DNA of 64,000 bases from Parvibaculum sp. (GTDB taxonomy: Bacteria; Pseudomonadota; Alphaproteobacteria; Parvibaculales; Parvibaculaceae): positions 124,001-188,000 of the forward strand of contig JAUSMV010000012.1 of assembly GCA_030645235.1 (NCBI GenBank), in the 5' to 3' direction. Shown here piece after piece: positions 1-64,000 of this stretch. The notes under the pieces were generated by a model. The model was not told the origin of the DNA, did not search any database, and was given only the letters and a program-made list of their open reading frames with translations. Both the position numbers and the translations under genes were made by a program. Position 1 is the first letter of the stretch; every line of letters starts with the position of its first letter.

Positions 1-341
1 TGAACCTCAAAGTTGACTCCAGCACTTTCTCTTCTTTGCGGGGCAATGTTGAATTGCGTGTGAGCGGCATCTTCTCTAAGGAACCGCAGATTGTGCCTTA
101 CATACGCGGCGGCATCAGCCAGGAGCTGATGGACACCAAGACGGAGACATCGGGTAGCTTTGTCTCCACCGGCACGACTTTCACGCTGCAAAACACCGAG
201 CTTGATAAAAGCGCGCCGTTTGTCGGTGCGGGTGTTTCGGTTGTCGGCGGCTATTCACGCCTGTCATTTGAATATACCGGTCAGCTTGGAAGTAAGTTCA
301 CATCGCATCAGGGTGTTGCAACTGTGTCCTTCATGTTCTGA
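1..341 (+). CDS. Outer-membrane beta-barrel protein, C-terminal part (5' truncated by window edge)
   Basis: The frame is open from base 3 and stops at 341, so only about the last 112 residues are present. The visible part alternates polar and hydrophobic residues in short strands (for example PYIRGG, FVGAGVSVVGG, SRLSFEY) and ends in SFMF. A terminal phenylalanine is the usual signal for insertion by the Bam complex. This fits the C-terminal strands of an autotransporter or OmpA-type barrel in the outer membrane. The passenger or upstream domain lies outside the window, so the role cannot be told. A TTG at 36 is internal and is not taken as a start. Confidence 0.6.
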   Translation, partial: NLKVDSSTFSSLRGNVELRVSGIFSKEPQIVPYIRGGISQELMDTKTETSGSFVSTGTTFTLQNTELDKSAPFVGAGVSVVGGYSRLSFEYTGQLGSKFTSHQGVATVSFMF

Positions 342-383
342 ACGGGCGACCTTCGATAACGCAGCAAAAGCCTCGTTCCCCTG

Positions 384-398
384 TTAACCATAAGTTCA
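384..398. promoter_or_regulatory. Possible CtrA-type site upstream of the MBOAT gene
   Basis: TTAACCATAAGTTCA fits the alphaproteobacterial CtrA consensus TTAA-N7-TTAA with one mismatch in the second half, and its first half is the typical TTAACCAT. It lies about 150 bp before the start at 545. The site also sits inside a CCCTG/CAGGG inverted repeat (380-402), so a hairpin after the preceding gene is an alternative reading. This is pattern matching only. Confidence 0.3.
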
Positions 399-544
399 GG
401 GAATGATTGAGCTTTTTGGCTGGTTGTTCGATATTGAGACAGACTTTATTGAGACTGACCGTCACGCCCCCCTGACGGTGATTTGCTGCGGCGCGAATTT
501 ATTCGTGCCGGTTTGTTTGCGTTGGTATTTGAGTTTGGTGGGCA

Positions 545-1996
545 ATGCTTTTCCCGACACTTACGTTCGGCATTTTCTTTCTGATCGTTTTCACGGTCAG
601 TTGGTCCATGCACTGGACGCCGGAGCCCCGCAAATGGTTCCTCGTCGGGGCAAGCTATTTTTTCTATGCCTGGTGGGACTGGCGCTTCACCACTTTGTTG
701 TTCGGGACAACGCTCATCAATTATCTCGGCGGGCTGGCGCTTGATCGGGCCAAGCGTGATGCGACGCGCAAGTGGATTGTCGGGTTTGTTGTCGTTGTCG
801 ATCTCGGTGTGCTCGCCTTCTTTAAATATTATGACTTCTTCCTGACATCTCTTGATGGTGTGATGCGCACACTTGGTCTTGCGCGCGATCTGCCTTTTAT
901 GGAAGTGATCCTGCCTATCGGCATTTCCTTCTTCACGTTTCAGGGCATCTCTTATGTCGTTGACGTTTATCGCGGGCATGTCCGCGCGGAACGTTCGCTG
1001 CTTGATGTGATGCTGTTCAAGTCGTTCTTCCCCCAACTTGTTGCCGGTCCCATCGTGCGCGCCGCTGATTTTATTCCGCAGCTTCAAGCGCCGGTGCAGC
1101 TTACGCGTGATCATGTGTCAGTGGGTGTTGTGCTCATTCTCACGGGTCTTGCCAAGAAGATGGTGATTGCCAATTATCTCGCAACCGAGATTGTTGATCC
1201 TGTGTTCTTTGATCCCTCCGTTGTGAGTGCGCTTGATCTGCTCATCGGCATCTATGCCTATGCGATCCAGATTTATTGCGACTTTTCGGGCTATAGTGAC
1301 ATTGCTATTGGCGTGGCGGCGCTGCTTGGCTATCGCTTCCTTGCCAATTTCGATCAACCCTACCGCGCGGCGAGCCTGCAGGATTTCTGGCGGCGCTGGC
1401 ACATTTCGCTGTCCACTTGGCTCCGCGACTATCTCTACATTCCCCTGGGCGGTAACAGGGGCGGCGAGGCGCAACGCTATCGCAATCTCTTCATCACCAT
1501 GTTCCTCGGTGGACTTTGGCACGGCGCTGCATGGACCTTTATCATCTGGGGTTCATTTCACGGTGCGATGCTCGGCCTTGAGCAATGGCTCAAGCGCAAG
1601 CTCGAAAGTGTCGCGCCTGTTTCTGCTGATGCGCCGGGTCTTCTCACACGTTTGGGGAATGGTGCGCAGCATGTCGTGGGTGTTGTCTCGACATTTCATA
1701 TTGTCTGCTTTGCCTGGATATTTTTCCGCGCCGATAGTTTTTCGACCGCTATGGATTATCTTATCGGCTTCGGGGATTGGTCGTCGGCCAATGCTTATGT
1801 CACGCCGTTCGTTGTCGGTCTTGTCGCTGTGGGTCTTCTCTTTCAGTTCACCCCGCGCCAGATGGGTCGTGAGCTTGCGATAAATCTGCGCGAGTTGCCC
1901 GCACCCGTGCTCGGTTTGCTGTTGGGCTTGGGCATTTTTGTCATCTGGTCTGTGGCCCCTGAAGGGGTTGCGCCGTTCATTTACTTCCAGTTCTGA
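545..1996 (+). CDS. MBOAT family O-acyltransferase (AlgI-like)
   Basis: This 483-residue polytopic membrane protein has the length and layout of AlgI/DltB-type acyltransferases, which move acyl groups across the inner membrane onto extracytoplasmic polysaccharides or other envelope molecules. Seen in sequence: an N-terminal FFYAWWDWRF stretch, QLVAGPIVRAADF, DFSGYSDIAIG, the FWRRWHISLSTWLRDYLYIPLGG block and, near residue 325, the MBOAT histidine motif GGLWHGAAWTF. The ATG at 545 follows GGTGGG. A small membrane protein starts 13 bp after the stop and is probably co-transcribed. No AlgJ/AlgX-like SGNH partner is recognisable nearby, so the substrate is unknown. Confidence 0.88.
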   Translation: MLFPTLTFGIFFLIVFTVSWSMHWTPEPRKWFLVGASYFFYAWWDWRFTTLLFGTTLINYLGGLALDRAKRDATRKWIVGFVVVVDLGVLAFFKYYDFFLTSLDGVMRTLGLARDLPFMEVILPIGISFFTFQGISYVVDVYRGHVRAERSLLDVMLFKSFFPQLVAGPIVRAADFIPQLQAPVQLTRDHVSVGVVLILTGLAKKMVIANYLATEIVDPVFFDPSVVSALDLLIGIYAYAIQIYCDFSGYSDIAIGVAALLGYRFLANFDQPYRAASLQDFWRRWHISLSTWLRDYLYIPLGGNRGGEAQRYRNLFITMFLGGLWHGAAWTFIIWGSFHGAMLGLEQWLKRKLESVAPVSADAPGLLTRLGNGAQHVVGVVSTFHIVCFAWIFFRADSFSTAMDYLIGFGDWSSANAYVTPFVVGLVAVGLLFQFTPRQMGRELAINLRELPAPVLGLLLGLGIFVIWSVAPEGVAPFIYFQF

Positions 1997-2009
1997 GGGG
2001 ACGCGGACC

Positions 2010-2402
2010 ATGCTTGACCTCATCGACCCGCGCGCGGACCATGCCGAGACACTCTCGGTTGAAGAGGCATGGGCCATGGAAATTCAGACCCAGGCGCAGA
2101 TCACGCGCTTTAAAGGTGCCATGTGGATTGCTGTTGCTGTGCTGCTGCTTTTCAATTCAGCCGCGCTAGTCACGGTGGTCAACGGCTTTGGCGTCGGGCC
2201 GGTGCAGGACACGATTGTTGTCATGGCCGACACATGGAACACGCAGATGGAAAAGCAGGGCCTGAGCGAACCCGTCCGTGTGATCCGTGAGGGCGTTTTA
2301 TATCTGCATGATCTCGACTGGAGCGATGTCGGGCTTGGCGATGCGCCGGATCAGGGCGCGCATAATCTGCGCGGGTCTGCGTCGGATGGTTCCGAAGGCT
2401 GA
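2010..2402 (+). CDS. Small single-pass membrane protein downstream of MBOAT gene
   Basis: This 130-residue protein is of unknown function. It has about 38 mostly acidic residues, one clear transmembrane helix (WIAVAVLLLFNSAALVTVV, roughly residues 39-58) and a C-terminal part of about 70 residues ending in a glycine- and serine-rich tail. The ATG at 2010 is preceded by GAGGGG. An in-frame start at 1938 would overlap the MBOAT gene heavily and is not preferred. Position and strand suggest co-expression with the acyltransferase, perhaps as an accessory membrane subunit; that is inference. The stop lies 4 bp from the convergent kinase gene. Confidence 0.6.
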   Translation: MLDLIDPRADHAETLSVEEAWAMEIQTQAQITRFKGAMWIAVAVLLLFNSAALVTVVNGFGVGPVQDTIVVMADTWNTQMEKQGLSEPVRVIREGVLYLHDLDWSDVGLGDAPDQGAHNLRGSASDGSEG

Positions 2403-2406
2403 TCTT

Positions 2407-5043
2407 TCACGTCTTATCGAGCACTTTGCGGATATGACGGGCGAGGTCGGCGCGGCGATAGGGTTTGCTCAAAAGTTCAACACCTACATCAAGCTTGCCA
2501 TGATGGACGACAGCGTTTTCGGTGTAGCCGGTCGTGTAGAGCACTTTCAGCGTCGGGAATTTTGTGAGCGCCAGATCGGCAAGCTGGCGACCGTTCATGC
2601 CACCGGGCAAGACAACGTCTGTGAAAAGCAGATCAATGTCGCTGCGCTCTTCCAATATGGCAAGGGCGGCCGCAGCGTTTGTGGTTTCGAGAACGGTGTA
2701 GCCAAGGCTACGCAACTGTTCGGTGACATAGGCGCGTACCGAATCTTCGTCTTCGGTGACGAGGATCGTCTCGGTACCGCGTGCTTCGGTGATTGATAAT
2801 TCCAGTTCGGGACTATCAAGTTCAATTTCGTCCGAAATCTTTGGTAGATAAATGCGGACAGTCGTGCCGTATGAAACTTCGCTATAGATTTTGATATGAC
2901 CATGCGATTGTTTGACGAAGCCATAAACCATGCTGAGGCCGAGGCCTGAGCCTTTGCCGACTTCCTTCGTTGTGAAGAACGGATCAAACACATGGGCGAG
3001 CACTTCAGGCGTCATGCCGGTGCCGGAATCAGATACCGCGATGAGCACGAAATCGCCCGCCGTCGCTTCGGGATTGGTGGCCACATAATCATCGTCCAGC
3101 GTCACGTTCCGCGTCTCGATGGTGAGCGTGCCGCCCTTGGGCATCGCGTCGCGCGAGTTGATTGCGAGATTGAGGATGGCCGCTTCCATTTGGGCGGGAT
3201 CGGCGGCGACGCGCCAGAGATCGTCTGATGTCTCCATGAGAATGCGGATGTCTTCGCCGAGCAGGCGGCCCATCATGTCGATCATGCGGGTGAGCAACGC
3301 ATTGGTGTCGAGTTCTGCGGGGCGCAGGACCTGACGGCGTGCAAAGGCGAGCATGCGATGGGTGAGCTCCGCCCCGCGTTGGGCCGCTGATTCAATCATC
3401 GCGGCGAGTCTTTGGAGCTTCGGGCGATCTTCAAGATCTTCGCGCAGGATTTCGGCATTGCCCATGACAATGGTGAGCAGATTGTTGAAGTCATGGGCCA
3501 CGCCGCCTGTCAGGCGTCCGATTGACTCCATCTTTTGCGCCTGAACGAGTTGTTCGGATGTCGCAATCTCCTGCGTTTTGTTGCGCGCGATGGAAATATA
3601 GTTTCGTGTCGTGCTGTCATCAAACTGGATATTGGCGCTTTGCATGTCGAGCCAGCGTTTTTTGCCTTTCAAATCGACGATCTGCACGAGCACCTGATCT
3701 GTGAGTCCATTTCGGACATTGCGAAGGTGCTTGAGATATTTCTCGCGGTCTTCTTCAATCACCAGCATGGGCAGACGTTTTCCGATGACCTGCGCGAGAC
3801 TGTCTGCGCCGATGTTTTCCAGTCCGGCTTTGTTGATATTGATGACGCGCAAATCGGTATCGAGAAGGCTGATGCCGGCGGGTTCGGTTTCGAAGATGCG
3901 TTCAAAGCGTGTGTTGGACGTGCGGATATCGTCTTCGCGCTTGGCGAGTGTTGCGGCCATGATGTTGAAGGCATTGGCGAGCGTGCGGATTTCACCGGCG
4001 CGATTGCGCTTGGGTACACGGGCTGTCAGATCGCCAAAGGTGAGCCGCTCGGCCATCATCTGAATTTCGCGGATGGGAATGATCAGCGTACGCGAGACGA
4101 AGAAATAGATGATGATGAGGATAATGGTGAAGGAAATGCCGATGGCGATGCCGGCCATTTGCACCGGTGCCATGATGGTCGCAGTGATGCGTCGCGCGGG
4201 GATGCCCACTAAAATGGAAAAACCGCGGATGTCGGTGCGGCTGGCGCCGGGAATGGCTGTGTCATTGATGCGCGATGAAGTGGCCGCGAAAATCCGGTCT
4301 GTGCCGTCCGGCCCTTTGCTTTCAATAATAAAAGGCGCATCGGCCGTCATGGCCTGGCGCGCAACATTCCAGCCCGCAATGTTCTCGCCCGGGTTTACAC
4401 CGCTGCCTTCGCCGCCGATGAGCACGATGCCGTGCTGATCAATGACAATGAGAGTCGTGTCGTCAGGCAATTGCGGGAAGTCGAGCACCTTTTTGATGTA
4501 GCGCATGTCGGCGGTGAGGCTGAGCACCTGCGTGATATTGTTGTCTTCGTCTTTGAGGGGGAGTGCAAAGATGACGACTTCGCTATTGGTGATGGGGCTG
4601 TGATCATAGCCGCCCATCGTGAATTCGCCGTGATGCATCGCGTCTTTGAACCAGGGCAGTTCTGATGCGTTGACCTGGAGCGACGAGGGCTGTGCTGCAC
4701 AATAAATCTCGCCATCGGGCAGGATCGAACCCGTATTGACGTAACCATTGGTGTTCATCAGAAAGAAGTAAGCGACGTTACTGCAATCTTCCGGATTTTT
4801 GCCCTGTACACGTTGAAAGCCTGACATGGCTTTGAGTGTCATATAGGCATTGCGTATGACCTGCGATTTGAGGCTTTCGGCAAGGTCCGTGCTGCGCAAC
4901 GCCATGTCATGGGCGATTTCGTCAGCGACGCGGGCATAGCGGCCAAGCGCCCATACACCGACGCCAGTGCCGAGCAAAAGGCAGATGCACAGAAATGCAA
5001 AGACTCTGGCTCCGATCCCGGCTCGAAGCAGCGACGACAACAT
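2407..5043 (-). CDS. Hybrid sensor histidine kinase (dCache-like sensor, HAMP, PAS, HisKA, HATPase, REC)
   Basis: This is an 878-residue inner-membrane sensor. Domain order: TM helix at about 15-33; a large periplasmic region of about 260 residues consistent with a double-Cache sensor; a second TM helix (IAIGISFTIILIIIYFFVS, near 300); HAMP; PAS (about 385-495); dimerisation domain with the phospho-acceptor motif GGVAHDFNNLL; an ATPase domain with NLAINSRDAM, DSGTGM and GSGLGLS boxes; and a C-terminal receiver with DEDS, a likely phospho-Asp in LLFTDVVLP, and SKPY. An attached receiver with no output domain implies transfer to a separate Hpt or regulator, none of which is adjacent. The upstream gap carries strong inverted repeats. 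Confidence 0.92.
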   Translation of the reverse strand: MLSSLLRAGIGARVFAFLCICLLLGTGVGVWALGRYARVADEIAHDMALRSTDLAESLKSQVIRNAYMTLKAMSGFQRVQGKNPEDCSNVAYFFLMNTNGYVNTGSILPDGEIYCAAQPSSLQVNASELPWFKDAMHHGEFTMGGYDHSPITNSEVVIFALPLKDEDNNITQVLSLTADMRYIKKVLDFPQLPDDTTLIVIDQHGIVLIGGEGSGVNPGENIAGWNVARQAMTADAPFIIESKGPDGTDRIFAATSSRINDTAIPGASRTDIRGFSILVGIPARRITATIMAPVQMAGIAIGISFTIILIIIYFFVSRTLIIPIREIQMMAERLTFGDLTARVPKRNRAGEIRTLANAFNIMAATLAKREDDIRTSNTRFERIFETEPAGISLLDTDLRVININKAGLENIGADSLAQVIGKRLPMLVIEEDREKYLKHLRNVRNGLTDQVLVQIVDLKGKKRWLDMQSANIQFDDSTTRNYISIARNKTQEIATSEQLVQAQKMESIGRLTGGVAHDFNNLLTIVMGNAEILREDLEDRPKLQRLAAMIESAAQRGAELTHRMLAFARRQVLRPAELDTNALLTRMIDMMGRLLGEDIRILMETSDDLWRVAADPAQMEAAILNLAINSRDAMPKGGTLTIETRNVTLDDDYVATNPEATAGDFVLIAVSDSGTGMTPEVLAHVFDPFFTTKEVGKGSGLGLSMVYGFVKQSHGHIKIYSEVSYGTTVRIYLPKISDEIELDSPELELSITEARGTETILVTEDEDSVRAYVTEQLRSLGYTVLETTNAAAALAILEERSDIDLLFTDVVLPGGMNGRQLADLALTKFPTLKVLYTTGYTENAVVHHGKLDVGVELLSKPYRRADLARHIRKVLDKT

Positions 5044-5150
5044 GAACGGTTTCCTATTGACCCAATCCGGTCTTAAGTGAAAACAACCGGCGTATCAATG
5101 TCCAGCAATGTTATGAAGCAACCGCTGCCATTGACGGGGTGGAAAAGTAA

Positions 5151-5193
5151 TGTGCCATTCATATGTGGCAATGGCACATATGAAAACGGCACA
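5151..5193. repeat. Imperfect inverted repeat with alternative pairings
   Basis: Left arm TGTGCC-ATTCATATGTG (5151-5167) pairs with CACATATGAA-AAC-GGCACA (5175-5193). Inside the same stretch GTGCCATT (5152-5159) can instead pair with AATGGCAC (5170-5177), so two stems exclude each other. It lies about 110 bp before the kinase start on the minus strand and after gltD. It may be a regulator binding site for the kinase gene, or part of the gltD 3' structure. There is no T-run typical of an intrinsic terminator. Confidence 0.5.
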
Positions 5194-5199
5194 AAAGTG

Positions 5200-5234
5200 A
5201 CTGGCAAGATGCGAGCGTCCCGCATCTTGCCAGT
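5200..5234 (-). terminator. Strong hairpin after gltD
   Basis: A perfect 14-bp stem, ACTGGCAAGATGCG against CGCATCTTGCCAGT, with a 7-nt loop lies 20 bp beyond the gltD stop. On the minus strand it is followed by CACTTTTG, only a short T-run. It probably ends or protects the gltBD transcript and insulates the kinase gene. Confidence 0.6.
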
Positions 5235-5254
5235 CTCAGCGTTATAAAGGCCGG

Positions 5255-6673
<1,419 letters not shown>

Positions 6674-6677
6674 TGTC

Positions 6678-9600
6678 TTATTCTCCTGCCGCTACTGTTG
6701 CTTGCCGGGCGCTCTCTTGCGCCTTCGCCATTTCCTTCAAGGCACGCCGGTATTCAACCGGCATGACTTTTCGGAATTTCGGCAGCTTCGCGTCCCAATG
6801 GGCCAGTATGTCTTTGGCCCGACCTGAATTGGTGTAGCGGGCGTGGTTTTCGATGAGTTGACGCAAACGTTCAGCATCGAAGCGTGACATGTCGGACATG
6901 ACATCAACGCGACCGTGATTTGCGAGGTCATTGCGCTGGTTGGTGATCTTTTCCATCGCCTCGAATTCGGCTTCGACGGGTTCGAGATCGACCATCGCCA
7001 TGTTGCAACGCTTTTCAAACATGCCGTCTTCGTCGAGCACGTAAGCAATGCCGCCCGACATGCCGGCGGCAAAGTTGCGACCGGTACGGCCCAGCACAAC
7101 GACAATGCCGCCTGTCATATATTCGCAGCCATGGTCGCCTGTGCCTTCAACAACGGCAATCGCGCCGGAATTGCGCACGGCAAAGCGTTCGCCCGCGATG
7201 CCACGGAAATAGCATTCGCCGTTGATGGCACCGTAAAGCACCGTGTTGCCGACAATGATCGAGCGTTCGGGAATGATCTTCGTGTTCTTCGGCGGATAGA
7301 CGATGAGGCGTCCGCCCGAAAGACCCTTACCAACATAGTCGTTGGCCTGGCCTTCCAGTTCGAGCGTCACACCATGGGCGACCCACGCCCCAAAGCTCTG
7401 GCCCGATGTGCCGTTGAGCTTCACATGGATCGTGTCTTCAGGCAGACCGGCATGGCCATAGGCCTTGGCGACTTTGCCCGACAGCATCGCGCCGACCGAG
7501 CGGTCAGTATTGCCGATTGAGACTTCGATCTGCACAGGTGTCTTCTTTTCGAGCGCGTCTTTTGCCAGCGTAATGAGCTTGCGGTCGAGCACGTTCTCGA
7601 TGTTGTGGTTCTGCTCTTCCGACTTGAAGACCGCAACGTCCGCAGGCACGTCCATCTTGTGGAACATCTTGCTGAAGTCGAGGCCTTGCGTCTTCCAATG
7701 CTTGATCACCTTGCTTTTGTCGAGCATGTGGATCTGACCGATCATTTCATTGATCGTGCGATAGCCCATCGCTGCCATCAGCTCGCGCACTTCTTCGGCG
7801 ACGAAGAAGAAATAGTTGATGACATGTTCGGGCTGGCCGACAAAACGCTTCCTGAGTTCAGGGTCTTGTGTGGCGACGCCGACAGGGCAGGTGTTGAGAT
7901 GACACTTGCGCATCATGATGCAGCCTGCCGCGATCAGCGGCGCTGTGGCAAAGCCGTATTCGTCCGCGCCAAGCAGAGCGCCGACCACAACGTCGCGGCC
8001 GGTGCGAAGCCCGCCGTCCACCTGCACGGTGATGCGGCCGCGCAGACGGTTCATTACCAGCGTCTGATGCGTTTCGGCCAGACCGATTTCCCATGGGGAA
8101 CCGGCATGTTTGATCGAGGTCAGCGGCGAGGCACCCGTGCCGCCTTCAAATCCTGAAATCGTCACATGGTCGGCGCGCGCCTTCGAGACGCCTGCGGCCA
8201 CCGTGCCGACGCCGACTTCCGAGACGAGCTTCACCGACACAAGCCCGTCAGGGTTCGTGTTCTTCAGGTCATAGATCAGCTGTGCGAGGTCTTCGATCGA
8301 ATAGATGTCGTGATGCGGTGGCGGCGAGATGAGGCCGACGCCCGGTGTTGAATGGCGCACTTTGGCAATCGTCGCATCGACCTTATGGCCGGGCAATTGT
8401 CCGCCTTCGCCGGGCTTTGCGCCCTGCGCCATTTTGATCTGCATCATGTCGGAATTGACGAGATATTCCGTGGTGACGCCAAAGCGGCCGGACGCGACCT
8501 GCTTGATCGAGGAGCGCATGCTGTCGCCGTTTGCCATCGGCACGAAGCGGTCGGCTTCTTCGCCGCCTTCGCCCGTGTTCGAGCGACCGCCGATGCGGTT
8601 CATGGCTATGGCGAGGTTGGTGTGGGCCTCACGGCTGATCGAGCCATAGGACATGGCGCCGGTCGCAAAACGCTTCACGATGTCGGCGGCAGGTTCCACC
8701 TCGTCGAGCGGCACAGCCTTGCGGCCGTCCTGTTCGGCGGTCTTGATGTCGAAGAGACCACGGATCGTCAGCAGCCGCTCGCCCTGTTCGTTGATGCGCT
8801 TGGCAAACTCGCGGTACTTGTCCTGTGAGTTGCCACGCACCGCATGTTGCAGGTCGCGCACAGAGTCCGCGGTCCAGGCATGTTCTTCGCCGCGCATGCG
8901 CTGGGCATATTCGCCGCCGACATCGAGCATGGTCTTCAGCACCGGCGCATCGGAGAAGGCGAGCTGATGACGACGGAAGGTTTCTTCCGCGATTTCCGTG
9001 CAGCCCACGCCTTCAATCGGTGTCGATGTGCCTGTGAAATACTTTTTCACAAAAACAGAGTTGAGGCCGACACCGTCGAAAATCTGCGCGCCGCAATAAG
9101 ACTGGTAGGTCGAAATGCCCATCTTGGACATGACCTTCAGGAGACCCTTATCCACGGCTTTGATGAAACGCTTATTGGCTTCATAAGGCGTCAGATCCTC
9201 GTCAAGCGAGGGCAGCATCGCCTTCAGTGTCTCGAAGGCGAGATAGGGGTTGATCGCTTCCGCGCCATAGCCCGCAAGGCAGGCAAAGTGATGCACTTCG
9301 CGCGCTTCGCCTGTCTCAACAACGAGACCGACGGATGTGCGAAGGCCCGTGCGGATCAGATGGTGATGCACGGCGGATGTGGCGAGCAAAGCAGGGATCG
9401 CCATGCGTTCTGCCTCGACCATGCGGTCAGACAGAATGATGATGTTGGTGCCGCCGCGCACGGTCTCTTCGGCCCGCGCGCAAAGACGCGTCAGCATGTC
9501 TTCCATCGCTTCTGCGCCGCGCGTCGCCTTATAGGTGATGTCGAGCGTTTCAGACCGGAAGTGATTGTCGGCGACTTCACCGATCATGCGGATTTTTTCA

Positions 9601-11432
9601 AGATCTTCGTTCGTCAGGATGGGCTGGCGCACTTCAAGACGCTTCACGCCGGACATGCCCTTGACGTCAAGCAGGTTGGGGCGCGGGCCGATGAAGGAGA
9701 CGAGCGACATCACGAGTTCTTCGCGGATCGGATCGATCGGCGGGTTCGTCACCTGTGCGAAGTTCTGCTTGAAGTAGTTGTAGAGATTCTTTGACTTCGA
9801 CGACAAAACCGAAATGGGCGTGTCCGTGCCCATGGAGCCGGTGGCTTCCTGTCCTTCAAGCGCCATCGGCGTCATCAGGAACTTCAGGTCTTCCTGCGTA
9901 TAGCCAAAGGCCTGCTGCAAATCGAGCAATTCGGCATTGCTGACAAGCTTCGGTGAGATCGCGGCAACAGACGGCATGTCTTCGAGCACGATTTGCGTGC
10001 GGTCGAGCCATTGCTGATAGGGATGGAGCTTGGCGAGCTTCGCCTTCACTTCATCGTCTGAAATGATGCGGCCTTCTTCAAGGTCGATCAGCAGCATCTT
10101 GCCGGGTTGCAGGCGCCACTTCTCAACGATCTTTTCTTCCGGAATGGGCAGCACACCCATTTCAGAGGCCATGATCACATCGCCGTCATCCGTCACATAA
10201 TAGCGCGCGGGGCGCAGACCGTTGCGGTCAAGCGTCGCGCCGATCTGGCGACCGTCGGTGAAGGCAATCGCTGCCGGACCGTCCCATGGTTCCATCAGCG
10301 CGGCGTGATATTCGTAAAAGGCGCGACGGTCCTGATCCATCAGCGGATTGCCCGCCCAGGCTTCAGGAATGAGCATCATCATCGCATGGGCGAGCGAATA
10401 GCCGCCCATGACGAGAAGTTCGAGCGCATTGTCAAAGCAGGCCGTGTCCGACTGGCCTTCAACGGCAATCGGCCAGAGCTTCTTTAAGTCGTCGCCCAGA
10501 ATGTCCGACTGCATGGCAGCGTAGCGTGCCTGAATCCAGTTGGTGTTGCCGCGCACCGTGTTGATTTCGCCGTTATGGCTGATCATGCGGAAAGGATGCG
10601 CAAGGCTCCATGTCGGAAACGTGTTGGTTGAGAAACGCTGATGCACCATCGCCATCGCGGTGATCATGCGTTCGTCTTTGAGGTCCTTGTAGTAAAGGCC
10701 GACCTGAGCGGCGAGCAACATGCCCTTATAGACAATAGTGCGCGACGAGAACGACGCGACATAGATGCCGCGCGGGATGCCCGAGCGTTCCGCGTAAAGC
10801 GTGTTGAAGATACGCTTGCGGATCACGAAGAGCTTACGCTCAAAATGGTTCTGGTCGGTGATCGACGGGCCTTGCGCTACAAAAGCCTGCGCGTGGAAAG
10901 GCTCTGTCGGCTTCACCGAATAGCCAAGGTCGGAATTGTCCACCGGCACATCGCGCCAGCCGAGGAAAATCTGGCCCTCTTCGGTGGTCAGCTTTTCGAC
11001 AAGCTTCTTCACCATGTCGCGTTCGGCAACGTCGCGCGGCAAAAAGAATTGCCCGACGCCGTATTGGCCTTCGGCGGGCAGCGTGAAGCCGAGACGTGTG
11101 GCTTCGGCGCGGAAGAAAGCGTCCGGCAGCTGAATGAGAATGCCCGCGCCGTCGCCCGCCTTCGGGTCAGCGCCGACAGCGCCGCGATGCTCGAGATTTT
11201 CAAGAATCTTGAGACCATCTTCGATGATCTTGTGAGATTTTCGGTTGTGGATATTCGCCACAAAGCCGATGCCGCAGGCATCATGCTCATTACGGGGGTC
11301 GTATAGCCCCTGCGCACCCGGCAGGCCCGCAGGAAGCGACGATGCGGCCGGTTTGCTGTCGTCCGCGCGAGCGCCTGTGAGGCTCCCTGCGTTGAACAGC
11401 GTCTGGTCCGCTCCTGTCAGCTTCTCCGTCAT
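6678..11432 (-). CDS. gltB: Glutamate synthase (NADPH) large subunit
   Basis: This 1584-residue alpha subunit makes two glutamates from glutamine and 2-oxoglutarate. Domains in order: a class II glutamine amidotransferase whose nucleophile is probably Cys53 ([11 protein letters not shown]), leaving a propeptide of about 52 residues to be removed; the central domain; the FMN-binding synthase domain with [12 protein letters not shown]; the [3Fe-4S] motif C-x5-C-x4-C in [13 protein letters not shown]; and a C-terminal GXGXG beta-helix ([13 protein letters not shown]). The propeptide is somewhat longer than in many homologues. It is the first gene of the gltBD operon, with a leader region of several hundred bases that can form three hairpins. 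Confidence 0.97.
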
Positions 11433-12104
11433 ACCCGTCTCTCGTCCTTTGTTGTCCTCCGCGTCCCCTAATTTGGGAAGAGGCGGATTTTCGCCGTTTC
11501 CGCCCGAGCCTAGCTCCCCTTTGGTTCACGGGGATAAATCCCGTCAAACCTTGGGGCGCAGACCGCAAACGGATCGCACGCCAATTACAAATTTTCTCGC
11601 AAGACAGGTTTTGCCCTGTCATGTCCCAGCGGTTTAGCCGCTGTTTCACCGGACTGAGACGTCATTTTTTCGCAGCCCAGCCGACCGGCGAGGCGTAACC
11701 TCTCCAGCGGAATGGAATATGCCGGAAGGGCGACATTGAATCAAGTAAATAAGACAGGAGTGCTGACCTAAAAGCGACTCTTTCGCAGGCGCTGATTTAT
11801 TGGAGAGTTATGATATTATTATGGGTAAATAAAGATGGCTGACCTCTCCCAATCCAAAATATACAAAGGCGAACATTTTGGCCTCCCATACCTCGCGTGT
11901 AGGCACGAACAAAAAGGAGCGGGGAAGTGAATTTGAAAAGAATATTTGCCTACCAAAGCTTTCCGTTCTCACGCAAAAGCAAGACTAGCTAGCAAGGTAG
12001 CAATAGGAGCACTCCGTACAAAGATTTTGCGCCTCAGCGGAAACGAAAATCTCTAATAGCTGCAACACTCAGGTGAAAACGGGCAAGCGCCAGCTTCAAT
12101 TAAT
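11433..12104. other. Long intergenic region upstream of gltB
   Basis: This 672-bp region has no convincing gene. Near gltB it holds three inverted repeats: GGTT-CGGG/CCCG-AACC (11523-11550), GACAGG/CCTGTC (11603-11620) and AGCGG/CCGCT (11628-11642). On the minus strand TTGATT (11739-11744) and CATATT (11716-11721), 17 bp apart, could be a -35/-10 pair giving a leader of about 275 nt for gltB. From about 11740 to 12104 the sequence is clearly more AT-rich, like the neighbouring acyltransferase gene. A 31-codon frame at 11834-11929 shows no ribosome binding site or recognisable product. Confidence 0.4.
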
Positions 12105-13202
12105 TTAATCTACCGCATTCTTTGCGGTGCCGCGCTTCCTGCGTGACCAGCCTTTTTGCATTTCTTGTAGATATTTGAGTGTTGGCTTCTCAACTAAGAC
12201 GCAAACGAGATGGGCAACGACGAGACAGAAGACAAGTGAGACAGCGAATAAACCAAATGCCCAAGCGCCTCTGACCGGCAGGAAAAGTGCCCAGATAAGA
12301 ACAATGATGTTGTAAGAAAATGGATGCGACAAATACAGTGCAAAAGAACTGTCTCCGAGCGCAAGCAGTAGTCGCGACAATTTCTCTTCACGTTCCCACG
12401 ACAGGAAAAACACAAATGTGGCTACTAACAATGCAGCAGGAATGCCCCAGCAAATAAACCTTGGGTAGCCGCTATTAGGATTTGGTGCGTCGAACACAGC
12501 AAATGCCGCGATCGGTAATAAGTACGGAATGAATCTTATCCATTTTCCGAGAGTTATTTTTCCTATTCGATAAAAGCCATAGCCTATTACCAGACCGAAA
12601 CAGAACTCCAGAATAATTGAAGAGAACCAAAAACGAAACGGTAGGAGGTCAATGTTCAAAGACAGCTTCAGAATAACAAGTGATATCATCGTCAACAGGA
12701 GCGCTGATACACCAACCCAACGTCGAACGTTCAGCGCAATCGCAAATAGAGCATAAAAAAACATTTCAAAATTCAACGTCCAACCCAGAGATAGGATCGG
12801 GCGGATTTCCCCGTCGTAGCGCTCATATGGCCAAAACAAATAAGAAGACAGAAACTGCCAAATATCAAAGCGCGCCGTATCGAGAATGTGCGGCATAAAG
12901 ATAATTACCCCGATCAACATCGAGGTAAAAATGTAATAAAGGGGCACTACACGAATAATGCGTCGGACTAAAAATCTAAGTGGCGCGCCTTTGACCCCAA
13001 ATTCATTATAGTTTGTGTACATCATAATGAAGCCACTGATGACAAAGAAGACATCAACGCCAGAGCCCCAAGGATAGCCAACAATATCCAGTTGCACGCC
13101 TTCAGATTGACGAATTTCACCCAGCAAATGGCCGACCATTACACTCACAGCAGCAAATGCGCGTAATGCCTGGACCGAGTTAAGCGTTTTCTTACGTTCC
13201 AT
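12105..13202 (-). CDS. Acyltransferase family 3 (OafA/YrhL-like) membrane protein
   Basis: This 365-residue integral membrane protein of the acyltransferase-3 family O-acylates envelope sugars such as O-antigen or exopolysaccharide using cytoplasmic acyl-CoA. Seen: the N-terminal family signature LRAFAAVSVMVGHLLGE with the conserved His near residue 24, GVDVFFVISGFIMM, RRIIRVVPLYY, then about ten hydrophobic helices and a basic tail (KGWSRRKRGTAK). Base composition is visibly lower in GC than its neighbours, and codon use favours A/T third positions, which suggests later acquisition. No glycan cluster, integrase or repeat borders it, so its substrate is unknown. The ATG at 13202 begins MERKKTLNSVQ. 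Confidence 0.88.
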   Translation of the reverse strand: MERKKTLNSVQALRAFAAVSVMVGHLLGEIRQSEGVQLDIVGYPWGSGVDVFFVISGFIMMYTNYNEFGVKGAPLRFLVRRIIRVVPLYYIFTSMLIGVIIFMPHILDTARFDIWQFLSSYLFWPYERYDGEIRPILSLGWTLNFEMFFYALFAIALNVRRWVGVSALLLTMISLVILKLSLNIDLLPFRFWFSSIILEFCFGLVIGYGFYRIGKITLGKWIRFIPYLLPIAAFAVFDAPNPNSGYPRFICWGIPAALLVATFVFFLSWEREEKLSRLLLALGDSSFALYLSHPFSYNIIVLIWALFLPVRGAWAFGLFAVSLVFCLVVAHLVCVLVEKPTLKYLQEMQKGWSRRKRGTAKNAVD

Positions 13203-13433
13203 CTGTGACCAATTGCTCGATACCGGGCCAGTTCGAAAAAACTATCGGTTTGCCGATTGCGGTGTACTGCATAACAACTTGAAGAAGCCCTTGACGCTCG
13301 GACACATGCATACAGATGTCAACCAGCATCGCGATATGGGTATGAGCGGATGCTCTCCGCAAATCGATATGGTCATCTGAGGAAAGGGTTTCGTGCTACG
13401 CTAAATAAGCCAATGCCAAAAAAGGGATGCAGA

Positions 13434-14300
13434 ATGCTTACAAAAATTGACCGGGTGCAGGTGGCCGTCGCAGATGCCAAAGCTGCCATGCAGGGCTGGA
13501 TCGACATTCTGGATGCCGAACCCGACCGCGTGGACACGCTGTCCGGCCTCCGCGCCAAACGTCACACGCTTCGCATCGGCACCGGCATGATCGAATTTCT
13601 GGAACCGGACGGCGCGGGCACGATTGCAGATGCGGTCGCCGCACGCGGCAATCACCTTTTCGCTGCCGGCGCGTCCACACACGATCTTGCAGGTCTCGCC
13701 GCGCGTATTCAGTCAAAAGGCGTGACACCCCATGCAGAGACGGGTCAGCTTTTTATGGATGAGAAAGACACGGGCATCACGGGCTTGCGCCTTGTCTTGA
13801 GCAAAGCAGAGACGCGTCCCCGCATCGGCCTCATTGATTTTTTCTATGAGGCAACGATCCTGTCGGCCAATCGCGACGGGTTGATGGATCATCTCAATGA
13901 CATGCTGGGATTGGACCCGAAAAACTATTCCGAAATCACCTCCGAGATATTCGGCTATACGGGCACGCTGACGCTGTTTGAAAAAGACAAGCTTGATCGT
14001 CTCGAAGTCATCACGCCGACGCGCGAAGGTACGACGATGGAGCGCTACTTCTCCAAATTCGGCCAAAGCCTCTATATGGCTTTCGCTGAAACGCCCCATA
14101 TGGTCGAAATTGAAAAACGTAGCTTGGCGCAAGGCGTTGGTCTCACGGTGGATCGCCCTGCGACCCGAGCCGCTCATCTCCCCGCCGATCAGATATGGCT
14201 TCACCCGCGCACGCTTGGCGGATTGATGCTGGGCCTGTCGCGCCCAAGCATGGCATGGTTCTGGTCGGGTCATCCTGAACGCGTTGAGGCAGTTGCATAA
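13434..14300 (+). CDS. VOC (glyoxalase/bleomycin resistance) family protein
   Basis: This 288-residue protein appears to have two vicinal-oxygen-chelate modules: residues about 3-120 (MLTKIDRVQVAVADAKAAMQGW, RLVLSK) and about 128-250 (GLIDFFYEATILSANRDGLMDHLNDMLGL). It is probably a cytoplasmic metal-dependent lyase, isomerase or dioxygenase, or a ligand-binding relative; the metal ligands cannot be assigned reliably here. The ATG at 13434 follows AAAGGGA at good spacing; an ATG at 13413 is the alternative. Its stop overlaps the start of the next gene by one base (TAATG), so the two are translationally coupled and may act on the same substrate. Confidence 0.7.
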   Translation: MLTKIDRVQVAVADAKAAMQGWIDILDAEPDRVDTLSGLRAKRHTLRIGTGMIEFLEPDGAGTIADAVAARGNHLFAAGASTHDLAGLAARIQSKGVTPHAETGQLFMDEKDTGITGLRLVLSKAETRPRIGLIDFFYEATILSANRDGLMDHLNDMLGLDPKNYSEITSEIFGYTGTLTLFEKDKLDRLEVITPTREGTTMERYFSKFGQSLYMAFAETPHMVEIEKRSLAQGVGLTVDRPATRAAHLPADQIWLHPRTLGGLMLGLSRPSMAWFWSGHPERVEAVA

Positions 14301-15346
14301 TGATTTTTACCAGTGATAACGCCTTCGGCACATCGCCGGAGATTCTCGAAGCTTTGACCCGTGTCAATGTCGGTGCCGTTGCATCTTACGGTGCTGACGA
14401 TGTGACGGCGCGTCTCACAAAAAAATTCTCAGACGTGTTTGAGCGCGATGTGGCGGTCTTTCCCGTTGCCACCGGCACGGCGGCAAACTCACTTGCGCTT
14501 AGTGTCTTCACGCCGCCTTATGGTGCGATCTATTGCCATGAATTTGCGCATGTGAATGTGGATGAATGCGGCGCGCCGGAAATGTTTTCAGGCGGCGCGA
14601 AGCTTGTCGGCATCGGCGGGGCCAATGGCAAGATCGACGCCGACGCCCTCGCCTTGAAACTTTCTCTGCCGCGCAAGGGTGACGTTCATCAGGTCGTGCC
14701 TTCGACGCTCACAATCACGCAATCCAATGAATTGGGCGGCGTCTACACTCTTGCTGAATTGCATCGTCTCACCGAGCTTGCCCGTCAATATGAGCTTCAT
14801 GTTCATATGGACGGCGCACGTTTTGCCAATGCGCTTGTGTCACTCGGTTGCACACCTGCCGAGATGACATGGAAATCCGGCATTGATGTTTTGTCCTTCG
14901 GCGCGACGAAGAACGGCGCAATGGCTGCCGAAGCCGTTGTGTTTTTTGATCCGGCGAAAGCCGCGGACTTTGCGTTCCGTCGCAAACGGGCAGGGCATCT
15001 CTTTTCCAAGATGCGGTTTTTATCCGTGCAGCTTGAAGCCTATCTTGAAAACGATCTCTGGCTTCGCAATGCCCGCCACGCCAATGCGATGTCGAAGCGT
15101 CTCGCCGACGGGCTCCTCACCATTGACGGCGTGACGCTTGGCAGTCCCGTCGATGCCAATGAAGTTTTTGTGCGTTTACCGATTGCGCTTTTTAAACGGC
15201 TGATGAAGTCGGAAGCGGCTTTCTATCCTTGGGACAATGCCGAAGATGCAAAGGAAGGCCATGTCCGCCAGCTCGTCCGTCTGGTGACGTCTTTTGCGAC
15301 AAAAGAAGACGAAGTGGACCGTTTTCTGACGCTGGCCAAAGGGTGA
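14300..15346 (+). CDS. Threonine aldolase family PLP enzyme (beta-eliminating lyase fold)
   Basis: This 348-residue fold-type I PLP enzyme is of the low-specificity L-threonine aldolase family (threonine or beta-hydroxy amino acid to glycine plus aldehyde). Seen: FTSDNAFGTSPEIL at the N terminus, the FPVATGTAANSLAL phosphate-binding loop, HMDGARFANA with the PLP-pyridine Asp near 171, and the Schiff-base lysine in SFGATKNG at Lys204. Length is typical. It is coupled to the preceding VOC gene, an unusual pairing, so its natural substrate may be something other than threonine. Confidence 0.88.
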   Translation: MIFTSDNAFGTSPEILEALTRVNVGAVASYGADDVTARLTKKFSDVFERDVAVFPVATGTAANSLALSVFTPPYGAIYCHEFAHVNVDECGAPEMFSGGAKLVGIGGANGKIDADALALKLSLPRKGDVHQVVPSTLTITQSNELGGVYTLAELHRLTELARQYELHVHMDGARFANALVSLGCTPAEMTWKSGIDVLSFGATKNGAMAAEAVVFFDPAKAADFAFRRKRAGHLFSKMRFLSVQLEAYLENDLWLRNARHANAMSKRLADGLLTIDGVTLGSPVDANEVFVRLPIALFKRLMKSEAAFYPWDNAEDAKEGHVRQLVRLVTSFATKEDEVDRFLTLAKG

Positions 15347-15457
15347 GTAACCATATTCCTTCAGAACTCATTAATGCAGTTTCCCTAAACTCATGTCTTC
15401 AGAGTTCCGGTCTGTCGATGAACGGGTATTCCGGTAGCAGCTCTGGTGAGGTGAATG

Positions 15458-15874
15458 ATGGGCACTGCCGAAAAATCGATGGATTTCGATGCGATGGTTG
15501 CGCAGGCTGAAGCAGCCGTTGCGGCGCTGCGTGACAGCTATCGCGAACAGCTCCTGGTCGATGTGGCGTCTTTGCTTGAAATCTGGTCAGGTCTTGAACG
15601 CGGCGTCGCCGTCGCCGAGGTCATGCATCAGGTTCATGCCATCAGCCATAATGTCAAAGGTCAGGGCGGTTCCTTCGGCTATGATCTCGTGACGTCCATC
15701 GGCGCTTCGCTTTGCGATTACATCCGCTCCGGCACGCGTCAGAGCGCCGACGAAATCAACATCGTCCATGCCCATATCAAAATTCTGAAAATGGTCGGCG
15801 AAAACGACATCGCGGGCACGGGCGGCGAAACCGGCGAACGTATCGTTGCCAAGCTCGCAGCCCTGACGCGTTGA
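15458..15874 (+). CDS. Stand-alone Hpt (histidine phosphotransfer) domain protein
   Basis: This 138-residue, mostly helical cytoplasmic protein carries the Hpt signature HNVKGQGGSFG with the phospho-accepting His64, followed by two helices (LVTSIGASLCDYI and INIVHAHIKILKMVGE). Hpt proteins shuttle phosphoryl groups between the receiver of a hybrid kinase and a response regulator. It has no other domain. ATG codons occur at 15455 and 15458; GAGGTG at 15448 gives better spacing to the second. It converges on a hybrid kinase that lacks its own Hpt (16099-18675), which makes that protein its likely phosphodonor. That pairing is inference. Confidence 0.8.
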   Translation: MGTAEKSMDFDAMVAQAEAAVAALRDSYREQLLVDVASLLEIWSGLERGVAVAEVMHQVHAISHNVKGQGGSFGYDLVTSIGASLCDYIRSGTRQSADEINIVHAHIKILKMVGENDIAGTGGETGERIVAKLAALTR

Positions 15875-15882
15875 TTATTTTT

Positions 15883-15912
15883 CCGTCATTGCGGGTGAAG
15901 CGACGCGATCCG
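15883..15912. repeat. Intergenic repeat resembling the CGTCATTGCG family
   Basis: CCGTCATTGCGGGTGAAGCG followed by ACGCGATCCG resembles the short intergenic repeat family beginning CGTCATTGCGA that is common in alphaproteobacterial genomes. Only this copy was noticed in the window. It lies in the gap between hpt and the convergent kinase gene. Confidence 0.35.
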
Positions 15913-15921
15913 TCTTCGCAA

Positions 15922-15963
15922 CGGGGATAACTTTTTTTGCAGCACCCTAAGTTTTTATCCCCG
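15922..15963. terminator. Inverted repeat between convergent hpt and kinase genes
   Basis: CGGGGATAA (15922-15930) and TTATCCCCG (15955-15963) form a 9-bp stem around a 24-nt loop that starts with a T-run. It lies 48 bp after the hpt stop and may take part in ending transcription. The large loop makes it a weak candidate. Confidence 0.35.
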
Positions 15964-15998
15964 CCCGGGGATTTCTCTTTTCGCGATCTGATGTGACA

Positions 15999-16054
15999 CT
16001 CGACGAACTGATCAACGATCTCTGCATGGAAACCTCGAATCTCTTGCAAGAAAT
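15999..16054. repeat. Copy A of a 56-bp dispersed repeat
   Basis: This segment runs from CTCGACGAACTG to TCTTGCAAGAAAT. It matches 62572-62627 at 48 of 56 positions without gaps, or more closely if one insertion and one deletion are allowed around GAAAC(A)CTCGA. Both copies contain GATCTCTGCATGGAAAC and the perfect palindrome TCTTGCAAGA. Both read as an open peptide containing NDLCMET-x-x-LLQE on the plus strand, but the compensating shift suggests a DNA or RNA element rather than a protein. The family is unknown to me. Confidence 0.6.
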
Positions 16055-16098
16055 ACAAGGAAATTCGTGCGAACGGCTCTTAACTGGAGCCCGTTTCT

Positions 16099-18675
16099 TC
16101 AGGCGAGCAGGCTGTCCAATTCGTCCAAAGCACCGGCTAAAACGTCTTCCTTGGAGTCGGATTTTGCCTGGATTTTCGGGGCCTTAGCCGCAGGCGCATC
16201 CGCCATCGGCGCATTGTTCAGCACACGGTTCATCTCGCTTACGAGATTGTCCATGCGGAAAGGTTTGGAGACAAATCCGTCCATACCGGCGGCGAGATAA
16301 GTCTGGCGGTGGCCTTCCATCGCATGCGCGGTGACGGCAATAATCGGAATGTTGCTCCAGTCTTCGTCAGATGCGCGGATCACCTTTGTTGTCAGCACGC
16401 CGTCAAGTTCAGGCATCTGAATGTCCATCAGAACAATGTCAAACGGTGCTGACCGCATCGCTTTGACAGCTTCGACGCCATTGTTCGCGATGGTGAGCGT
16501 ATGGCCCAATTGTTCCATCACAGCACGCATGAGTTTCTGGTTCACCATCTGATCTTCGGCGAGCAGGACGCGCAGACCTGAGGGCTTTGTTTTCTGATGC
16601 GCAACAGGCGTCGCGGCGGGAGCAGGCGTTGGCTGTATCGGGACCACACGTGCGGGACGTGCAACTTCTGCAGGCTTCGCGCGCGTCACCGCTTCTTTTA
16701 ACGGTAATGTCAGGCGGAATGTAGAACCCACACCCAATTTGCTTTCGGCCTGAATTGTGCCGTTGAGCAGGGCGGCAAGTTCGCGGCTGATCGACAGGCC
16801 GAGACCTGTGCCGCCATGTGTGTTTGCCGTGGTGGTGGTCGCTTGTTCAAAGCGGCTGAAAAGTTTTGGCAAAACATCTTCTGCAATGCCAATGCCGGTG
16901 TCCTGTATCGCAAAGACAATAAACTCTTCGCCCTTGCCGTTAGACTGGCGTGTTACATCAATTTTGACAGAACCGGTTTGCGTAAATTTGATCGCATTGC
17001 CCACAAGGTTGAGCAGCATTTGACGCAGGCGTTTGGGATCACAGAGGAAGCTCTCAGGCAGATCGGCGGATGAGCTGCTTGACAGGACCAGACCTTTTTC
17101 ATTGGCGCGTGAGCGCAACAGATCAAGGACCGAAGCGACGGTGTCGCGCGGTGCGCAGGCATCGAGATTAAGTTCAAGACGACCGGCTTCAAGTTTTGAC
17201 AGGTCGAGAATGTCATTGATGATCGAGAGCAGAGCTTCGCCCGACTCCTTGATGATCTCGACTTGTTCGCGTTGGCGTGTTGTCAGATTGTCCTGCAGCA
17301 AAAGCTCGGAAATTCCGATCACGCCGTTCATTGGTGTGCGGATTTCATGGCTCATCGAGGCAAGGAAGTCAGATTTTGCCTGATTGGCTTTTTCAGCCGC
17401 TTCTTTGGCGCCGGCAAGATCAGTTGCGCTGCTGGCAAGTTTGCTGCGTTCGGCTTCTAATGTCCTTTGTGTCGCTTCGAGTTCTGCGACATGGGCGTCT
17501 GTCTGCGCGCGGGCAAGCTTCAGTGCCTTTTCGGCATTTTTGGAGGCCGAAATATCTGTCTCGACGATGATGAAGTTTTTGATGGAACCCGCGCGGTCAT
17601 ATACGGGGCGTACTTCAATGGAGGCCCAGTAGATCTCGCCGGAACGTGTGTTATTCTGGGCTTCAATGTTGCAACCGAGACCAAAGCGCAGGCTCTGTCC
17701 GAGCAAGCCGATTGCGCCGATAGGCTGATGCTCTTTGAGAATCTCGGCGGGCGTGCGGCCTTCCAGATCGTTGCGCGTATAGCCCGTCTTTTGGGTAAAT
17801 GCCGCATTGACCCATTGGATGCGGCCCACTGCGTCAGCGATCAGTACGCCGGCATGGGTGCCGTTGGCGACTTGCGCGAGACGCTCATTTTCTTCCAGCG
17901 ATTGTTCGAGCTCGGTGAAGACATCACGAAAGAGATTGGCGAGTGCGCCGATTTCATTCTGTGGCATCAACGCGGGAGCAACATAAGCCCCGCTCGTCTG
18001 GCTTCTTTTGACAGCGACAGCAAGGGCCGCGAGCGGGCGTAAAACGGACGAACGGATCATCGCAAAGATGATGAGGAGCAGCGCAAGTAATGCGCTCACG
18101 CGGTAGGCGGTTGAGGCGAGAACCGCATTTGTGATTTCGGTACGCACGGTCGCAAGATCGGTTGTAACAATTATATTCGCGTTGAGCGCCGGCACCGCAA
18201 TAATATGCGCGCGTAGCGGCACGTCTTTGGCGATAAAATCAACTTTGCGGGTTTGCATATCGGCAAAGCTCTGATCCAGTGCATTGCGCACGGCGGTGTT
18301 GCCCAGAACGGCCAATTCGTCGGTGGTCGTTGATTGCTTGTGCGAAGCGCTGGTGATGATGTGTCCCTGCGGATCAATCAGATACAGGGCGTTTGCATTG
18401 CGTAAGCGTGTCAGGTTCCAGTCGGCAATGCGCTTGGCCTCGTGGCGGACAAGACGCGGGTTGCTCTGGCTGATGAGTGTGAAATTGCCAGCGACTGTTT
18501 CAGCACGTTCGGCAGCCTGATTTAACATCATCTGGCGGATGCTTTGATATTCAAAGACAAGCTGAATGAGTGTGAGCACGACGCACGCAGCCAGGAAGCG
18601 CAGCGCGAAAGCGCGTGATAAACGGGGTATACGGAAAAAGGCACCAAACTTGCTCACGCGGGTTTTCTCCCGCAC
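16099..18675 (-). CDS. Hybrid sensor histidine kinase (PAS, HisKA, HATPase, REC)
   Basis: This 858-residue inner-membrane kinase has TM1 (FLAACVVLTLIQLVF, about 28-42), a periplasmic sensor of about 145 residues, TM2 (SALLALLLIIFAMI, near 195), a HAMP-like linker, PAS (about 265-385), a coiled coil (about 385-435), a HisKA domain with FLASMSHEIRTPMNGVIG, an ATPase domain with NLVGNAIKF, DTGIGIAEDV and GTGLGLSI, a proline-rich linker and a receiver with LLAEDQMVNQKL, IVLMDIQMPELDG and SKPF. The ArcB/BarA-like layout without a C-terminal Hpt fits use of the separate Hpt protein at 15458. The start is GTG at 18675; a GTG at 18657 has a better Shine-Dalgarno (GGGAG). Confidence 0.92.
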   Translation of the reverse strand: MREKTRVSKFGAFFRIPRLSRAFALRFLAACVVLTLIQLVFEYQSIRQMMLNQAAERAETVAGNFTLISQSNPRLVRHEAKRIADWNLTRLRNANALYLIDPQGHIITSASHKQSTTTDELAVLGNTAVRNALDQSFADMQTRKVDFIAKDVPLRAHIIAVPALNANIIVTTDLATVRTEITNAVLASTAYRVSALLALLLIIFAMIRSSVLRPLAALAVAVKRSQTSGAYVAPALMPQNEIGALANLFRDVFTELEQSLEENERLAQVANGTHAGVLIADAVGRIQWVNAAFTQKTGYTRNDLEGRTPAEILKEHQPIGAIGLLGQSLRFGLGCNIEAQNNTRSGEIYWASIEVRPVYDRAGSIKNFIIVETDISASKNAEKALKLARAQTDAHVAELEATQRTLEAERSKLASSATDLAGAKEAAEKANQAKSDFLASMSHEIRTPMNGVIGISELLLQDNLTTRQREQVEIIKESGEALLSIINDILDLSKLEAGRLELNLDACAPRDTVASVLDLLRSRANEKGLVLSSSSSADLPESFLCDPKRLRQMLLNLVGNAIKFTQTGSVKIDVTRQSNGKGEEFIVFAIQDTGIGIAEDVLPKLFSRFEQATTTTANTHGGTGLGLSISRELAALLNGTIQAESKLGVGSTFRLTLPLKEAVTRAKPAEVARPARVVPIQPTPAPAATPVAHQKTKPSGLRVLLAEDQMVNQKLMRAVMEQLGHTLTIANNGVEAVKAMRSAPFDIVLMDIQMPELDGVLTTKVIRASDEDWSNIPIIAVTAHAMEGHRQTYLAAGMDGFVSKPFRMDNLVSEMNRVLNNAPMADAPAAKAPKIQAKSDSKEDVLAGALDELDSLLA

Positions 18676-18820
18676 GGAGCCGCGGTCTCGACGGACAGCA
18701 ATGTCCTATGAATTGCGCTTGATGACAGCGCCCAATTCTCAACCACGTTTCATTGCCCAATTAGCCCAAAATGCCTGTTACATTTTTACACTGCGGGGGG
18801 TTAACGGGCGGCTAAAACGT

Positions 18821-19750
18821 TCAGTCTGCGGCGCTGTTTGCGAGGTCCGATTTGCGCGGGACGCGAGCCAGAAACGCTGCAATTTCGTTAACAGATGAGC
18901 GCGCTTCGGGCAGAAAGCGGGCCGCCTGAAAGACATGCGGCATGTCGGGCCAGACCTTGAGTGTCACTTCGACGCCGGCCGCCTTCGCGCGCTCGGCAAG
19001 TCTTAATGAATCATCAAGCAGAATTTCATTGCCACCAACATGAATGAAGAGCGGAGGCAGACCGTCGAAGTTGCCGTAAAGCGGCGAGGCCAGCGGGTTT
19101 GTCGGGCTGGCACCTCCGAGGTAATGTCGTGCGCCGATAAGAGCACCTTCAACTGATAACATCGGGTCACGCTTTTGATGTGTGATATGACTCGCACCCG
19201 ACATGGCAAGATCAGTCCAGGGCGAGAGGAGGGCGGCACCCGCAGGCATCGGGTCGCCCGCATCGCGCAATGAAAAGAGCGTCGCCATGGTCAATCCGCC
19301 ACCCGCGCTGTCACCTGCGAGCGTAATTGTTTTAGGGTCTGTGCCTTGTGCAATAAGCCAGCGATAGGCTTTTACGGCATCATCAATGGCTGCAGGGAAA
19401 GGGTGTTCCGGTGCCAGCCGGTAATCAATCAGTAAGGCGCGTGAACCTGATTTTTTGGAGAGTGCGGATACAAGCGGGCGATGCGTGTCGGGGCTACACA
19501 GGATATAGCCGCCGCCATGCAGATAGAGCAGCGTCCGTTCCGGCGTACGTCCTTCAGGTGTTATGATCTCGGCGGGGATGCCGTCAATATCGACATGCTC
19601 AATGGTGACGCCGCGTGGAGGCTTGCGATAGCGTTTCACAAAACGGTTGATCTTGTCGCGGATAATGCGCGGATCAGTGCCGGGGTTAATTTTACGCGCG
19701 GTCAGAATGCGCAAAGCACGGTCGAGCAGACGGGCGCGGAACGATGCCAT
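18821..19750 (-). CDS. Alpha/beta hydrolase, hormone-sensitive lipase family esterase
   Basis: This 309-residue carboxylesterase of the HSL/lipE-like family has the oxyanion motif HGGGYILCSPDTHR, the nucleophile elbow GDSAGGGLT, the acidic residue region PPLFIHVGGNEILLDDS and the catalytic His in WPDMPHVFQ. It should hydrolyse short acyl esters in the cytoplasm. The ATG at 19750 is 9 nt after GAGGAG; an upstream in-frame start at 19777 lacks this. It is divergent from the acyl-CoA synthetase-like gene at 19878, about 130 bp away. Confidence 0.9.
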   Translation of the reverse strand: MASFRARLLDRALRILTARKINPGTDPRIIRDKINRFVKRYRKPPRGVTIEHVDIDGIPAEIITPEGRTPERTLLYLHGGGYILCSPDTHRPLVSALSKKSGSRALLIDYRLAPEHPFPAAIDDAVKAYRWLIAQGTDPKTITLAGDSAGGGLTMATLFSLRDAGDPMPAGAALLSPWTDLAMSGASHITHQKRDPMLSVEGALIGARHYLGGASPTNPLASPLYGNFDGLPPLFIHVGGNEILLDDSLRLAERAKAAGVEVTLKVWPDMPHVFQAARFLPEARSSVNEIAAFLARVPRKSDLANSAAD

Positions 19751-19877
19751 TATTTTGTCACTCCTCACGTGGCACATTCGCCAGTGGTCATTATTCTAGT
19801 TGCCTCAGGGTGCGGATGCCAGCACCCTCATATCCGCCTCACCCCCCCCGTGAGGTAATAGCAGGAGCTTCCCGCCT

Positions 19878-22568
19878 ATGTCGGTTCGCAATCTTGATAA
19901 GATGTTTGCCCCCCGTTCGCTTACACTTATCGGTGCAAGTGTGCGGAAGAATAGCGTCGGCGAGGTTTTGCTGCGTAATCTCACCAGTGCGGGCTTTGCA
20001 GGCGAGATTACGGCGGTCAATCCGCATGCCACATCTTTTGGCGACATCAAATCTTACCCCGATGTGCAAAGCCTGCCGCATGTGCCTGACCTTGCCGTTA
20101 TAGCGACGCCACCTGCCACGGTGCCGGGGCTTATTGCCGATCTGGCTGCCAAAGGTACCAAAGCGGCTGTCGTCATTACGGCGGGTTTTGGTGAGCTGGG
20201 TGAAGCCGGTCGTAAATTGCAAACCGATATGCTTATCGCCGCGCGGCCAAGTCTCTTGCGCATTGCCGGTCCCAATGGCCTCGGTATCATGGCGCCGGGT
20301 GCGGGCCTTAATGCATCCTTTGCACATCTGACGCCGCTTAAAGGCAGCATTGCTTTCGTCTCGCAATCAGGGGCTGTTGTAACAGCCATGCTCGATTGGG
20401 CGACAACACGCGGTATCGGCTTCTCGCATATCGTTTCACTCGGCGGTATGTCGGATGTTGATTTCGGCGACATGCTCGACTATCTCGCACATGATCCGAA
20501 GACAAGTTCGATCCTGCTTTATGTCGAGCAGATCACCGAAGCGCGAAAGTTCATGTCAGCGGCGCGACATGCTGCGCGACTAAAGCCTGTGCTTGTCATC
20601 AAATCAGGCCGTCACGCCGAAGGCGCGAAAGCTGCGCAGTCGCATACAGGCGCGCTTGCCGGATCAGACGCGGTCTATCAGGCTGCCTTCCGCCGCGCTG
20701 GTATGCTCCGTGTTGATGGCATTGAAGATCTGTTTGATGCGGTTGAAACGCTTTCAACCCATCCGGAAAGGCGCCTCCTTGCGGGCAATCGTCTTACTAT
20801 TCTCACCAATGGCGGTGGCGTCGGTGTGCTCGCCACTGATTTTGCGCTTGATGAAGGTGCGCGGCTCGCCAAACTCTCGCCCGAGACGATTGAAAAGCTT
20901 GATGCCGTTTTGCCACGCACATGGAGCCGCGCCAATCCGGTGGACATGATCGGAGATGCACCGGCGTCGCGTTATGCGGATTCCATTGATATCGTATTAC
21001 GTGATCAGGACACTGACGCAGTGCTGGTGCTGAATTGCCCGACCGCCGTTGTTGATAATGTGGCCGCCGCCCATGCGGTCGCGGACGCCGCTGTTAAAAG
21101 CCAGAAGCCCGTATTTACAAGCTGGCTCGGCGATCAGGGCGCACGTGCAGGCCGTCAGGTTTTTATGGATCGTGGTGTGCCGACTTATGAGACACCCAAT
21201 CAGGCTATTCATGCGTTCATGCTGCAGGTCCGCTATTTGCGCAATCAGCGCCTGCTTATGGAAATACCTTCTGACGGACCCGCCTGGCCTGACCGAGATA
21301 TTACCAAGGCGCGCTCTCTTGTCGCGAAGGTTCTTGCTGATGGCCGTGAATGGCTCAATGAATGGGAAGCCAAAGAACTTCTTGCCGCTTATGGCATTCC
21401 TGTTGTCGAAACACGCATGGTCAAAGACGCTGACGAGGCAGCGCGCGTCGCCTCCGAGCTTGGCTTTCCCGCAGCACTCAAAATTCTTTCACCCGACATC
21501 ACGCATAAAACCGATGTGGGCGGCGTCGCGCTCGATCTTGAAAGTGCCGATGCTGTTCGTCAGGCCGCGCAGCACATGCTCGAAAATGTCGCGATGATCG
21601 CGCATGGCGCGCGCGTTGAAGGTTTCACCGTGCAGCGCATGGTGAGCCGCCCGTCGGCGTTTGAGTTGATTCTCGGTATTGTGGATGATGCCACTTTTGG
21701 TCCCGTACTATTGTTTGGGCAGGGCGGCACGGCGGTTGAAATTATCCGCGATAAAGCCATGGCGCTGCCGCCGCTTAACCGTGTGCTTGCCGATGACCTC
21801 ATTCACAGCACACGTATCTCCAAATTGCTCGAAGGGTATCGTGGACGACGTCCGGCGGATCATGAAGCTATTGTCGGGGCGCTGATGGCTCTCGGTGATC
21901 TCGCGGCCGATTTGCCGGAAGTTTCAGAACTCGACATCAACCCGCTTTGGGCCGATCAAAGCGGTGTCATTGCGCTTGATGCGCGTGTGCGGGTGAAGCG
22001 CGCAACGGGCGACCCGACGCAACGCTTTGCGGTGAAACCCTATCCGTCCGATCTTGAAGGCACACTCATCGCACGCGCGGGCCGCACCTATCCGATGCGG
22101 CCGATCAAGCCCGTTGATACACCTTTGATCGACGATCTTCTCGACCACACGGATCCTGAAGACAGCCGTATGCGGTTTTTGTCGCCGCTGCGTCGTCTGC
22201 CGCGCCAGCTTGCCGCGCGCTTGACGCAAATCGACTATGATCGCGAGATGGCCTTTGTTGTCTTCACTGATGACACGCAATCCGCCGTCGCTGTGGTCGG
22301 CCGCTTGTCTGAAAGCCCAGGCCGTGAGCGTGCGGAATACGCAATTTTAGTGCGTTCCGATCAGCAGGGCCTGGGGCTTGGCTATGCGATGATGGTACAC
22401 CTCATCGCCTTTGCCCGTGCGCGCGGCGTCGGTGAGCTATTCGGCCATGTGCTGCGCGAGAACCATTCCATGCTTGATATGTGCAAAGAATTTGGTTTCT
22501 ACCGCACCAGCCTTGAAGGGGAGCCGGGTGTGCTGGAAGTGACCCTTGATCTCAGGCCTCAAGCATGA
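19878..22568 (+). CDS. Acetate--CoA ligase (ADP-forming)-like / GNAT acetyltransferase fusion (Pat/YfiQ type)
   Basis: This 896-residue fusion has a CoA-binding Rossmann domain (SLTLIGASVRKNSVGE), a succinyl-CoA-ligase-like domain with KSGRHAEGAKAAQSHTGALA, an ATP-grasp domain (about 480-700; KILSPDITHKTDVGGVALD) and a C-terminal GNAT domain (about 725-890; VRSDQQGLGLGYAMM). This is the layout of Pat/YfiQ-type protein lysine acetyltransferases, in which the inactive NDP-forming synthetase part senses acetyl-CoA and the GNAT part acetylates targets such as acetyl-CoA synthetase. Whether the ligase half is still catalytic cannot be told from sequence; the SHTGALAG stretch keeps the family's histidine. 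Confidence 0.88.
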   Translation: MSVRNLDKMFAPRSLTLIGASVRKNSVGEVLLRNLTSAGFAGEITAVNPHATSFGDIKSYPDVQSLPHVPDLAVIATPPATVPGLIADLAAKGTKAAVVITAGFGELGEAGRKLQTDMLIAARPSLLRIAGPNGLGIMAPGAGLNASFAHLTPLKGSIAFVSQSGAVVTAMLDWATTRGIGFSHIVSLGGMSDVDFGDMLDYLAHDPKTSSILLYVEQITEARKFMSAARHAARLKPVLVIKSGRHAEGAKAAQSHTGALAGSDAVYQAAFRRAGMLRVDGIEDLFDAVETLSTHPERRLLAGNRLTILTNGGGVGVLATDFALDEGARLAKLSPETIEKLDAVLPRTWSRANPVDMIGDAPASRYADSIDIVLRDQDTDAVLVLNCPTAVVDNVAAAHAVADAAVKSQKPVFTSWLGDQGARAGRQVFMDRGVPTYETPNQAIHAFMLQVRYLRNQRLLMEIPSDGPAWPDRDITKARSLVAKVLADGREWLNEWEAKELLAAYGIPVVETRMVKDADEAARVASELGFPAALKILSPDITHKTDVGGVALDLESADAVRQAAQHMLENVAMIAHGARVEGFTVQRMVSRPSAFELILGIVDDATFGPVLLFGQGGTAVEIIRDKAMALPPLNRVLADDLIHSTRISKLLEGYRGRRPADHEAIVGALMALGDLAADLPEVSELDINPLWADQSGVIALDARVRVKRATGDPTQRFAVKPYPSDLEGTLIARAGRTYPMRPIKPVDTPLIDDLLDHTDPEDSRMRFLSPLRRLPRQLAARLTQIDYDREMAFVVFTDDTQSAVAVVGRLSESPGRERAEYAILVRSDQQGLGLGYAMMVHLIAFARARGVGELFGHVLRENHSMLDMCKEFGFYRTSLEGEPGVLEVTLDLRPQA

Positions 22569-22571
22569 CAG

Positions 22572-22595
22572 CGCCCCTCCCGTGAGGGAGAGGCG
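22572..22595. terminator. Hairpin between convergent genes
   Basis: CGCCCCTCCC and GGGAGAGGCG form a 10-bp stem with one mismatch around a GTGA loop, 4 bp after the stop of the synthetase-GNAT gene and 20 bp from the hsp20 stop. There is no real T-run, so it may act as a 3' protective hairpin for both convergent transcripts. Confidence 0.5.
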
Positions 22596-22614
22596 TGCCA
22601 TTTATCAGACCTGA

Positions 22615-23079
22615 TTACTCTGCAGCGGCAAGGCTGCCTTCAATTGCCGACGCTTTCGGCGCGACAGTTGTAATCGCGATCTGGCGCGGTTTCAGCTGTT
22701 CGGGAATCCGGCGCACGAGGTCCACATGGAGGAGTCCGTGTTCAAGGCTCGCACCTTTGACTTCCACGTGATCGGCAAGCTGGAAACGACGGTCAAAGCT
22801 GCGACCGGCAATACCCTGATGGAGATAATTGCCTTGGGCGACATCGGTTCGTTTACCCGAAATCGTCAGCACGTTCTGCTTCACTTCGAGCGAGAGTTCG
22901 CTTTCAGCAAAGCCTGCGACCGCCACGGAAATGCGGTAATCATGCTCGCCGAGACGCTCGATATTGTAAGGGGGGTAGGTCGGCGTATCAGCCTCGCGCG
23001 ATGCGCTGTCGAGCAGCGATTGCAGATGGTCAAAGCCAACCGAGGAGCGATAAAGGGGGGAAAAATCGAAAGTACGCAT
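22615..23079 (-). CDS. Small heat shock protein, Hsp20/IbpA family
   Basis: This 154-residue ATP-independent holdase chaperone binds unfolding proteins in the cytoplasm and inclusion bodies. The alpha-crystallin domain spans about residues 35-130 (YNIERLGEHDYRISVAVAGF, VLTISGKR, YLHQGIAGRSFDRRFQLADHVEV, LEHGLLHVDLVRRIPE). The N terminus MRTFDFSPLYRSSVGFD matches the IbpA-type start. An RpoH-like promoter lies about 150 bp upstream, leaving a long leader that could fold as a thermosensor. Confidence 0.93.
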   Translation of the reverse strand: MRTFDFSPLYRSSVGFDHLQSLLDSASREADTPTYPPYNIERLGEHDYRISVAVAGFAESELSLEVKQNVLTISGKRTDVAQGNYLHQGIAGRSFDRRFQLADHVEVKGASLEHGLLHVDLVRRIPEQLKPRQIAITTVAPKASAIEGSLAAAE

Positions 23080-23230
23080 GGGTCAGTCATCCTTTTTTGA
23101 TGCCTCCCGCCTTTTCAGGTCAAGGAGAGCGAAAGCAATGCTATAGAGATATGTGCAAAACTCGTGTGCCGCCGTTTGGCCGGCCGGATTTTGTCACATT
23201 CGGACCCGCCTAAAGCGGCGTCCGTGGAAA

Positions 23231-23262
23231 CGACATAGGAAGCAGAGTAATTTGCGTCAAGA
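23231..23262 (-). promoter_or_regulatory. RpoH (sigma-32)-type promoter for hsp20
   Basis: Read on the minus strand: CTTGACG (from 23261) and CCTATGTCG (to 23231), with 17-18 bp between CTTG and CCTATGT. This fits the alphaproteobacterial RpoH consensus CTTG-N17/18-CYTATNT. It could also serve as a sigma-70 promoter (TTGACG/TATGTC). The predicted start near 23225 gives a leader of about 145 nt. Confidence 0.55.
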
Positions 23263-23301
23263 CCGCCGGGGTCCGGTTTTTTTGAATTTTGGGGTGTGAA
23301 G

Positions 23302-24513
23302 ATGAAGTTGAAATTCGGTGCGCTGGTTCTTATGGCGGCTCTGACGGCGGCGGGTTCAGTCCGCGCCGAAGACCCCGCGACCATCCGTCTCGGTGCAGCC
23401 GTTTCCCTCAGTGGCAAATATTCCACCAACGGCGTTTTTACCCGCAACGGCTATGACCTCGCGGTCGCCCGCATCAATGAGCGCGGTGGTGTTAAAGTCG
23501 GCGATAAGACCTACAAGCTTGAAATCGTCTATTACGACGATGAATCGACGCCTGCCCGTGGTGCGCAGCTTGCCGAGCGTCTGATCCAGCAGGACGGCGT
23601 TAAATATCTTCTCGGACCTTATTCGTCAGGTCTCGTTGAGGCCATGGCCCCCGTCACCGAAAAATACGGTGTGCCAATGGTTGAAGCCAATGGTGCGGCG
23701 ATTTCGCTCTTCCGCAAAGGCTACAAATATCTCTTCGCCGTTCTGTCAACGACCGACCAGTATCTCAAGGGTGCGGTTGATCTTGCGGGATCACGTTCGG
23801 CTGATCCGTCCAAGCTTCGCATTGCCATGGCCTTTGAGAACGACCCCTTCTCGCAGGACGTGCGCGAAGGTGTTACCGAAGACGCAAAGCGTTTCGGTAT
23901 GAAGATTGTGGTTGATGACAAGCTGCCGCCGGACCTGAACGACATGTCGGCGACGCTCACCAAAGTGAAATTGCTGAAGCCCGATATTCTCATCGTATCG
24001 GGCCATGAAAAAGGCGCGGAGACAGCGGTGCGTCAGATCGCCGATCAGCGCGTCAATGTTCCTATGCTCGCCATGACCCATTGTGACAGCGCGCAGATTG
24101 CTGAGAAGCACGGCAAAATCGCTGAGTATACACTCTGCGCGGCCCAATGGGCGCCGTCACTTTCTTACTCAGATGAACTTTTCGGTAAGGCGAGTGAATA
24201 TGCGGCGCTTTACGAAAAAACCTACAAAGAACCCGCACCGTATCAGGCGGCTGAATCAAGCGCTGCTGTGCAGGTCTTTGCTGATGCCTTTGCACGCGCC
24301 GGTAGTCTTGATCCCAAAGCCGTGCGTGATGCGCTGTCTCAAACCAATATGAAAACGTTCTACGGCCCCATCCGCTTTGATGAAACCGGCAAGAATGTTG
24401 ACAAGCCCACGATTCTTTATCAGGTGCAGGACGGCAAATATGTGGTCGTCTATCCCGAGAAGTGGGCTGAAGCTAAATTGCGTACACCGACACCCAGCTG
24501 GGATAAAAGGTAA
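23302..24513 (+). CDS. ABC transporter substrate-binding protein, branched-chain amino acid (LivJ/K) type
   Basis: This 403-residue periplasmic receptor starts with a signal peptide (MKLKFGALVLMAALTAAGSVRA, cleavage after Ala22) and continues into a type I Leu/Ile/Val-binding fold (IRLGAAVSLSGKYSTNG, YYDDESTPARGAQLAERLI, KYLLGPYSSG). The ATG at 23302 is chosen because it gives a canonical signal peptide; an in-frame GTG lies 6 bp upstream. It is the first gene of a five-gene importer operon. The ligand may be a branched-chain amino acid, but this family also binds amides, urea and aromatic acids, so specificity is open. Confidence 0.9.
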   Translation: MKLKFGALVLMAALTAAGSVRAEDPATIRLGAAVSLSGKYSTNGVFTRNGYDLAVARINERGGVKVGDKTYKLEIVYYDDESTPARGAQLAERLIQQDGVKYLLGPYSSGLVEAMAPVTEKYGVPMVEANGAAISLFRKGYKYLFAVLSTTDQYLKGAVDLAGSRSADPSKLRIAMAFENDPFSQDVREGVTEDAKRFGMKIVVDDKLPPDLNDMSATLTKVKLLKPDILIVSGHEKGAETAVRQIADQRVNVPMLAMTHCDSAQIAEKHGKIAEYTLCAAQWAPSLSYSDELFGKASEYAALYEKTYKEPAPYQAAESSAAVQVFADAFARAGSLDPKAVRDALSQTNMKTFYGPIRFDETGKNVDKPTILYQVQDGKYVVVYPEKWAEAKLRTPTPSWDKR

Positions 24514-24519
24514 GGGCGC

Positions 24520-25422
24520 GTGATCGACAATCTTCTTCTACTTCTGCAAAACCCGTCCTTCGCGCTTGATGTTGTGCTGAACGGCTTGCTCGCGGGCGCG
24601 ATCTTCGCGCTCGCGGCTTACGGCATGTCGCTTGTCTGGGGTGTGCTTAATATCGTCAACATCGTGCAGGGCGAATTGGTCGTGCTCGGCGGTTATTTGG
24701 CGTTTGTTGCGATGGGAGCCGGTGTGCCTGCTTATTTCGCACTGCCGCTTTCCGCTGCTGTCATGTTCGGCGTCGGTTACGGGCTTTACTACACGGTCAT
24801 TTTTCGTGTTGTGGATAAAGACCTCTTCATCTCGATCCTCGCGACCTTCGGCCTCTCGATTGTCATACAGCAATTGATGAACACGGTTTTTGGCTCCGAT
24901 GTGCGCAGCATCGATACGGGCCTTGGCTCCTTCTACATGCTTGACGGAGCCGTGACGGTTGCATGGATCAAGCTCATCGCCTGTGCACTGGCGCTTGTCT
25001 CCGGTGCTGCGCTCTGGCTTTTCCTGCGCCATGCGCGCCTGGGTCAGGCCATTCGTGCCACAGCGCAAAATCCGCGTGCCGCGCATATCCTCGGGATCGA
25101 CACGGGTCGCGTCTATGCCATCACCTATGGCCTTAACGGCGCGCTTTGTGGTGCGGCAGGCAGTCTCGCTGTCATGGCATGGACCATTCATCCCTATATC
25201 GGCCTGCCTTACACGGTGCGCTCGTTCATGATTGTCGTTGTTGCCGGTCTCGGTAATGTCGGTGGTGTCGTCGCGGCGGGTCTGTCGCTCGGCGCTCTTG
25301 AAAATGTTGCGGGCTTCGTGCTCGGCGCTGAGTATCAGATTGCCTTCGTCTTTGCGCTCATGGTGCTGATACTGGTTTGGCGCAACTGGCGTGCTGCGCG
25401 CCGCAGGACGTATCTCTCATGA
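24520..25422 (+). CDS. ABC transporter permease, LivH type
   Basis: This 300-residue inner-membrane permease has about eight helices and the family features LAAYGMSLVWGVLNIVNIVQGELVVLGGY near the N terminus and an EAA-like region (IRATAQNPRAAHILGIDTGRVYAITYGL, about 185-212) for contact with the ATPases. The GTG start at 24520 is 6 bp after the receptor gene stop. The stop overlaps the LivM start by ATGA, showing tight coupling. Confidence 0.92.
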   Translation: MIDNLLLLLQNPSFALDVVLNGLLAGAIFALAAYGMSLVWGVLNIVNIVQGELVVLGGYLAFVAMGAGVPAYFALPLSAAVMFGVGYGLYYTVIFRVVDKDLFISILATFGLSIVIQQLMNTVFGSDVRSIDTGLGSFYMLDGAVTVAWIKLIACALALVSGAALWLFLRHARLGQAIRATAQNPRAAHILGIDTGRVYAITYGLNGALCGAAGSLAVMAWTIHPYIGLPYTVRSFMIVVVAGLGNVGGVVAAGLSLGALENVAGFVLGAEYQIAFVFALMVLILVWRNWRAARRRTYLS

Positions 25423-26399
25423 TTGATCTTATTCTTGATCGTGTGCAGGGTATTCCCGAATGGGGTTTGCTTACGGGCCTCGGGCTTCTCGCTCTTGTCG
25501 CGCCCTTTGTTGCGCCAAGCCTCGCGACGCAACTTGCTTTCCTCTGGCTCATGGTCGTCTTCGCGCAGACATGGGACGTGCTCGGCGGTCAGCTTGGCTA
25601 TAACTCCTTCGGTAATGTCATCTTCTTTGGCATCGGCTGCTATGCCTGCGCTGTTGTGCAGCGTGACAGCGGCCTGCCTTACTATGAAGCTCTGGCGCTT
25701 GGCCTTGCACTGGCCGCCGCCCTCGCACTTGTTGCTGCTCTTGTGTTCGGCGCGGCGTTGCTCGGCATACGCGGCCATTATTTTGCGATTGCCACACTGG
25801 GTCTCGGCATTGCGGCGGGTGAGATCGCGGCGGGCTGGTCTTATATCGGCGCAGGCTCCGGCCTTGCTATGCCGCTCTATCCCGGTGCACTCGGCTCGCG
25901 CGAATTGTTTTTCTATTTTGTGATGTTCGCGATAGCGACAGGTTGTTTCTTCACGCTGCGCTGGCTCTACGGCACGCGCTTTGGTCTGGCGATGAACGCC
26001 ATCCGCGACGATGAAGACAAAGCCGAAGCGATGGGCTTGCATACGACCGCCATCAAAACAATCGCATGGGCGATCTCTGCGGTGTTTCTTGGTCTCGCAG
26101 GTGGCGTTGCTGCCAATATGCTCGGCTTCATCGATCCGCGTGACGTTGCGTTCTCCGGCGCGACCTTCGGCGTCTGGATGGTGCTGATGGCCATTCTCGG
26201 CGGCAAGGGCACGCTTTGGGGACCGGTCATCGGTGCGGTGATTTTCCACATCACCAAGGAATTGTTCTGGACTTATTTGCTCGGTTGGCAACGCGTCGCG
26301 CTCGGCCTGTTGATCGTCGCCATCGTTCTGTTCTTCCCCCAAGGCATCATGGGCTGGGTCAAAGCACGTCAACAATCACGCGCAGTGGTCACGCCATGA
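25419..26399 (+). CDS. ABC transporter permease, LivM type
   Basis: This 326-residue second permease has the LivM signatures LGGQLGYNSFGNVIFFGIGCYA, GIRGHYFAIATLGLGIA and the cytoplasmic loop GLAMNAIRDDEDKAEAMGLH. The start at ATG 25419 overlaps the LivH stop by 4 bp, and its own stop overlaps the next gene by 4 bp. A start upstream at 25377 would overlap livH more and is unlikely. Confidence 0.92.
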   Translation: MIDLILDRVQGIPEWGLLTGLGLLALVAPFVAPSLATQLAFLWLMVVFAQTWDVLGGQLGYNSFGNVIFFGIGCYACAVVQRDSGLPYYEALALGLALAAALALVAALVFGAALLGIRGHYFAIATLGLGIAAGEIAAGWSYIGAGSGLAMPLYPGALGSRELFFYFVMFAIATGCFFTLRWLYGTRFGLAMNAIRDDEDKAEAMGLHTTAIKTIAWAISAVFLGLAGGVAANMLGFIDPRDVAFSGATFGVWMVLMAILGGKGTLWGPVIGAVIFHITKELFWTYLLGWQRVALGLLIVAIVLFFPQGIMGWVKARQQSRAVVTP

Positions 26400-27139
26400 C
26401 CCTTTTGCTCGATGTGCAAAATGTCACCAAGCGTTTTGGCGGCGTCACGGCCAATGACGGTGTGTCGTTGCAGGTGCGCACGGGGCAAATCGCCGGTCTC
26501 ATCGGTCCCAACGGGTCTGGCAAGTCCACCTTGTTTAGCGCGATCATGGGCGCGTTTCCCATTGATGGCGGTGAGGTCATGTTCAATGGTGCGCCCATCT
26601 CAAAACTTCGCGTTGGGCCCATCGTGCGTTCGGGGCTTGTGCGGACCTATCAGCAAACACGCATCTATAGCGAAATGACCTGCATGGAAAATATGCAGGT
26701 TTCGTCGCGCGCCTCGCAGGGCAATGTCTTGTCGCTGCTGCGTCTTAAAGCGCGCGGGGTGGATGTGCGGGCGGAGGATCTCCTTGCTTTCGTCGGCCTC
26801 TATGAAAAACGCTTCGAGCATGCGGGTCGCTTGAGCTTCGGTCAGCAGAAGCTTTTAGAGTTTGCGATGGCGCTGATGTGCGAGCCGAAGCTTCTGCTCC
26901 TCGATGAACCAACGGCCGGCATCAATCCGACACTCATCAACGGTCTCATAGATCGTTTGCAGCGCGCCAATAAAGAACTGGGCGTGACGCTTCTCGTCAT
27001 CGAACATAATATGCGCGTCATTATGAATCTTGCTGAACACATTACCTGCCTCGCGCATGGCTGTGTACTCGCCTCCGGCGCGCCGGAAGAGGTGCGCAAC
27101 GATCCCCGTGTGCTCGATGCTTATCTGGGGGCACATTGA
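26396..27139 (+). CDS. ABC transporter ATP-binding protein, LivG type
   Basis: This 247-residue nucleotide-binding subunit has Walker A GPNGSGKST, the signature LSFGQQKLLEFA, Walker B LLLLDEPTAGI and the switch His in VIEHNMRVIM. It pairs with the LivF-type ATPase to energise uptake. The start ATG at 26396 overlaps the LivM stop (ATGA). The signature has FGQQ in place of the common SGGQQ, normal for this subfamily. Confidence 0.93.
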   Translation: MTLLLDVQNVTKRFGGVTANDGVSLQVRTGQIAGLIGPNGSGKSTLFSAIMGAFPIDGGEVMFNGAPISKLRVGPIVRSGLVRTYQQTRIYSEMTCMENMQVSSRASQGNVLSLLRLKARGVDVRAEDLLAFVGLYEKRFEHAGRLSFGQQKLLEFAMALMCEPKLLLLDEPTAGINPTLINGLIDRLQRANKELGVTLLVIEHNMRVIMNLAEHITCLAHGCVLASGAPEEVRNDPRVLDAYLGAH

Positions 27140-28011
27140 TGTCTGAGGGTCAGACACCACAGGATAAAAAACGGGCCGCTGGCTATGGCGAAGGCGGCGT
27201 AGCACCTGCGATGTCGGTCGGCGATGTGGCACGTGAAGCTGAGACCATGGGCGCGAGCGTCTCGCGCGGTGATATTCTTGCGCTCGCCGGCCCCGAACCC
27301 GTGCTCGAATTGCGAGACCTTCACGCAGGTTACGGCGCGATGGAAATTCTTCATGGCATTGATCTCGCGATTGGTGCGGGTAAGAGCCTTTGCATTGTCG
27401 GGCCGAATGGTGCGGGTAAGTCCACGGTGCTTCATTCGATTTTCGGTTTTACCAAAATTACAGGCGGCACTGTCATTACATCTGGCCGTGATGTCACGCA
27501 GCTCACGCCCAGCGACAAGTTACGCGACGCGAAGATTGCTTATATTCTGCAAGACAATTCTATTTTTCCTGACATGACGGTTGAGGAAAACCTGTTGATG
27601 GGTGGTTATCTGCTCAACAATCAGCGTAAGGCGCACGAGGCTGCTGAAAAAATATTCGCGCAATATGATCGTCTGGCCAAGCGCCGCCGCGAGCGCGCAG
27701 GCGTCTTGTCGGGTGGTGAGCGTCGTCTCCTTGAAATCAGCCGGTCACTGATCATGGACCCTAATGTGCTTTTGGTGGACGAGCCGTCCATCGGGCTTGA
27801 GCCGCGTATGATCGATATGGTGTTTGAGATTCTCGCTGATCTGCGCGATGGGCATGGCAAGTCGATTATTATGGTTGAGCAGAATGCAAAGCGCGGGCTT
27901 GAGTTCGCGGATATCGGTTACGTGATGGTATCCGGTCGCGTGGCGCTTGCCGCGGCGGGTCGCGAACTCCTCGAAAACCCGCAGGTTGGCAGGCTTTTTC
28001 TCGGTTCTTAA
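27139..28011 (+). CDS. ABC transporter ATP-binding protein, LivF type, with N-terminal extension
   Basis: This 290-residue second ATPase has Walker A GPNGAGKST, signature LSGGERRLLEIS and Walker B VLLVDEPSIGL. Typical LivF proteins are about 235 residues; here the ABC domain starts near residue 54 (PVLELRDLHAGYGAMEIL) and is preceded by a polar, probably disordered extension (MSEGQTPQDKKRAAGYGEGG and on). The ATG at 27139 overlaps the LivG stop by one base. Starting inside the extension would lose the coupling, so the long form is favoured. Confidence 0.9.
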   Translation: MSEGQTPQDKKRAAGYGEGGVAPAMSVGDVAREAETMGASVSRGDILALAGPEPVLELRDLHAGYGAMEILHGIDLAIGAGKSLCIVGPNGAGKSTVLHSIFGFTKITGGTVITSGRDVTQLTPSDKLRDAKIAYILQDNSIFPDMTVEENLLMGGYLLNNQRKAHEAAEKIFAQYDRLAKRRRERAGVLSGGERRLLEISRSLIMDPNVLLVDEPSIGLEPRMIDMVFEILADLRDGHGKSIIMVEQNAKRGLEFADIGYVMVSGRVALAAAGRELLENPQVGRLFLGS

Positions 28012-28136
28012 CGACCATCTCAGTTTCACCTTTTTCTGAACGTCAGATGAACACGTGCCCCAGCCAGTGTTCAGGCGCTTCCCCATATTGTCGCGTTCAT
28101 GGGGTTCGACCTCACAGAAATAATTTGGAGGCTGAT

Positions 28137-28508
28137 ATGAACAAGTTTCTTACGACTGCCGTTATCGCCGCGACACTTGCGATTGGCACGCCGATGGCTG
28201 CTCAGGCCGACAGCAATCGTCATGATGACCGTCGCGGCGGACATTCACGTGATTATCGCGACAATGATCGCCGCGATCACCGTGAGTATCGCCACAGCGA
28301 CCGTCGTGATCACCGTGACTATCGCCGCATGAAGCGTCATGAGTTTTCGCATTGGCGCCCGCATCTTGAGCGTCAGCACTACCGCAGCTTTGGTCGTCCG
28401 GTGTTCTACGATGACTATTACCGCGTCCGTGCTCACGATCGTCGTGGTCACGTCGTGTTCCTCAACGTCAATGCCTATACCGGCGTGATCTTGTCTATCG
28501 GTCGTTAA
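28137..28508 (+). CDS. Secreted His/Arg/Asp-rich protein with one PepSY-like module
   Basis: This 123-residue protein starts with a signal peptide (MNKFLTTAVIAATLAIGTPMAAQA), followed by a highly charged low-complexity stretch rich in HD, RR and DYR (about residues 28-63) and a C-terminal module (HWRPHLERQHYRSFGRPVFYDDYYRV to VNAYTGVILSIGR). The module matches the last module of the protein at 28699-29499 (SFRPMLEKNKYSRF, YDDYYSANARDEKGR, NAFTGAILSK), so the two are paralogues. GGAGG lies 5 bp before the ATG. The function is unknown; the histidine-rich region could bind metal. It is followed by an intrinsic terminator. Confidence 0.75.
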   Translation: MNKFLTTAVIAATLAIGTPMAAQADSNRHDDRRGGHSRDYRDNDRRDHREYRHSDRRDHRDYRRMKRHEFSHWRPHLERQHYRSFGRPVFYDDYYRVRAHDRRGHVVFLNVNAYTGVILSIGR

Positions 28509-28534
28509 TCCCTCTGCGAATGTTCCTTGACTTC

Positions 28535-28563
28535 AGGCCCCGTCCCAGCGGGGCCTCTTTTTT
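28535..28563 (+). terminator. Rho-independent terminator
   Basis: AGGCCCCG and CGGGGCCT form an 8-bp stem with a 6-nt loop, followed by CTTTTTT. It ends the small secreted-protein transcript 27 bp after the stop. Confidence 0.9.
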
Positions 28564-28698
28564 GGACCAGAAATTTTTTTCTAAATAAATGCGCTATGAA
28601 CGATATCTGAATGTAAGTCCCAGAATAGGTTCAGGCGGTAGGTGTCATTCTCATTATCAAGGATCGGTGTTCGGTCCATTTTGCCCCAGGAGACTAAA

Positions 28699-29499
28699 AT
28701 GAAATCATTTCTGAAAATCGCTGGTCTCAGCACCGCTCTCATTGTTGCGACGCCCCTGTTCGCTCTCGCCCAGCCTTATGATCAGGGCCGTGGTGCTCCC
28801 CAGTCGCGCGATCATGGCGATGCGCGTTCTCATGGAACCGTGACCGTCACCAAGACGCAGGTACGCGTTGCGCAGGACTATAACGGCTACCGCCAGATGC
28901 GCGGTCGCATCATGCCGCTTGCCAATGTTGTGAACTTGCTGGAGCGTCGCACCGGTGCCACCGTGACTGATATTCAGCTCGCCAAGAACGGCAAGGTCTA
29001 TAATTTCGAAGGCGTCACAGAGCGCGGTTACATCGTGCGCGCCAATGCTGATGCCTTCACCGGCAATGTCAGCAATGTGAAGGCGACGCAGTATCGTCCG
29101 AACTACGACCCGAAGGGTATGCCCATTGCGCGCCTCCTTGCTAAGCTACGTCAGCAGGGCTTTCACAATTTCGACCTTGTGAGCCTGAAGGATCAGAAAG
29201 GCATCTATGTGGTGCGTGGCCTCAATCGTATCGGCAGGCCGGTCCAGATCATGGCCAATGCCAAGACAGGCAATATTTTCGCGAAGAAGGCGGTCAACCA
29301 ATATAATGGTCCGTCCTATGCGCGGTCTGAATATCGCGACTTCGACTCGTTTCGTCCGATGCTCGAAAAGAACAAATACTCTCGCTTTGAAAATGTCGTT
29401 GCCTATGACGATTATTATTCAGCCAATGCGCGTGATGAAAAAGGCCGCAGCGTGACACTGATCATCAACGCCTTCACCGGCGCGATCCTCAGCAAGTAA
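28699..29499 (+). CDS. Secreted protein with three PepSY-like modules
   Basis: This 266-residue exported protein has a signal peptide (MKSFLKIAGLSTALIVATPLFALA) and three tandem modules of about 55-60 residues: about 75-135 (PLANVVNLLERRTGATVTDI to ADAFTGNVSNVK), about 142-198 (PIARLLAKLRQQGFHNFDLV to NAKTGNIFAKK) and about 212-266 (SFRPMLEKNKYSRFENVV to NAFTGAILSK). Each ends in the PepSY hallmark of a strand plus xTGxI. PepSY domains are known from peptidase inhibitors and periplasmic sensor parts. The ATG at 28699 follows AGGAG. It has its own terminator and no enzymatic neighbour. Confidence 0.75.
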   Translation: MKSFLKIAGLSTALIVATPLFALAQPYDQGRGAPQSRDHGDARSHGTVTVTKTQVRVAQDYNGYRQMRGRIMPLANVVNLLERRTGATVTDIQLAKNGKVYNFEGVTERGYIVRANADAFTGNVSNVKATQYRPNYDPKGMPIARLLAKLRQQGFHNFDLVSLKDQKGIYVVRGLNRIGRPVQIMANAKTGNIFAKKAVNQYNGPSYARSEYRDFDSFRPMLEKNKYSRFENVVAYDDYYSANARDEKGRSVTLIINAFTGAILSK

Positions 29500-29516
29500 G
29501 GTTCGCTTATGACGAG

Positions 29517-29543
29517 AAAAGCCCCGCTTAGGCGGGGCTTTTT
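29517..29543. terminator. Bidirectional Rho-independent terminator
   Basis: GCCCCGC and GCGGGGC form a 7-bp stem with a TTAG loop, flanked by AAAA and TTTTT. It lies between the convergent PepSY-like gene and the SRPBCC-Rieske gene and can serve both strands. Confidence 0.9.
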
Positions 29544-29547
29544 GTTG

Positions 29548-30375
29548 TCACCAACGCAACATTGCCTCGCCTCTGTCGTCCACCTCCACGCGCGGCATGA
29601 GACCAAGCTGCAAGCCGCGACCATCGGTTGATTGCCCGGTGGTGATGCTGAATTTGTAGCCATGCCAGGGGCAGGTGATCGTGCCACTTTGGTCAGGCGT
29701 CAAATCTTGCAGCGGCGCTTTCAAATGCGGGCAGCGTGCGGGAAAAGCGACCAGCCTGCTGTCAAACTCACGGATGCAAACAGGGCCGCTCTCCGTTTCA
29801 ATCAACCGCGGTAACGAAGTGCGCAGATCGTTGATAGCCCCAAGCGCCACATCAATACGCATGCGCCCGTCGCGCGCATCCAGCGCTTCTTGCCGCGCAA
29901 TCATCATGGCCTCGTCTTCGTCCCATAATTGCGTGTAGAGGTGGAGAAGGTTTTCCCCCGCTTTGGCGGCTTGCAATTCAGTCAGATGCGGCAAATGAAA
30001 TTCAACCTCAACACGCGTCTGCCTGTCTCCAAGCACCGTGAGCTGTGTCCAGATTTCAACGCCAGGCAGTCCGCCTTCGAGCGTGCGTGAGACATAGCGT
30101 GATGCCTTGGCGTCAATAGCTACCTCGATCACGCTTGTCTGATCGGCGGCCTGGCCGACGCCCTTGGTTGTCGCGCGCCAGCCCCAGTCGCCTTCCTCCT
30201 CCAATAGGCATTGCGAAAAACTGTTGGCGTGAAGGTAAGGCAGGTGTTCCCAGTCGCGCACATTCTCCCATGCCCGCGCGATGCTGGCGCAGACCACGCG
30301 ATCGTAGCGCCCTGCCACGCGCATGGGCAAGGCATCGGGATTAACGTTCAGAGCATTGTGTTGGCGTGGCGGCAT
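29548..30375 (-). CDS. SRPBCC (START-like) protein with C-terminal Rieske [2Fe-2S] domain
   Basis: This 275-residue protein has an N-terminal SRPBCC/START-like domain (RYDRVVCASIARAWENVRDW, about 17-160) and a C-terminal Rieske domain with ARCPHLKAPL and CPWHGYKF, which supply the Cys-His and Cys-His ligands of a [2Fe-2S] cluster. In ring-hydroxylating oxygenase alpha subunits the order is the reverse (Rieske first) and a mononuclear iron site is present; no clear 2-His-1-Asp triad is visible here. It may be an electron-transfer or hydroxylase-related protein acting on a hydrophobic ligand. The start is the ATG at 30375; a TTG at 30396 is possible. Confidence 0.72.
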   Translation of the reverse strand: MPPRQHNALNVNPDALPMRVAGRYDRVVCASIARAWENVRDWEHLPYLHANSFSQCLLEEEGDWGWRATTKGVGQAADQTSVIEVAIDAKASRYVSRTLEGGLPGVEIWTQLTVLGDRQTRVEVEFHLPHLTELQAAKAGENLLHLYTQLWDEDEAMMIARQEALDARDGRMRIDVALGAINDLRTSLPRLIETESGPVCIREFDSRLVAFPARCPHLKAPLQDLTPDQSGTITCPWHGYKFSITTGQSTDGRGLQLGLMPRVEVDDRGEAMLRW

Positions 30376-30513
30376 TGAAATATCGGTCCCTATCAAATTC
30401 GGTCAGAGCCTAGAAGATTTCGGCTCTCTTTGGCAAAGTCATTGCCTGCCAAAACCATTGAGTACACGGGCACAAGGTGGTGAAATAGCAACAAGGAGCG
30501 AACAAACCAAACC

Positions 30514-30855
30514 ATGCTCAAAGAAGCCCAAAAAACGGTTGCCGCCATTACAAGCTTTCTGCAGGAAAAACTCCCTGCGGATAGGCCTCTGGGGGCACGT
30601 CTCAAATTTGTCTATCCGGATGTCGGTCTCGTCTTTATCGACGGGCGGAAGTTGCCTCATGTCGTCCATAACCGAGACGAGGCGGCTGATTGCACCGTGG
30701 TCATTGATCCGGAATTGCATCTCAGGCTGCTCCATCGCGAAGCCGATCAGGGGCAGGCTTTCCGTCAGGGACATATGCGTATTTCAGGTGATGTGGCCAT
30801 TGCCGTGCACCTTGGTGCATTGCTCTTTGCCACCGGCGTGCAAGGCGCAAGGTGA
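30514..30855 (+). CDS. SCP2 sterol-binding domain protein
   Basis: This 113-residue single-domain protein of the SCP2/UbiJ-like sterol carrier fold has a helical start (EAQKTVAAITSFLQEKL), beta strands (ARLKFVYPDVGLVFIDG, DCTVVIDPELHLRLL) and the GQAFRQGHMRISGDVAIAVHLG segment that lines the lipid tunnel. Such proteins bind sterols, acyl-CoAs or isoprenoids in the cytoplasm. Its stop overlaps the GTG start of the lipase-like hydrolase by GTGA, so the pair is an operon and may handle the same lipid. Confidence 0.78.
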   Translation: MLKEAQKTVAAITSFLQEKLPADRPLGARLKFVYPDVGLVFIDGRKLPHVVHNRDEAADCTVVIDPELHLRLLHREADQGQAFRQGHMRISGDVAIAVHLGALLFATGVQGAR

Positions 30856-31841
30856 ACGTGATCGACACTTCTCCACCCATCGTCGAAGTGCCGCAAGCGC
30901 CTATGCCGCATGGTGCGCAATCACATTGGCTGCGCACGGCTGATGGTACAAAGCTCCGTGTTATCGAATGGTCTCCCGCCGCAGCGGGCATGTCAGATGT
31001 GCGCGGGACGGTTTTACTTTTCGGTGGACGGACGGAATATGCCGAGAAATACTTTGAGGTCGTGGGTGAGTTGATCGCGCGCGGCTTCGCCGTTGCCACC
31101 GTCGATTGGCGCGGTCAGGGGCTGTCTGATCGGGCCCTTGCCGATCCGCGCAAGGGCCATGTACGCGACTATGCCGAGTTTGACAGTGATCTGCGTGCTT
31201 TTATGAGCGATGTTGCGCCCGCCTTCCCGAAGCCATGGATCGGACTTGCGCATTCCATGGGGGGTAATATTCTCGTGCGCGCCATGCATGACCTCCCCGA
31301 TATGTTTTCAGCCGTGGTGTTGACGGCGCCCATGCTGGGTCTTCGTCTTGGCAGTGGATTTGTGGCGACAACGCTGACGCTTGCCGCCGCTATCGGCAAA
31401 AGTGTCGGCCTCGCGCAGCGCTATGTGCCAGGGGGCTCGCCGCGCGCGAATGATGAAGTGCTGTTTGAGCAAAACATTTTGACGCATGACCGCGTGCGTT
31501 ATGAGATCCATCAGGCACAAATCAGAGCAGAGCCAGCGCTCGGTCTTGGCGGTGCGACCTATTCATGGCTTGCGGCGAGCTTCCGTTCCATCCGCAAGAT
31601 TTTGAGCGCTGACTATCTTGCCACAATAAAAACGCCGCTTCTCATCATTATGGCGGGTGAAGATCGTTTGATTGATCGCGCGGCGCTGACATTTGCCGCT
31701 GCTCATATCACAGGGGCCGAGCTTGTCGCCATCGAAGGTTCGCACCACGAAATACTGATCGAGACTGATGCCTTACGTGCGCAGTTTTGGATTGCGTTCG
31801 ATGATTTTATCGCCCGAAAAATTCCGGTTCTGAAAATCTAA
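30852..31841 (+). CDS. Alpha/beta hydrolase, lysophospholipase/monoglyceride lipase-like
   Basis: This 329-residue serine hydrolase has TVLLFGGRTEYAEKYFEVV, the VDWRGQGLSDR loop, the nucleophile elbow in GLAHSMGGNIL, the acidic region MAGEDRLIDR and the catalytic His in EGSHHEIL. This pattern is that of PldB/monoacylglycerol lipases, which cleave lysophospholipids or monoglycerides at the membrane face. The GTG at 30852 overlaps the SCP2 gene stop. Its stop overlaps the stop of the convergent hisN-like gene by 4 bp. Confidence 0.88.
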   Translation: MNVIDTSPPIVEVPQAPMPHGAQSHWLRTADGTKLRVIEWSPAAAGMSDVRGTVLLFGGRTEYAEKYFEVVGELIARGFAVATVDWRGQGLSDRALADPRKGHVRDYAEFDSDLRAFMSDVAPAFPKPWIGLAHSMGGNILVRAMHDLPDMFSAVVLTAPMLGLRLGSGFVATTLTLAAAIGKSVGLAQRYVPGGSPRANDEVLFEQNILTHDRVRYEIHQAQIRAEPALGLGGATYSWLAASFRSIRKILSADYLATIKTPLLIIMAGEDRLIDRAALTFAAAHITGAELVAIEGSHHEILIETDALRAQFWIAFDDFIARKIPVLKI

Positions 31842-32641
31842 AGGGCCGTCTTCAGCAAAGCTATTGCGGCGGTGTGAAGTTCCGGCGTTGCAGCAGCTAC
31901 GACGTGTCCGCCCATTTGTGGGTCGCCGCCCGTCCAGCTTGTGACAATGCCACCCGCATTTTCGATAATCGGGATCATCGCCTGAATGTCATAGGGTTGG
32001 AGCGATGCTTCGACAACGAGATCAATCGTGCCCGCTGCGAGCAGCGCATAAAAATAGCAGTCGCCGCCGAAGCGTCTGAGCTTCACTTCGCTGCTCAATG
32101 TGCGGAACACGGTGCGTTCCTTTTCGGTTTTGAACATAGCGGGATCCGTATTGCCGAGGATCGCATTGTCCAGCGCCGTGCAGGTGCTCACTCGGAGTTT
32201 GCTGCGGCCATGTCGCGTCACAAGCTCCGATAGACCGGGCCGTCCGATGAAGCGCTCGCCCGTATAGGGTTGGTCCATCATGCCGATGACGGGTTTGGTG
32301 CCGTCATTCAGCGCGATGAGCGTTCCCCAAAGCGGTACACCGGAAATGAACGAACGTGTGCCGTCGATCGGATCAATGACCCAATAATTCTCGCTCGTGC
32401 CAGTCTCGCGCCCGTGCTCCTCACCATAAATGCCATGGGTTGGATAATGCTCTGTGATGAGTGCACGAATCGCTGCCTCCGCATCGCGATCAGCGGCGGT
32501 GACGGGATCAAACTTAAAATCACCACGCTTATTGTCGACTGCGAGTCCCGAGCGGAAATGCGGCAGCGTCACCCTGGCGGCGGCATCCGCTAAGGTGTCG
32601 GCAAAACCTGTCAGCGTGTTGATTTCATCAGGTGTTAGCAT
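31838..32641 (-). CDS. hisN: Inositol monophosphatase family, histidinol-phosphatase type
   Basis: This 267-residue Mg-dependent phosphatase has the family motifs GIYGEEHG, WVIDPIDGTRSFISG (metal-binding Asp residues) and, near the C terminus, VEASLQPYDIQAMIPIIENAGG. The DPIDGTRSF form and the overall length fit HisN-type histidinol-phosphatases of alphaproteobacteria (histidinol phosphate to histidinol), but other small phosphates cannot be excluded. It is probably co-transcribed with the amidohydrolase upstream, which ends 12 bp before its start. Confidence 0.8.
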   Translation of the reverse strand: MLTPDEINTLTGFADTLADAAARVTLPHFRSGLAVDNKRGDFKFDPVTAADRDAEAAIRALITEHYPTHGIYGEEHGRETGTSENYWVIDPIDGTRSFISGVPLWGTLIALNDGTKPVIGMMDQPYTGERFIGRPGLSELVTRHGRSKLRVSTCTALDNAILGNTDPAMFKTEKERTVFRTLSSEVKLRRFGGDCYFYALLAAGTIDLVVEASLQPYDIQAMIPIIENAGGIVTSWTGGDPQMGGHVVAAATPELHTAAIALLKTAL

Positions 32642-32653
32642 CTCTAAACTTTC

Positions 32654-33658
32654 TCAATCCAACCGGTATATGCGTTTGGCTGTATCATGAAATAGTGCGG
32701 CTTTCTCGTCGGCACTAAAATCTTTCACGATTTTTTTCATCGCGTTCCACATGACGGGATAAGAGCAGCTCTGTTTATCTACGGGGAAATTGCTTTCCAT
32801 CATGCAACGATTGGGGCCAAAGGCATCAATCGTATGGAGAAAATAATCGCCCGTTGCCGCGACCAGCTCATCCGATGTCGGTGGTGTCGGACGTTTGTGC
32901 CAGTCAAAGCCATTAACCGCCATGTTGATGCCGCCGGTTTTGACGACCACATTTTCACATTCTGCAAGGTCCACAATGTCTTTCATCCATTGTGCGAAAA
33001 TCTCGATGCGCCTGCCTTCATGCGGTCCGATGCCGAGCGGTCCGCCGAAATGGTCGAGGATGATTGTGGTGTCAGGAAAAGCACGCGCCAGCGCCGTTGT
33101 CTCAGCGATCTGATGGTGAAAGGTCCAGACGTCAAAGCTCAGACCATAGTTTGAGAGTTTGGCGAAGCCCTCGCGGAAATTCTTATGTCCGAAGAGACCT
33201 TTGGGCGGGTTGGTATGTGAGGGGCGTACCTCGTCGCTATCGTCAAAAGCGTTCGCGTGACGGATACCGCGAAAGCGATCCGGTGCTGCGATGATGTGCG
33301 CTTCCAACACTTCCTCGACCGCTGCGCCTAAGGCAAGATCGGCAAAGCCGACAATGCCCTTACAGGCGCGCATCTCGCCATATTGCCCGCTTGCCGATTG
33401 CGCGGCGATGCCGTTGACGAACTCTGTCTCGCCTACGGGTTTTAAATGATCAGGACCTTCGGCGCGATACATGGCCGTGCATTCGACAAAGACCGTCGAG
33501 CGCACATTGTGGCCCGAGCCGGTGTCGGCGTTTAACTCATCCAGCATGTAGCGCGAACCGGGGAAGTCCCACAGGTGATGGTGCGGATCAATAATCGGCA
33601 GATCGGGTTCCACGATCTCTTCGGTCACCAGCGCCAGCCATTCGTCATCTGTCGGCAT
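32654..33658 (-). CDS. Amidohydrolase family (amidohydrolase 2, TIM-barrel metal-dependent hydrolase)
   Basis: This 334-residue enzyme has the N-terminal metal motif IIDPHHHLWDF, a central IILDHFGGP segment and a C-terminal CMMESNFPVDKQS stretch containing the conserved acid of the family. Relatives include lactonases and decarboxylases such as 2-pyrone-4,6-dicarboxylate hydrolase and ACMSD. The substrate cannot be told. Upstream (33659-33776) the gap contains the TypA terminator. Confidence 0.85.
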   Translation of the reverse strand: MPTDDEWLALVTEEIVEPDLPIIDPHHHLWDFPGSRYMLDELNADTGSGHNVRSTVFVECTAMYRAEGPDHLKPVGETEFVNGIAAQSASGQYGEMRACKGIVGFADLALGAAVEEVLEAHIIAAPDRFRGIRHANAFDDSDEVRPSHTNPPKGLFGHKNFREGFAKLSNYGLSFDVWTFHHQIAETTALARAFPDTTIILDHFGGPLGIGPHEGRRIEIFAQWMKDIVDLAECENVVVKTGGINMAVNGFDWHKRPTPPTSDELVAATGDYFLHTIDAFGPNRCMMESNFPVDKQSCSYPVMWNAMKKIVKDFSADEKAALFHDTAKRIYRLD

Positions 33659-33729
33659 GTTGTTCTTCCTCCCCTATTTCTTTGCCCTGAGAGTGACATC
33701 GGGCTGACCAAGAGACAACAGGGCAAAAG

Positions 33730-33756
33730 AAAAGGCCGCAACATGTGCGGCCTTTT
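33730..33756. terminator. Bidirectional Rho-independent terminator after typA
   Basis: AAAAGGCCGCA and TGCGGCCTTTT form a perfect 11-bp stem with an ACATG loop, so T-runs exist on both strands. It lies 20 bp beyond the typA stop and separates typA from the amidohydrolase gene. Confidence 0.9.
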
Positions 33757-33776
33757 CAGAAAGTGTATTTGAACCT

Positions 33777-35630
33777 TTAACCCGCCATGGCGCGAGCGAA
33801 GCGCTTGCGATCATTCGGATCAAGATACCGCTTGCGCAGACGGATCGATTTCGGCGTCACTTCGACGAGTTCGTCGGGTCCGATATAGGCAATGGCCTGT
33901 TCGAGCGTCAGCGGGCGCGGCGGCGTTAGGCGCACAGCTTCGTCTTTCGACGTTGTACGAATGTTGGTGAGCTGCTTGGCCTTCAGCGGGTTCACTTCAA
34001 GGTCATCAGGGCGGGCGTTTTCGCCGATGATCATGCCCTTATAGACTTTCTCGCCGGGGGCGATGAAGAGCGTGCCGCGTTCTTCGATGTACCAGAGACC
34101 GTAAGGCACCGCGTCGCCGTCGCCGGTCGAGATCAGTACGCCGTTGCGGCGGCCTTCGATTTCGCCGCGATAGGGTTCATAGGCTTTGAACAAACGGTTC
34201 ATCACGCCTGTGCCGCGCGTGTCGGTCAGGAATTCGCCGTGATAGCCGATGAGGCCGCGCGACGGGCAATGGAAAATGATGCGGGTCTTGCCTGCACCGG
34301 TCGGGCGCATGTCAACCATGTCGCCTTTACGGGCGGCCATCTTTTCGATGACGACGCCGGAGAATTCATCGTCCACGTCGATTGTGGCTTCTTCGATGGG
34401 TTCAAGGCGCTTGCCGTTTTCGTCTTCGGTGAACAAAACGCGCGGACGCGAAATGCCAAGTTCGAAGCCGTCGCGACGCATGGTTTCGATGAGAACGCCG
34501 AGCTGCAATTCACCGCGACCGGCCACATCGAAAGCGTCGCCGCTTTCGCTGTCGGACACGCGGATCGCCACATTGCTTTCGGCTTCACGCATCAGGCGGT
34601 CACGGATAACGCGCGACTGAACCTTGGAACCTTCGCGACCGGCGAGCGGGCTGTCATTGATGGAGACGGTGATCGACAGGGTTGGCGGATCGATCGGGAG
34701 CGCTTTCAGAGGCTCGGTCACAGATGCATCGCAGATCGTGTCGGCAACGGTGCCCTGTGTCAGACCGGCAATGGCAACGATGTCGCCTGCCATGGCTTCT
34801 TCAACGGGAATGCGCTGAATGCCGCGATAGGCGAGTACTTTGCTGATGCGACCCTTTTCGACAACGCCATCACCCTTGCGCAGAACCTGCACAGCGGTGT
34901 TGGTGCGGGCGATGCCTTTTTCGATCTTGCCGGTAAGAATACGACCGAGATAGGGGTCGTTTTCGATGGTTGTCACAAGCATCGCGAAAGGTTCGTCTTT
35001 TGAGCCGTCGGTCGCTGCCGTGGGTTCATGGAAATAGGAGACGATCTTGTTGAACAGAACTTTGAGGCCATTGTCCTTGGCGTCGGGGGCGTTCAGATCT
35101 TCGCAAGCCCAACCCTGACGGGCAGCAGCGAAGATGCAGGGGAAGTCGAGCTGCTCGTCGGTCGCGCCGAGGGCTGCGAAAAGATCGAAGGCTTCGATAT
35201 GCACTTCATCTGGGCGCCCGTCGGGACGGTCAACTTTATTGACGAGAACGATGGGGCGCAGGCCGAGAGCGAGCGCCTTTGAGGTCACGAACTTTGTCTG
35301 GGGCATCGGGCCTTCAGCCGCGTCAACGAGAAGCACAACGCCGTCCACCATCGACAGGATGCGTTCAACCTCGCCGCCGAAGTCGGCATGGCCGGGTGTA
35401 TCGATGATGTTGATGCGTGTATGCACGCCATTGTCGTCCACCCAGTCAACACTGGTGGGTTTTGCGAGAATGGTGATGCCGCGTTCGCGTTCCAGATCGT
35501 TGCTATCCATGACGCGTTCCTGAACTTGTTGGTTCTCACGGAACGTGCCTGACTGACGCAGGAGCTGGTCAACGAGTGTCGTTTTCCCATGGTCAACGTG
35601 GGCGATGATCGCGATATTACGTAGGGACAT
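33777..35630 (-). CDS. typA: Ribosome-binding GTPase TypA/BipA
   Basis: This 617-residue translational GTPase acts on the ribosome and in 50S assembly and stress growth. Seen: G1 [10 protein letters not shown]2 ERERGITI, G3 [15 protein letters not shown]4 [14 protein letters not shown], then EF-Tu-like domain 2, two EF-G-like domains ([39 protein letters not shown]) and the TypA-specific C-terminal domain ending [16 protein letters not shown]. The ATG at 35630 (MSLRNIAII) follows GGCGGA; an in-frame ATG at 35648 would add six residues. The length is normal. Confidence 0.96.
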
Positions 35631-35827
35631 ATTTTCCGCCGGGGTCATGTGGGCCAGCAGCGCGGGAAATCACGCGCAAAAAGCGGCCAAATCTGCGCGC
35701 CTTATATATCGGGAGGAGGGTTTTGGACAAGTCTTAGCAAGGCCCCTTGGGCCAAGTTGAGGGTCAATGTGTGCCGATAGTTGGTTTCGGATGGTTAATC
35801 TCGGCCTTTTGGCCACAGGTATTGGCC

Positions 35828-36976
35828 CTAAACGGGCTGAATTTGCGTTAAGGGGCCTCCGGCCAGCGTCACATCGTCACTTCTGCGTGTGGGTAGGTCA
35901 GAATCATCCCGAAGCGCCAGATTGGTCAGAAACTGGAGCGTGCAGGCCTCCCATGAAAACGTGAGCGCAAAGTCGCGGGCGGTCTCGCGCGGGATGGTCA
36001 GCGCGCGCCGTGCCGCCACTTCAATGTCGTCGTCGAGGGCGCCTGCCGGATGATCGCCGATGACATCGGCCGGCCCCTGTACCGGATAACCCGCCACAGG
36101 TGTACCGGCAGCAAGGGCTTCGATGAGGACAAGGCCGAATGTGTCGGTGCGGCTCGGAAACACAAAACAATCCGCCGCTGCATAGGCTTCCGCCAGAGTT
36201 TCACCAAAAAGCGCACCCGCAAAATGCGCTTCAGGGTGGTGTTTTTTCAGATGCTCAAGGCGCGGCCCCTCGCCGACGATGAGTTTGCTGCCTTTGAGGT
36301 CTGCTTCCAGAAACGCGTCAATGTTTTTTTCCACTGCGACGCGACCGACATAGAGAAAGACAGGTCGTTTCAATCCGAGCGGATGAGCACCTTGCAGGTC
36401 GGGACGCGGGCGGAAGAGTTTTGTGTCCACTCCGCGCGACCAGATGGACGGCTTGCCAAAGCCGCGTGCTTCGAGTTCTTGTTGCAATGAGGTGGTTGCT
36501 ACCATGATCGTTGTGGCGCGCCTGTGGAACCAGCGTAGAAAAGCATAGGACCAACTCAGTGGAAAGCCTGTGCGTGCATGGAGATACTCGCCAAAGCGCG
36601 TATGGAATGACGTCGTAAAAGGCAGACCGCGACGGAGGCAGAAGCGCCGTGCGGCAAGACCCAGCGGGCCTTCCGTGGCGATGTGAATAGCATGCGGATT
36701 GGCAGCTTCTATCATTGCCGCCATGCGTCTTCCGGGCAGCACCGCCAGCCGGATTTCTTTATAGCTTGGCATAGGCACGGTGCGGAACAGGTCAGGCGTG
36801 ATAGGAATGACCTCGTGACCCATAGATGTGAGTTGTTCCCGGAGCTTACCCAGTGTGCGTACGACGCCGTTTACCTGCGGTGCGGCGGCGTCGGAAACGA
36901 TTACAATGCGTAATTTTTTTTCGGCGCGGCCAAGAGCGGGGTCCGCAACCTGATACGTCTTTTTGAGAAAAATCAT
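35828..36976 (-). CDS. agt: GT4 glycosyltransferase, Agt-like (diacylglycerol glycosylation)
   Basis: This 382-residue GT-B enzyme has RIVIVSDAAAPQVNGVVRTLG, SFHTRFGEYLHARTG, FLYVGRVAVEKNIDAFL and the GT4 E-x7-E donor motif within FGLVLIEALAAGTP. The start ATG 36976 overlaps the stop of the PlcP-like gene by ATGA. This order, a COG2908-type phosphoesterase followed by a GT4 enzyme, is the known plcP-agt pair, in which Agt transfers a sugar from a nucleotide sugar to diacylglycerol to make glycolipids that replace phospholipids. The assignment rests on family and context; other GT4 mannosyl- or glucosyltransferases look alike. Confidence 0.78.
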   Translation of the reverse strand: MIFLKKTYQVADPALGRAEKKLRIVIVSDAAAPQVNGVVRTLGKLREQLTSMGHEVIPITPDLFRTVPMPSYKEIRLAVLPGRRMAAMIEAANPHAIHIATEGPLGLAARRFCLRRGLPFTTSFHTRFGEYLHARTGFPLSWSYAFLRWFHRRATTIMVATTSLQQELEARGFGKPSIWSRGVDTKLFRPRPDLQGAHPLGLKRPVFLYVGRVAVEKNIDAFLEADLKGSKLIVGEGPRLEHLKKHHPEAHFAGALFGETLAEAYAAADCFVFPSRTDTFGLVLIEALAAGTPVAGYPVQGPADVIGDHPAGALDDDIEVAARRALTIPRETARDFALTFSWEACTLQFLTNLALRDDSDLPTRRSDDVTLAGGPLTQIQPV

Positions 36977-37956
36977 GCGGCGCTCAGCACATTGATGTCG
37001 TCGGCTTCGGTTTCCACGGGATTGGAATATCCTTCCTGAGTCCATGAGAAGCGCTGCCAGTTGATGATGCTGAGCTGGCCCGTATCGTCTTCGGCCAGTG
37101 CTGTGCAGCTTTCCACCCAGTCTCCGTCATTGCAGTAGAGTACACCGTCAATGTCGCGCATTTCAGCATGGTGGATATGGCCGCAGATCACGCCGTCCAC
37201 GCCGCGCTCGCGGGCCTCGCGGGCCAGCGCCACCTCATAGCTTGAGATAAACTCGACCGCGTTTTTGACTTTGTGCTTAAGCCATGACGATAGCGACCAA
37301 TAATCAAAGCCTAAGCTGCGGCGAACCGTGTGCAGCACATTGTTGACATGCAGTGTGAACTCATAGGCACGGTCGCCGAGATGGGCGAGCCATTTGGCAT
37401 ACTTGACCACCCCGTCAAACTGGTCTCCGTGAATAACGAGGAAGCGCCGACCGTCTGCCGTCTCGTGGGTTGTTTCGGCGAGCACATCAACGCCGCCAAA
37501 GTTGAGACCTGTATAGTCGCGTAAAGCTTCATCGTGATTGCCGGGTACGTAGATAACGTTTGCCCCTTTACGCGCTTTGCGGAGAATTTCCTGCACAACC
37601 GCATTATGCGCCGCTGACCAATACCATGAGCGTTTCAAGCGCCAACCGTCGATAATGTCGCCGACGAGATAGATCGTCTCGGCATCGTTGTGGCGGAGAA
37701 AATCGAGCAGTAACTCAGCCTTGCAACCGGGCGTGCCTAAGTGAATGTCTGAAAGAAAAAGCGTGCGGTGACGCTTTCGGTGCTTTGGCCGTTGGCCGGT
37801 GAGGCGGGCATCAAGTGCCGGACGACGTGAGCGAAAGCGGCTCTTGTCACGTTTGGAGGGGACCCGTGTTTCAACAGGCGTTTGGAAATCTGCGTTTCCG
37901 GTGTCACTTTGGAAATTTACATTTCCGGGAGCGAATACATTTTCGATTGACGTCAT
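36973..37956 (-). CDS. plcP: Metallophosphoesterase, PlcP-like phospholipase C (UDP-2,3-diacylglucosamine diphosphatase family)
   Basis: This 327-residue dinuclear metal phosphoesterase has SDIHLGTPGC, GDIIDGWRL, PGNHDEALRD, VIHGDQFDGV and CGHIHHAEMR, after a basic N-terminal region of about 70 residues. COG2908 contains both LpxH and PlcP; in alphaproteobacteria, PlcP removes head groups from phospholipids to give diacylglycerol during phosphate starvation. The overlapping GT4 gene and the repeated TGTCAT-like motif upstream favour PlcP over LpxH. The start is the ATG at 37956; a GTG at 37962 is also in frame. No strong Shine-Dalgarno is visible. Confidence 0.8.
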   Translation of the reverse strand: MTSIENVFAPGNVNFQSDTGNADFQTPVETRVPSKRDKSRFRSRRPALDARLTGQRPKHRKRHRTLFLSDIHLGTPGCKAELLLDFLRHNDAETIYLVGDIIDGWRLKRSWYWSAAHNAVVQEILRKARKGANVIYVPGNHDEALRDYTGLNFGGVDVLAETTHETADGRRFLVIHGDQFDGVVKYAKWLAHLGDRAYEFTLHVNNVLHTVRRSLGFDYWSLSSWLKHKVKNAVEFISSYEVALAREARERGVDGVICGHIHHAEMRDIDGVLYCNDGDWVESCTALAEDDTGQLSIINWQRFSWTQEGYSNPVETEADDINVLSAA

Positions 37957-38090
37957 GTCCACAACGACTGTTCGCGAACGAAATTGTTCGTTTACGGATC
38001 AGACGTCGTCTGCTCTTGAACTTAGTGCGGTCAAGAGCCTTCGCACCTGATCTTGCTATGGCTATATAGAAGGAGGACAAACAAGCTATC

Positions 38091-38119
38091 ATGACAGTAG
38101 GGTGACGGTTTGATGACAC
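38091..38119 (-). promoter_or_regulatory. Putative PHO box (three 7-bp direct repeats, 11-bp period)
   Basis: On the plus strand: ATGACAG, 4 nt, GTGACGG, 4 nt, ATGACAC. Read on the minus strand these are GTGTCAT, CCGTCAC and CTGTCAT, each separated by 4 bp, matching the PhoB consensus CTGTCAT-N4-CTGTCAT. The box points toward plcP, and TATATA (38063-38068) could be a -10 for that gene. It also lies 31 bp before the diacylglycerol kinase start, so it may influence both. Confidence 0.65.
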
Positions 38120-38149
38120 GTCGCTATTTGCTTTGAATTGGGGATTTTT

Positions 38150-39070
38150 GTGGCCTTACGCCGTTCGATCCATATCATTCTGAATCCGGTCGCCGGTGCG
38201 CGCCGTTCATATCTGTTGCACGACCTGATAGCGCGGCTCGAAAAGGCAGGTGCCGCTGTCACGCTGGTGGAAACATCGGGACCGGGTGATGCCACCTTGC
38301 TCGCCAAGCGAGCAGCTATGGGTAATCCCGACACTTTGCCTGATGTCATTGTGGCCGCGGGTGGTGACGGCACTATCAACGAAGTGGCGCGCGGCCTCAC
38401 AGGTCAGAGCATCCCGCTTGGTATCGTGCCGCTCGGCACAGCCAATGTGTTGGCGATTGAATTGGGTCTGCGTCCCCGCGCTGCCGAGATTGCCACCATG
38501 CTCCTTGCCGGTCCCGCACGTATCATGGGCACAGGGCTAGTGCAGGGTCGTTTGTTTCTGTTGATGGTCGGTATCGGCTTTGACGGACGCGTTATTCATA
38601 CGGTCAACCCGTCTTTGAAACATCGCTTCGGCAAGGGGGCTGTTATCTGGGCAGGCATTAAAGCGTGGGCGCGCGGGCCGGGGCAATCCATGAGATTGAT
38701 CGTCGATGGCCGCGAAAAACAAGCGCAATGGGTTGTGGTATTGAATGGCCGTTATTTTGCCGGTCCTTATGTGCTCGCGCAAAGTGGTGACATCACGGAA
38801 CCGGGTCTCACGCTTTTCCTTTTTCGTCACGGCTCGCGCTCTGCCTTTGCGCGTTATCTCCTGGCACTCGGTCTTGGTCGTGTTGAGCGTCTCAGTGATG
38901 TTGAAGTCATTGCCGCGCGTCATGTCGAAATTATCGCGGCCGACCGCGCCTCATCTCACATTGAAGTTGAAGTTGACGGCGATGCCGCAGGTGTGTTGCC
39001 GCAGGTGATTGAACAAGGCACAAAAATTCTGCGTCTCGTCGTGCCGTCTTCGTTCGGGGATAAAAACTAA
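38150..39070 (+). CDS. Diacylglycerol kinase family lipid kinase (DgkB/YegS-like)
   Basis: This 306-residue cytoplasmic lipid kinase has the catalytic domain motifs ILNPVAGARRSY, VIVAAGGDGTINEVARGL, VPLGTANVLAIELG, a long RIMGTGLVQGRLFLLMVGIGFDG segment and the C-terminal EVEVDGDAAG. It should phosphorylate diacylglycerol, or a related lipid, to phosphatidic acid. The start is the GTG at 38150, preceded by GGGGA; a TTG at 38138 is in frame. It is divergent from plcP-agt, whose product or substrate is diacylglycerol. Its stop overlaps the stop of the convergent transglycosylase gene by 4 bp. Confidence 0.88.
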   Translation: MALRRSIHIILNPVAGARRSYLLHDLIARLEKAGAAVTLVETSGPGDATLLAKRAAMGNPDTLPDVIVAAGGDGTINEVARGLTGQSIPLGIVPLGTANVLAIELGLRPRAAEIATMLLAGPARIMGTGLVQGRLFLLMVGIGFDGRVIHTVNPSLKHRFGKGAVIWAGIKAWARGPGQSMRLIVDGREKQAQWVVVLNGRYFAGPYVLAQSGDITEPGLTLFLFRHGSRSAFARYLLALGLGRVERLSDVEVIAARHVEIIAADRASSHIEVEVDGDAAGVLPQVIEQGTKILRLVVPSSFGDKN

Positions 39071-40137
39071 AGCAGCGGCGATGCGTCGGCCAGCATCGTG
39101 GCCGCGCCATGTTGCGCGCCTGTCTCGCCAATTTCTGAGACAGAAAGCGCCGTTTCTGCTGATGTCGCCTCTTTGGCAGCTTGCTGAACCGGGGCGTTGT
39201 TATTCATGACTTGCGGCGCAGGCCTGTCAGCCTGTGCGGTCAAATCGGCAAAATCACTGTCAGCAATCGTGAGGCGCAGTCCAACGCCGCCGCCCGCTGT
39301 TTCACGCACCTGCGCCATTTGCGTACCATCAAGTACCTTGGGGGCAGGGCGCACAACAACGCGCGCAGGTGTTGTTATGACCGCAGAGGTCAAATTTGCT
39401 TGCGTGAACACCGGCTCGTCCTGCGTCTGGCGTAATTGCGCCGTCACTTGTGCCTGAGCTTGTTCGCGCAGCACATGAGCGAGTTGCGAAATGCGCGCAT
39501 GCTGATCGGTCCAGACGTCGATGACGCGGGCAAAGTAAGGGCCGTTGCGCGTTTTTGTCTGCGAGTGATAGGCGGCAATTGCCTTGGGCCATGAGTTTGT
39601 GCGGCTGTGGAGTTGTTTTAGGAACTCCGCGCCATAAGCGACATTGGTGATGGGATCGAAAGCCGCATTGAGGTCGGCAAAGGCGTTTGGGTGATAGCGC
39701 ATATTGATCTGCATGCAGCCGACGTCAAAGCTCCTGACACCGCGCTTCATCAAAAGACGTGCAGCTTTCACGGCTTCGCTTTTCGATTTGAAATAGAATG
39801 ATTGCCCTTCGGCATTGATTGTCCAGGGCCAGGGTCGTGTCTTTTTGGTTTTAGGATTGAAGCGGCCTGATTCAACCATGGCGACGGAGAAGAGAACGGC
39901 GCGCGGTAGGCGCTGCGCCATTTCAGTGGCGACGGTTGCCCGTTCGCAGAAGGCCCAGACGGACAGCGGCGTGTCTGTAATCTCGACGGTCTTGGCTTTG
40001 ACGGACGCGGAGGGTGTGGCGCTCGCCGGTGTCGCGGCATGGGCCGACATGGAGATGCTTGCGGCCAGGCAGAGTCCTGCTGTCACTGCTCGAAAGGCAA
40101 TGCGCTTTGTTCCGCCTGATCGCTGATGCTGATGCAT
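39067..40137 (-). CDS. Lytic transglycosylase, SLT domain
   Basis: This 356-residue secreted murein-active protein has a signal peptide ending near SAHA (about residue 34), a short Ala/Ser/Pro linker and an SLT domain (about 60-210): LFSVAMVESGRFNP with the catalytic Glu, GVRSFDVGCMQINMRYHP, FDPITNVAYGAEFLKQL and AIAAYHSQT. The C-terminal 150 residues are Gln/Ala-rich and probably disordered. It should cleave glycan strands of peptidoglycan in the periplasm. The ATG at 40137 is chosen over a TTG at 40158 because it gives a normal signal peptide. Confidence 0.88.
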   Translation of the reverse strand: MHQHQRSGGTKRIAFRAVTAGLCLAASISMSAHAATPASATPSASVKAKTVEITDTPLSVWAFCERATVATEMAQRLPRAVLFSVAMVESGRFNPKTKKTRPWPWTINAEGQSFYFKSKSEAVKAARLLMKRGVRSFDVGCMQINMRYHPNAFADLNAAFDPITNVAYGAEFLKQLHSRTNSWPKAIAAYHSQTKTRNGPYFARVIDVWTDQHARISQLAHVLREQAQAQVTAQLRQTQDEPVFTQANLTSAVITTPARVVVRPAPKVLDGTQMAQVRETAGGGVGLRLTIADSDFADLTAQADRPAPQVMNNNAPVQQAAKEATSAETALSVSEIGETGAQHGAATMLADASPLL

Positions 40138-40413
40138 CCCCAACCCCCAAAATCCCAAATATCAAAAGTACCTAGCTGCAATTTACAGAGGCCCATTTTG
40201 CCTAAGGGGTCTTAAGGAAGGTTTGCTGGCTGTTTGGAATCATTAAAAGTGTGATTCGTTGCGTTCGCACCTAAATTTGGGTGCGCTGCACAAAAAAATT
40301 TATGTCAAATATATTATATTTTTCAATTATTTACGATAATTTTGAATATGACGTCAACGTATGTTGTCTAAATCGCTCTTGTTTCTTGTGCAGCGCAATG
40401 TATATTTTATCTT
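40138..40413. other. AT-rich intergenic region
   Basis: This is the upstream region of the transglycosylase gene on the minus strand and of the small RNA on the plus strand. Bases 40290-40410 are strongly AT-rich. GTGCGCTGCACA near 40280-40291 and TGTGCAGCGC near 40387 look like partly inverted copies that could be a shared binding site. No reading frame here is convincing. Confidence 0.35.
40379..40406 (+). promoter_or_regulatory. Candidate promoter for the small RNA
   Basis: TTGTTT (40379-40384) and TATATT (40401-40406) are 16 bp apart, placing a start near 40414. TATTTT or TTTTAT slightly downstream could be the real -10. It is weak evidence alone but consistent with the structured RNA that follows. 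Confidence 0.4.
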
Positions 40414-40507
40414 GTGACACCGGTTGAGTTTACTCCCGATGTCGCAGCCCTTCTTGGGCGTTTCCTCCCTAAACTTGGGCCCCGGTTTTGCCGGGGCCCC
40501 TTTTTTT
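40414..40507 (+). ncRNA. Small RNA resembling the alphaproteobacterial suhB/MmgR (alpha-r8) family
   Basis: This intergenic stand-alone transcription unit shows a short 5' part, a hairpin GCCC-TTCTT-GGGC (40447-40459), an unpaired CGTTTCCTCCCTAAACTT segment with an anti-Shine-Dalgarno CCTCCC, and a terminator hairpin. This order and the GGGCGTTTCCTCCCTAAAC core match what I recall of the suhB/MmgR family, known trans-acting, Hfq-associated RNAs of alphaproteobacteria. The 5' end is approximate. Targets are unknown here. Confidence 0.7.
40477..40507 (+). terminator. Rho-independent terminator of the small RNA
   Basis: GGGCCCCGG and CCGGGGCCC form a perfect 9-bp stem with a TTTTG loop, followed by CTTTTTTT. 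It lies 24 bp before the stop of the convergent amidohydrolase gene. Confidence 0.92.
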
Positions 40508-40531
40508 GTCCAAAGGGCAAAAAGGGGAGTT

Positions 40532-41494
40532 TTATTCGGCCGCGCCGCGTGTCGAGCCTGTGAGGCTCACAATGTCGAGTTTGCTGAGTTCGGCCACAAA
40601 ACTCGACATATCAGCCCGCAGACGCTTCAGGCCGGGCCCGCGTTGCAGGCGCGCTTCATCCATATAGAGGCCGCGGTTGATCTCGATTTGCAGCGCGTGC
40701 AGCCCGCGTGCAGGCCGTCCGTAATGCTCGGTGTTGAAGCCACCGGCATAGGGGTTGTTGCGTGTCGTGTTGTAGCCCAGACGCTTCAGAATGCGCTCGG
40801 CGGTCTCTGTGATCTCGCTGGCGCAGGCCGTGCCATAGCGGTCGCCCAGGACAATGTCAGGCCGGTTCGCGCCCGTGTCATCGTCGCCCGGCCCGCCGAC
40901 TGACGGCATGGAGTGGCAATCGATGAGCAAAGCCCCGCCAAATTGCTTATGCGCGTCTTCGAGCAAGCCCCGCAATGTGTCGTGAAAAGGCATATACAGC
41001 AGGCGGATTCTGCGTTCTGCCTCGGCGTAGGTCAGCGGCTCGCGGTAAATCTCTGTGGCGTCGGCCACCACGCGTGCAATGGTGCCGAGCCCTCCAGCTA
41101 CGCGCAGAGAGCGTGTGTTCACATGCGGCGGCAGCGGCTCGTCAAACATTGCGGGGTCGAGCTCGTAGGGTTCGCGATTGGCGTCGAGATAGGCGCGGGG
41201 AAAATGCGCATGCATCAGTGGTGCGCCCAGCGCCACAACACCTGCGAATATTTCTTCGACAAAGCAATCTTCCGAGCGGCGCAGCGTCACCGGATCAAGG
41301 TTTGAGCTTTCGACGAAGGACGATGGATAGACGCGGCCGCTATGGGGCGATGAAAAGACAAAAGGTAATTTGGCTCGCACGGGCCGCTGCACCGAGATGG
41401 GGCGCTCATAGAGTTCGCGCTCGTCCGACGCAATCTTCGGCGCGGGCGCTCCGTCGATTGGCGTCTGCGGTTTCTTGCGCGGGATCAGGTCCAT
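40532..41494 (-). CDS. N-formylglutamate amidohydrolase family protein
   Basis: This 320-residue zinc hydrolase of the FGase (HutG-type) family has LPFVFSSPHSGRVYP, PRAYLDANREPYELDP, LIDCHSMPSVGG and GLHALQIEINRGLYMDE. It should split N-formylglutamate, or a related acyl amino acid, to glutamate and formate. The usual histidine-degradation genes are absent, so the role may be wider than histidine catabolism. It is divergent from cpdR, with about 300 bp between. Confidence 0.88.
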   Translation of the reverse strand: MDLIPRKKPQTPIDGAPAPKIASDERELYERPISVQRPVRAKLPFVFSSPHSGRVYPSSFVESSNLDPVTLRRSEDCFVEEIFAGVVALGAPLMHAHFPRAYLDANREPYELDPAMFDEPLPPHVNTRSLRVAGGLGTIARVVADATEIYREPLTYAEAERRIRLLYMPFHDTLRGLLEDAHKQFGGALLIDCHSMPSVGGPGDDDTGANRPDIVLGDRYGTACASEITETAERILKRLGYNTTRNNPYAGGFNTEHYGRPARGLHALQIEINRGLYMDEARLQRGPGLKRLRADMSSFVAELSKLDIVSLTGSTRGAAE

Positions 41495-41795
41495 GAGGGG
41501 GTCGGTTTCCGCCGGAAATTCGCTGGGGTGGGGCGTTGTCGGGCAAGCCTAACATGCCACTCTGAGCGGAGCGACAGGGTGAGGCCTCCGAAACAGGGGA
41601 CAAATGTGCATATAGGGTGCTTTTCACGCCACTGAAACCCGGCTGCCATACTGCTTTAGGTTAAGTCTCTTGGCCGGACAAAGTTAACCAGTGTTCACGA
41701 CCCGTTTACCAATTAAACCTAGATTGGCTGCGGGTGTTCCGGTGCTTTCGGGCAGGATCCGGAATAAGATGGACTGACAGGGACGGGCTGGACCA
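41495..41795. promoter_or_regulatory. Divergent region upstream of cpdR with CtrA-like half-sites
   Basis: No gene is seen in these 301 bp. TTAACCA (41684-41690) matches a CtrA half-site, and TTTACCAATTAAAC (41705-41718) is a second TTAA-containing candidate about 80-110 bp before cpdR. GGTTAAG near 41659 is a third TTAA. None has a full TTAA-N7-TTAA, so control by CtrA is only suggested. Confidence 0.35.
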
Positions 41796-42155
41796 ATGGC
41801 GCGCATTTTACTTGCTGAAGACGATGATTCAATGCGCCGCTTTCTGGCCAAAGCGTTGGAAAATGCCGGCCATCAGGTCGAATCTTTTGGCAATGGCGAC
41901 GATGCTCATAACAAACTCAAAGACGATATCTTTGATATTCTGCTGACCGATATTGTCATGCCGGAAATGGACGGCATTGAGCTTGCGCGCCGCGCTGCCG
42001 AACTCGACCCGACCCTCAAAATCATGTTTATCACCGGCTTTGCCGCCGTGGCGCTGAACCCCGAAAGCGACGCTCCCAAAGATGCCAAGGTGCTGTCAAA
42101 GCCCTTCCATCTGCGTGATCTTGTGGCCGAAGTTGAGCGGCTGATGGCGGCCTGA
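41796..42155 (+). CDS. cpdR: Cell-cycle response regulator CpdR
   Basis: This 119-residue single-domain receiver starts MARILLAEDDDSMRRFLAKA and has the phospho-Asp at Asp52 (LLTDIVMPEMDG), the FITGFAAVAL segment and LSKPFHLRDLVAEVERL, matching Caulobacter CpdR almost throughout. Unphosphorylated CpdR is the adaptor that primes the ClpXP protease for cell-cycle substrates; phosphorylation by the CckA-ChpT relay shuts it off. The protein ends in Ala-Ala, which can itself be a ClpXP degron. It is preceded by CtrA-like half-sites and followed by tRNA-Val. Confidence 0.93.
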   Translation: MARILLAEDDDSMRRFLAKALENAGHQVESFGNGDDAHNKLKDDIFDILLTDIVMPEMDGIELARRAAELDPTLKIMFITGFAAVALNPESDAPKDAKVLSKPFHLRDLVAEVERLMAA

Positions 42156-42293
42156 AGAGCGCTCTGATGCGGCATTTGTGGGCCTGATTAAAACCATAGG
42201 CAAAACCGCCTCTTCTGACTTGTCTTTGCCCGATAACCCCGATATACGGTCCGTCTTAAGCTGGTAATGCGTTTCCGGCGACCGCATGGCAAT

Positions 42294-42368
42294 GGGCGTG
42301 TAGCTCAGCGGGAGAGCACTTCGTTGACATCGAAGGGGTCACAGGTTCAATCCCTGTCACGCCCACCA
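42294..42368 (+). tRNA. tRNA-Val (GAC anticodon)
   Basis: A full cloverleaf: acceptor GGGCGTG/CACGCCC, D arm GCTCAGCGGGAGAGC, anticodon stem CTTCG/CGAAG with loop TTGACAT (anticodon GAC), variable loop GGGTC, T arm ACAGG-TTCAATC-CCTGT, and an encoded ACCA end. It reads GUC/GUU valine codons. Confidence 0.97.
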
Positions 42369-42382
42369 TTGCCACCACCCAA

Positions 42383-43000
42383 TCAGATGCAAAAACCCCA
42401 GGCTCGCGTCATCGCCACGGCGAAGGCGGTAATGTGCTGTTCAATCGGCAAAGCGCGCCCGTTAAAGAGCAACAACAGCGCGAGAGGCAGCAACGGTGCG
42501 AGCGCCAGCGGGTTTGCAATCGCTGGTTTTGTCTGCGGTTTGATCTGCCAGAGCAAAATTGCAGGTGCGATAAGCCCGACGAGACTGCCGAGTACGACTT
42601 CCGGTGCTGAATGTGCGTGAACAATCAGACGTGAAAAAGCAATGAGTGCGGCAAAGGCAAAGCCCGCGCTGAGGATCGCCCATTTCTGCCAGGCGGGTCG
42701 GTTGAGCTTGGCTTCCAGCACGGCATAGCCACCAAAGGCCGCAAAGCCCGCTGCTGCGTGCCCGCTCGGGCTGCGCAGGCCCCATCCCGGCAGCAAATGT
42801 CCGCAAGGTACAAAGACAAGCTTTAGCAACAAAACGACGCCCAGCGTCATCCCAATGGCAAGGAGCCATGTCCGTGCCTCGCGGCGTGCCTCGCCCATCC
42901 ATAGGGCGGCAGCCACCGCCAGTGCAAAAGGCAGGATGAAACTCTGATCGCCGAATTTGGTGAGGAGTTCAAAAAACCGGATGAGGGACACCAGATACAC
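42383..43000 (-). CDS. PAP2 family membrane phosphatase
   Basis: This 205-residue polytopic membrane protein of the type 2 phosphatidic acid phosphatase superfamily has the motif RSPSGHAAAGFAAFGGY (motif 2 PSGH) and AFSRLIVHAHSAPEVVLGSLVG, a motif 3 in which the usual final Asp appears as Glu. The first KxxxxxxRP motif is not obvious. It may dephosphorylate undecaprenyl pyrophosphate, phosphatidic acid or lipid A. The start is GTG at 43000 without a clear Shine-Dalgarno, so it is uncertain. Confidence 0.78.
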   Translation of the reverse strand: MYLVSLIRFFELLTKFGDQSFILPFALAVAAALWMGEARREARTWLLAIGMTLGVVLLLKLVFVPCGHLLPGWGLRSPSGHAAAGFAAFGGYAVLEAKLNRPAWQKWAILSAGFAFAALIAFSRLIVHAHSAPEVVLGSLVGLIAPAILLWQIKPQTKPAIANPLALAPLLPLALLLLFNGRALPIEQHITAFAVAMTRAWGFCI

Positions 43001-43364
43001 TTTTCAAACAGGGGTAATGGGCAAGCGGAAGGGGGGACTCTGACCGGCAAAACATAAGATGAGGTATAATCACGGCAGAAAAACGCGAAACGGCCTGTTT
43101 CTGTTTTGTATTCTTGTGATCGGGCTGGTGATTGCCCTCAATTTGCCATTTCACTCGGCGTCAAACTCACCTATTTGAAATAGGGAGGTTTGCTTAGCAA
43201 TTGTCGCTAGGGCGGGCGGAGTCTGTTGAGACGGACCGCACGGGTGATATTGTTTGCTCTTAATTATAAATTCTGCCCGTGACCCCTCCCCACGAGTGTC
43301 ATCCGGCAGTTCAAAAAAAGACGTTACAGGGATTGTTGCGGCGTAAGCCGTTTCATTGGATTGA
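43001..43364. other. Intergenic region between PAP2 and RND adaptor genes
   Basis: These 364 bp hold the upstream regions of both flanking divergent genes. The only gene candidate is a 39-codon membrane peptide (43059-43178, listed separately). The part from 43179 to 43364 shows no clear repeat, operator or RNA structure that I can support. Confidence 0.4.
43059..43178 (+). CDS. Possible small single-TM membrane peptide
   Basis: This 39-residue frame starts MRYNHGRKTRNG and continues with a strongly hydrophobic helix (LFLFCILVIGLVIALNLPF) and a short polar tail. The positive N terminus and single helix are typical of small membrane proteins. There is no good Shine-Dalgarno directly upstream; GGAAGGGGGG lies about 20 bp before the ATG. 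It could be chance. Confidence 0.3.
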   Translation: MRYNHGRKTRNGLFLFCILVIGLVIALNLPFHSASNSPI

Positions 43365-44474
43365 ATGGCGAGTATGACTAGAAACCGAGCCTTGGGCATC
43401 GGCGCAGCGATTATCGGCCTGTTCGTGGTGATCTATCTCTGGCGCATGTACTGGGAACGAGGCATGGATCACCGCCCGCCTGCGGTGGTTGAAGTCATGC
43501 CCGCCACCACGCGCGACGTTGAAGTGCGTATCTCGGCGCTCGGTACGCTTGACGGCAATCAGTCCATTGTCGTCGCGCCCGAAATTGCTGGTATCGTGAC
43601 AAGCATCGATTTTGTTGACGGCCAGCGCGTTAATCAGGGCGATACGATTATCTCGCTTGATTCAGGTTCACTCAAAGCCCGCGTCATGCAAACAGAAGCC
43701 CGCGTCACCCTTTCGCGCGCCAATTATGACCGCGCCTCGCGCCTGCGCAAGCAAGGCTCAGGTACAGAGCGTGCGCTTGATGAAGCGCTCAATGATATGC
43801 GCTCGGCTGAAGCTGATATGGCGTCTGCTAAAGCCGATCTCGACAAGGCGAATATCCGTGCGCCCTTCACCGGCCTTATCGGTTTGCGTCAGGTGAGCCT
43901 CGGTCAATATCTCCAGCCTGGTGCGCCCATCGCGACGCTTGCTGACGTTGACAATATGCGCATCGACTTCCGCGTGTCGGAAGTCTTCCTCACCGAAATC
44001 AACAAAGACCAGAGCGTCAGCGTTACCTTTGATGCTTTGCCGGGTGAGGTCTTCACCGGCATCATCACCGCGATTGATCCCGTCATCGATGTGTCGGGTC
44101 GCGCCATTTCCGTGCGTGCCTCTTTGAAGAATGACGCAGGTAAATTGCGTCCGGGTATCTTTGGTCGCGTCAGCATCGTCACGGCCAATCATCATTCGGT
44201 TGTCTTGCCCGAAAGTGCGCTCGTGCCGCAAAAGACCGGCGACAAGGCTGTCTTCGTCGTTGTTGATAAGGGTGAGCAGGGCAAGATTGCCGAATTGCAC
44301 CCTGTTGTCACCGGCGAGCGTATGACGGGCGAAGTTGAAATCCGCTCGGGCGTCAAAGAAGGCGATCTCGTTGTTACGGCGGGTCAGCTCAAAATCCGCC
44401 CTAATGATGTTGTCGAGCCGCGCGCGCCCGTTACTCAGGATAAAGCTGCACCTGCCACCGATCATAAGAGCTGA
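43365..44474 (+). CDS. RND efflux periplasmic adaptor (membrane fusion protein)
   Basis: This 369-residue adaptor has an N-terminal membrane anchor (LGIGAAIIGLFVVIYLW, about 6-22), a lipoyl-like half (GTLDGNQSIVVAPEIAGIVTSI and IRAPFTGLIGLRQVSLGQYL), an alpha-helical hairpin (about 100-150), a beta-barrel domain (DNMRIDFRVSEVFLTEI) and a membrane-proximal domain. It links the inner-membrane pump to an outer-membrane channel. No TolC-like gene is present, so a channel elsewhere must be used. The pump gene follows 12 bp after the stop. The ATG at 43365 is used; 43374 is an alternative. Confidence 0.92.
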   Translation: MASMTRNRALGIGAAIIGLFVVIYLWRMYWERGMDHRPPAVVEVMPATTRDVEVRISALGTLDGNQSIVVAPEIAGIVTSIDFVDGQRVNQGDTIISLDSGSLKARVMQTEARVTLSRANYDRASRLRKQGSGTERALDEALNDMRSAEADMASAKADLDKANIRAPFTGLIGLRQVSLGQYLQPGAPIATLADVDNMRIDFRVSEVFLTEINKDQSVSVTFDALPGEVFTGIITAIDPVIDVSGRAISVRASLKNDAGKLRPGIFGRVSIVTANHHSVVLPESALVPQKTGDKAVFVVVDKGEQGKIAELHPVVTGERMTGEVEIRSGVKEGDLVVTAGQLKIRPNDVVEPRAPVTQDKAAPATDHKS

Positions 44475-44486
44475 GGGGCAACATAG

Positions 44487-47400
44487 ATGCATATCTCAGA
44501 ACTCTTTATCCGCCGTCCGGTCTTTGCAACCGTTGTGGCGCTCATCCTCATTCTCATTGGCGCAGTGTCTTATCAGCGTTTGACAGTGCGCGAATACCCC
44601 GCGATTGACGAACCCGTTGTCACCATCACCACGAATTATCGCGGTGCCAGTGCGTCTGTTATTGAGCGTGAAGTGACGCAGCCGCTCGAAGAATCCATCG
44701 CGGGTATTGAAGGTATTGAAGTTCTTTCATCGGCCAGCCGTCCCGAACAGTCGCAGGTGACAGCGCGTTTCACGCTCGAAACCGATCCCAATGTGGCCGC
44801 CAGCGATATCCGCGACCGCGTGGGTCGTGTGCGCGGCTTGTTGCCTGATGAAATTGACGAACCTATCATCGCCAAGGTTGAAGCCGACGCTCAGCCCATC
44901 ATGTTTATCGCCTTCAAGTCGGACCGCATGTCAGAACTCGACATCACCGACTATCTGGATCGCGTCGTCAAAAATCAGATGCAGAACCAGCCCGGCGTCG
45001 CGCAGGTTGTGATTTTCGGTGAGCGTCTTTTTTCCATGCGTATCTGGCTCGACCGCGAGCGTCTGGCGGCCTATGACCTCACGGCGCAGGATGTTGAAAA
45101 CGCTGTGCGTCAACAGAATGCCGAGATTCCTTCGGGTCGTATTGAGAGCAATGACCGTGAATTCACGGTGCTTGCCAAAACAGCTTTGGCAACGCCGGAA
45201 GAGTTTGGCCGCATCATCGTCAAGCAGGCGGATAATTTTCAAGTCCGGTTGAGCGAAGTCGCCAAGGTAGAAATCGCTGCTGCTGATGTGCGTCGTGGTG
45301 CCACCTATAATGGCACACCGTCCATCTCTATCGGCATTGTTAAGCAGGCAACGGCTAATCCGCTCGAAGTGTCAAAAGCGGTGCGTGCCACGCTTGATGA
45401 AATGGCCCCCAATCTGCCGGCCGGCATGAGTTCTAATGTCGGCTTTGACAGTTCGGTCTTCATTGAGGAGTCGATCAAGTCCGTTTATGAGACAATCTTT
45501 GAAGCTGTTGTTCTCGTTGTCCTTGTCATCTTCTTTTTTCTGCGCACCTTCCGTGCGTCCTTCATTCCTGTGGTGACAATCCCCGTCTCGCTTATCGGCA
45601 CATTCGGTCTGATGTTCGCGCTGGGATTCTCCATCAACACGCTGACGCTTCTCTCGATGGTGCTCGCCATCGGTCTTGTGGTGGACGATGCCATCGTCGT
45701 GCTCGAAAACATTTATCGTCATATCGAAAATGGTATGACGCCGATTGAAGGTGCGATCAAAGGCTCAAAGGAAATCACTTTTGCCGTCATTTCCATGACA
45801 TTGACGCTTGCCGCTGTCTACACACCCGTCGCCTTTGCTTCGGGCCGCACGGGTAAACTCTTTCTGGAATTTGCACTGACGCTTGCGTCCGCCGTTATTG
45901 TGTCGGGATTCATGGCGTTGACGCTGACGCCCATGCTCTGTTCGCGCCTTCTGTCGCATAAGGCCAATCCCGGCAAATTTGAACGTGTACTTGGTGAATG
46001 GCTTGACCGTCTTGATGCCGCTTACAAGCGCAATCTTGTGCAGGTGCTCGACCATCGCCGCGAGGTGGTTATTGTGGCTGCCGTTGTGGCGCTCTCCTGC
46101 GTCGGCCTCTTCAAAATTCTCAATCAGGAACTCGCGCCCCTCGAAGATCGCGGTTTTCTTCTTGTGGCCGGTCGCGCACCGGAGGGAGCCACGCTTAATT
46201 TCATGCAGCGTTATACGCGCGAGATCGAAGGCGTTATCGCGCAGGTGCCCGAGGTGAAGGGCTATCTTGTGGTGGCGGGGTTTCCTCAGATCACCAACAT
46301 CATTTCCTTTTCACTGTTGCAGCCGTGGAGCGAGCGTGATCGCACCCAGCGTGAGATCGTCGAAGAGGTCAATCACAAGCTGCCTCAAATTCCGGGCCTC
46401 ATGGCTTTTGCTATCAATCCGCCGTCGCTTGGTCAAAGCTCGCGCTCGCAGCCGGTGCAATTCGTCATTCAGACATCGGGCACTTATGACGAACTTGAAC
46501 ACTATGTCGAGCAGCTCATGGGCAAAATACGCCAAAATCAGGGTTTCGTATTTCCCGATAGTGATCTTCATCTCGACAAGCCGCAGATCGACATTCTCGT
46601 TAACCGCGACAAGGTGATCGATGCCGGTATCGACGTCGCCACGGTCGGCCGTACGCTTGAAACATTTTTGGGCGGACGCAAAGTCACGCGCTTTGAACAA
46701 TCAGGCAAACAGTTTGACGCGATCATTCAGGTGGGCGATGCAGACCGCCGCCGCCCCAGCGATATTTCTGATATCTATGTGCGCTCCGCGTCAGGCAAGA
46801 TGGTGCAGCTTTCCAATCTTGTTGATGTGAAGGAAACGGTCGCACCGGACTCGCTTAATCACTTCAATCAGTTTCGTTCCGCCACCATCACATCCAATCT
46901 TTCGCCCGGCTATTCAATGGGCGAGGCTTTGACCTTCCTGCAAACGACTGCCGCCGAAGTTTTACCCTCGACCGTCAAGACAGATCTTGATGGTGAAATG
47001 CGCGAGTTTACAAAATCATCCGGCACGCTTGCCGCGACTTTCGTCCTCGCCATTCTGTTTATTTATCTTGTTCTTGCTGCGCAGTTTGAAAGCTTCACGG
47101 ACCCGTTCATTATTATGATCTCGGTGCCGCTCTCGATTGCCGGTGCTCTGGCGATGCTCTACATCACCAACACGACGCTCAACATTTACAGTCAGGTCGG
47201 TCTCATCACGCTTGTGGGCCTCATCACGAAGCACGGTATCCTGATCGTGGAATTTTCCAATCAGCTCCGCGCTGAGGGTCGTTCCATCCATGAAGCCATT
47301 GTTGAGGCCGCGGGTCTGCGCCTGCGTCCCATTCTGATGACGACAGGCGCGATGGTGCTCGGCGCCGCACCGCTCGCTTTGAGTTCAGGCGCGGGCGCTG

Positions 47401-47552
47401 AAAGCCGCAAGGCGATTGGCTGGGTCATTGTCGGCGGCATGTCGTTTGGCACGCTGCTCACGCTTTTTGTCGTGCCGACTGTCTATCTCATCGTGAAAAA
47501 CTGGCAGCAGAAACGCGCTGACGCCAAGTCTGTTGTGCAAGCCGCTCACTGA
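44487..47552 (+). CDS. RND family efflux pump permease (HAE1/AcrB-like)
   Basis: This 1021-residue proton-driven exporter has twelve TM helices and two large periplasmic loops, starting MHISELFIRRPVFATVVALILILIG. The proton-relay segment LAIGLVVDDAIVVLENIYRH (near 395-415) keeps the Asp-Asp pair. GLITKHGILIVEFSNQ near 905 and GWVIVGGMSFGTLLTLFVVP near 985 fit helices 10-12. It would expel drugs, detergents or lipids from the inner membrane or periplasm, with the adaptor encoded just upstream. No local regulator is present. Confidence 0.95.
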   Translation: MHISELFIRRPVFATVVALILILIGAVSYQRLTVREYPAIDEPVVTITTNYRGASASVIEREVTQPLEESIAGIEGIEVLSSASRPEQSQVTARFTLETDPNVAASDIRDRVGRVRGLLPDEIDEPIIAKVEADAQPIMFIAFKSDRMSELDITDYLDRVVKNQMQNQPGVAQVVIFGERLFSMRIWLDRERLAAYDLTAQDVENAVRQQNAEIPSGRIESNDREFTVLAKTALATPEEFGRIIVKQADNFQVRLSEVAKVEIAAADVRRGATYNGTPSISIGIVKQATANPLEVSKAVRATLDEMAPNLPAGMSSNVGFDSSVFIEESIKSVYETIFEAVVLVVLVIFFFLRTFRASFIPVVTIPVSLIGTFGLMFALGFSINTLTLLSMVLAIGLVVDDAIVVLENIYRHIENGMTPIEGAIKGSKEITFAVISMTLTLAAVYTPVAFASGRTGKLFLEFALTLASAVIVSGFMALTLTPMLCSRLLSHKANPGKFERVLGEWLDRLDAAYKRNLVQVLDHRREVVIVAAVVALSCVGLFKILNQELAPLEDRGFLLVAGRAPEGATLNFMQRYTREIEGVIAQVPEVKGYLVVAGFPQITNIISFSLLQPWSERDRTQREIVEEVNHKLPQIPGLMAFAINPPSLGQSSRSQPVQFVIQTSGTYDELEHYVEQLMGKIRQNQGFVFPDSDLHLDKPQIDILVNRDKVIDAGIDVATVGRTLETFLGGRKVTRFEQSGKQFDAIIQVGDADRRRPSDISDIYVRSASGKMVQLSNLVDVKETVAPDSLNHFNQFRSATITSNLSPGYSMGEALTFLQTTAAEVLPSTVKTDLDGEMREFTKSSGTLAATFVLAILFIYLVLAAQFESFTDPFIIMISVPLSIAGALAMLYITNTTLNIYSQVGLITLVGLITKHGILIVEFSNQLRAEGRSIHEAIVEAAGLRLRPILMTTGAMVLGAAPLALSSGAGAESRKAIGWVIVGGMSFGTLLTLFVVPTVYLIVKNWQQKRADAKSVVQAAH

Positions 47553-47555
47553 GTT

Positions 47556-48752
47556 TCAAAAAAACCGCGCGACCCGAAGCTGCACATAGCCATCGTCTGC
47601 AATGTTGTAAACAGGGTCGCGCGGCGGCACATCGGCAAAGCCATAAGCTTCAAGCGACACGAGATAATCCTCGCTCATGCGCCGCTCGCCCTTGAGACGA
47701 AAGCCCATCGCGCCGGTCTTGGCGTCGATCACCGTGCCGCCCAGTAACGTGGTGGAGGCTTCATCGTTGGCCGTCCAGCGCAGCGCCACGAAGCCGTCAT
47801 TCTGGTAAGGCGCGCGTGCGACAAGGCCGCGGCTGTCGAGCGCATATTCTGCCACGACACCGAGGTCGCTGCCGTTGAAGAGGCTATAAAACGTATATTC
47901 AATGCCGCCGGTCACGGCTTCGTATTGTTCATTGAGTTCATCGCGCCAATAGCCCTCGGCCTTATAGAGCCATGCGCCTTTGGTTGCCTGTGCATCGAAT
48001 GACGCTTGCTTGATCTGCGCATAGAAGGGGGCGAGCACCAGATCGCCGCTTGAGCTCAAGGCCGGTTGCAAAATCGGATCGCGCCCCGTGCCCTGAAAAT
48101 AAGCGACACCGAAATCAACGTCACCCAGCGTATGGGAATAGCGCGCCGCCGCATCCACATGGCGCTCGTCGCGGTTGCTCTCGTAAGACGTCATATGCGT
48201 ATCGACCGGAATATCCGTCGCGGGTCGCCCGTCGGCGCTCGGATAAGTCCGCTCGCGGAAATAGGGCAGTACGAACAGATCAAACGTGCCGAAGTCTTGC
48301 GTGGTGCGTAGGCGAACCATTGGTTGCCCCAGCCGCACCTCCTGTTTGATCGGGTCTTCGATCACATCTACCTGATTGACGATGTCAACGAGGTGGACGG
48401 CTTCGGTCACGCCCCAGAACACTTTGTCGATACCGGCGCGCAGTTCCCAATCACCCATGACGATGCCGTAGCGTGCCTCGCGCAGATCGTAATGCGTCCG
48501 GCGATGATCGCGCTGATCCCAACGTGCAAAGGGCGTCACCACAATCGACTGATTATCATTGTCCCCGAAAAAATACTTTCCTGTCATCTCGCCCGCAACG
48601 GATAGGTCTGTGCTGTCCTGGCGTGCGTTGCTGGCGCTATCCGGAAAATATCTGATTTCAGGTATGATTGAGCCGCGCAAAGATAATTCTTCGGCCTGCG
48701 CGGTTCCGCTTAGTAACGCCGTTGCACAGGCACAAAGGAGCAACTGTCTCAA
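47556..48752 (-). CDS. Outer-membrane beta-barrel protein of a lipid-trafficking type cluster
   Basis: This 398-residue exported protein has a signal peptide (MRQLLLCACATALLSGTAQA) followed by many amphipathic strands and a C-terminal VQLRVARFF, the Bam recognition end. Conserved-looking segments include EARYGIVMGDWELRAGIDKVFWGVTE and VDIVNQVDVIEDP. It resembles DUF1302-like or porin-like barrels found beside MMPL transporters, though I cannot name the family. Its start overlaps the stop of the LolA-like gene (48749-48752, ATGA), so they are one operon. The stop lies 4 bp from the convergent RND pump gene. Confidence 0.75.
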   Translation of the reverse strand: MRQLLLCACATALLSGTAQAEELSLRGSIIPEIRYFPDSASNARQDSTDLSVAGEMTGKYFFGDNDNQSIVVTPFARWDQRDHRRTHYDLREARYGIVMGDWELRAGIDKVFWGVTEAVHLVDIVNQVDVIEDPIKQEVRLGQPMVRLRTTQDFGTFDLFVLPYFRERTYPSADGRPATDIPVDTHMTSYESNRDERHVDAAARYSHTLGDVDFGVAYFQGTGRDPILQPALSSSGDLVLAPFYAQIKQASFDAQATKGAWLYKAEGYWRDELNEQYEAVTGGIEYTFYSLFNGSDLGVVAEYALDSRGLVARAPYQNDGFVALRWTANDEASTTLLGGTVIDAKTGAMGFRLKGERRMSEDYLVSLEAYGFADVPPRDPVYNIADDGYVQLRVARFF

Positions 48753-49567
48753 CGCGCACGCTCCAGAGCAGCAGGTGTGAAATCTGCTTTGTTGAGGCCC
48801 GTATGAAACTCATAAGCCGTCCAGACGAGTTTCGTTGCCTTGCCGTTTTCATGGTTCACCATGTCGAGCGCCAAAGGCCGCCAGAACTTGTTTTCGTAGA
48901 GTTTGTAGTCGCTGAGCGTCAGGGTTTTGATCAGCGTGTTCTTGCGGTCGTAATAATCAATCTTGCGGAACTGCAAGTCCTCGGTGTCAATCCAGACAAT
49001 CTCGCGCGTATAGCCCGATGCTTCGTATGTGGGAACGCGTTCGATCACAAAGCAAGTGAGCGTGCCGCAGGACTCATCGCGCAGCCATTTGTATGAAAAT
49101 TTCTCGACCTGCTGCGTTGAAAAATCTTCAAATGCAAATTCACTGCCGACAAAGGCGCCAGCTTTGTTGCTTGATGAAATACGCTTCACGCGTTTAACGG
49201 CGGGGAGGTAGAGCCATTGGTCATCGGCATCTTTGAGGCTTGAATGGGTCAGCAGCGCCGTGCCTTCAATGTCGCGGGGCTTGTCAAACGTCATCAGGCT
49301 CCAATTGCCGCTGCCGGCTTCCGGGCGCTCGAGCATCATAAAGCGCAAGGCTCGCTCGCTCATCTCGCCCGATGAATTGGTCAGCACCATTTTCATATCG
49401 GCTTTTGCGTCGCCCCAGCCCTCGTCGCGTTCATCGCTCATCATGGCGATGGTGAGTCCACGGGCAACGGGAGAGGACTCGGGCGGCAGGGTGTCGGCCC
49501 TCGCCTGCAACGAGCCAAAAACCAAAACAGCGCCCAAAACTTTTACGCAGGATACCAACCGGTTCAT
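48749..49567 (-). CDS. Outer membrane lipoprotein-sorting (LolA-like, PF17131-type) protein
   Basis: This 272-residue periplasmic protein has a signal peptide (MNRLVSCVKVLGAVLVFGSLQARA) and a LolA/LolB-like half-barrel: DMKMVLTNSSGEMSERALRFM, SLMTFDKPRDIEGTALLTHS, DDQWLYLPAVKRVKRIS, FVGSEFAFEDFS, VWIDTEDLQFRKIDYYDRKN. Such proteins usually sit next to MMPL/RND lipid exporters and probably carry lipid across the periplasm. The ATG at 49567 has GAGGGG 8 nt upstream; the GTG at 49576 overlaps that motif and is rejected. Confidence 0.85.
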   Translation of the reverse strand: MNRLVSCVKVLGAVLVFGSLQARADTLPPESSPVARGLTIAMMSDERDEGWGDAKADMKMVLTNSSGEMSERALRFMMLERPEAGSGNWSLMTFDKPRDIEGTALLTHSSLKDADDQWLYLPAVKRVKRISSSNKAGAFVGSEFAFEDFSTQQVEKFSYKWLRDESCGTLTCFVIERVPTYEASGYTREIVWIDTEDLQFRKIDYYDRKNTLIKTLTLSDYKLYENKFWRPLALDMVNHENGKATKLVWTAYEFHTGLNKADFTPAALERAR

Positions 49568-49667
49568 CAACGCCACCCCTCAAAGTCCCCCCCGACGCGC
49601 AAATCAGCACGTTGCCCTTCGCAATGATGCATGCGGGCGCTTATAAATTAAAGCAGAGAATGAGGCG

Positions 49668-50507
49668 TCAGAAGGGCTTATCGCCGTTAACCGTGACGCG
49701 CTCCATATGGCGGCGTTTACCCTGATAGTCGTTCAGCGCGAAATGCTGCGTGCACCGATTATCCCAAAAAGCGAGTGTCCCCGCCGTCCAGCGGAAGCGA
49801 CAGGTAAAGCCTTCCTGCGTGCAATGCTCAAACAGAAATTTTAGTAGCGGCAGGCTTTCGCGCCGTGTCATACCCGCGAATTTTTCGGTGAAGGCCATAT
49901 TGACGTAAAGTGCTTTACGGCCCGTCTCCGGATGCGTGCGCACGACGGGATGCTCATAGGAGGGCACATCATCACCCGCCACGGCGACATCCATCGAGCC
50001 GCGCTTCTGCGCCGAATGTCCGCGTTCGCTATATTCGCCCTTGGCCGTATGGATTGCTTTCAAGCGCCCCAGCATCTCTTTCATGCCTGACGATAGCGTA
50101 TCGTAAGCCAGATACTGGTTTGCCCAAAGCGTATCGCCGCCGACCGACGGCACTTCTTTGGCGTAGAGCAATGAGCCTAAAGCGGGTTCTTCGAGGAACG
50201 ACATATCGGTGTGCCAGCCGCCGCCGAAATTCACCTTGTCGGCAGGCTCCTTGACGATCTGCATGATTTCCGGATGCCCGTCCATGCCTTTCACATAAGG
50301 GTGGATGTTGAGCGTGCCGAAGCGGCGCGCGAAAGCCTTGTGCTGGTCATGGCTGATTTTCTGGTCGCGGAAGAAAATCACCTGATGATCAAGAAAGGCC
50401 TGATGCACGGCGTTGAATTGTTCATTGCTCAAGTCGCGCGAGAGGTCCACGCCGGAAATCTCCGCGCCCAGCGCCCCTGAAATCGGCTGAACAGAAATAT
50501 CGTTCAT
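49668..50507 (-). CDS. TauD/TfdA family Fe(II)/2-oxoglutarate dioxygenase
   Basis: This 279-residue cytoplasmic dioxygenase has the iron ligands in GGGWHTDMSF (H-x-D) and a distal His in WDNRCTQHFALNDY, plus the 2-oxoglutarate-binding Arg in KRRHMERVTVNG. The family hydroxylates taurine, alkylsulfates or aryloxyalkanoates; residues alone do not show which. The next gene, a GST, starts its stop codon one base beyond this gene's start, so GST and dioxygenase form an operon with the GST first. Confidence 0.92.
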   Translation of the reverse strand: MNDISVQPISGALGAEISGVDLSRDLSNEQFNAVHQAFLDHQVIFFRDQKISHDQHKAFARRFGTLNIHPYVKGMDGHPEIMQIVKEPADKVNFGGGWHTDMSFLEEPALGSLLYAKEVPSVGGDTLWANQYLAYDTLSSGMKEMLGRLKAIHTAKGEYSERGHSAQKRGSMDVAVAGDDVPSYEHPVVRTHPETGRKALYVNMAFTEKFAGMTRRESLPLLKFLFEHCTQEGFTCRFRWTAGTLAFWDNRCTQHFALNDYQGKRRHMERVTVNGDKPF

Positions 50508-50508
50508 C

Positions 50509-51120
50509 TTATTTCACCGTGGCTCTCTTGAAAGCGGGACGCGCAGACAGCCGTTCGAAATAGGCCGACAGGTTGGGGTATTCGTCGAACGATACCTGGA
50601 TCAGCTTGCACAGATTGAGGTCGTACCCGAGCATGATATCTGCTGCCGTGAACGTCTCGCCGCAGATATAATCTCTGCCCTCTAATTCGTGGTCCAGCAG
50701 TTTGAACAATTTGGCGAGCGTCGCTTTGGCATCGTCTACGACAGCAGGGATGCGCTCTTCCTTTGGTTTGCGGAATGAGTGCTGCACAATCTGGCCGATG
50801 GGTGGCATGACGGTGGCTTCGGCGAAATGCAGCCATTGTAGATATTTGCCGTAAGCGGGTGTGCCGAGCTTCGGCTCAAGATGGCTCCCCGCATGCTTGG
50901 CGAGAATGTATTGCACGATGGCACCTGATTCATTGAGGATCAGTCCTTCATCGTCAATGGCAGGTACCTTGCCGAGCGGATGAATGGCGAGGTGCTTGGG
51001 TGATTGCAGATAGGCGGGATTGAACTCCACCGTTTCCTTGTCGTAAGGCACGCCCAATTCTTCGAGCAGCCAGAGAACACGGATCGAGCGCGTATTGGGC
51101 GCGTGATAGACCTTGAGCAC
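50509..51120 (-). CDS. Glutathione S-transferase family protein
   Basis: This 203-residue cytoplasmic enzyme has a thioredoxin-like N-terminal domain (LKVYHAPNTRSIRVLWLLEELG, HPLGKVPAIDDEGLILNESGAIVQYI with the glutathione-binding cis-Pro and ES pair) and a helical C-terminal domain (GETFTAADIMLGYDL). The active-site Ser/Cys lies near the NTRS segment. It probably conjugates or isomerises a hydrophobic electrophile. The GTG start at 51120 lies 38 bp from the MMPL stop. It is co-directional with MMPL, TauD and the LolA-like gene. Confidence 0.92.
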   Translation of the reverse strand: MLKVYHAPNTRSIRVLWLLEELGVPYDKETVEFNPAYLQSPKHLAIHPLGKVPAIDDEGLILNESGAIVQYILAKHAGSHLEPKLGTPAYGKYLQWLHFAEATVMPPIGQIVQHSFRKPKEERIPAVVDDAKATLAKLFKLLDHELEGRDYICGETFTAADIMLGYDLNLCKLIQVSFDEYPNLSAYFERLSARPAFKRATVK

Positions 51121-51158
51121 GTCAGAACTCCCCGAATGGATTTATGATTTTGGGCAGT

Positions 51159-53498
51159 CTAGCGCATTGGCCGCCCCTGCGGAAAGAGCTTGTCGAGCGT
51201 CACGGCGAAGGCAGGCAGGAAGAAAATCGCCGCAATCATATTCACAAGGAACATGAAGGAGAGGAGAAGGCCCATATCCGCCTGTAGTTTCAACCCCGAA
51301 AACGCCCATGTCGAAACGCCGACAGCGAGTGTGAGGCCGGTCACGACCACGGCGACACCAATTTGCTGGAGTGCGGTTGCATAGGCCTCGCCCACGCTCA
51401 TGCCTTCGGCACGGAGCAGTTTCATGCGGCTGTAAATATAGAAGGCATAGTCAACGCCGATGCCGGTGGCGAGCACGAGGACCGGCAGGGTCGAGACTTT
51501 GAGCCCTATGTCGAGGGCGGTCATAAACCAATAGCCGAGGAACGTGGCGAGCAGCAGCGGCATGCAGCAGCAAATCACGGCGCGCCAATCGCGATAAGCG
51601 AGCAGGACCAGCGAAATGATGGCGATGTAAACCCAGAACAACATCGGAAATTCATTTTCGGCGATGACGTCGTTGGTCGCCGCCATAATACCGATACCGC
51701 CCATGGCAAGGCGGAAGGTCACGTCCTTGCGGGCGAGCGCTTCTTTGTCCGTCGCGGCAAAATGTTTCACTGCCGCAATCACCGTTTCAATTGACTTTGC
51801 CTTGTGGTCGTTCATGTAAATGACAACAGGGAGCACCGTGCAGGTCTCGTTTAAGAGGCCTGAGCTCGGATCATAGGGCGACGTCATCTGGATGAGTTCC
51901 TGCTCCGATTGCGGCAGCCCCACCCATTTCAAATTGCCTTCACGCCAGATCGCCGCCGTCTCGCGCACCGATGTCGGCAGCGAGCGCACGGAATTGACGC
52001 CGTCCACATTGCGCATCTCCCATGAGAAGCGATCAACGAGTTTCATTGTCTTATAGTCAATGCAGCCGTCCGCCGGTGTCTCAACGACAACGATGAGCGC
52101 GTCCGCCGAAATCGAGAAGCGTGTAACGATGTCTTCCACATCCAGATTATAACGGGCATCAGGCCAAAGCTCGGAGAAGCCTGCGGTCATATCGCCGATA
52201 TTGCGATGGCGTGTTTCATTGATCGAGAGGCCCAGCAACAGCACAAAGATAATCAGAACAACTATCGCATTGCGGGGCTTTGCCACGCGGCCGACAAAGC
52301 GCATGACGCTTTCAGGTTTGCGTTTCCATTTGAGATAGCGTTCGCCAAATGCCGGGTCATGCGGCAGATAAGAGGCGATAAGCGGCAGCATGATGAGATT
52401 GGTGACAATTTTCAAAGCGACGCCCAGCGACGCCATGATGGCGAGATCCTGAATGACTTCAATCGGGATCAGATAGAGCGTGCCGAAGCCGACAAGGTCT
52501 GTGATGAGCGCCAGCGAGCCCGGTATCAGCAGGCGGCTGAATGTTGTGCGCGCTGCTTCATAGGATGATTGCCCGGCGCTGATGCCCGTCGCGATCATGT
52601 TGATCTGCTGTACGCCGTGGCTGACGCCAATCGCATAGACGAGAAATGGCACGAGCACAGCAAGCGGATCAAGGCTCCGGTCCATCAGATGCAACAGTCC
52701 GAACTGCCAGACCACGGAAACGAGGGAGCAAAAGACGGCGAGGAACGTGAGCTGGATCGAACGGATATAGATATAGACCGCGCAGGTCGTGAGCACGAAG
52801 GCGAGGGCAAAGAAGATCGCCACTGAGCTTGCTCCGTCCGCTATGTCGCCGATGAATTTCGCAAAGCCGATAATTTCAATCTGTGTGTGAGAGTCTTCAA
52901 ACTTGTCGCGCACCTGCGCTTCGAGCCGGTCGGCGAGATCGAGATAATCGAGCTTCTGATCCGTGATCGGGTCAAGCTCTTGCAACTCCGCAATGATGAG
53001 GGCGGCCGTCTGATCGTTCGAGATGAGGAAGCCCTTGTGTCCGCCGTTCAAAGCGCGGTCGCGGATGATTGCCGCGTCAGCGTCGGTGATCGAGTTCGCG
53101 GTGACATTGCGCGGCACAACGGGATAAGAGTTGATGCCCTCTTCGGTGTTTTCTGTAACGCGTGTGGTGGTGGACCAGAGCGAATGGACGGTGGTGCGGC
53201 GTACACCGGGCAGGAACGTCACTTCTTCGGTGACTTCGGCGAGGCGTTTCAGAAAGGCCGCATTCCAGATCGTGCCTTCACGCGCCTTCACCGCAACAAG
53301 GATAATATTTGCGCCCGGCACTTCGTCTTGGTACCGAAGAAATGTCTGCACATATTCGTGCTTTGTCGGGACTTGCTTTAAGAAGCCCGCTTCCATCCTG
53401 AGCTCAAAGGCAAAATAGCCCATAACAGCCGTAAAAACGGCAAGCAGGACAAGGATCAGCAGTCTTGCCTTAAAGACGATCAGTTCAACAAATCTCAC
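51159..53498 (-). CDS. MMPL/RND superfamily lipid transporter
   Basis: This 779-residue inner-membrane protein has the pattern of one N-terminal helix, a large periplasmic domain, five helices with a sterol-sensing-like region (VAIFFALAFVLTTCAVYIYIRS, LDPLAVLVPFLVYAIGVSHG), repeated once (MLFWVYIAIISLVLLAYRDW, LPVLVLATGIGVDYAFYIYSRM). The G-x-x-x-D-Y/H helix 4 and 10 motifs are those of the RND/MMPL family that exports hydrophobic lipids. No adaptor is encoded next to it; the periplasmic LolA-like protein and the barrel downstream are likely partners. The GTG start at 53498 follows GGGGGGC. Confidence 0.93.
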   Translation of the reverse strand: MRFVELIVFKARLLILVLLAVFTAVMGYFAFELRMEAGFLKQVPTKHEYVQTFLRYQDEVPGANIILVAVKAREGTIWNAAFLKRLAEVTEEVTFLPGVRRTTVHSLWSTTTRVTENTEEGINSYPVVPRNVTANSITDADAAIIRDRALNGGHKGFLISNDQTAALIIAELQELDPITDQKLDYLDLADRLEAQVRDKFEDSHTQIEIIGFAKFIGDIADGASSVAIFFALAFVLTTCAVYIYIRSIQLTFLAVFCSLVSVVWQFGLLHLMDRSLDPLAVLVPFLVYAIGVSHGVQQINMIATGISAGQSSYEAARTTFSRLLIPGSLALITDLVGFGTLYLIPIEVIQDLAIMASLGVALKIVTNLIMLPLIASYLPHDPAFGERYLKWKRKPESVMRFVGRVAKPRNAIVVLIIFVLLLGLSINETRHRNIGDMTAGFSELWPDARYNLDVEDIVTRFSISADALIVVVETPADGCIDYKTMKLVDRFSWEMRNVDGVNSVRSLPTSVRETAAIWREGNLKWVGLPQSEQELIQMTSPYDPSSGLLNETCTVLPVVIYMNDHKAKSIETVIAAVKHFAATDKEALARKDVTFRLAMGGIGIMAATNDVIAENEFPMLFWVYIAIISLVLLAYRDWRAVICCCMPLLLATFLGYWFMTALDIGLKVSTLPVLVLATGIGVDYAFYIYSRMKLLRAEGMSVGEAYATALQQIGVAVVVTGLTLAVGVSTWAFSGLKLQADMGLLLSFMFLVNMIAAIFFLPAFAVTLDKLFPQGRPMR

Positions 53499-53658
53499 GC
53501 AACGCCCCCCATCAGGTCCCCACCCGATTATTCAGTATTTGGCGCAGTTGCAGCAAAACTGCACCGGACTCTAGTTTTCTTGTCTGCAAGGCTATCCCTT
53601 TGTCGCCGGATGGGCCAGACTTAGTAAAGGGAGTTAATCAATATTGGGGGGAGCCCAC

Positions 53659-55053
53659 GTGCGTGTTTTGAGTTTTGCTGCGGTCGCGGCAGGGAGTGTC
53701 GTCGCGTCCATTGTGACTTTGGCTGTGGCGCAAGCCGGTGTGCCGGAGGCGCAGGTCTCGCGTTTGGGCGGAGATCTCACGCCCGTTGGTGCTGAAAAGG
53801 CCGGCAATGCGGATGGCTCCATTCCGGAATGGACAGGTGGTCTGACCTCTGTGCCGTCCAATGTCAGCTTTCGCGGTGACGGGCATTATCCCGATCCCTT
53901 CAGTGCTGATCCGATCCTTATGACGATCGACAAGTCCAATGCGGCGGCGCATGAGGCGCTGCTGACGCCGGGCCAGAAGGCGATGCTCGCCGCTTATCCC
54001 GATTACAAGCTCAACGTCTATCAGTCACGCCGCACCTGCGCCTATCCACAGGCTGTCTATGACGCGACGAAAAAGAATGCATCAAGCGCCAGCCTTGCCG
54101 GTGGCGGTGACAGCCTGTCCGGCGTGCTGATGGGTGTGCCTTTTGCTATTCCGAATGATGCCTATGAAATCGTCTGGAATCACAATCTGCGTTATCGCGG
54201 TTACAAAATGGCGCGTACCTTTGCGTCGGCTGTGCCGACACGCGGCGGCACCTTCACGCCGATCATTGTGCAGGACGAAGCGATTTTCGATTACGCCTCA
54301 CCCGCAAATACAAGCTTTGACCAACTGAAAAATGTGTCACTGCGCTATATCCAGCAGACCACCGCGCCTGCGCGCCGCTCCGGTCAGTTGCTTCTCGTGC
54401 ATGAGACAATGGATCCCAAGCTCGATGAGCGCCGGTCATGGCAATATACAACCGGCAACACCAATTCTGCGCCGCGCGTTCAGCGCACATCGGCGGTGGC
54501 TTACGACAATCCGCAGATTTATTCGGATGCCATGTCAACGGCTGATAATTTCGACGTGTTTTCAGGTCCGCTCGACCATTACAACTGGACGGTGCTCGGC
54601 AAGGAAGAACGCCTCACGGCTTACAATTCCTACAAGATCTCGTCTCCCACGCTCAAATATACCGACGTGGTCAAGGCAGGCCATCTCAATCAGGACCTGA
54701 TCCGCTATGAAAAGCATCGCGTCTGGGCGGTTGAAGCGAAACTGAAACCCACCGAGCGTCATGTCTATAGCCGTCGCGTTGCGTATTTCGATGAAGACGG
54801 CGGTAACATGGTCGGCGGTGAGCTTTATGATGCGCGTGGCGGGCTGTGGCGTGTGCAGGAAGCGCAGATCATCCAATATTACGATGTGCCGACCTGCTTC
54901 AATGCGTCGGACGTTGTTTATGATCTCGCTGAAGGCCGCTATGTCGTTCAGAATCTGAAGAACGAAGAACCGGGCATCAATTTCAAAGCCGATGGCTTGA
55001 AAGACAGCATGTTTGTGCCGGAAGAACTGCGCCGCCGCATCACGCGTCGCTGA
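53659..55053 (+). CDS. DUF1329 family periplasmic protein
   Basis: This 464-residue protein has a signal peptide (VLSFAAVAAGSVVASIVTLAVAQA) and the DUF1329 pattern: LGGDLTPVGAEKAGNADGSIPEWTGG, NMTIDK-like MTIDKSNAAAHEALLTPGQ, TGNTNSAPRVQRTSAVAYD, KLKPTERHVYSRRVAYFDEDG and the C-terminal YNVPTCF-type motif YDVPTCFNASDVVYDLAEGRY. Its biochemical role is unknown; the family often occurs with MMPL transporters, DUF1302 barrels and steroid or fatty-acid degradation genes. The GTG at 53659 has GGGGGGAG 6 nt upstream. It is divergent from the MMPL gene. Confidence 0.9.
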   Translation: MRVLSFAAVAAGSVVASIVTLAVAQAGVPEAQVSRLGGDLTPVGAEKAGNADGSIPEWTGGLTSVPSNVSFRGDGHYPDPFSADPILMTIDKSNAAAHEALLTPGQKAMLAAYPDYKLNVYQSRRTCAYPQAVYDATKKNASSASLAGGGDSLSGVLMGVPFAIPNDAYEIVWNHNLRYRGYKMARTFASAVPTRGGTFTPIIVQDEAIFDYASPANTSFDQLKNVSLRYIQQTTAPARRSGQLLLVHETMDPKLDERRSWQYTTGNTNSAPRVQRTSAVAYDNPQIYSDAMSTADNFDVFSGPLDHYNWTVLGKEERLTAYNSYKISSPTLKYTDVVKAGHLNQDLIRYEKHRVWAVEAKLKPTERHVYSRRVAYFDEDGGNMVGGELYDARGGLWRVQEAQIIQYYDVPTCFNASDVVYDLAEGRYVVQNLKNEEPGINFKADGLKDSMFVPEELRRRITRR

Positions 55054-55062
55054 TCTGTTTGA

Positions 55063-55749
55063 TTATTCCAGCGAGCCGGTTAAAGAGGCTCGCTGGGATA
55101 TTTCAATCCAGTTGCCGTCAGGGTCGCGCACAAAGCCAAAGCGCGCGACGGTGCCCAGTGTGCGGGGCCTGGTGCCCTCGCGTCCACCCCGCGCGATGAT
55201 CGCGTCATATTCCGCGTCCGCCTTGAACACCTGAATGGTGATATAGCGCATGCCGACGCCTGCAATTTCGGCGTCCATGCTCGCGTCCGGCGCTTCGGTG
55301 ACCATGATGACGCTTTCCCCGCAATAGAAACTATCACCGCCTTCTTCCGGCACATCGGGGAGACCCAGCGCGAGGGCATAAAACCGCCGGTGTGCGTTCA
55401 CATTGCGCACGCCGAGCCTGATGCCGATTTGTGTGATACCCCAAAGCCCGCGCGGCACCAGCGTCACCTTATTGCCGTCGGGATCGCTCATGTGTTTCGG
55501 TCCGAGCAATCCATCCTTGGCAATCAGTAATTCGCGATAGCCTGTGGGCTGACCCGCCGGTATCTCACTGCGCGAAGCGTTGATCTTCAGCACCGAACCA
55601 AAGAGATCATGCCGGTGCTGCATCTGTCCGCCGCCCAGCGGCAATGCATGATCAAACGCGATGCCGACTTTGTTTTGATAAAAGTCGAGCATTGCTTCGA
55701 TCTGATTGGTGAAGAGGCCAATATCAATCCGCGGCTTGGCAAGGTTCAC
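55063..55749 (-). CDS. VOC (glyoxalase) family protein
   Basis: This 228-residue protein has two glyoxalase-like modules. The first (about 4-100) is RIDIGLFTNQIEAMLDFYQNKVG, KHMSDPDGNKVTLVPRG; the second (about 106-220) is QIGIRLGVRNVNAHRRFYAL, MRYITIQVFKADAEYDAI, RFGFVRDPDGNWIEISQRA. The second has the Glu of a likely metal site in NWIEIS. It may be a dioxygenase, isomerase or epimerase; methylmalonyl-CoA epimerase is one relative. The GTG start at 55749 lies 17 bp beyond the thiolase stop, in the same operon. Confidence 0.82.
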   Translation of the reverse strand: MNLAKPRIDIGLFTNQIEAMLDFYQNKVGIAFDHALPLGGGQMQHRHDLFGSVLKINASRSEIPAGQPTGYRELLIAKDGLLGPKHMSDPDGNKVTLVPRGLWGITQIGIRLGVRNVNAHRRFYALALGLPDVPEEGGDSFYCGESVIMVTEAPDASMDAEIAGVGMRYITIQVFKADAEYDAIIARGGREGTRPRTLGTVARFGFVRDPDGNWIEISQRASLTGSLE

Positions 55750-55766
55750 TTTGGCCTCTTCATTCT

Positions 55767-56909
55767 TTAGGGCGCTTCGTTGGAAAAAATAATCGTGCCT
55801 GACGCCGCAAACATGCCGCCGACGCCATGTGCGACTGAAATTTTTGCGCCCGGCACCTGAGCGGGTGCAATGCCGCGCATCTGGCGCACGCTTTCCTGCA
55901 ACGCATACATGCCATACATGCCCGAATGCATATAGGAGAGCCCGCCGCCATTGGTGTTCAAAGGCAGCTTGCCGCCGATCGCCGTGTTGCGCTCGCGGAT
56001 AAAGGCTGCCGCTTCACCGCGTTTCACAAAGCCGAGGTCTTCAAGCCCATAGAGCGGCAGATGCGCGAAGGCGTCATAGATCATCAGATGATCGACATCG
56101 GCGTGTTTGATGCCCGCTTCATCAAAAGCTTTTTTGCCCGAGACGCGAAAGGCTTTCGATGTCGTGAAATCTGCCATCTGGCTTATGAGCGGTGTCTCGA
56201 CGCTTTCGCCCGTACCGAGAATGTAAACGGGCTTCTGCGGAAAGTCCTTGGCGCGCTCCGCACTTGTCAGGATCAGCGCACCGCCGCCATCGGTGACGAG
56301 GCAGCACATGAGTTTCGTGAATGGCCAGGCGATCATTGACGAATTCAGCACATCATCCACCGTGATCGGATCGCGATATGAGGCGCGCGGGTTTTTCGCC
56401 GCCCATTCGCGCTGGATGACGGCGACGGTGGCGAGGTCTTCCAGCGTCACGCCGACTTCTTTCATGTAGCGCAGCACGGGGATGGTGAACATGGTGGGCG
56501 GGCTTGTGACGCCGAAGGGCACTTCAAACTGGCCCATCTGGCTTGCCGGATCGCGACCAAATTTGCGCGCGCCGACGCGGCTCTTGCCGCTTTCAGCATG
56601 GGTGATCAGCACGGTGTTGCACAGACCCGCGTTGATCGCGGCAGCCGCATGGCGGACATGCAGCATGAACGAGCAACCGCCGACGCTGGTGCCGTCGGCC
56701 CATGTCGGTGTGATGCCGAGATAATGCGCAAGCTCCACAGGGCTTTCGCCTGCGGTTGCCACACCGTCAATGTCTTTGGCGGTCAGGCCCGCGTCGCGCA
56801 TCGCGTTCAGGGCCGCATCGGCATGTAGTCCGATTACGGATTGATTGGGGATCTTGCCCATTTGTGTTGTCTCGGCCGCGCCGACAACCGCCACTGATTT
56901 CTGTTTCAT
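55767..56909 (-). CDS. Thiolase family protein (SCP-x thiolase / lipid-transfer type)
   Basis: This 380-residue thiolase-fold protein has VAVVGAAETTQMGKIPNQS, GVATAGESPVEL, TSVGGCSFMLHVRHAAAAI with a Cys at the usual nucleophile region, VITHAESGKSRVG, and the C-terminal NTNGGGLSYMHSGMYGMYAL and HGVGGMFAASGTIIF. The family usually works with a DUF35 partner, cleaving or aldol-splitting branched or steroid-side-chain acyl-CoAs. The ATG at 56909 lies 4 bp after the DUF35 stop; the frame's upstream part would overlap it. The order DUF35 then thiolase is a well-known functional pair. Confidence 0.88.
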   Translation of the reverse strand: MKQKSVAVVGAAETTQMGKIPNQSVIGLHADAALNAMRDAGLTAKDIDGVATAGESPVELAHYLGITPTWADGTSVGGCSFMLHVRHAAAAINAGLCNTVLITHAESGKSRVGARKFGRDPASQMGQFEVPFGVTSPPTMFTIPVLRYMKEVGVTLEDLATVAVIQREWAAKNPRASYRDPITVDDVLNSSMIAWPFTKLMCCLVTDGGGALILTSAERAKDFPQKPVYILGTGESVETPLISQMADFTTSKAFRVSGKKAFDEAGIKHADVDHLMIYDAFAHLPLYGLEDLGFVKRGEAAAFIRERNTAIGGKLPLNTNGGGLSYMHSGMYGMYALQESVRQMRGIAPAQVPGAKISVAHGVGGMFAASGTIIFSNEAP

Positions 56910-56913
56910 GGGG

Positions 56914-57327
56914 TCAGCCTTTCGCGGGACGGAATTTTGGCAGCGCAATCGTCTCGCTCGCCTTTTCAAAGCTGACTTCCAGCGTCATGTCGAGCTGCAA
57001 AGCCTCCGGCGTCTGCGGGCAGTCGATGATATTGGTCATCATGCGCGGCCCCTCGGCAAGCGTGACCACGGCGATCGAATGGGGCTCGGTGCCAAAGTCG
57101 GGGCGCGGGCGGTGATTGATCACATAGGAATAAAGCGTCGCCTTGCCGGATGCTTTGAACGTCGTCACTTTGCGGCCCGAACAGGCGGGACAAAAATCGC
57201 GCGGCGGAAAATAGGTGCGCGCGCAGGCATCACATTTTTGTAAGAGCAATTCCCCGGCAAGGCAACCATCCCAAAACGCTTGCGTCTCAGGTGTCGGCAC
57301 GGGGAGGGGGCGCGGATATTCGGCCAT
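56914..57327 (-). CDS. DUF35 Zn-ribbon OB-fold protein, thiolase partner
   Basis: This 137-residue protein has a rubredoxin-like zinc ribbon (CDACARTYFPPRDFCPAC, four Cys at about 33-50) and an OB fold (ATLYSYVINHRPRPDFG, IAVVTLAEGPRMMTNII). DUF35 subunits bind acyl-CoA and complete the thiolase or hydratase complexes of steroid and branched-chain lipid catabolism. The thiolase gene follows directly. The ATG at 57327 is the only good start. Confidence 0.92.
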   Translation of the reverse strand: MAEYPRPLPVPTPETQAFWDGCLAGELLLQKCDACARTYFPPRDFCPACSGRKVTTFKASGKATLYSYVINHRPRPDFGTEPHSIAVVTLAEGPRMMTNIIDCPQTPEALQLDMTLEVSFEKASETIALPKFRPAKG

Positions 57328-57432
57328 GTTCAGTCCCTCTCTGTTTCAAATTTTTTGTGACTTAAACAGTAGCCTCGCCTGCTCGTTTAGCAAGTCACAG
57401 AAATGAACAGGGGAGGGGGCAGGTCTGCTCTG

Positions 57433-58101
57433 TCAGAACCCGTGGAACGTTGCGAAGCTCGCCACCGGCTCACGCGCGGCGACAAGCCCGTTCACAGCGG
57501 CGCTCTCGTCGGCATAGCCGAGTGACATGCCCGCGATAATGTACTCGTCCGGCGACACATCGAGCACACGGCGTGTCACCGACCAGAAATTATTCCAGGC
57601 CCCTTGCGCACAGGTGTCGAGCCCGCGCGATTTGGCGGCGAGCATGAAGGTCTGCATGAACATGCCGATATCGAGAAAGCTCATCGCGTCGAGGTCTTTG
57701 TCGATGGTGAAGATGAGACCCACCGGCGCATCGAAGAATTTATAGTTGCGGCCCCATTGCGCCCAGTTCGCCGCTTCATCGCCCTTGGGGATTTGCAGCA
57801 GCGAATACATTTCCTTGCCAAGCGTGCGCATCCGCGTCGTGTAAGGCTCTTTGCGCTTCGAGCTGCGCGGAAATTCGGCAATGGTGTCAGCGGGCTTCGT
57901 CTCGCGATGAGCGAGCACTTCGGCCTCAAGCCGTGCGCGCACGTCGCCTGCGACGACATGCACTTTCCACGGCTGAATATTGGTGCCGGATGGTGCGCGG
58001 CTGGCCAGTGTCAGCAATTCCTGCACGAGAGCGAGCGGCACAGGGTCAGGCTTAAACACGCGCACAGATTTACGGGCAGTCAGCAACTCATCAAAGGTCA
58101 T
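57433..58101 (-). CDS. Nitroreductase family protein (FMN-dependent)
   Basis: This 222-residue flavoprotein has MTFDELLTARKSVRVFKPDP, VPLALVQELLTLASRAPSGTNIQPWKVHVVAG, a middle LDIGMFMQTFMLAAKSRGLDTCAQGAW segment and the C-terminal GMSLGYADESAAVNGL. These are FMN-binding and dimer motifs of NfsB/FRase I relatives. It would reduce nitro, quinone or enone groups with NAD(P)H. The ATG at 58101 has GGAG 7 nt upstream; in-frame codons upstream to 58176 are less likely. Confidence 0.9.
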   Translation of the reverse strand: MTFDELLTARKSVRVFKPDPVPLALVQELLTLASRAPSGTNIQPWKVHVVAGDVRARLEAEVLAHRETKPADTIAEFPRSSKRKEPYTTRMRTLGKEMYSLLQIPKGDEAANWAQWGRNYKFFDAPVGLIFTIDKDLDAMSFLDIGMFMQTFMLAAKSRGLDTCAQGAWNNFWSVTRRVLDVSPDEYIIAGMSLGYADESAAVNGLVAAREPVASFATFHGF

Positions 58102-58188
58102 CGGAGGCTCCGGCAGGGTAATAGCGATGCCTGAGTGGTAGCAGGGGCGGGCATTCAATGCCAAGGACAAGTGCATTCTTTCTTAGTC

Positions 58189-58316
58189 CCCTCCCCCCTT
58201 GAGGGGGAGGGCTAGGGAGGGGGGTACTTCTTCGCAAGATTCTCACTCGCGGTTCACCCCCCTCCCTCCGCGCCTAAGAAGTCGCTCCTCCCTCCCCCTC
58301 AAGGGGGGAGGGGGCG
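58189..58316. repeat. Paired palindromic repeat (REP-like) between operons
   Basis: The sequence CCCCTCCCCCCTTGAGGGGG plus AGGG occurs at about 58189-58212, and its exact reverse complement at about 58291-58314. Each is itself nearly palindromic around TTGA. A second inverted pair, GGGAGGGGGGT and ACCCCCCTCCC, lies inside (about 58214-58266). The arrangement resembles mobile palindromic intergenic repeats and could also protect RNA ends. It lies between the nitroreductase gene's upstream region and the acyl-CoA dehydrogenase gene's 3' end. Confidence 0.7.
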
Positions 58317-58332
58317 AGTGCCGTCTTAATCT

Positions 58333-59568
58333 TCACAACCCCAACACAGCTTTCGCCATGATGTTCCGCTGCACCTCGTTTGTGCCCGCATAGATCGAAC
58401 CGGCGCGGTCATTGAGATATTTCGACATCACAGGCAGCGCATATTTCGGCCCCACCGGCGTTTCGTTTGCGCCCGCTTTCGGCGCATCGGGCACAGGTCC
58501 GCCGGGCCGTGTCGCATGGGGCTGGAAGGGCGATGCATAGGCCGCGACCGCTTCAATCCCAAGTTCGGTGAGCCGTTGCGAAATTTCCGTGCCGCGCGTT
58601 TTCAGCAGCGAGCTTTCTGCCCCCGGTGCCGATCCATGGCTCAGGGCCGACATGATGCGATGCTCGGTAAATTCCAGCGCTGAAATCTGTACATTGGCCT
58701 CAGCGATTTTCGCGGCAAATTCATGGTCATCAATCAGCCGCGTGCCGTCGCCCATCAGCTCGGCTTCCGCCATTTTGCGGATGCGGTTCAGCCGCGTCGT
58801 GAGGCCGGGCGCATAGGCATGGCCGCCGCGCTCAAACTGCATCAGATATTTCGCCACCGTCCAGCCTTCGCCGACTTTGCCCACCACATTGGCTTTGGGC
58901 ACTTTGACATCGGTGAAGAAGACCTGATTTTGAATATGCTCGCCCGACAGCATCACGAGCGGCTCGACTTTGACGCCGGGCGTTTTCATGTCGATCAGGA
59001 GGAATGTGATGCCGCGCTGGGGGATATCCTCTTTCGATGTCCGCACCAGATTGAAAATCCAGTTGGCGTAATTGGCATGGGTCGTCCAGATCTTCTGCCC
59101 GTTGCAGAGGAAATAATCGCCCATATCAACGGCGCTCATTTGCAGGCTGGCAAGGTCCGAGCCAGACCCCGGCTCCGAATAGCCCTGACACCAGAAGTCA
59201 GACCCGTCGAGCATACGCGGCAGGTAATGCGCCTTCTGCTCCGGCGTGCCATAGCCGATCAGTACAGGACCGCACATGCCAAGCCCCATGGGCGAGAGCG
59301 ACGGTGCACCGGCTGACGACAATTCGCTGGCAAAAATATAATGCTGCATCACCGACCAGTCGCAGCCGCCATATTCTTTCGGCCAGGCGGGTGCCACCCA
59401 GCCGCGTTCGTAAAGCGCCTTGTGCCATTTCATGGTGGTGTCGTAATCGGCATAAACGCTCGTCATCAGCGCGCCGTATTCGCGCAGATCGGCGGTCAGT
59501 TTTTCGTCCAGAAAGCGGCGCACCTCGTCGCGGAAGGCAGCGTCTTTGGCGCTTAATGACAGGTCCAT
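58333..59568 (-). CDS. Acyl-CoA dehydrogenase family protein
   Basis: This 411-residue FAD enzyme has the helical N-terminal domain (AAFRDEVRRFLDEKLTADL), the substrate/FAD-loop motif WCQGYSEPGSGSDLASLQMSA, the beta-domain segment NGQKIWTTHANYANWIF, and the C-terminal YAGTNEVQRNIMAKAVLGL with the Glu typical of non-canonical positions. It should oxidise an acyl-CoA, possibly branched or steroid-derived, passing electrons to ETF. Its length suits the steroid/lipid-type subfamily. It is co-directional with the preceding nitroreductase and thiolase genes but separated from them by the palindromic repeat. Confidence 0.92.
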   Translation of the reverse strand: MDLSLSAKDAAFRDEVRRFLDEKLTADLREYGALMTSVYADYDTTMKWHKALYERGWVAPAWPKEYGGCDWSVMQHYIFASELSSAGAPSLSPMGLGMCGPVLIGYGTPEQKAHYLPRMLDGSDFWCQGYSEPGSGSDLASLQMSAVDMGDYFLCNGQKIWTTHANYANWIFNLVRTSKEDIPQRGITFLLIDMKTPGVKVEPLVMLSGEHIQNQVFFTDVKVPKANVVGKVGEGWTVAKYLMQFERGGHAYAPGLTTRLNRIRKMAEAELMGDGTRLIDDHEFAAKIAEANVQISALEFTEHRIMSALSHGSAPGAESSLLKTRGTEISQRLTELGIEAVAAYASPFQPHATRPGGPVPDAPKAGANETPVGPKYALPVMSKYLNDRAGSIYAGTNEVQRNIMAKAVLGL

Positions 59569-59779
59569 TTCTCTCTCCCCAAATGTCTTGTTGGCGTCAG
59601 ACTAGGACGGAGCCGCAATAAGTCAAAAGCACCTGAACCGGGGGGCGTATATAGACCTAAAAACGCAACGTCCCCCGACGAATTGACCTTTTGTCCCCCC
59701 AATCAAGGATTGGCGGCAGGCCCGCTTTCCCGTACACCTTCCTCCACGAATCCGAACGTCGTCCCCCCGAAAGCCGCTC

Positions 59780-61150
59780 ATGCTCGACGAAATCAAAGAC
59801 CAGCCCCAGGCGACCGAAGAAGTCCAACTCGATCTCGATATAGAGCAGGCCCCTTTGAGCGGTACGCAAACGACCGCCGCCGAGCGCAGTCGCGCTTTCA
59901 AAATCCTCTTTCTCTGCCAGCTCGCAGGCGGCATGGGCCAGACGCTTGTTTATGCCGTGCTGCCGCCCATCGCGCGCAAATTGGGCATGTCCGAGTTCGA
60001 GACGACGATGATCTATGCCTTGTCGGCCTTTCTGTGGATCGTCACCTCGCCCTTCTGGGGACGGCGCAGCGATATTGTGGGCCGCAAGCCCATCATGTTG
60101 CTCGGGCTCAGCGCCTTTGCCGTATCCACAGCGATTTTTGCCACGCTGCTGCTCTTTGCCCTTTGGGGCTGGGTGGTGATGGCCGTTGCCTTCCCGCTGC
60201 TGATGATGTCACGCGCGATTTTCGGCGGCTTCGGCTCGGGCAACGGCTCTGCCGCGCAGGCCTATGTGGCTGACCGCACCACGCGCGGCGAACGTGCGGC
60301 GGGCGTCGCGTCTCTTGGTGCCGCCTTCGGCATAGGCACGGCCATCGGTCCGGGCTTTGCGGCTTTGTTCGCGCAGATCCATCTCGTCGCGCCCTTCTAT
60401 GCGGTCTCGGTGATTGCTTTTGTGTCGGTCGCGCTTATTGCGTTCTATCTGCCGGAGCGCACGCGTCCCTCGCATCGCGTCTCTGAAAAGCAAGAGAGCC
60501 GCCGCCATACGCTCAAATGGAACAGCTATCAGGCGCTGCCCTGGGTGGTGATCTCGGTCATTATCAGCTTTGCGCAGACCATCATCATGCAGCTTTGCGC
60601 CTTCTATTTCATGGACACGCTGGACATGGCACCCGATCAGGCCACCGAGATGATTTCGGTGGGCCTGATGGCGATGGCGGTCGCAACTCTCTTTGCCCAG
60701 ATCGGTCTCATCCAGCGTTTCAATCTGTCGGTGCAGTTTCTTCTGCGCTGGGGCTCGATTGTATCGATCGCCTCTTATGTGCTGCTCATCATCGGCGGGT
60801 CTTATGGCGTGCTCGTTACCGCGCTGACACTGGCGGGTTTCGGCTTTGGTCTGTTGCGTCCGGGCCTTGGAGCGGGTGCCTCACTGTCGGTTTCGCGCCA
60901 CGATCAGGGCGCGATGGCCGGTTTCATTTCCGGCACGTCCGCGACAGGCATGATCCTCACGCCCTTTATCTTCCTGAACTCGTTTATCGGCTTCAATATC
61001 TATCAGGAATGGCATCAGGCTCCCTTTATCGTCGGCGCACTTCTCTGCTGTGCGCTGCTGGCCTTTGCCTTCTGGCATCCGTCGATGAGGAACCTGAACC
61101 AGACGACCGACGATTACGACGAAGAGGATGAAGAGTTCGGGTTGAAGTGA
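59780..61150 (+). CDS. MFS transporter
   Basis: This 456-residue permease has twelve predicted helices, a 40-residue acidic cytoplasmic N terminus (DEIKDQPQATEEVQLDLDI) and an acidic tail (DDYDEEDEEFGLK). The MFS A-motif is seen as WGRRSDIVGRKPIMLLG between helices 2 and 3. It resembles drug:proton antiporters of the DHA1 type (YALSAFLWIVTSPFWG, SAAQAYVADRTTRGERAAG). The direction of transport and the substrate are unknown. Next to lipid catabolism genes, it could handle a hydrophobic acid, as inference only. Confidence 0.88.
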   Translation: MLDEIKDQPQATEEVQLDLDIEQAPLSGTQTTAAERSRAFKILFLCQLAGGMGQTLVYAVLPPIARKLGMSEFETTMIYALSAFLWIVTSPFWGRRSDIVGRKPIMLLGLSAFAVSTAIFATLLLFALWGWVVMAVAFPLLMMSRAIFGGFGSGNGSAAQAYVADRTTRGERAAGVASLGAAFGIGTAIGPGFAALFAQIHLVAPFYAVSVIAFVSVALIAFYLPERTRPSHRVSEKQESRRHTLKWNSYQALPWVVISVIISFAQTIIMQLCAFYFMDTLDMAPDQATEMISVGLMAMAVATLFAQIGLIQRFNLSVQFLLRWGSIVSIASYVLLIIGGSYGVLVTALTLAGFGFGLLRPGLGAGASLSVSRHDQGAMAGFISGTSATGMILTPFIFLNSFIGFNIYQEWHQAPFIVGALLCCALLAFAFWHPSMRNLNQTTDDYDEEDEEFGLK

Positions 61151-61160
61151 AACCTCACCT

Positions 61161-61203
61161 CCTCCCTCCTTTCTGTTCGCGCTAACGCGCGAGTGTGGGG
61201 AGG
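61161..61203. terminator. Hairpin between convergent MFS and small membrane protein genes
   Basis: TCGCGC/GCGCGA (61177-61182 and 61187-61192, loop TAAC) is nested in an outer CCTCC/GGAGG pairing (61161-61165 and 61199-61203). No T-run is present. It may shield the 3' ends of the two convergent transcripts. Confidence 0.4.
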
Positions 61204-61231
61204 TAAGTGGAAGTTAACCGCATAGGCAACT

Positions 61232-61447
61232 TCAATACTTTGGCGGATGCCCCGCGCCGATCAACGTCAACAGATGCGCAGCCATCAAAACAATGACGAG
61301 AAAAGCCAAAAAGAAAAGCGGCGTTGTCGGCAGTCGGTACTGACCGAATTCGCGCGGGCGTTTTTCGTAAATGGTAAGGCCGATAAGTGAGGCCACCATT
61401 GCCGTGATAATGCCGAGTGTCGGCCAGAGGGTGAGCATTTCCCTCAT
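61232..61447 (-). CDS. Small two-helix membrane protein
   Basis: This 71-residue protein of unknown function has MREMLTLWPTLGIITAMVASLIGLTIYEKRP (first helix) and PLFFLAFLVIVLMAAHLLTLIG (second helix), with a short polar loop and a GHPPKY end. The ATG at 61447 overlaps the hydrolase stop at 61444 (ATGA), so it is translated with the alpha/beta hydrolase. A longer upstream frame would run into the hydrolase gene and is rejected. Confidence 0.72.
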   Translation of the reverse strand: MREMLTLWPTLGIITAMVASLIGLTIYEKRPREFGQYRLPTTPLFFLAFLVIVLMAAHLLTLIGAGHPPKY

Positions 61448-62478
61448 GCCAAAGCGCCGTCGGCTTCCCCCGAAGGCGCGAGCGCGCCGTCTGCTTCCCA
61501 TTGTGCCATCAGGCTTGAGACCGCTGTGGCGAAAGCATGAGGCTGATCGAGCATGATGTGATGCTGCGCGCCGGGCACAACGAAGACAGGTGCGTCGGGC
61601 GCGATCTCGCGCAGATAGTCAACCGCAGTGGGATCATAGTCCTTGCTCTCAAGGCCGAACATCGTCGCTCTTTTGCATTTCAGGTTTTTGTAAATCTCGG
61701 GATGGTCGCGGCCCATCTCAAGCCCGTTGAAAATCTCTGCGTCGAACTTCCATGTCCATCCGGCTTCGCTGGAGGCGCGGCGTCCTTCATTCGCGCCGAG
61801 CTTCACTTCGCGCAAGCTGAGACCGCCGATGTAATCAATGATGAAGCCATTGGCGCAGGGTTGCAGCGGGGCAAGACGGAAGCGGGCTTTTGCTGTTTCG
61901 AAATCAGGATAGATGCGCGTCGGCTTGCGCAGCGGATCATTGAGGAACCATTCGCGGTGTGTTTCGGGCGAGCGCACGGTGAAGTCGGCAAGGATCAGTC
62001 CGCCGAGACGTTCGCTATAGTGGTTGCCCGCCATCAGGGTGACGAAGCCGCCGAACGAATGGCCGACAATCACGGGCTTGGGGCCAAGCTGTGCGTCAAA
62101 GGCCACCGCGCCGATCTCATGGGCAAACGTGTCGCGTGTGTAAGACGTCCGCCAGTCGCTGTCGCCCATGCCGCCGAGATCCATCGAGGCGACATTATAT
62201 TTGTGGGTCAGTAGTGGTGCGATGAAGGCAAACCAGAACGCATGTGCGCCATTGCCGTGTACGAATAAAAGTCCGGGCCGTTCGGGGTCATGGTTGCCCC
62301 AGCGCAGGTAATGGATGTTCGTGCCGTCGACCTTCACCTTGCGGCTCTCATAAGGCGCGTCGAGCGCCTCGCGGAACCATTGCGGGCGATGGGTGATAAT
62401 GTCCTCGTCGGGGAGCGAGCGGGACGCTGGTTCGGTCCGGTAATTATTAGGCGCTTCCGCCTTTTGATCATATGCCAT
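61444..62478 (-). CDS. Alpha/beta hydrolase
   Basis: This 344-residue serine hydrolase has the oxyanion part LLFVHGNGAHAFWF, the DLGGMGDSDWR loop, the nucleophile elbow GHSFGGFVTLMAG, and the C-terminal catalytic His in VPGAQHHIMLD. The family includes epoxide hydrolases and haloalkane dehalogenases, so the reaction is open. The last residues are a duplicated EADGALA (EADGALAPSGEADGALA), produced by a short direct repeat in the DNA. It is coupled to the small membrane gene downstream. Confidence 0.88.
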   Translation of the reverse strand: MAYDQKAEAPNNYRTEPASRSLPDEDIITHRPQWFREALDAPYESRKVKVDGTNIHYLRWGNHDPERPGLLFVHGNGAHAFWFAFIAPLLTHKYNVASMDLGGMGDSDWRTSYTRDTFAHEIGAVAFDAQLGPKPVIVGHSFGGFVTLMAGNHYSERLGGLILADFTVRSPETHREWFLNDPLRKPTRIYPDFETAKARFRLAPLQPCANGFIIDYIGGLSLREVKLGANEGRRASSEAGWTWKFDAEIFNGLEMGRDHPEIYKNLKCKRATMFGLESKDYDPTAVDYLREIAPDAPVFVVPGAQHHIMLDQPHAFATAVSSLMAQWEADGALAPSGEADGALA

Positions 62479-62779
62479 AATTCTACATATTCCGCTGGCA
62501 GGCGTAAAAATGACGCCTGCGCCAATTTCGAGTTAGGGTGGGTATAAAGCGAAAACGGGGATTGGAAAAGGCTCAACGAACTGACTAACGATCTCTGCAT
62601 GGAAACACTCGATCTCTTGCAAGAAATGCGAGCTCCGCGTCAGAGAAGCGGGTTGACAGCGTGAGGGCTGCCCACTAGGTTCCGCGCCTGTTCAGGGTGT
62701 TCCGGTTCGCGCCGGTTGCGGGGCTTTTTGGCCGATCGCGCTCTCCCAATTTTAGAATTCTGACCTCGAAGGTTTCGCT
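62479..62779. other. Divergent intergenic region before rpmJ
   Basis: This 301-bp region holds upstream sequence for the hydrolase (minus) and rpmJ (plus). It contains copy B of the dispersed repeat (62572-62627). Before rpmJ, GTTCCGGTTCGCGCCGGTTG (62698-62717) is a GC-rich inverted repeat CCGG-TTCGCG-CCGG, followed by a short T-run. No promoter can be assigned with confidence. Confidence 0.4.
62572..62627. repeat. Copy B of a 56-bp dispersed repeat
   Basis: It reads CTCAACGAACTGACTAACGA and continues to TCTTGCAAGAAAT, with the same central GATCTCTGCATGGAAAC as copy A at 15999-16054. On the plus strand a short frame ATGGAAACACTCGATCTCTT continues to a stop after 18 codons, but no other evidence supports a peptide. 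Copy A lies at the 3' ends of two convergent genes, while this copy lies between divergent starts, so the element is not tied to one gene context. Confidence 0.6.
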
Positions 62780-62905
62780 ATGAAAGTCCGTAACTCGTTG
62801 AAATCATTGCGTGGTCGTCACCGCAACAACCGTCTCGTGCGTCGCAAGGGCCGTGTTTACATCATCAACAAGACCAACCCGCGCTTCAAAGCCCGTCAGG
62901 GCTAA
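62780..62905 (+). CDS. rpmJ: 50S ribosomal protein L36, cysteine-free form
   Basis: This 41-residue basic protein starts [20 protein letters not shown] and continues [21 protein letters not shown]. It lacks the C-x2-C zinc ribbon of C+ L36 proteins, so it is the zinc-independent type usual in alphaproteobacteria. It binds 23S rRNA in the large subunit. CGAAGG lies 9 bp before the ATG. It is too short to stand out as a frame but the family match is clear. A strong terminator follows. Confidence 0.95.
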
Positions 62906-62946
62906 GCCGTTGGACTTGGCGCGGGTTTGTCCCTCGCTCTGACATT

Positions 62947-62977
62947 AAGGTCGCGCCTTCGGGTTGCGGCCTTTTTT
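62947..62977 (+). terminator. Rho-independent terminator after rpmJ
   Basis: AAGGTCGCGCC and GGTTGCGGCCTT form a long stem with G-T pairs and one bulge, closed by a TTCG loop and followed by TTTTTT. It lies about 40 bp after rpmJ and 24 bp before the HAD gene. Confidence 0.88.
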
Positions 62978-63000
62978 GTTTTTAATTCAAGGGGTTAGAG

Positions 63001-63615
63001 ATGGCCGGTGCGGTGACGAGTGTGGTTTTCGATATCGGCAATGTGCTGATCGGTTGGGACCCGCGCCACTTATACCGCAAGGTCTTTGCCACCGAGGCCG
63101 AGGTTGAGCGGTTTTTGGCCGAAATCTGCACTTTGGAATGGCACCTCGCGCATGATTTCGGGGTCTCTTTTGAGGAAAACGGGGCCAAACTCAAGACGAT
63201 CCACCCCCAACATGCCGAACTCATCGACTTCTGGCATACGCGTTATGCCGAGATGATTCCGGGACGTATCCCCGGTACAGCGGACCTCCTCCATACTCTC
63301 GAATCCAAGGGTCTCACGATCCATGGTTTGACGAATATGCCGGTCTCCGTCTTTGAGTTTCTGCGGGTCGAATATCCGGAATTGCAGCGATTTCAGAGCG
63401 TTGTCGTGTCGGGTGCGGAGGGTTTGGTGAAGCCTGATCCGCGTATTTTTGAGCTTCTGATTTCGCGTGCCGGACTTGTTCCGTCACGCACTCTTTTTAT
63501 CGACGATTCTCTGCCCAATATCGTAACGGCGGAAAAACTAGGATTTGAAACGCATCATTTCTCCGATGCCAAGACACTTGCCGCCGATCTTTCTCATCGT
63601 GGTCTCCTTGTCTGA
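63001..63615 (+). CDS. HAD family hydrolase (subfamily IA)
   Basis: This 204-residue cytoplasmic phosphatase has motif I VVFDIGNVLIGWD (here DIGN replaces the usual DxD; the second acid is Asn, as in some YihX-like members), motif II GLTNMP, motif III Lys in GAEGLVKPDPRIF and motif IV FIDDSLPNI. YihX-type HADs dephosphorylate sugar phosphates such as glucose-1-phosphate. Replacement of the second Asp is known in YihX relatives, so catalysis is possible but not certain. The ATG at 63001 lies after a weak AAGGGG. Confidence 0.85.
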   Translation: MAGAVTSVVFDIGNVLIGWDPRHLYRKVFATEAEVERFLAEICTLEWHLAHDFGVSFEENGAKLKTIHPQHAELIDFWHTRYAEMIPGRIPGTADLLHTLESKGLTIHGLTNMPVSVFEFLRVEYPELQRFQSVVVSGAEGLVKPDPRIFELLISRAGLVPSRTLFIDDSLPNIVTAEKLGFETHHFSDAKTLAADLSHRGLLV

Positions 63616-63672
63616 AGAGAATCCGTTATAGTCCCGACGGGGCTTAATGCTTTCGCTTGAGGACTGACAATA

Positions 63673-64000
63673 ATGTTGAACGACCGTTTCCTGATCTACG
63701 GTGCGACCGGCTATACCGGTAAGCTCGTTGCCCGCACCGCCAAGGCGCTCGGCATGCACCCCCTTCTTGGTGGTCGCAATGAAGCGCGGCTGAAATCAGT
63801 GGCCGGCCAGCATGGTTTTGATTTCCGTGCCTTTGATCTGTCCGATACGGCAACGCTCGAAACTGTTTTGAACGAAGTTGATGTGGTCCTGCATATCGCC
63901 GGCCCCTTCTCGCAAACATCAAAGCCGATGCTTGATGCCTGTATCCGCACCGGTACGCATTATCTCGACATTACCGGCGAAATTGATGTCTTTGAAGCAT
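63673..64000 (+). CDS. Saccharopine dehydrogenase-like NAD(P)-binding protein (3' truncated by window edge)
   Basis: The first 109 residues are present: MLNDRFLIYGATGYTGKLVARTAKALG with the Rossmann GATGYTG, then LLGGRNEARLKSVAGQHGFDFRAFDLSD, DVVLHIAGPFSQT and ACIRTGTHYLDITGE. This matches the trans-acting enoyl reductase / saccharopine dehydrogenase-like family of membrane or lipid-related reductases. The stop lies outside the window, so the substrate domain is unseen. Confidence 0.85.
   Translation, partial: MLNDRFLIYGATGYTGKLVARTAKALGMHPLLGGRNEARLKSVAGQHGFDFRAFDLSDTATLETVLNEVDVVLHIAGPFSQTSKPMLDACIRTGTHYLDITGEIDVFEA

Follow-up and report, generated by a model that had tools for sequence, protein, structure and literature searches.

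The locus described here raises the question of why a gene for a lipid kinase should lie divergently beside the lipid-remodelling genes plcP and agt, and in which direction phosphate would act on it. Work on PlcP-dependent remodelling has so far followed the source of diacylglycerol (DAG) and the resulting phosphorus-free lipid; a kinase that returns DAG to phosphatidic acid could set the extent of remodelling and the recovery once phosphate returns. In two papers, plcP directly upstream of agt and under PHO-box control is the "type 2" plcP context, found in Pelagibacter, Erythrobacter NAP1 and Methylosinus trichosporium OB3b (PMC4796936, PMC9239053). The window, by which we mean the whole 64-kb stretch of DNA analysed, resembles these loci in having plcP upstream of agt together with a PHO box, and differs from them in having a divergent lipid kinase gene with the PHO-box array at its start. 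The word "kinase" is absent from the main text of both papers, and no description of a divergent kinase at plcP-agt was found in our literature searches. From the evidence given below, we lean towards reading the trio as a phosphate-controlled DAG branch point, at which PhoB would turn plcP-agt on and most likely hold the kinase down.

Two of the three genes are on the minus strand: agt (36976-35828), encoding a GT4 glycosyltransferase of 382 aa with matches to the domains PF13439 and PF13692, and plcP (37962-36973), encoding a COG2908-type metallophosphoesterase of the PlcP group with 329 aa (PF12850/PF00149). The kinase gene (38150-39070, plus strand) lies head-to-head with plcP across a shared intergenic region, and its product belongs to the soluble diacylglycerol-kinase family, with PF00781 (DAGK_cat) and PF19279 (YegS_C). 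The layout is as claimed in an earlier note on this DNA: the ATG of agt overlaps the plcP stop codon by ATGA, the kinase is divergent, and all three reading frames are open. The listed open reading frame of agt begins at 37045, and the start in the ATGA overlap at 36976 gives the 382-aa protein. For the kinase the listed start is a TTG at 38138; a GTG at 38150 lies five nt past GGGGA (38140-38144, plus strand), a putative ribosome-binding site read from the sequence, and genus-wide kinase homology begins at this GTG. The glycosyltransferase has 51-60% identity to proteins whose genes follow plcP in six named genomes, which supports the assignment, also made in the note, as the Agt-type partner of PlcP.

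The shared intergenic space holds a single three-unit PHO-box array, GTGTCAT-CAAA-CCGTCAC-CCTA-CTGTCAT (38091-38119, minus strand), which faces plcP, scores 18/21 (shuffle p 0.005) and stops 30 nt short of the kinase start. Only one other place in the window scored at least 15 on either strand, and nowhere else in the genome does the degenerate pattern match without a mismatch. On the plcP side, direct repeats of 7 nt recurring every 11 nt are followed at fixed spacing by TATATA (38063-38068, minus strand), read from the sequence as the putative -10 element of a PhoB-dependent plcP promoter. PhoB is present in the genome, above the model's cut-off. As far as sequence can tell, the array supports phosphate control through a predicted PhoB site, in good agreement with the earlier proposals of phosphate control and of one control region. 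A consensus sigma70 scan gave no match for plcP or the kinase, and no kinase promoter was evident in the window in either this or a looser sigma70 scan. The matches of the looser scan overlapped PHO units or fell inside plcP and were disregarded. Aligning seven intergenic regions and searching for repeats added little.

Relatives within the genus provided 22 loci with both plcP and the kinase gene, 11 of them adjacent pairs and 11 split pairs, the latter from 11 species in which an insert of PmrAB-like, EptA and PAP2 genes lies between the two; G003 has plcP-agt and no kinase. In Parvibaculum lavamentivorans DS-1, an environmental strain, the kinase gene is divergent from plcP-agt and two arrays are present. 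The plcP-facing array passed the shuffle test in 17 of the 22 regions, the arrays coming from close relatives that are not independent of one another. In 21 of 22 genomes the better box near the kinase points away from it (G018 is a tie), with 16-41 nt between the end of this kinase-side box and the kinase start. At p<=0.05, a box pointing away was found in 20/22 genus genomes and a box pointing toward the kinase in none. In the insert genomes plcP and the kinase each have their own array, that of the kinase being retained with plcP 5 kb away; the kinase array is conserved, at 1.6 bits per unit column vs 0.59 in the flanks. CATATT follows the plcP array in all 11 insert genomes, with CATATT or ATAT in the corresponding position of most arrays in the genus, and no conserved element follows the kinase array in those 11. 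In 10 of the 11 insert genomes and in G013, a sigma70-like promoter of the type TTGACC-N17-GCTAAT precedes the kinase array, a geometry in which the PhoB site would lie past the kinase promoter and ahead of the start codon.

In the kinase tree, loci with the adjacent pair branch outside the insert clade and surround it, and three changes are required for the insert, which we read as a single gain plus two losses. By this tree the divergent kinase is ancestral in the genus. That the kinase was first part of the EptA insert and came to lie next to plcP later was rejected for the window by the same tree. EptA was not found in the window's genome, an empty result that shows little, as the search had no positive control, though by tblastn the same sequence did find its relatives in 11 fetched loci.

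For the enzyme activities and substrates, for PhoB binding and for whether PhoB raises or lowers kinase expression, we infer the following. During phosphate starvation, PhoB would bind the array and turn on plcP-agt; PlcP would cut phospholipids into DAG and a phosphoalcohol, and Agt would add a sugar to the DAG to give a phosphorus-free glycolipid, MGDG and/or GADG being the products expected of an Agt. The divergent kinase would be the reverse arm, converting DAG into phosphatidic acid at a cost in phosphate. Bound PhoB would most likely repress the kinase while plcP-agt is active, since in this genus its site is found a short way ahead of the kinase start and, where a kinase promoter is visible, downstream of that promoter. 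With phosphate back, the kinase would be released and DAG would re-enter phospholipid synthesis. A more specific version, to which we give slightly less than an even chance, has one PhoB array serving as activating plcP-agt promoter and as kinase-silencing operator, so that starving cells would direct DAG to glycolipid and recovering cells would return it to phosphatidic acid, and has the kinase needing its own array. Such a need is suggested because both genes kept arrays where the EptA insert split the pair.

PhoB can repress by position, according to PMC10294691. Against the switch, the same paper looked for a PhoB roadblock at three intragenic sites in E. coli and saw none. The missing promoter match in the window, the kinase-less G003 and the 22 of 53 PlcP genomes in the class that are without the kinase subfamily likewise count against it, as do loci outside the genus, where boxes toward the kinase are commoner than boxes away. 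At 43 adjacent loci outside the genus, 12 had boxes toward the kinase and 7 away at p<=0.05, with ~2 expected for each. PHO-box directions outside the genus were mixed.

The 12 loci with boxes toward the kinase favour joint induction, in which PhoB would activate the kinase at the same time as plcP-agt, leaving the kinase to recycle DAG that Agt cannot use. In Pseudomonas putida this reading is favoured because PlcP and DagK, which may be a kinase of another kind, are reported as PHO-dependent in PMC5082522. Within the genus, however, none of the 22 kinases has a box toward it at that threshold, and in 10 of 11 insert genomes a promoter that has its own -35 element precedes the kinase array. 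Given this genus geometry, opposite control fits better than joint induction, to which we assign roughly a one-in-four chance. The earlier picture of the three genes running together as a cycle is not supported in that form, as the genus array faces plcP and comes a short way ahead of the kinase start.

Conservation of the divergent gene arrangement was followed across 152 evenly drawn alphaproteobacterial genomes, of which 53 have PlcP; the class loci counted are the 53 plcP loci outside the window. The gene agt is directly downstream of plcP at 52 of these, and the kinase subfamily is divergently adjacent to plcP at 26. At none of the 53 does it occur in another place within the few kb of flanking sequence retrieved, which puts the divergent arrangement far beyond chance. 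The subfamily occurs in 31/53 PlcP genomes vs 9/99 genomes without PlcP. The note had expected the divergent kinase to be conserved in related genomes, as it is at 11 adjacent genus loci and 26/53 class loci; its suggestion that adding the kinase is unusual was not supported, since the kinase goes back to the ancestor of the genus and about half of the loci sampled have it. The arrangement is kept by many alphaproteobacteria, and the intergenic DNA may be a phosphate-starvation switch acting in both directions. Comparisons with the genus, the class and the named loci ruled out that the arrangement is special to this genome.

It is improbable that the kinase serves general salvage of DAG or lipids and that its position beside plcP has no regulatory meaning. 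This would suit the 9 of 40 subfamily genomes without PlcP, where neighbours varied, and G003, which lost the kinase and kept plcP-agt; but 27 of the 31 genomes with both genes, window included, have them adjacent and head-to-head, and the array beside the kinase was kept even at 5 kb from plcP. No single alternative partner was found where PlcP is absent: of 14 fetched kinases lying away from plcP, a simple gene caller placed 13, all but that of G079, and 20 neighbouring proteins were scanned.

The phosphoesterase is 59-61% identical to the PlcPs of six other plcP-agt loci and 21% identical to E. coli LpxH, in pairwise comparisons with one LpxH and with close relatives, such as Methylocystis, of the experimentally characterised PlcPs. 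The NCBIfam model for LpxH gives it 44 bits, where the cut-off is 190. plcP is the sole such gene in the genome, and a profile search placed LpxI_C above its cut-off on C58; lipid A need not depend on the phosphoesterase, because LpxI is another UDP-diacylglucosamine hydrolase. These results support the earlier assignment as PlcP-type. That the enzyme is the LpxH of lipid A synthesis is scarcely credible, for although the LpxH model is its top NCBIfam match and the solved structures related to it by sequence are LpxH, this reading is rejected by percentage identity, curated cut-off and LpxI presence, and the gene adjoins agt and a PHO array.

DgkA is a small membrane kinase, distinct from the soluble DAGK_cat family. 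Linkage of mcr genes to dgkA or hpap2 is described in PMC7559476. The 11 same-genus species with EptA-type and PAP2 genes leading into that for the kinase resemble this linkage, and unlike eptA/mcr-dgkA neighbourhoods their kinase is of the soluble family, with EptA not found in the window's genome. The EptA-type gene, a putative DAG producer, lends indirect support to DAG as the kinase's putative substrate. As the earlier note had proposed, the diacylglycerol-kinase family is supported for the window's kinase, within a plcP-type subfamily: it has the DAGK_cat domain, a GGDGT motif and a C-terminal beta-sandwich domain (YegS_C), and the structures related to it by sequence are DgkB, BmrU and YegS. 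It shares these features with those soluble lipid kinases and differs from them in belonging to a separate subfamily, whose profile scores members at 226 bits or more and other kinases at 161 or less. A DGD near the C-terminus is invariant in 14 aligned members of the subfamily; the matching residues are DGD in one solved relative and DGE in another.

The host genome (G000) comprises 3.83 Mb, with the window on contig C55. The gene order is typA (minus strand), agt (36976-35828, minus), plcP (37962-36973, minus), the divergent kinase gene (38150-39070, plus), a transglycosylase-domain gene (minus) and an N-formylglutamate amidohydrolase-family gene (minus), and the ATGA overlap of the phosphoesterase and GT4 genes described in the earlier note is present at 36973-36976. 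An LpxH-type phosphoesterase would have contradicted that note; over aligned columns, however, the protein shares 59-61% identity with the PlcPs from Methylocystis (two), Labrenzia, Azospirillum, Burkholderia and Sphingomonas, compared with 21% for E. coli LpxH, and it scored 44 bits against the LpxH model, the cut-off of which is 190. Its gene is the sole match in the genome, which encodes LpxI on contig C58. Against the proteins encoded downstream of plcP in the six compared loci, the GT4 enzyme shows 51-60% identity. The plcP-agt pair has been reported in type II methanotrophs, Methylocystis among them, and the glycolipid GADG is reported to require plcP-agt in Methylosinus trichosporium (PMC9239053). 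The kinase combines a DAGK_cat with a YegS_C domain, matches DgkB, BmrU and YegS in sequence, and retains the GGDGT motif; a second, distant DAGK_cat gene lies on contig C24. A PAP2-family gene (42383-43000, minus; no NCBIfam match) lies 3.3 kb past the kinase. PAP2 enzymes are another possible source of diacylglycerol (DAG).

Conservation of the divergent kinase in relatives, which the earlier note had put forward as a check, was observed both in the genus and in the class. Within the genus, the kinase was present at ≥59% identity in 25 of 27 genomes and PlcP in 24 of 25. Both genes were on one stretch in 22 fetched loci (window included), as head-to-head neighbours in 11, among them the window, and split by an insert in the other 11. 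At L031 (genome G003) the kinase was lost, plcP-agt and a PHO array were retained, and the transglycosylase gene directly adjoins; the G023 locus was broken off by a contig end. In an even draw of the class, PlcP was detected at E ≤ 1e-40 in 53 of 152 genomes. At the 53 class loci examined outside the window (52 genomes, one contributing two), agt directly followed plcP in 52 and a divergent kinase adjoined plcP in 26, while none had the kinase elsewhere in the fetched flanks, one locus having no room upstream. Genome G133 has two PlcP loci (L223 and L229), just one of them with the divergent kinase. Among the best 80 of at least 551 named loci, 79 had a PlcP match, and 21 of these 79 had a divergent kinase (in two frames in two cases), including Azospirillum brasilense, Novispirillum itersonii, Caenispirillum bisanense and a Reyranella MAG; 7 of the 79 had no room upstream, and three named loci duplicate class loci (L092, L123, L161). 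In one betaproteobacterium (L147:6241-7839), an EptA-family gene lies divergently beside plcP-agt, the frequent place of the kinase in alphaproteobacteria.

A profile of the kinase subfamily, with a score gap between 226 and 161 bits, detected it in 40 genomes of the 152-genome class draw. Counted by eye, 31 genomes had both proteins, 22 PlcP only, 9 the kinase only and 90 neither (odds ratio 14, Fisher p 1e-10, uncorrected for kinship, genome size and completeness), and the two genes were adjacent in 27 of the 31 (window included). The kinase is not solely a partner of PlcP, since its neighbourhoods in PlcP-less genomes were varied. In some of these (L258, L264, L259, L261) it lies near envelope-type genes, namely inositol monophosphatase family, ABC exporter-type, PmbA/TldD and DUF374 genes.

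In a maximum likelihood tree of 83 kinases, in which bootstrap values had not settled and many deep forks were open, the plcP-type kinases separated from six paralogues with support of 99/96. The head-to-head state occurred in G169, G043, G147 and early-branching genus members, and the insert required three changes, read as one gain and about two losses; the window's arrangement is therefore the older one. In 11 same-genus species (L037, L039-L043, L045, L046, L056-L058) the insert lies exactly between plcP and the kinase, and encodes a PmrA/QseB-like regulator, a QseC/PmrB-like sensor, an EptA-type phosphoethanolamine-lipid A transferase and, last before the kinase, a PAP2 lipid A phosphatase-like protein. 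EptA enzymes are reported to leave DAG behind, and elsewhere eptA and dgkA are regulated together, and mcr genes are linked to dgkA or hpap2 (PMC7559476; PMC8027125). An EptA-type set directly upstream of the kinase lends indirect support to a DAG role for it.

The shared intergenic region contains a putative three-unit PHO array (GTGTCAT-CAAA-CCGTCAC-CCTA-CTGTCAT, 38119-38091, minus), and TATATA at 38068-38063 (minus) toward plcP. The pattern STGTCAYN4SYGTCAYN4STGTCA gave nine genome matches at ≤3 mismatches versus one for the reversed control, one three-mismatch match being directly upstream of the phoB region ORFs; PhoB is encoded in the genome. The window array alone matched exactly, partly by construction, as the pattern was composed after the genus arrays were seen. 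Toward plcP, 17 of 22 genus regions passed a dinucleotide-shuffle test at 0.05. The stretch from the plcP promoter element to the plcP start contains a perfect 8-nt inverted repeat (GCTCTTGA / TCAAGAGC, 38012-38038), which may fall within the leader RNA.

Of the 22 genus loci with a kinase, 21 have the better box near the kinase facing away from it (tied in G018), with 16-41 nt from the end of the box to the kinase start. This box passed 0.05 at 20 of the 22 loci; at none did a box toward the kinase do so. Where the insert is present (11 genomes), ~5 kb separates plcP from the kinase, and each has its own array. CATATT follows the array of plcP in all 11, and no well-conserved element follows that of the kinase, the units of which are conserved at 1.6 bits per column versus 0.59 in the flanks. 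Upstream of the kinase array, TTGACC-N17-GCTAAT occurs in 10 of 11, with the variant GCAAAT in G016. The kinase array thus reads as a putative operator, because it lies downstream of a putative promoter with a good -35 and lacks a promoter element itself. G013, with two arrays and no insert, also has the promoter-like element upstream of the kinase array, as if the insert had departed.

PHO control of plcP-agt is known already. What is new here is the conserved third gene, the kinase, together with, probably, a two-way PhoB switch; no description of a divergent kinase beside plcP was found in the literature searched, and two papers on the genes around plcP never use the word kinase in their main text (PMC4796936; PMC9239053). 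For this genus, we lean slightly toward PhoB turning plcP-agt on and the kinase off. Position is reported to decide whether PhoB activates or represses (PMC10294691), and pit1 was among the most repressed genes in S. meliloti under phosphate stress (PMC8829014). Against this, a PhoB roadblock sought at three intragenic E. coli sites was not found (PMC10294691). PlcP and DagK of P. putida, moreover, are described as PHO-dependent, which would give both genes the same sign; DagK is absent from the passage naming the proteins lost in the mutant (PMC5082522). Reciprocal control is also opposed by the loci outside the genus, and our reading is confined to the genus rather than the class: at 0.05, a box toward the kinase was present at 12 of the 43 adjacent loci and one away from it at 7 of 43, with about two per direction expected by chance. 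Among non-adjacent kinases, 2 of 13 passed 0.05 toward and 2 of 13 away.
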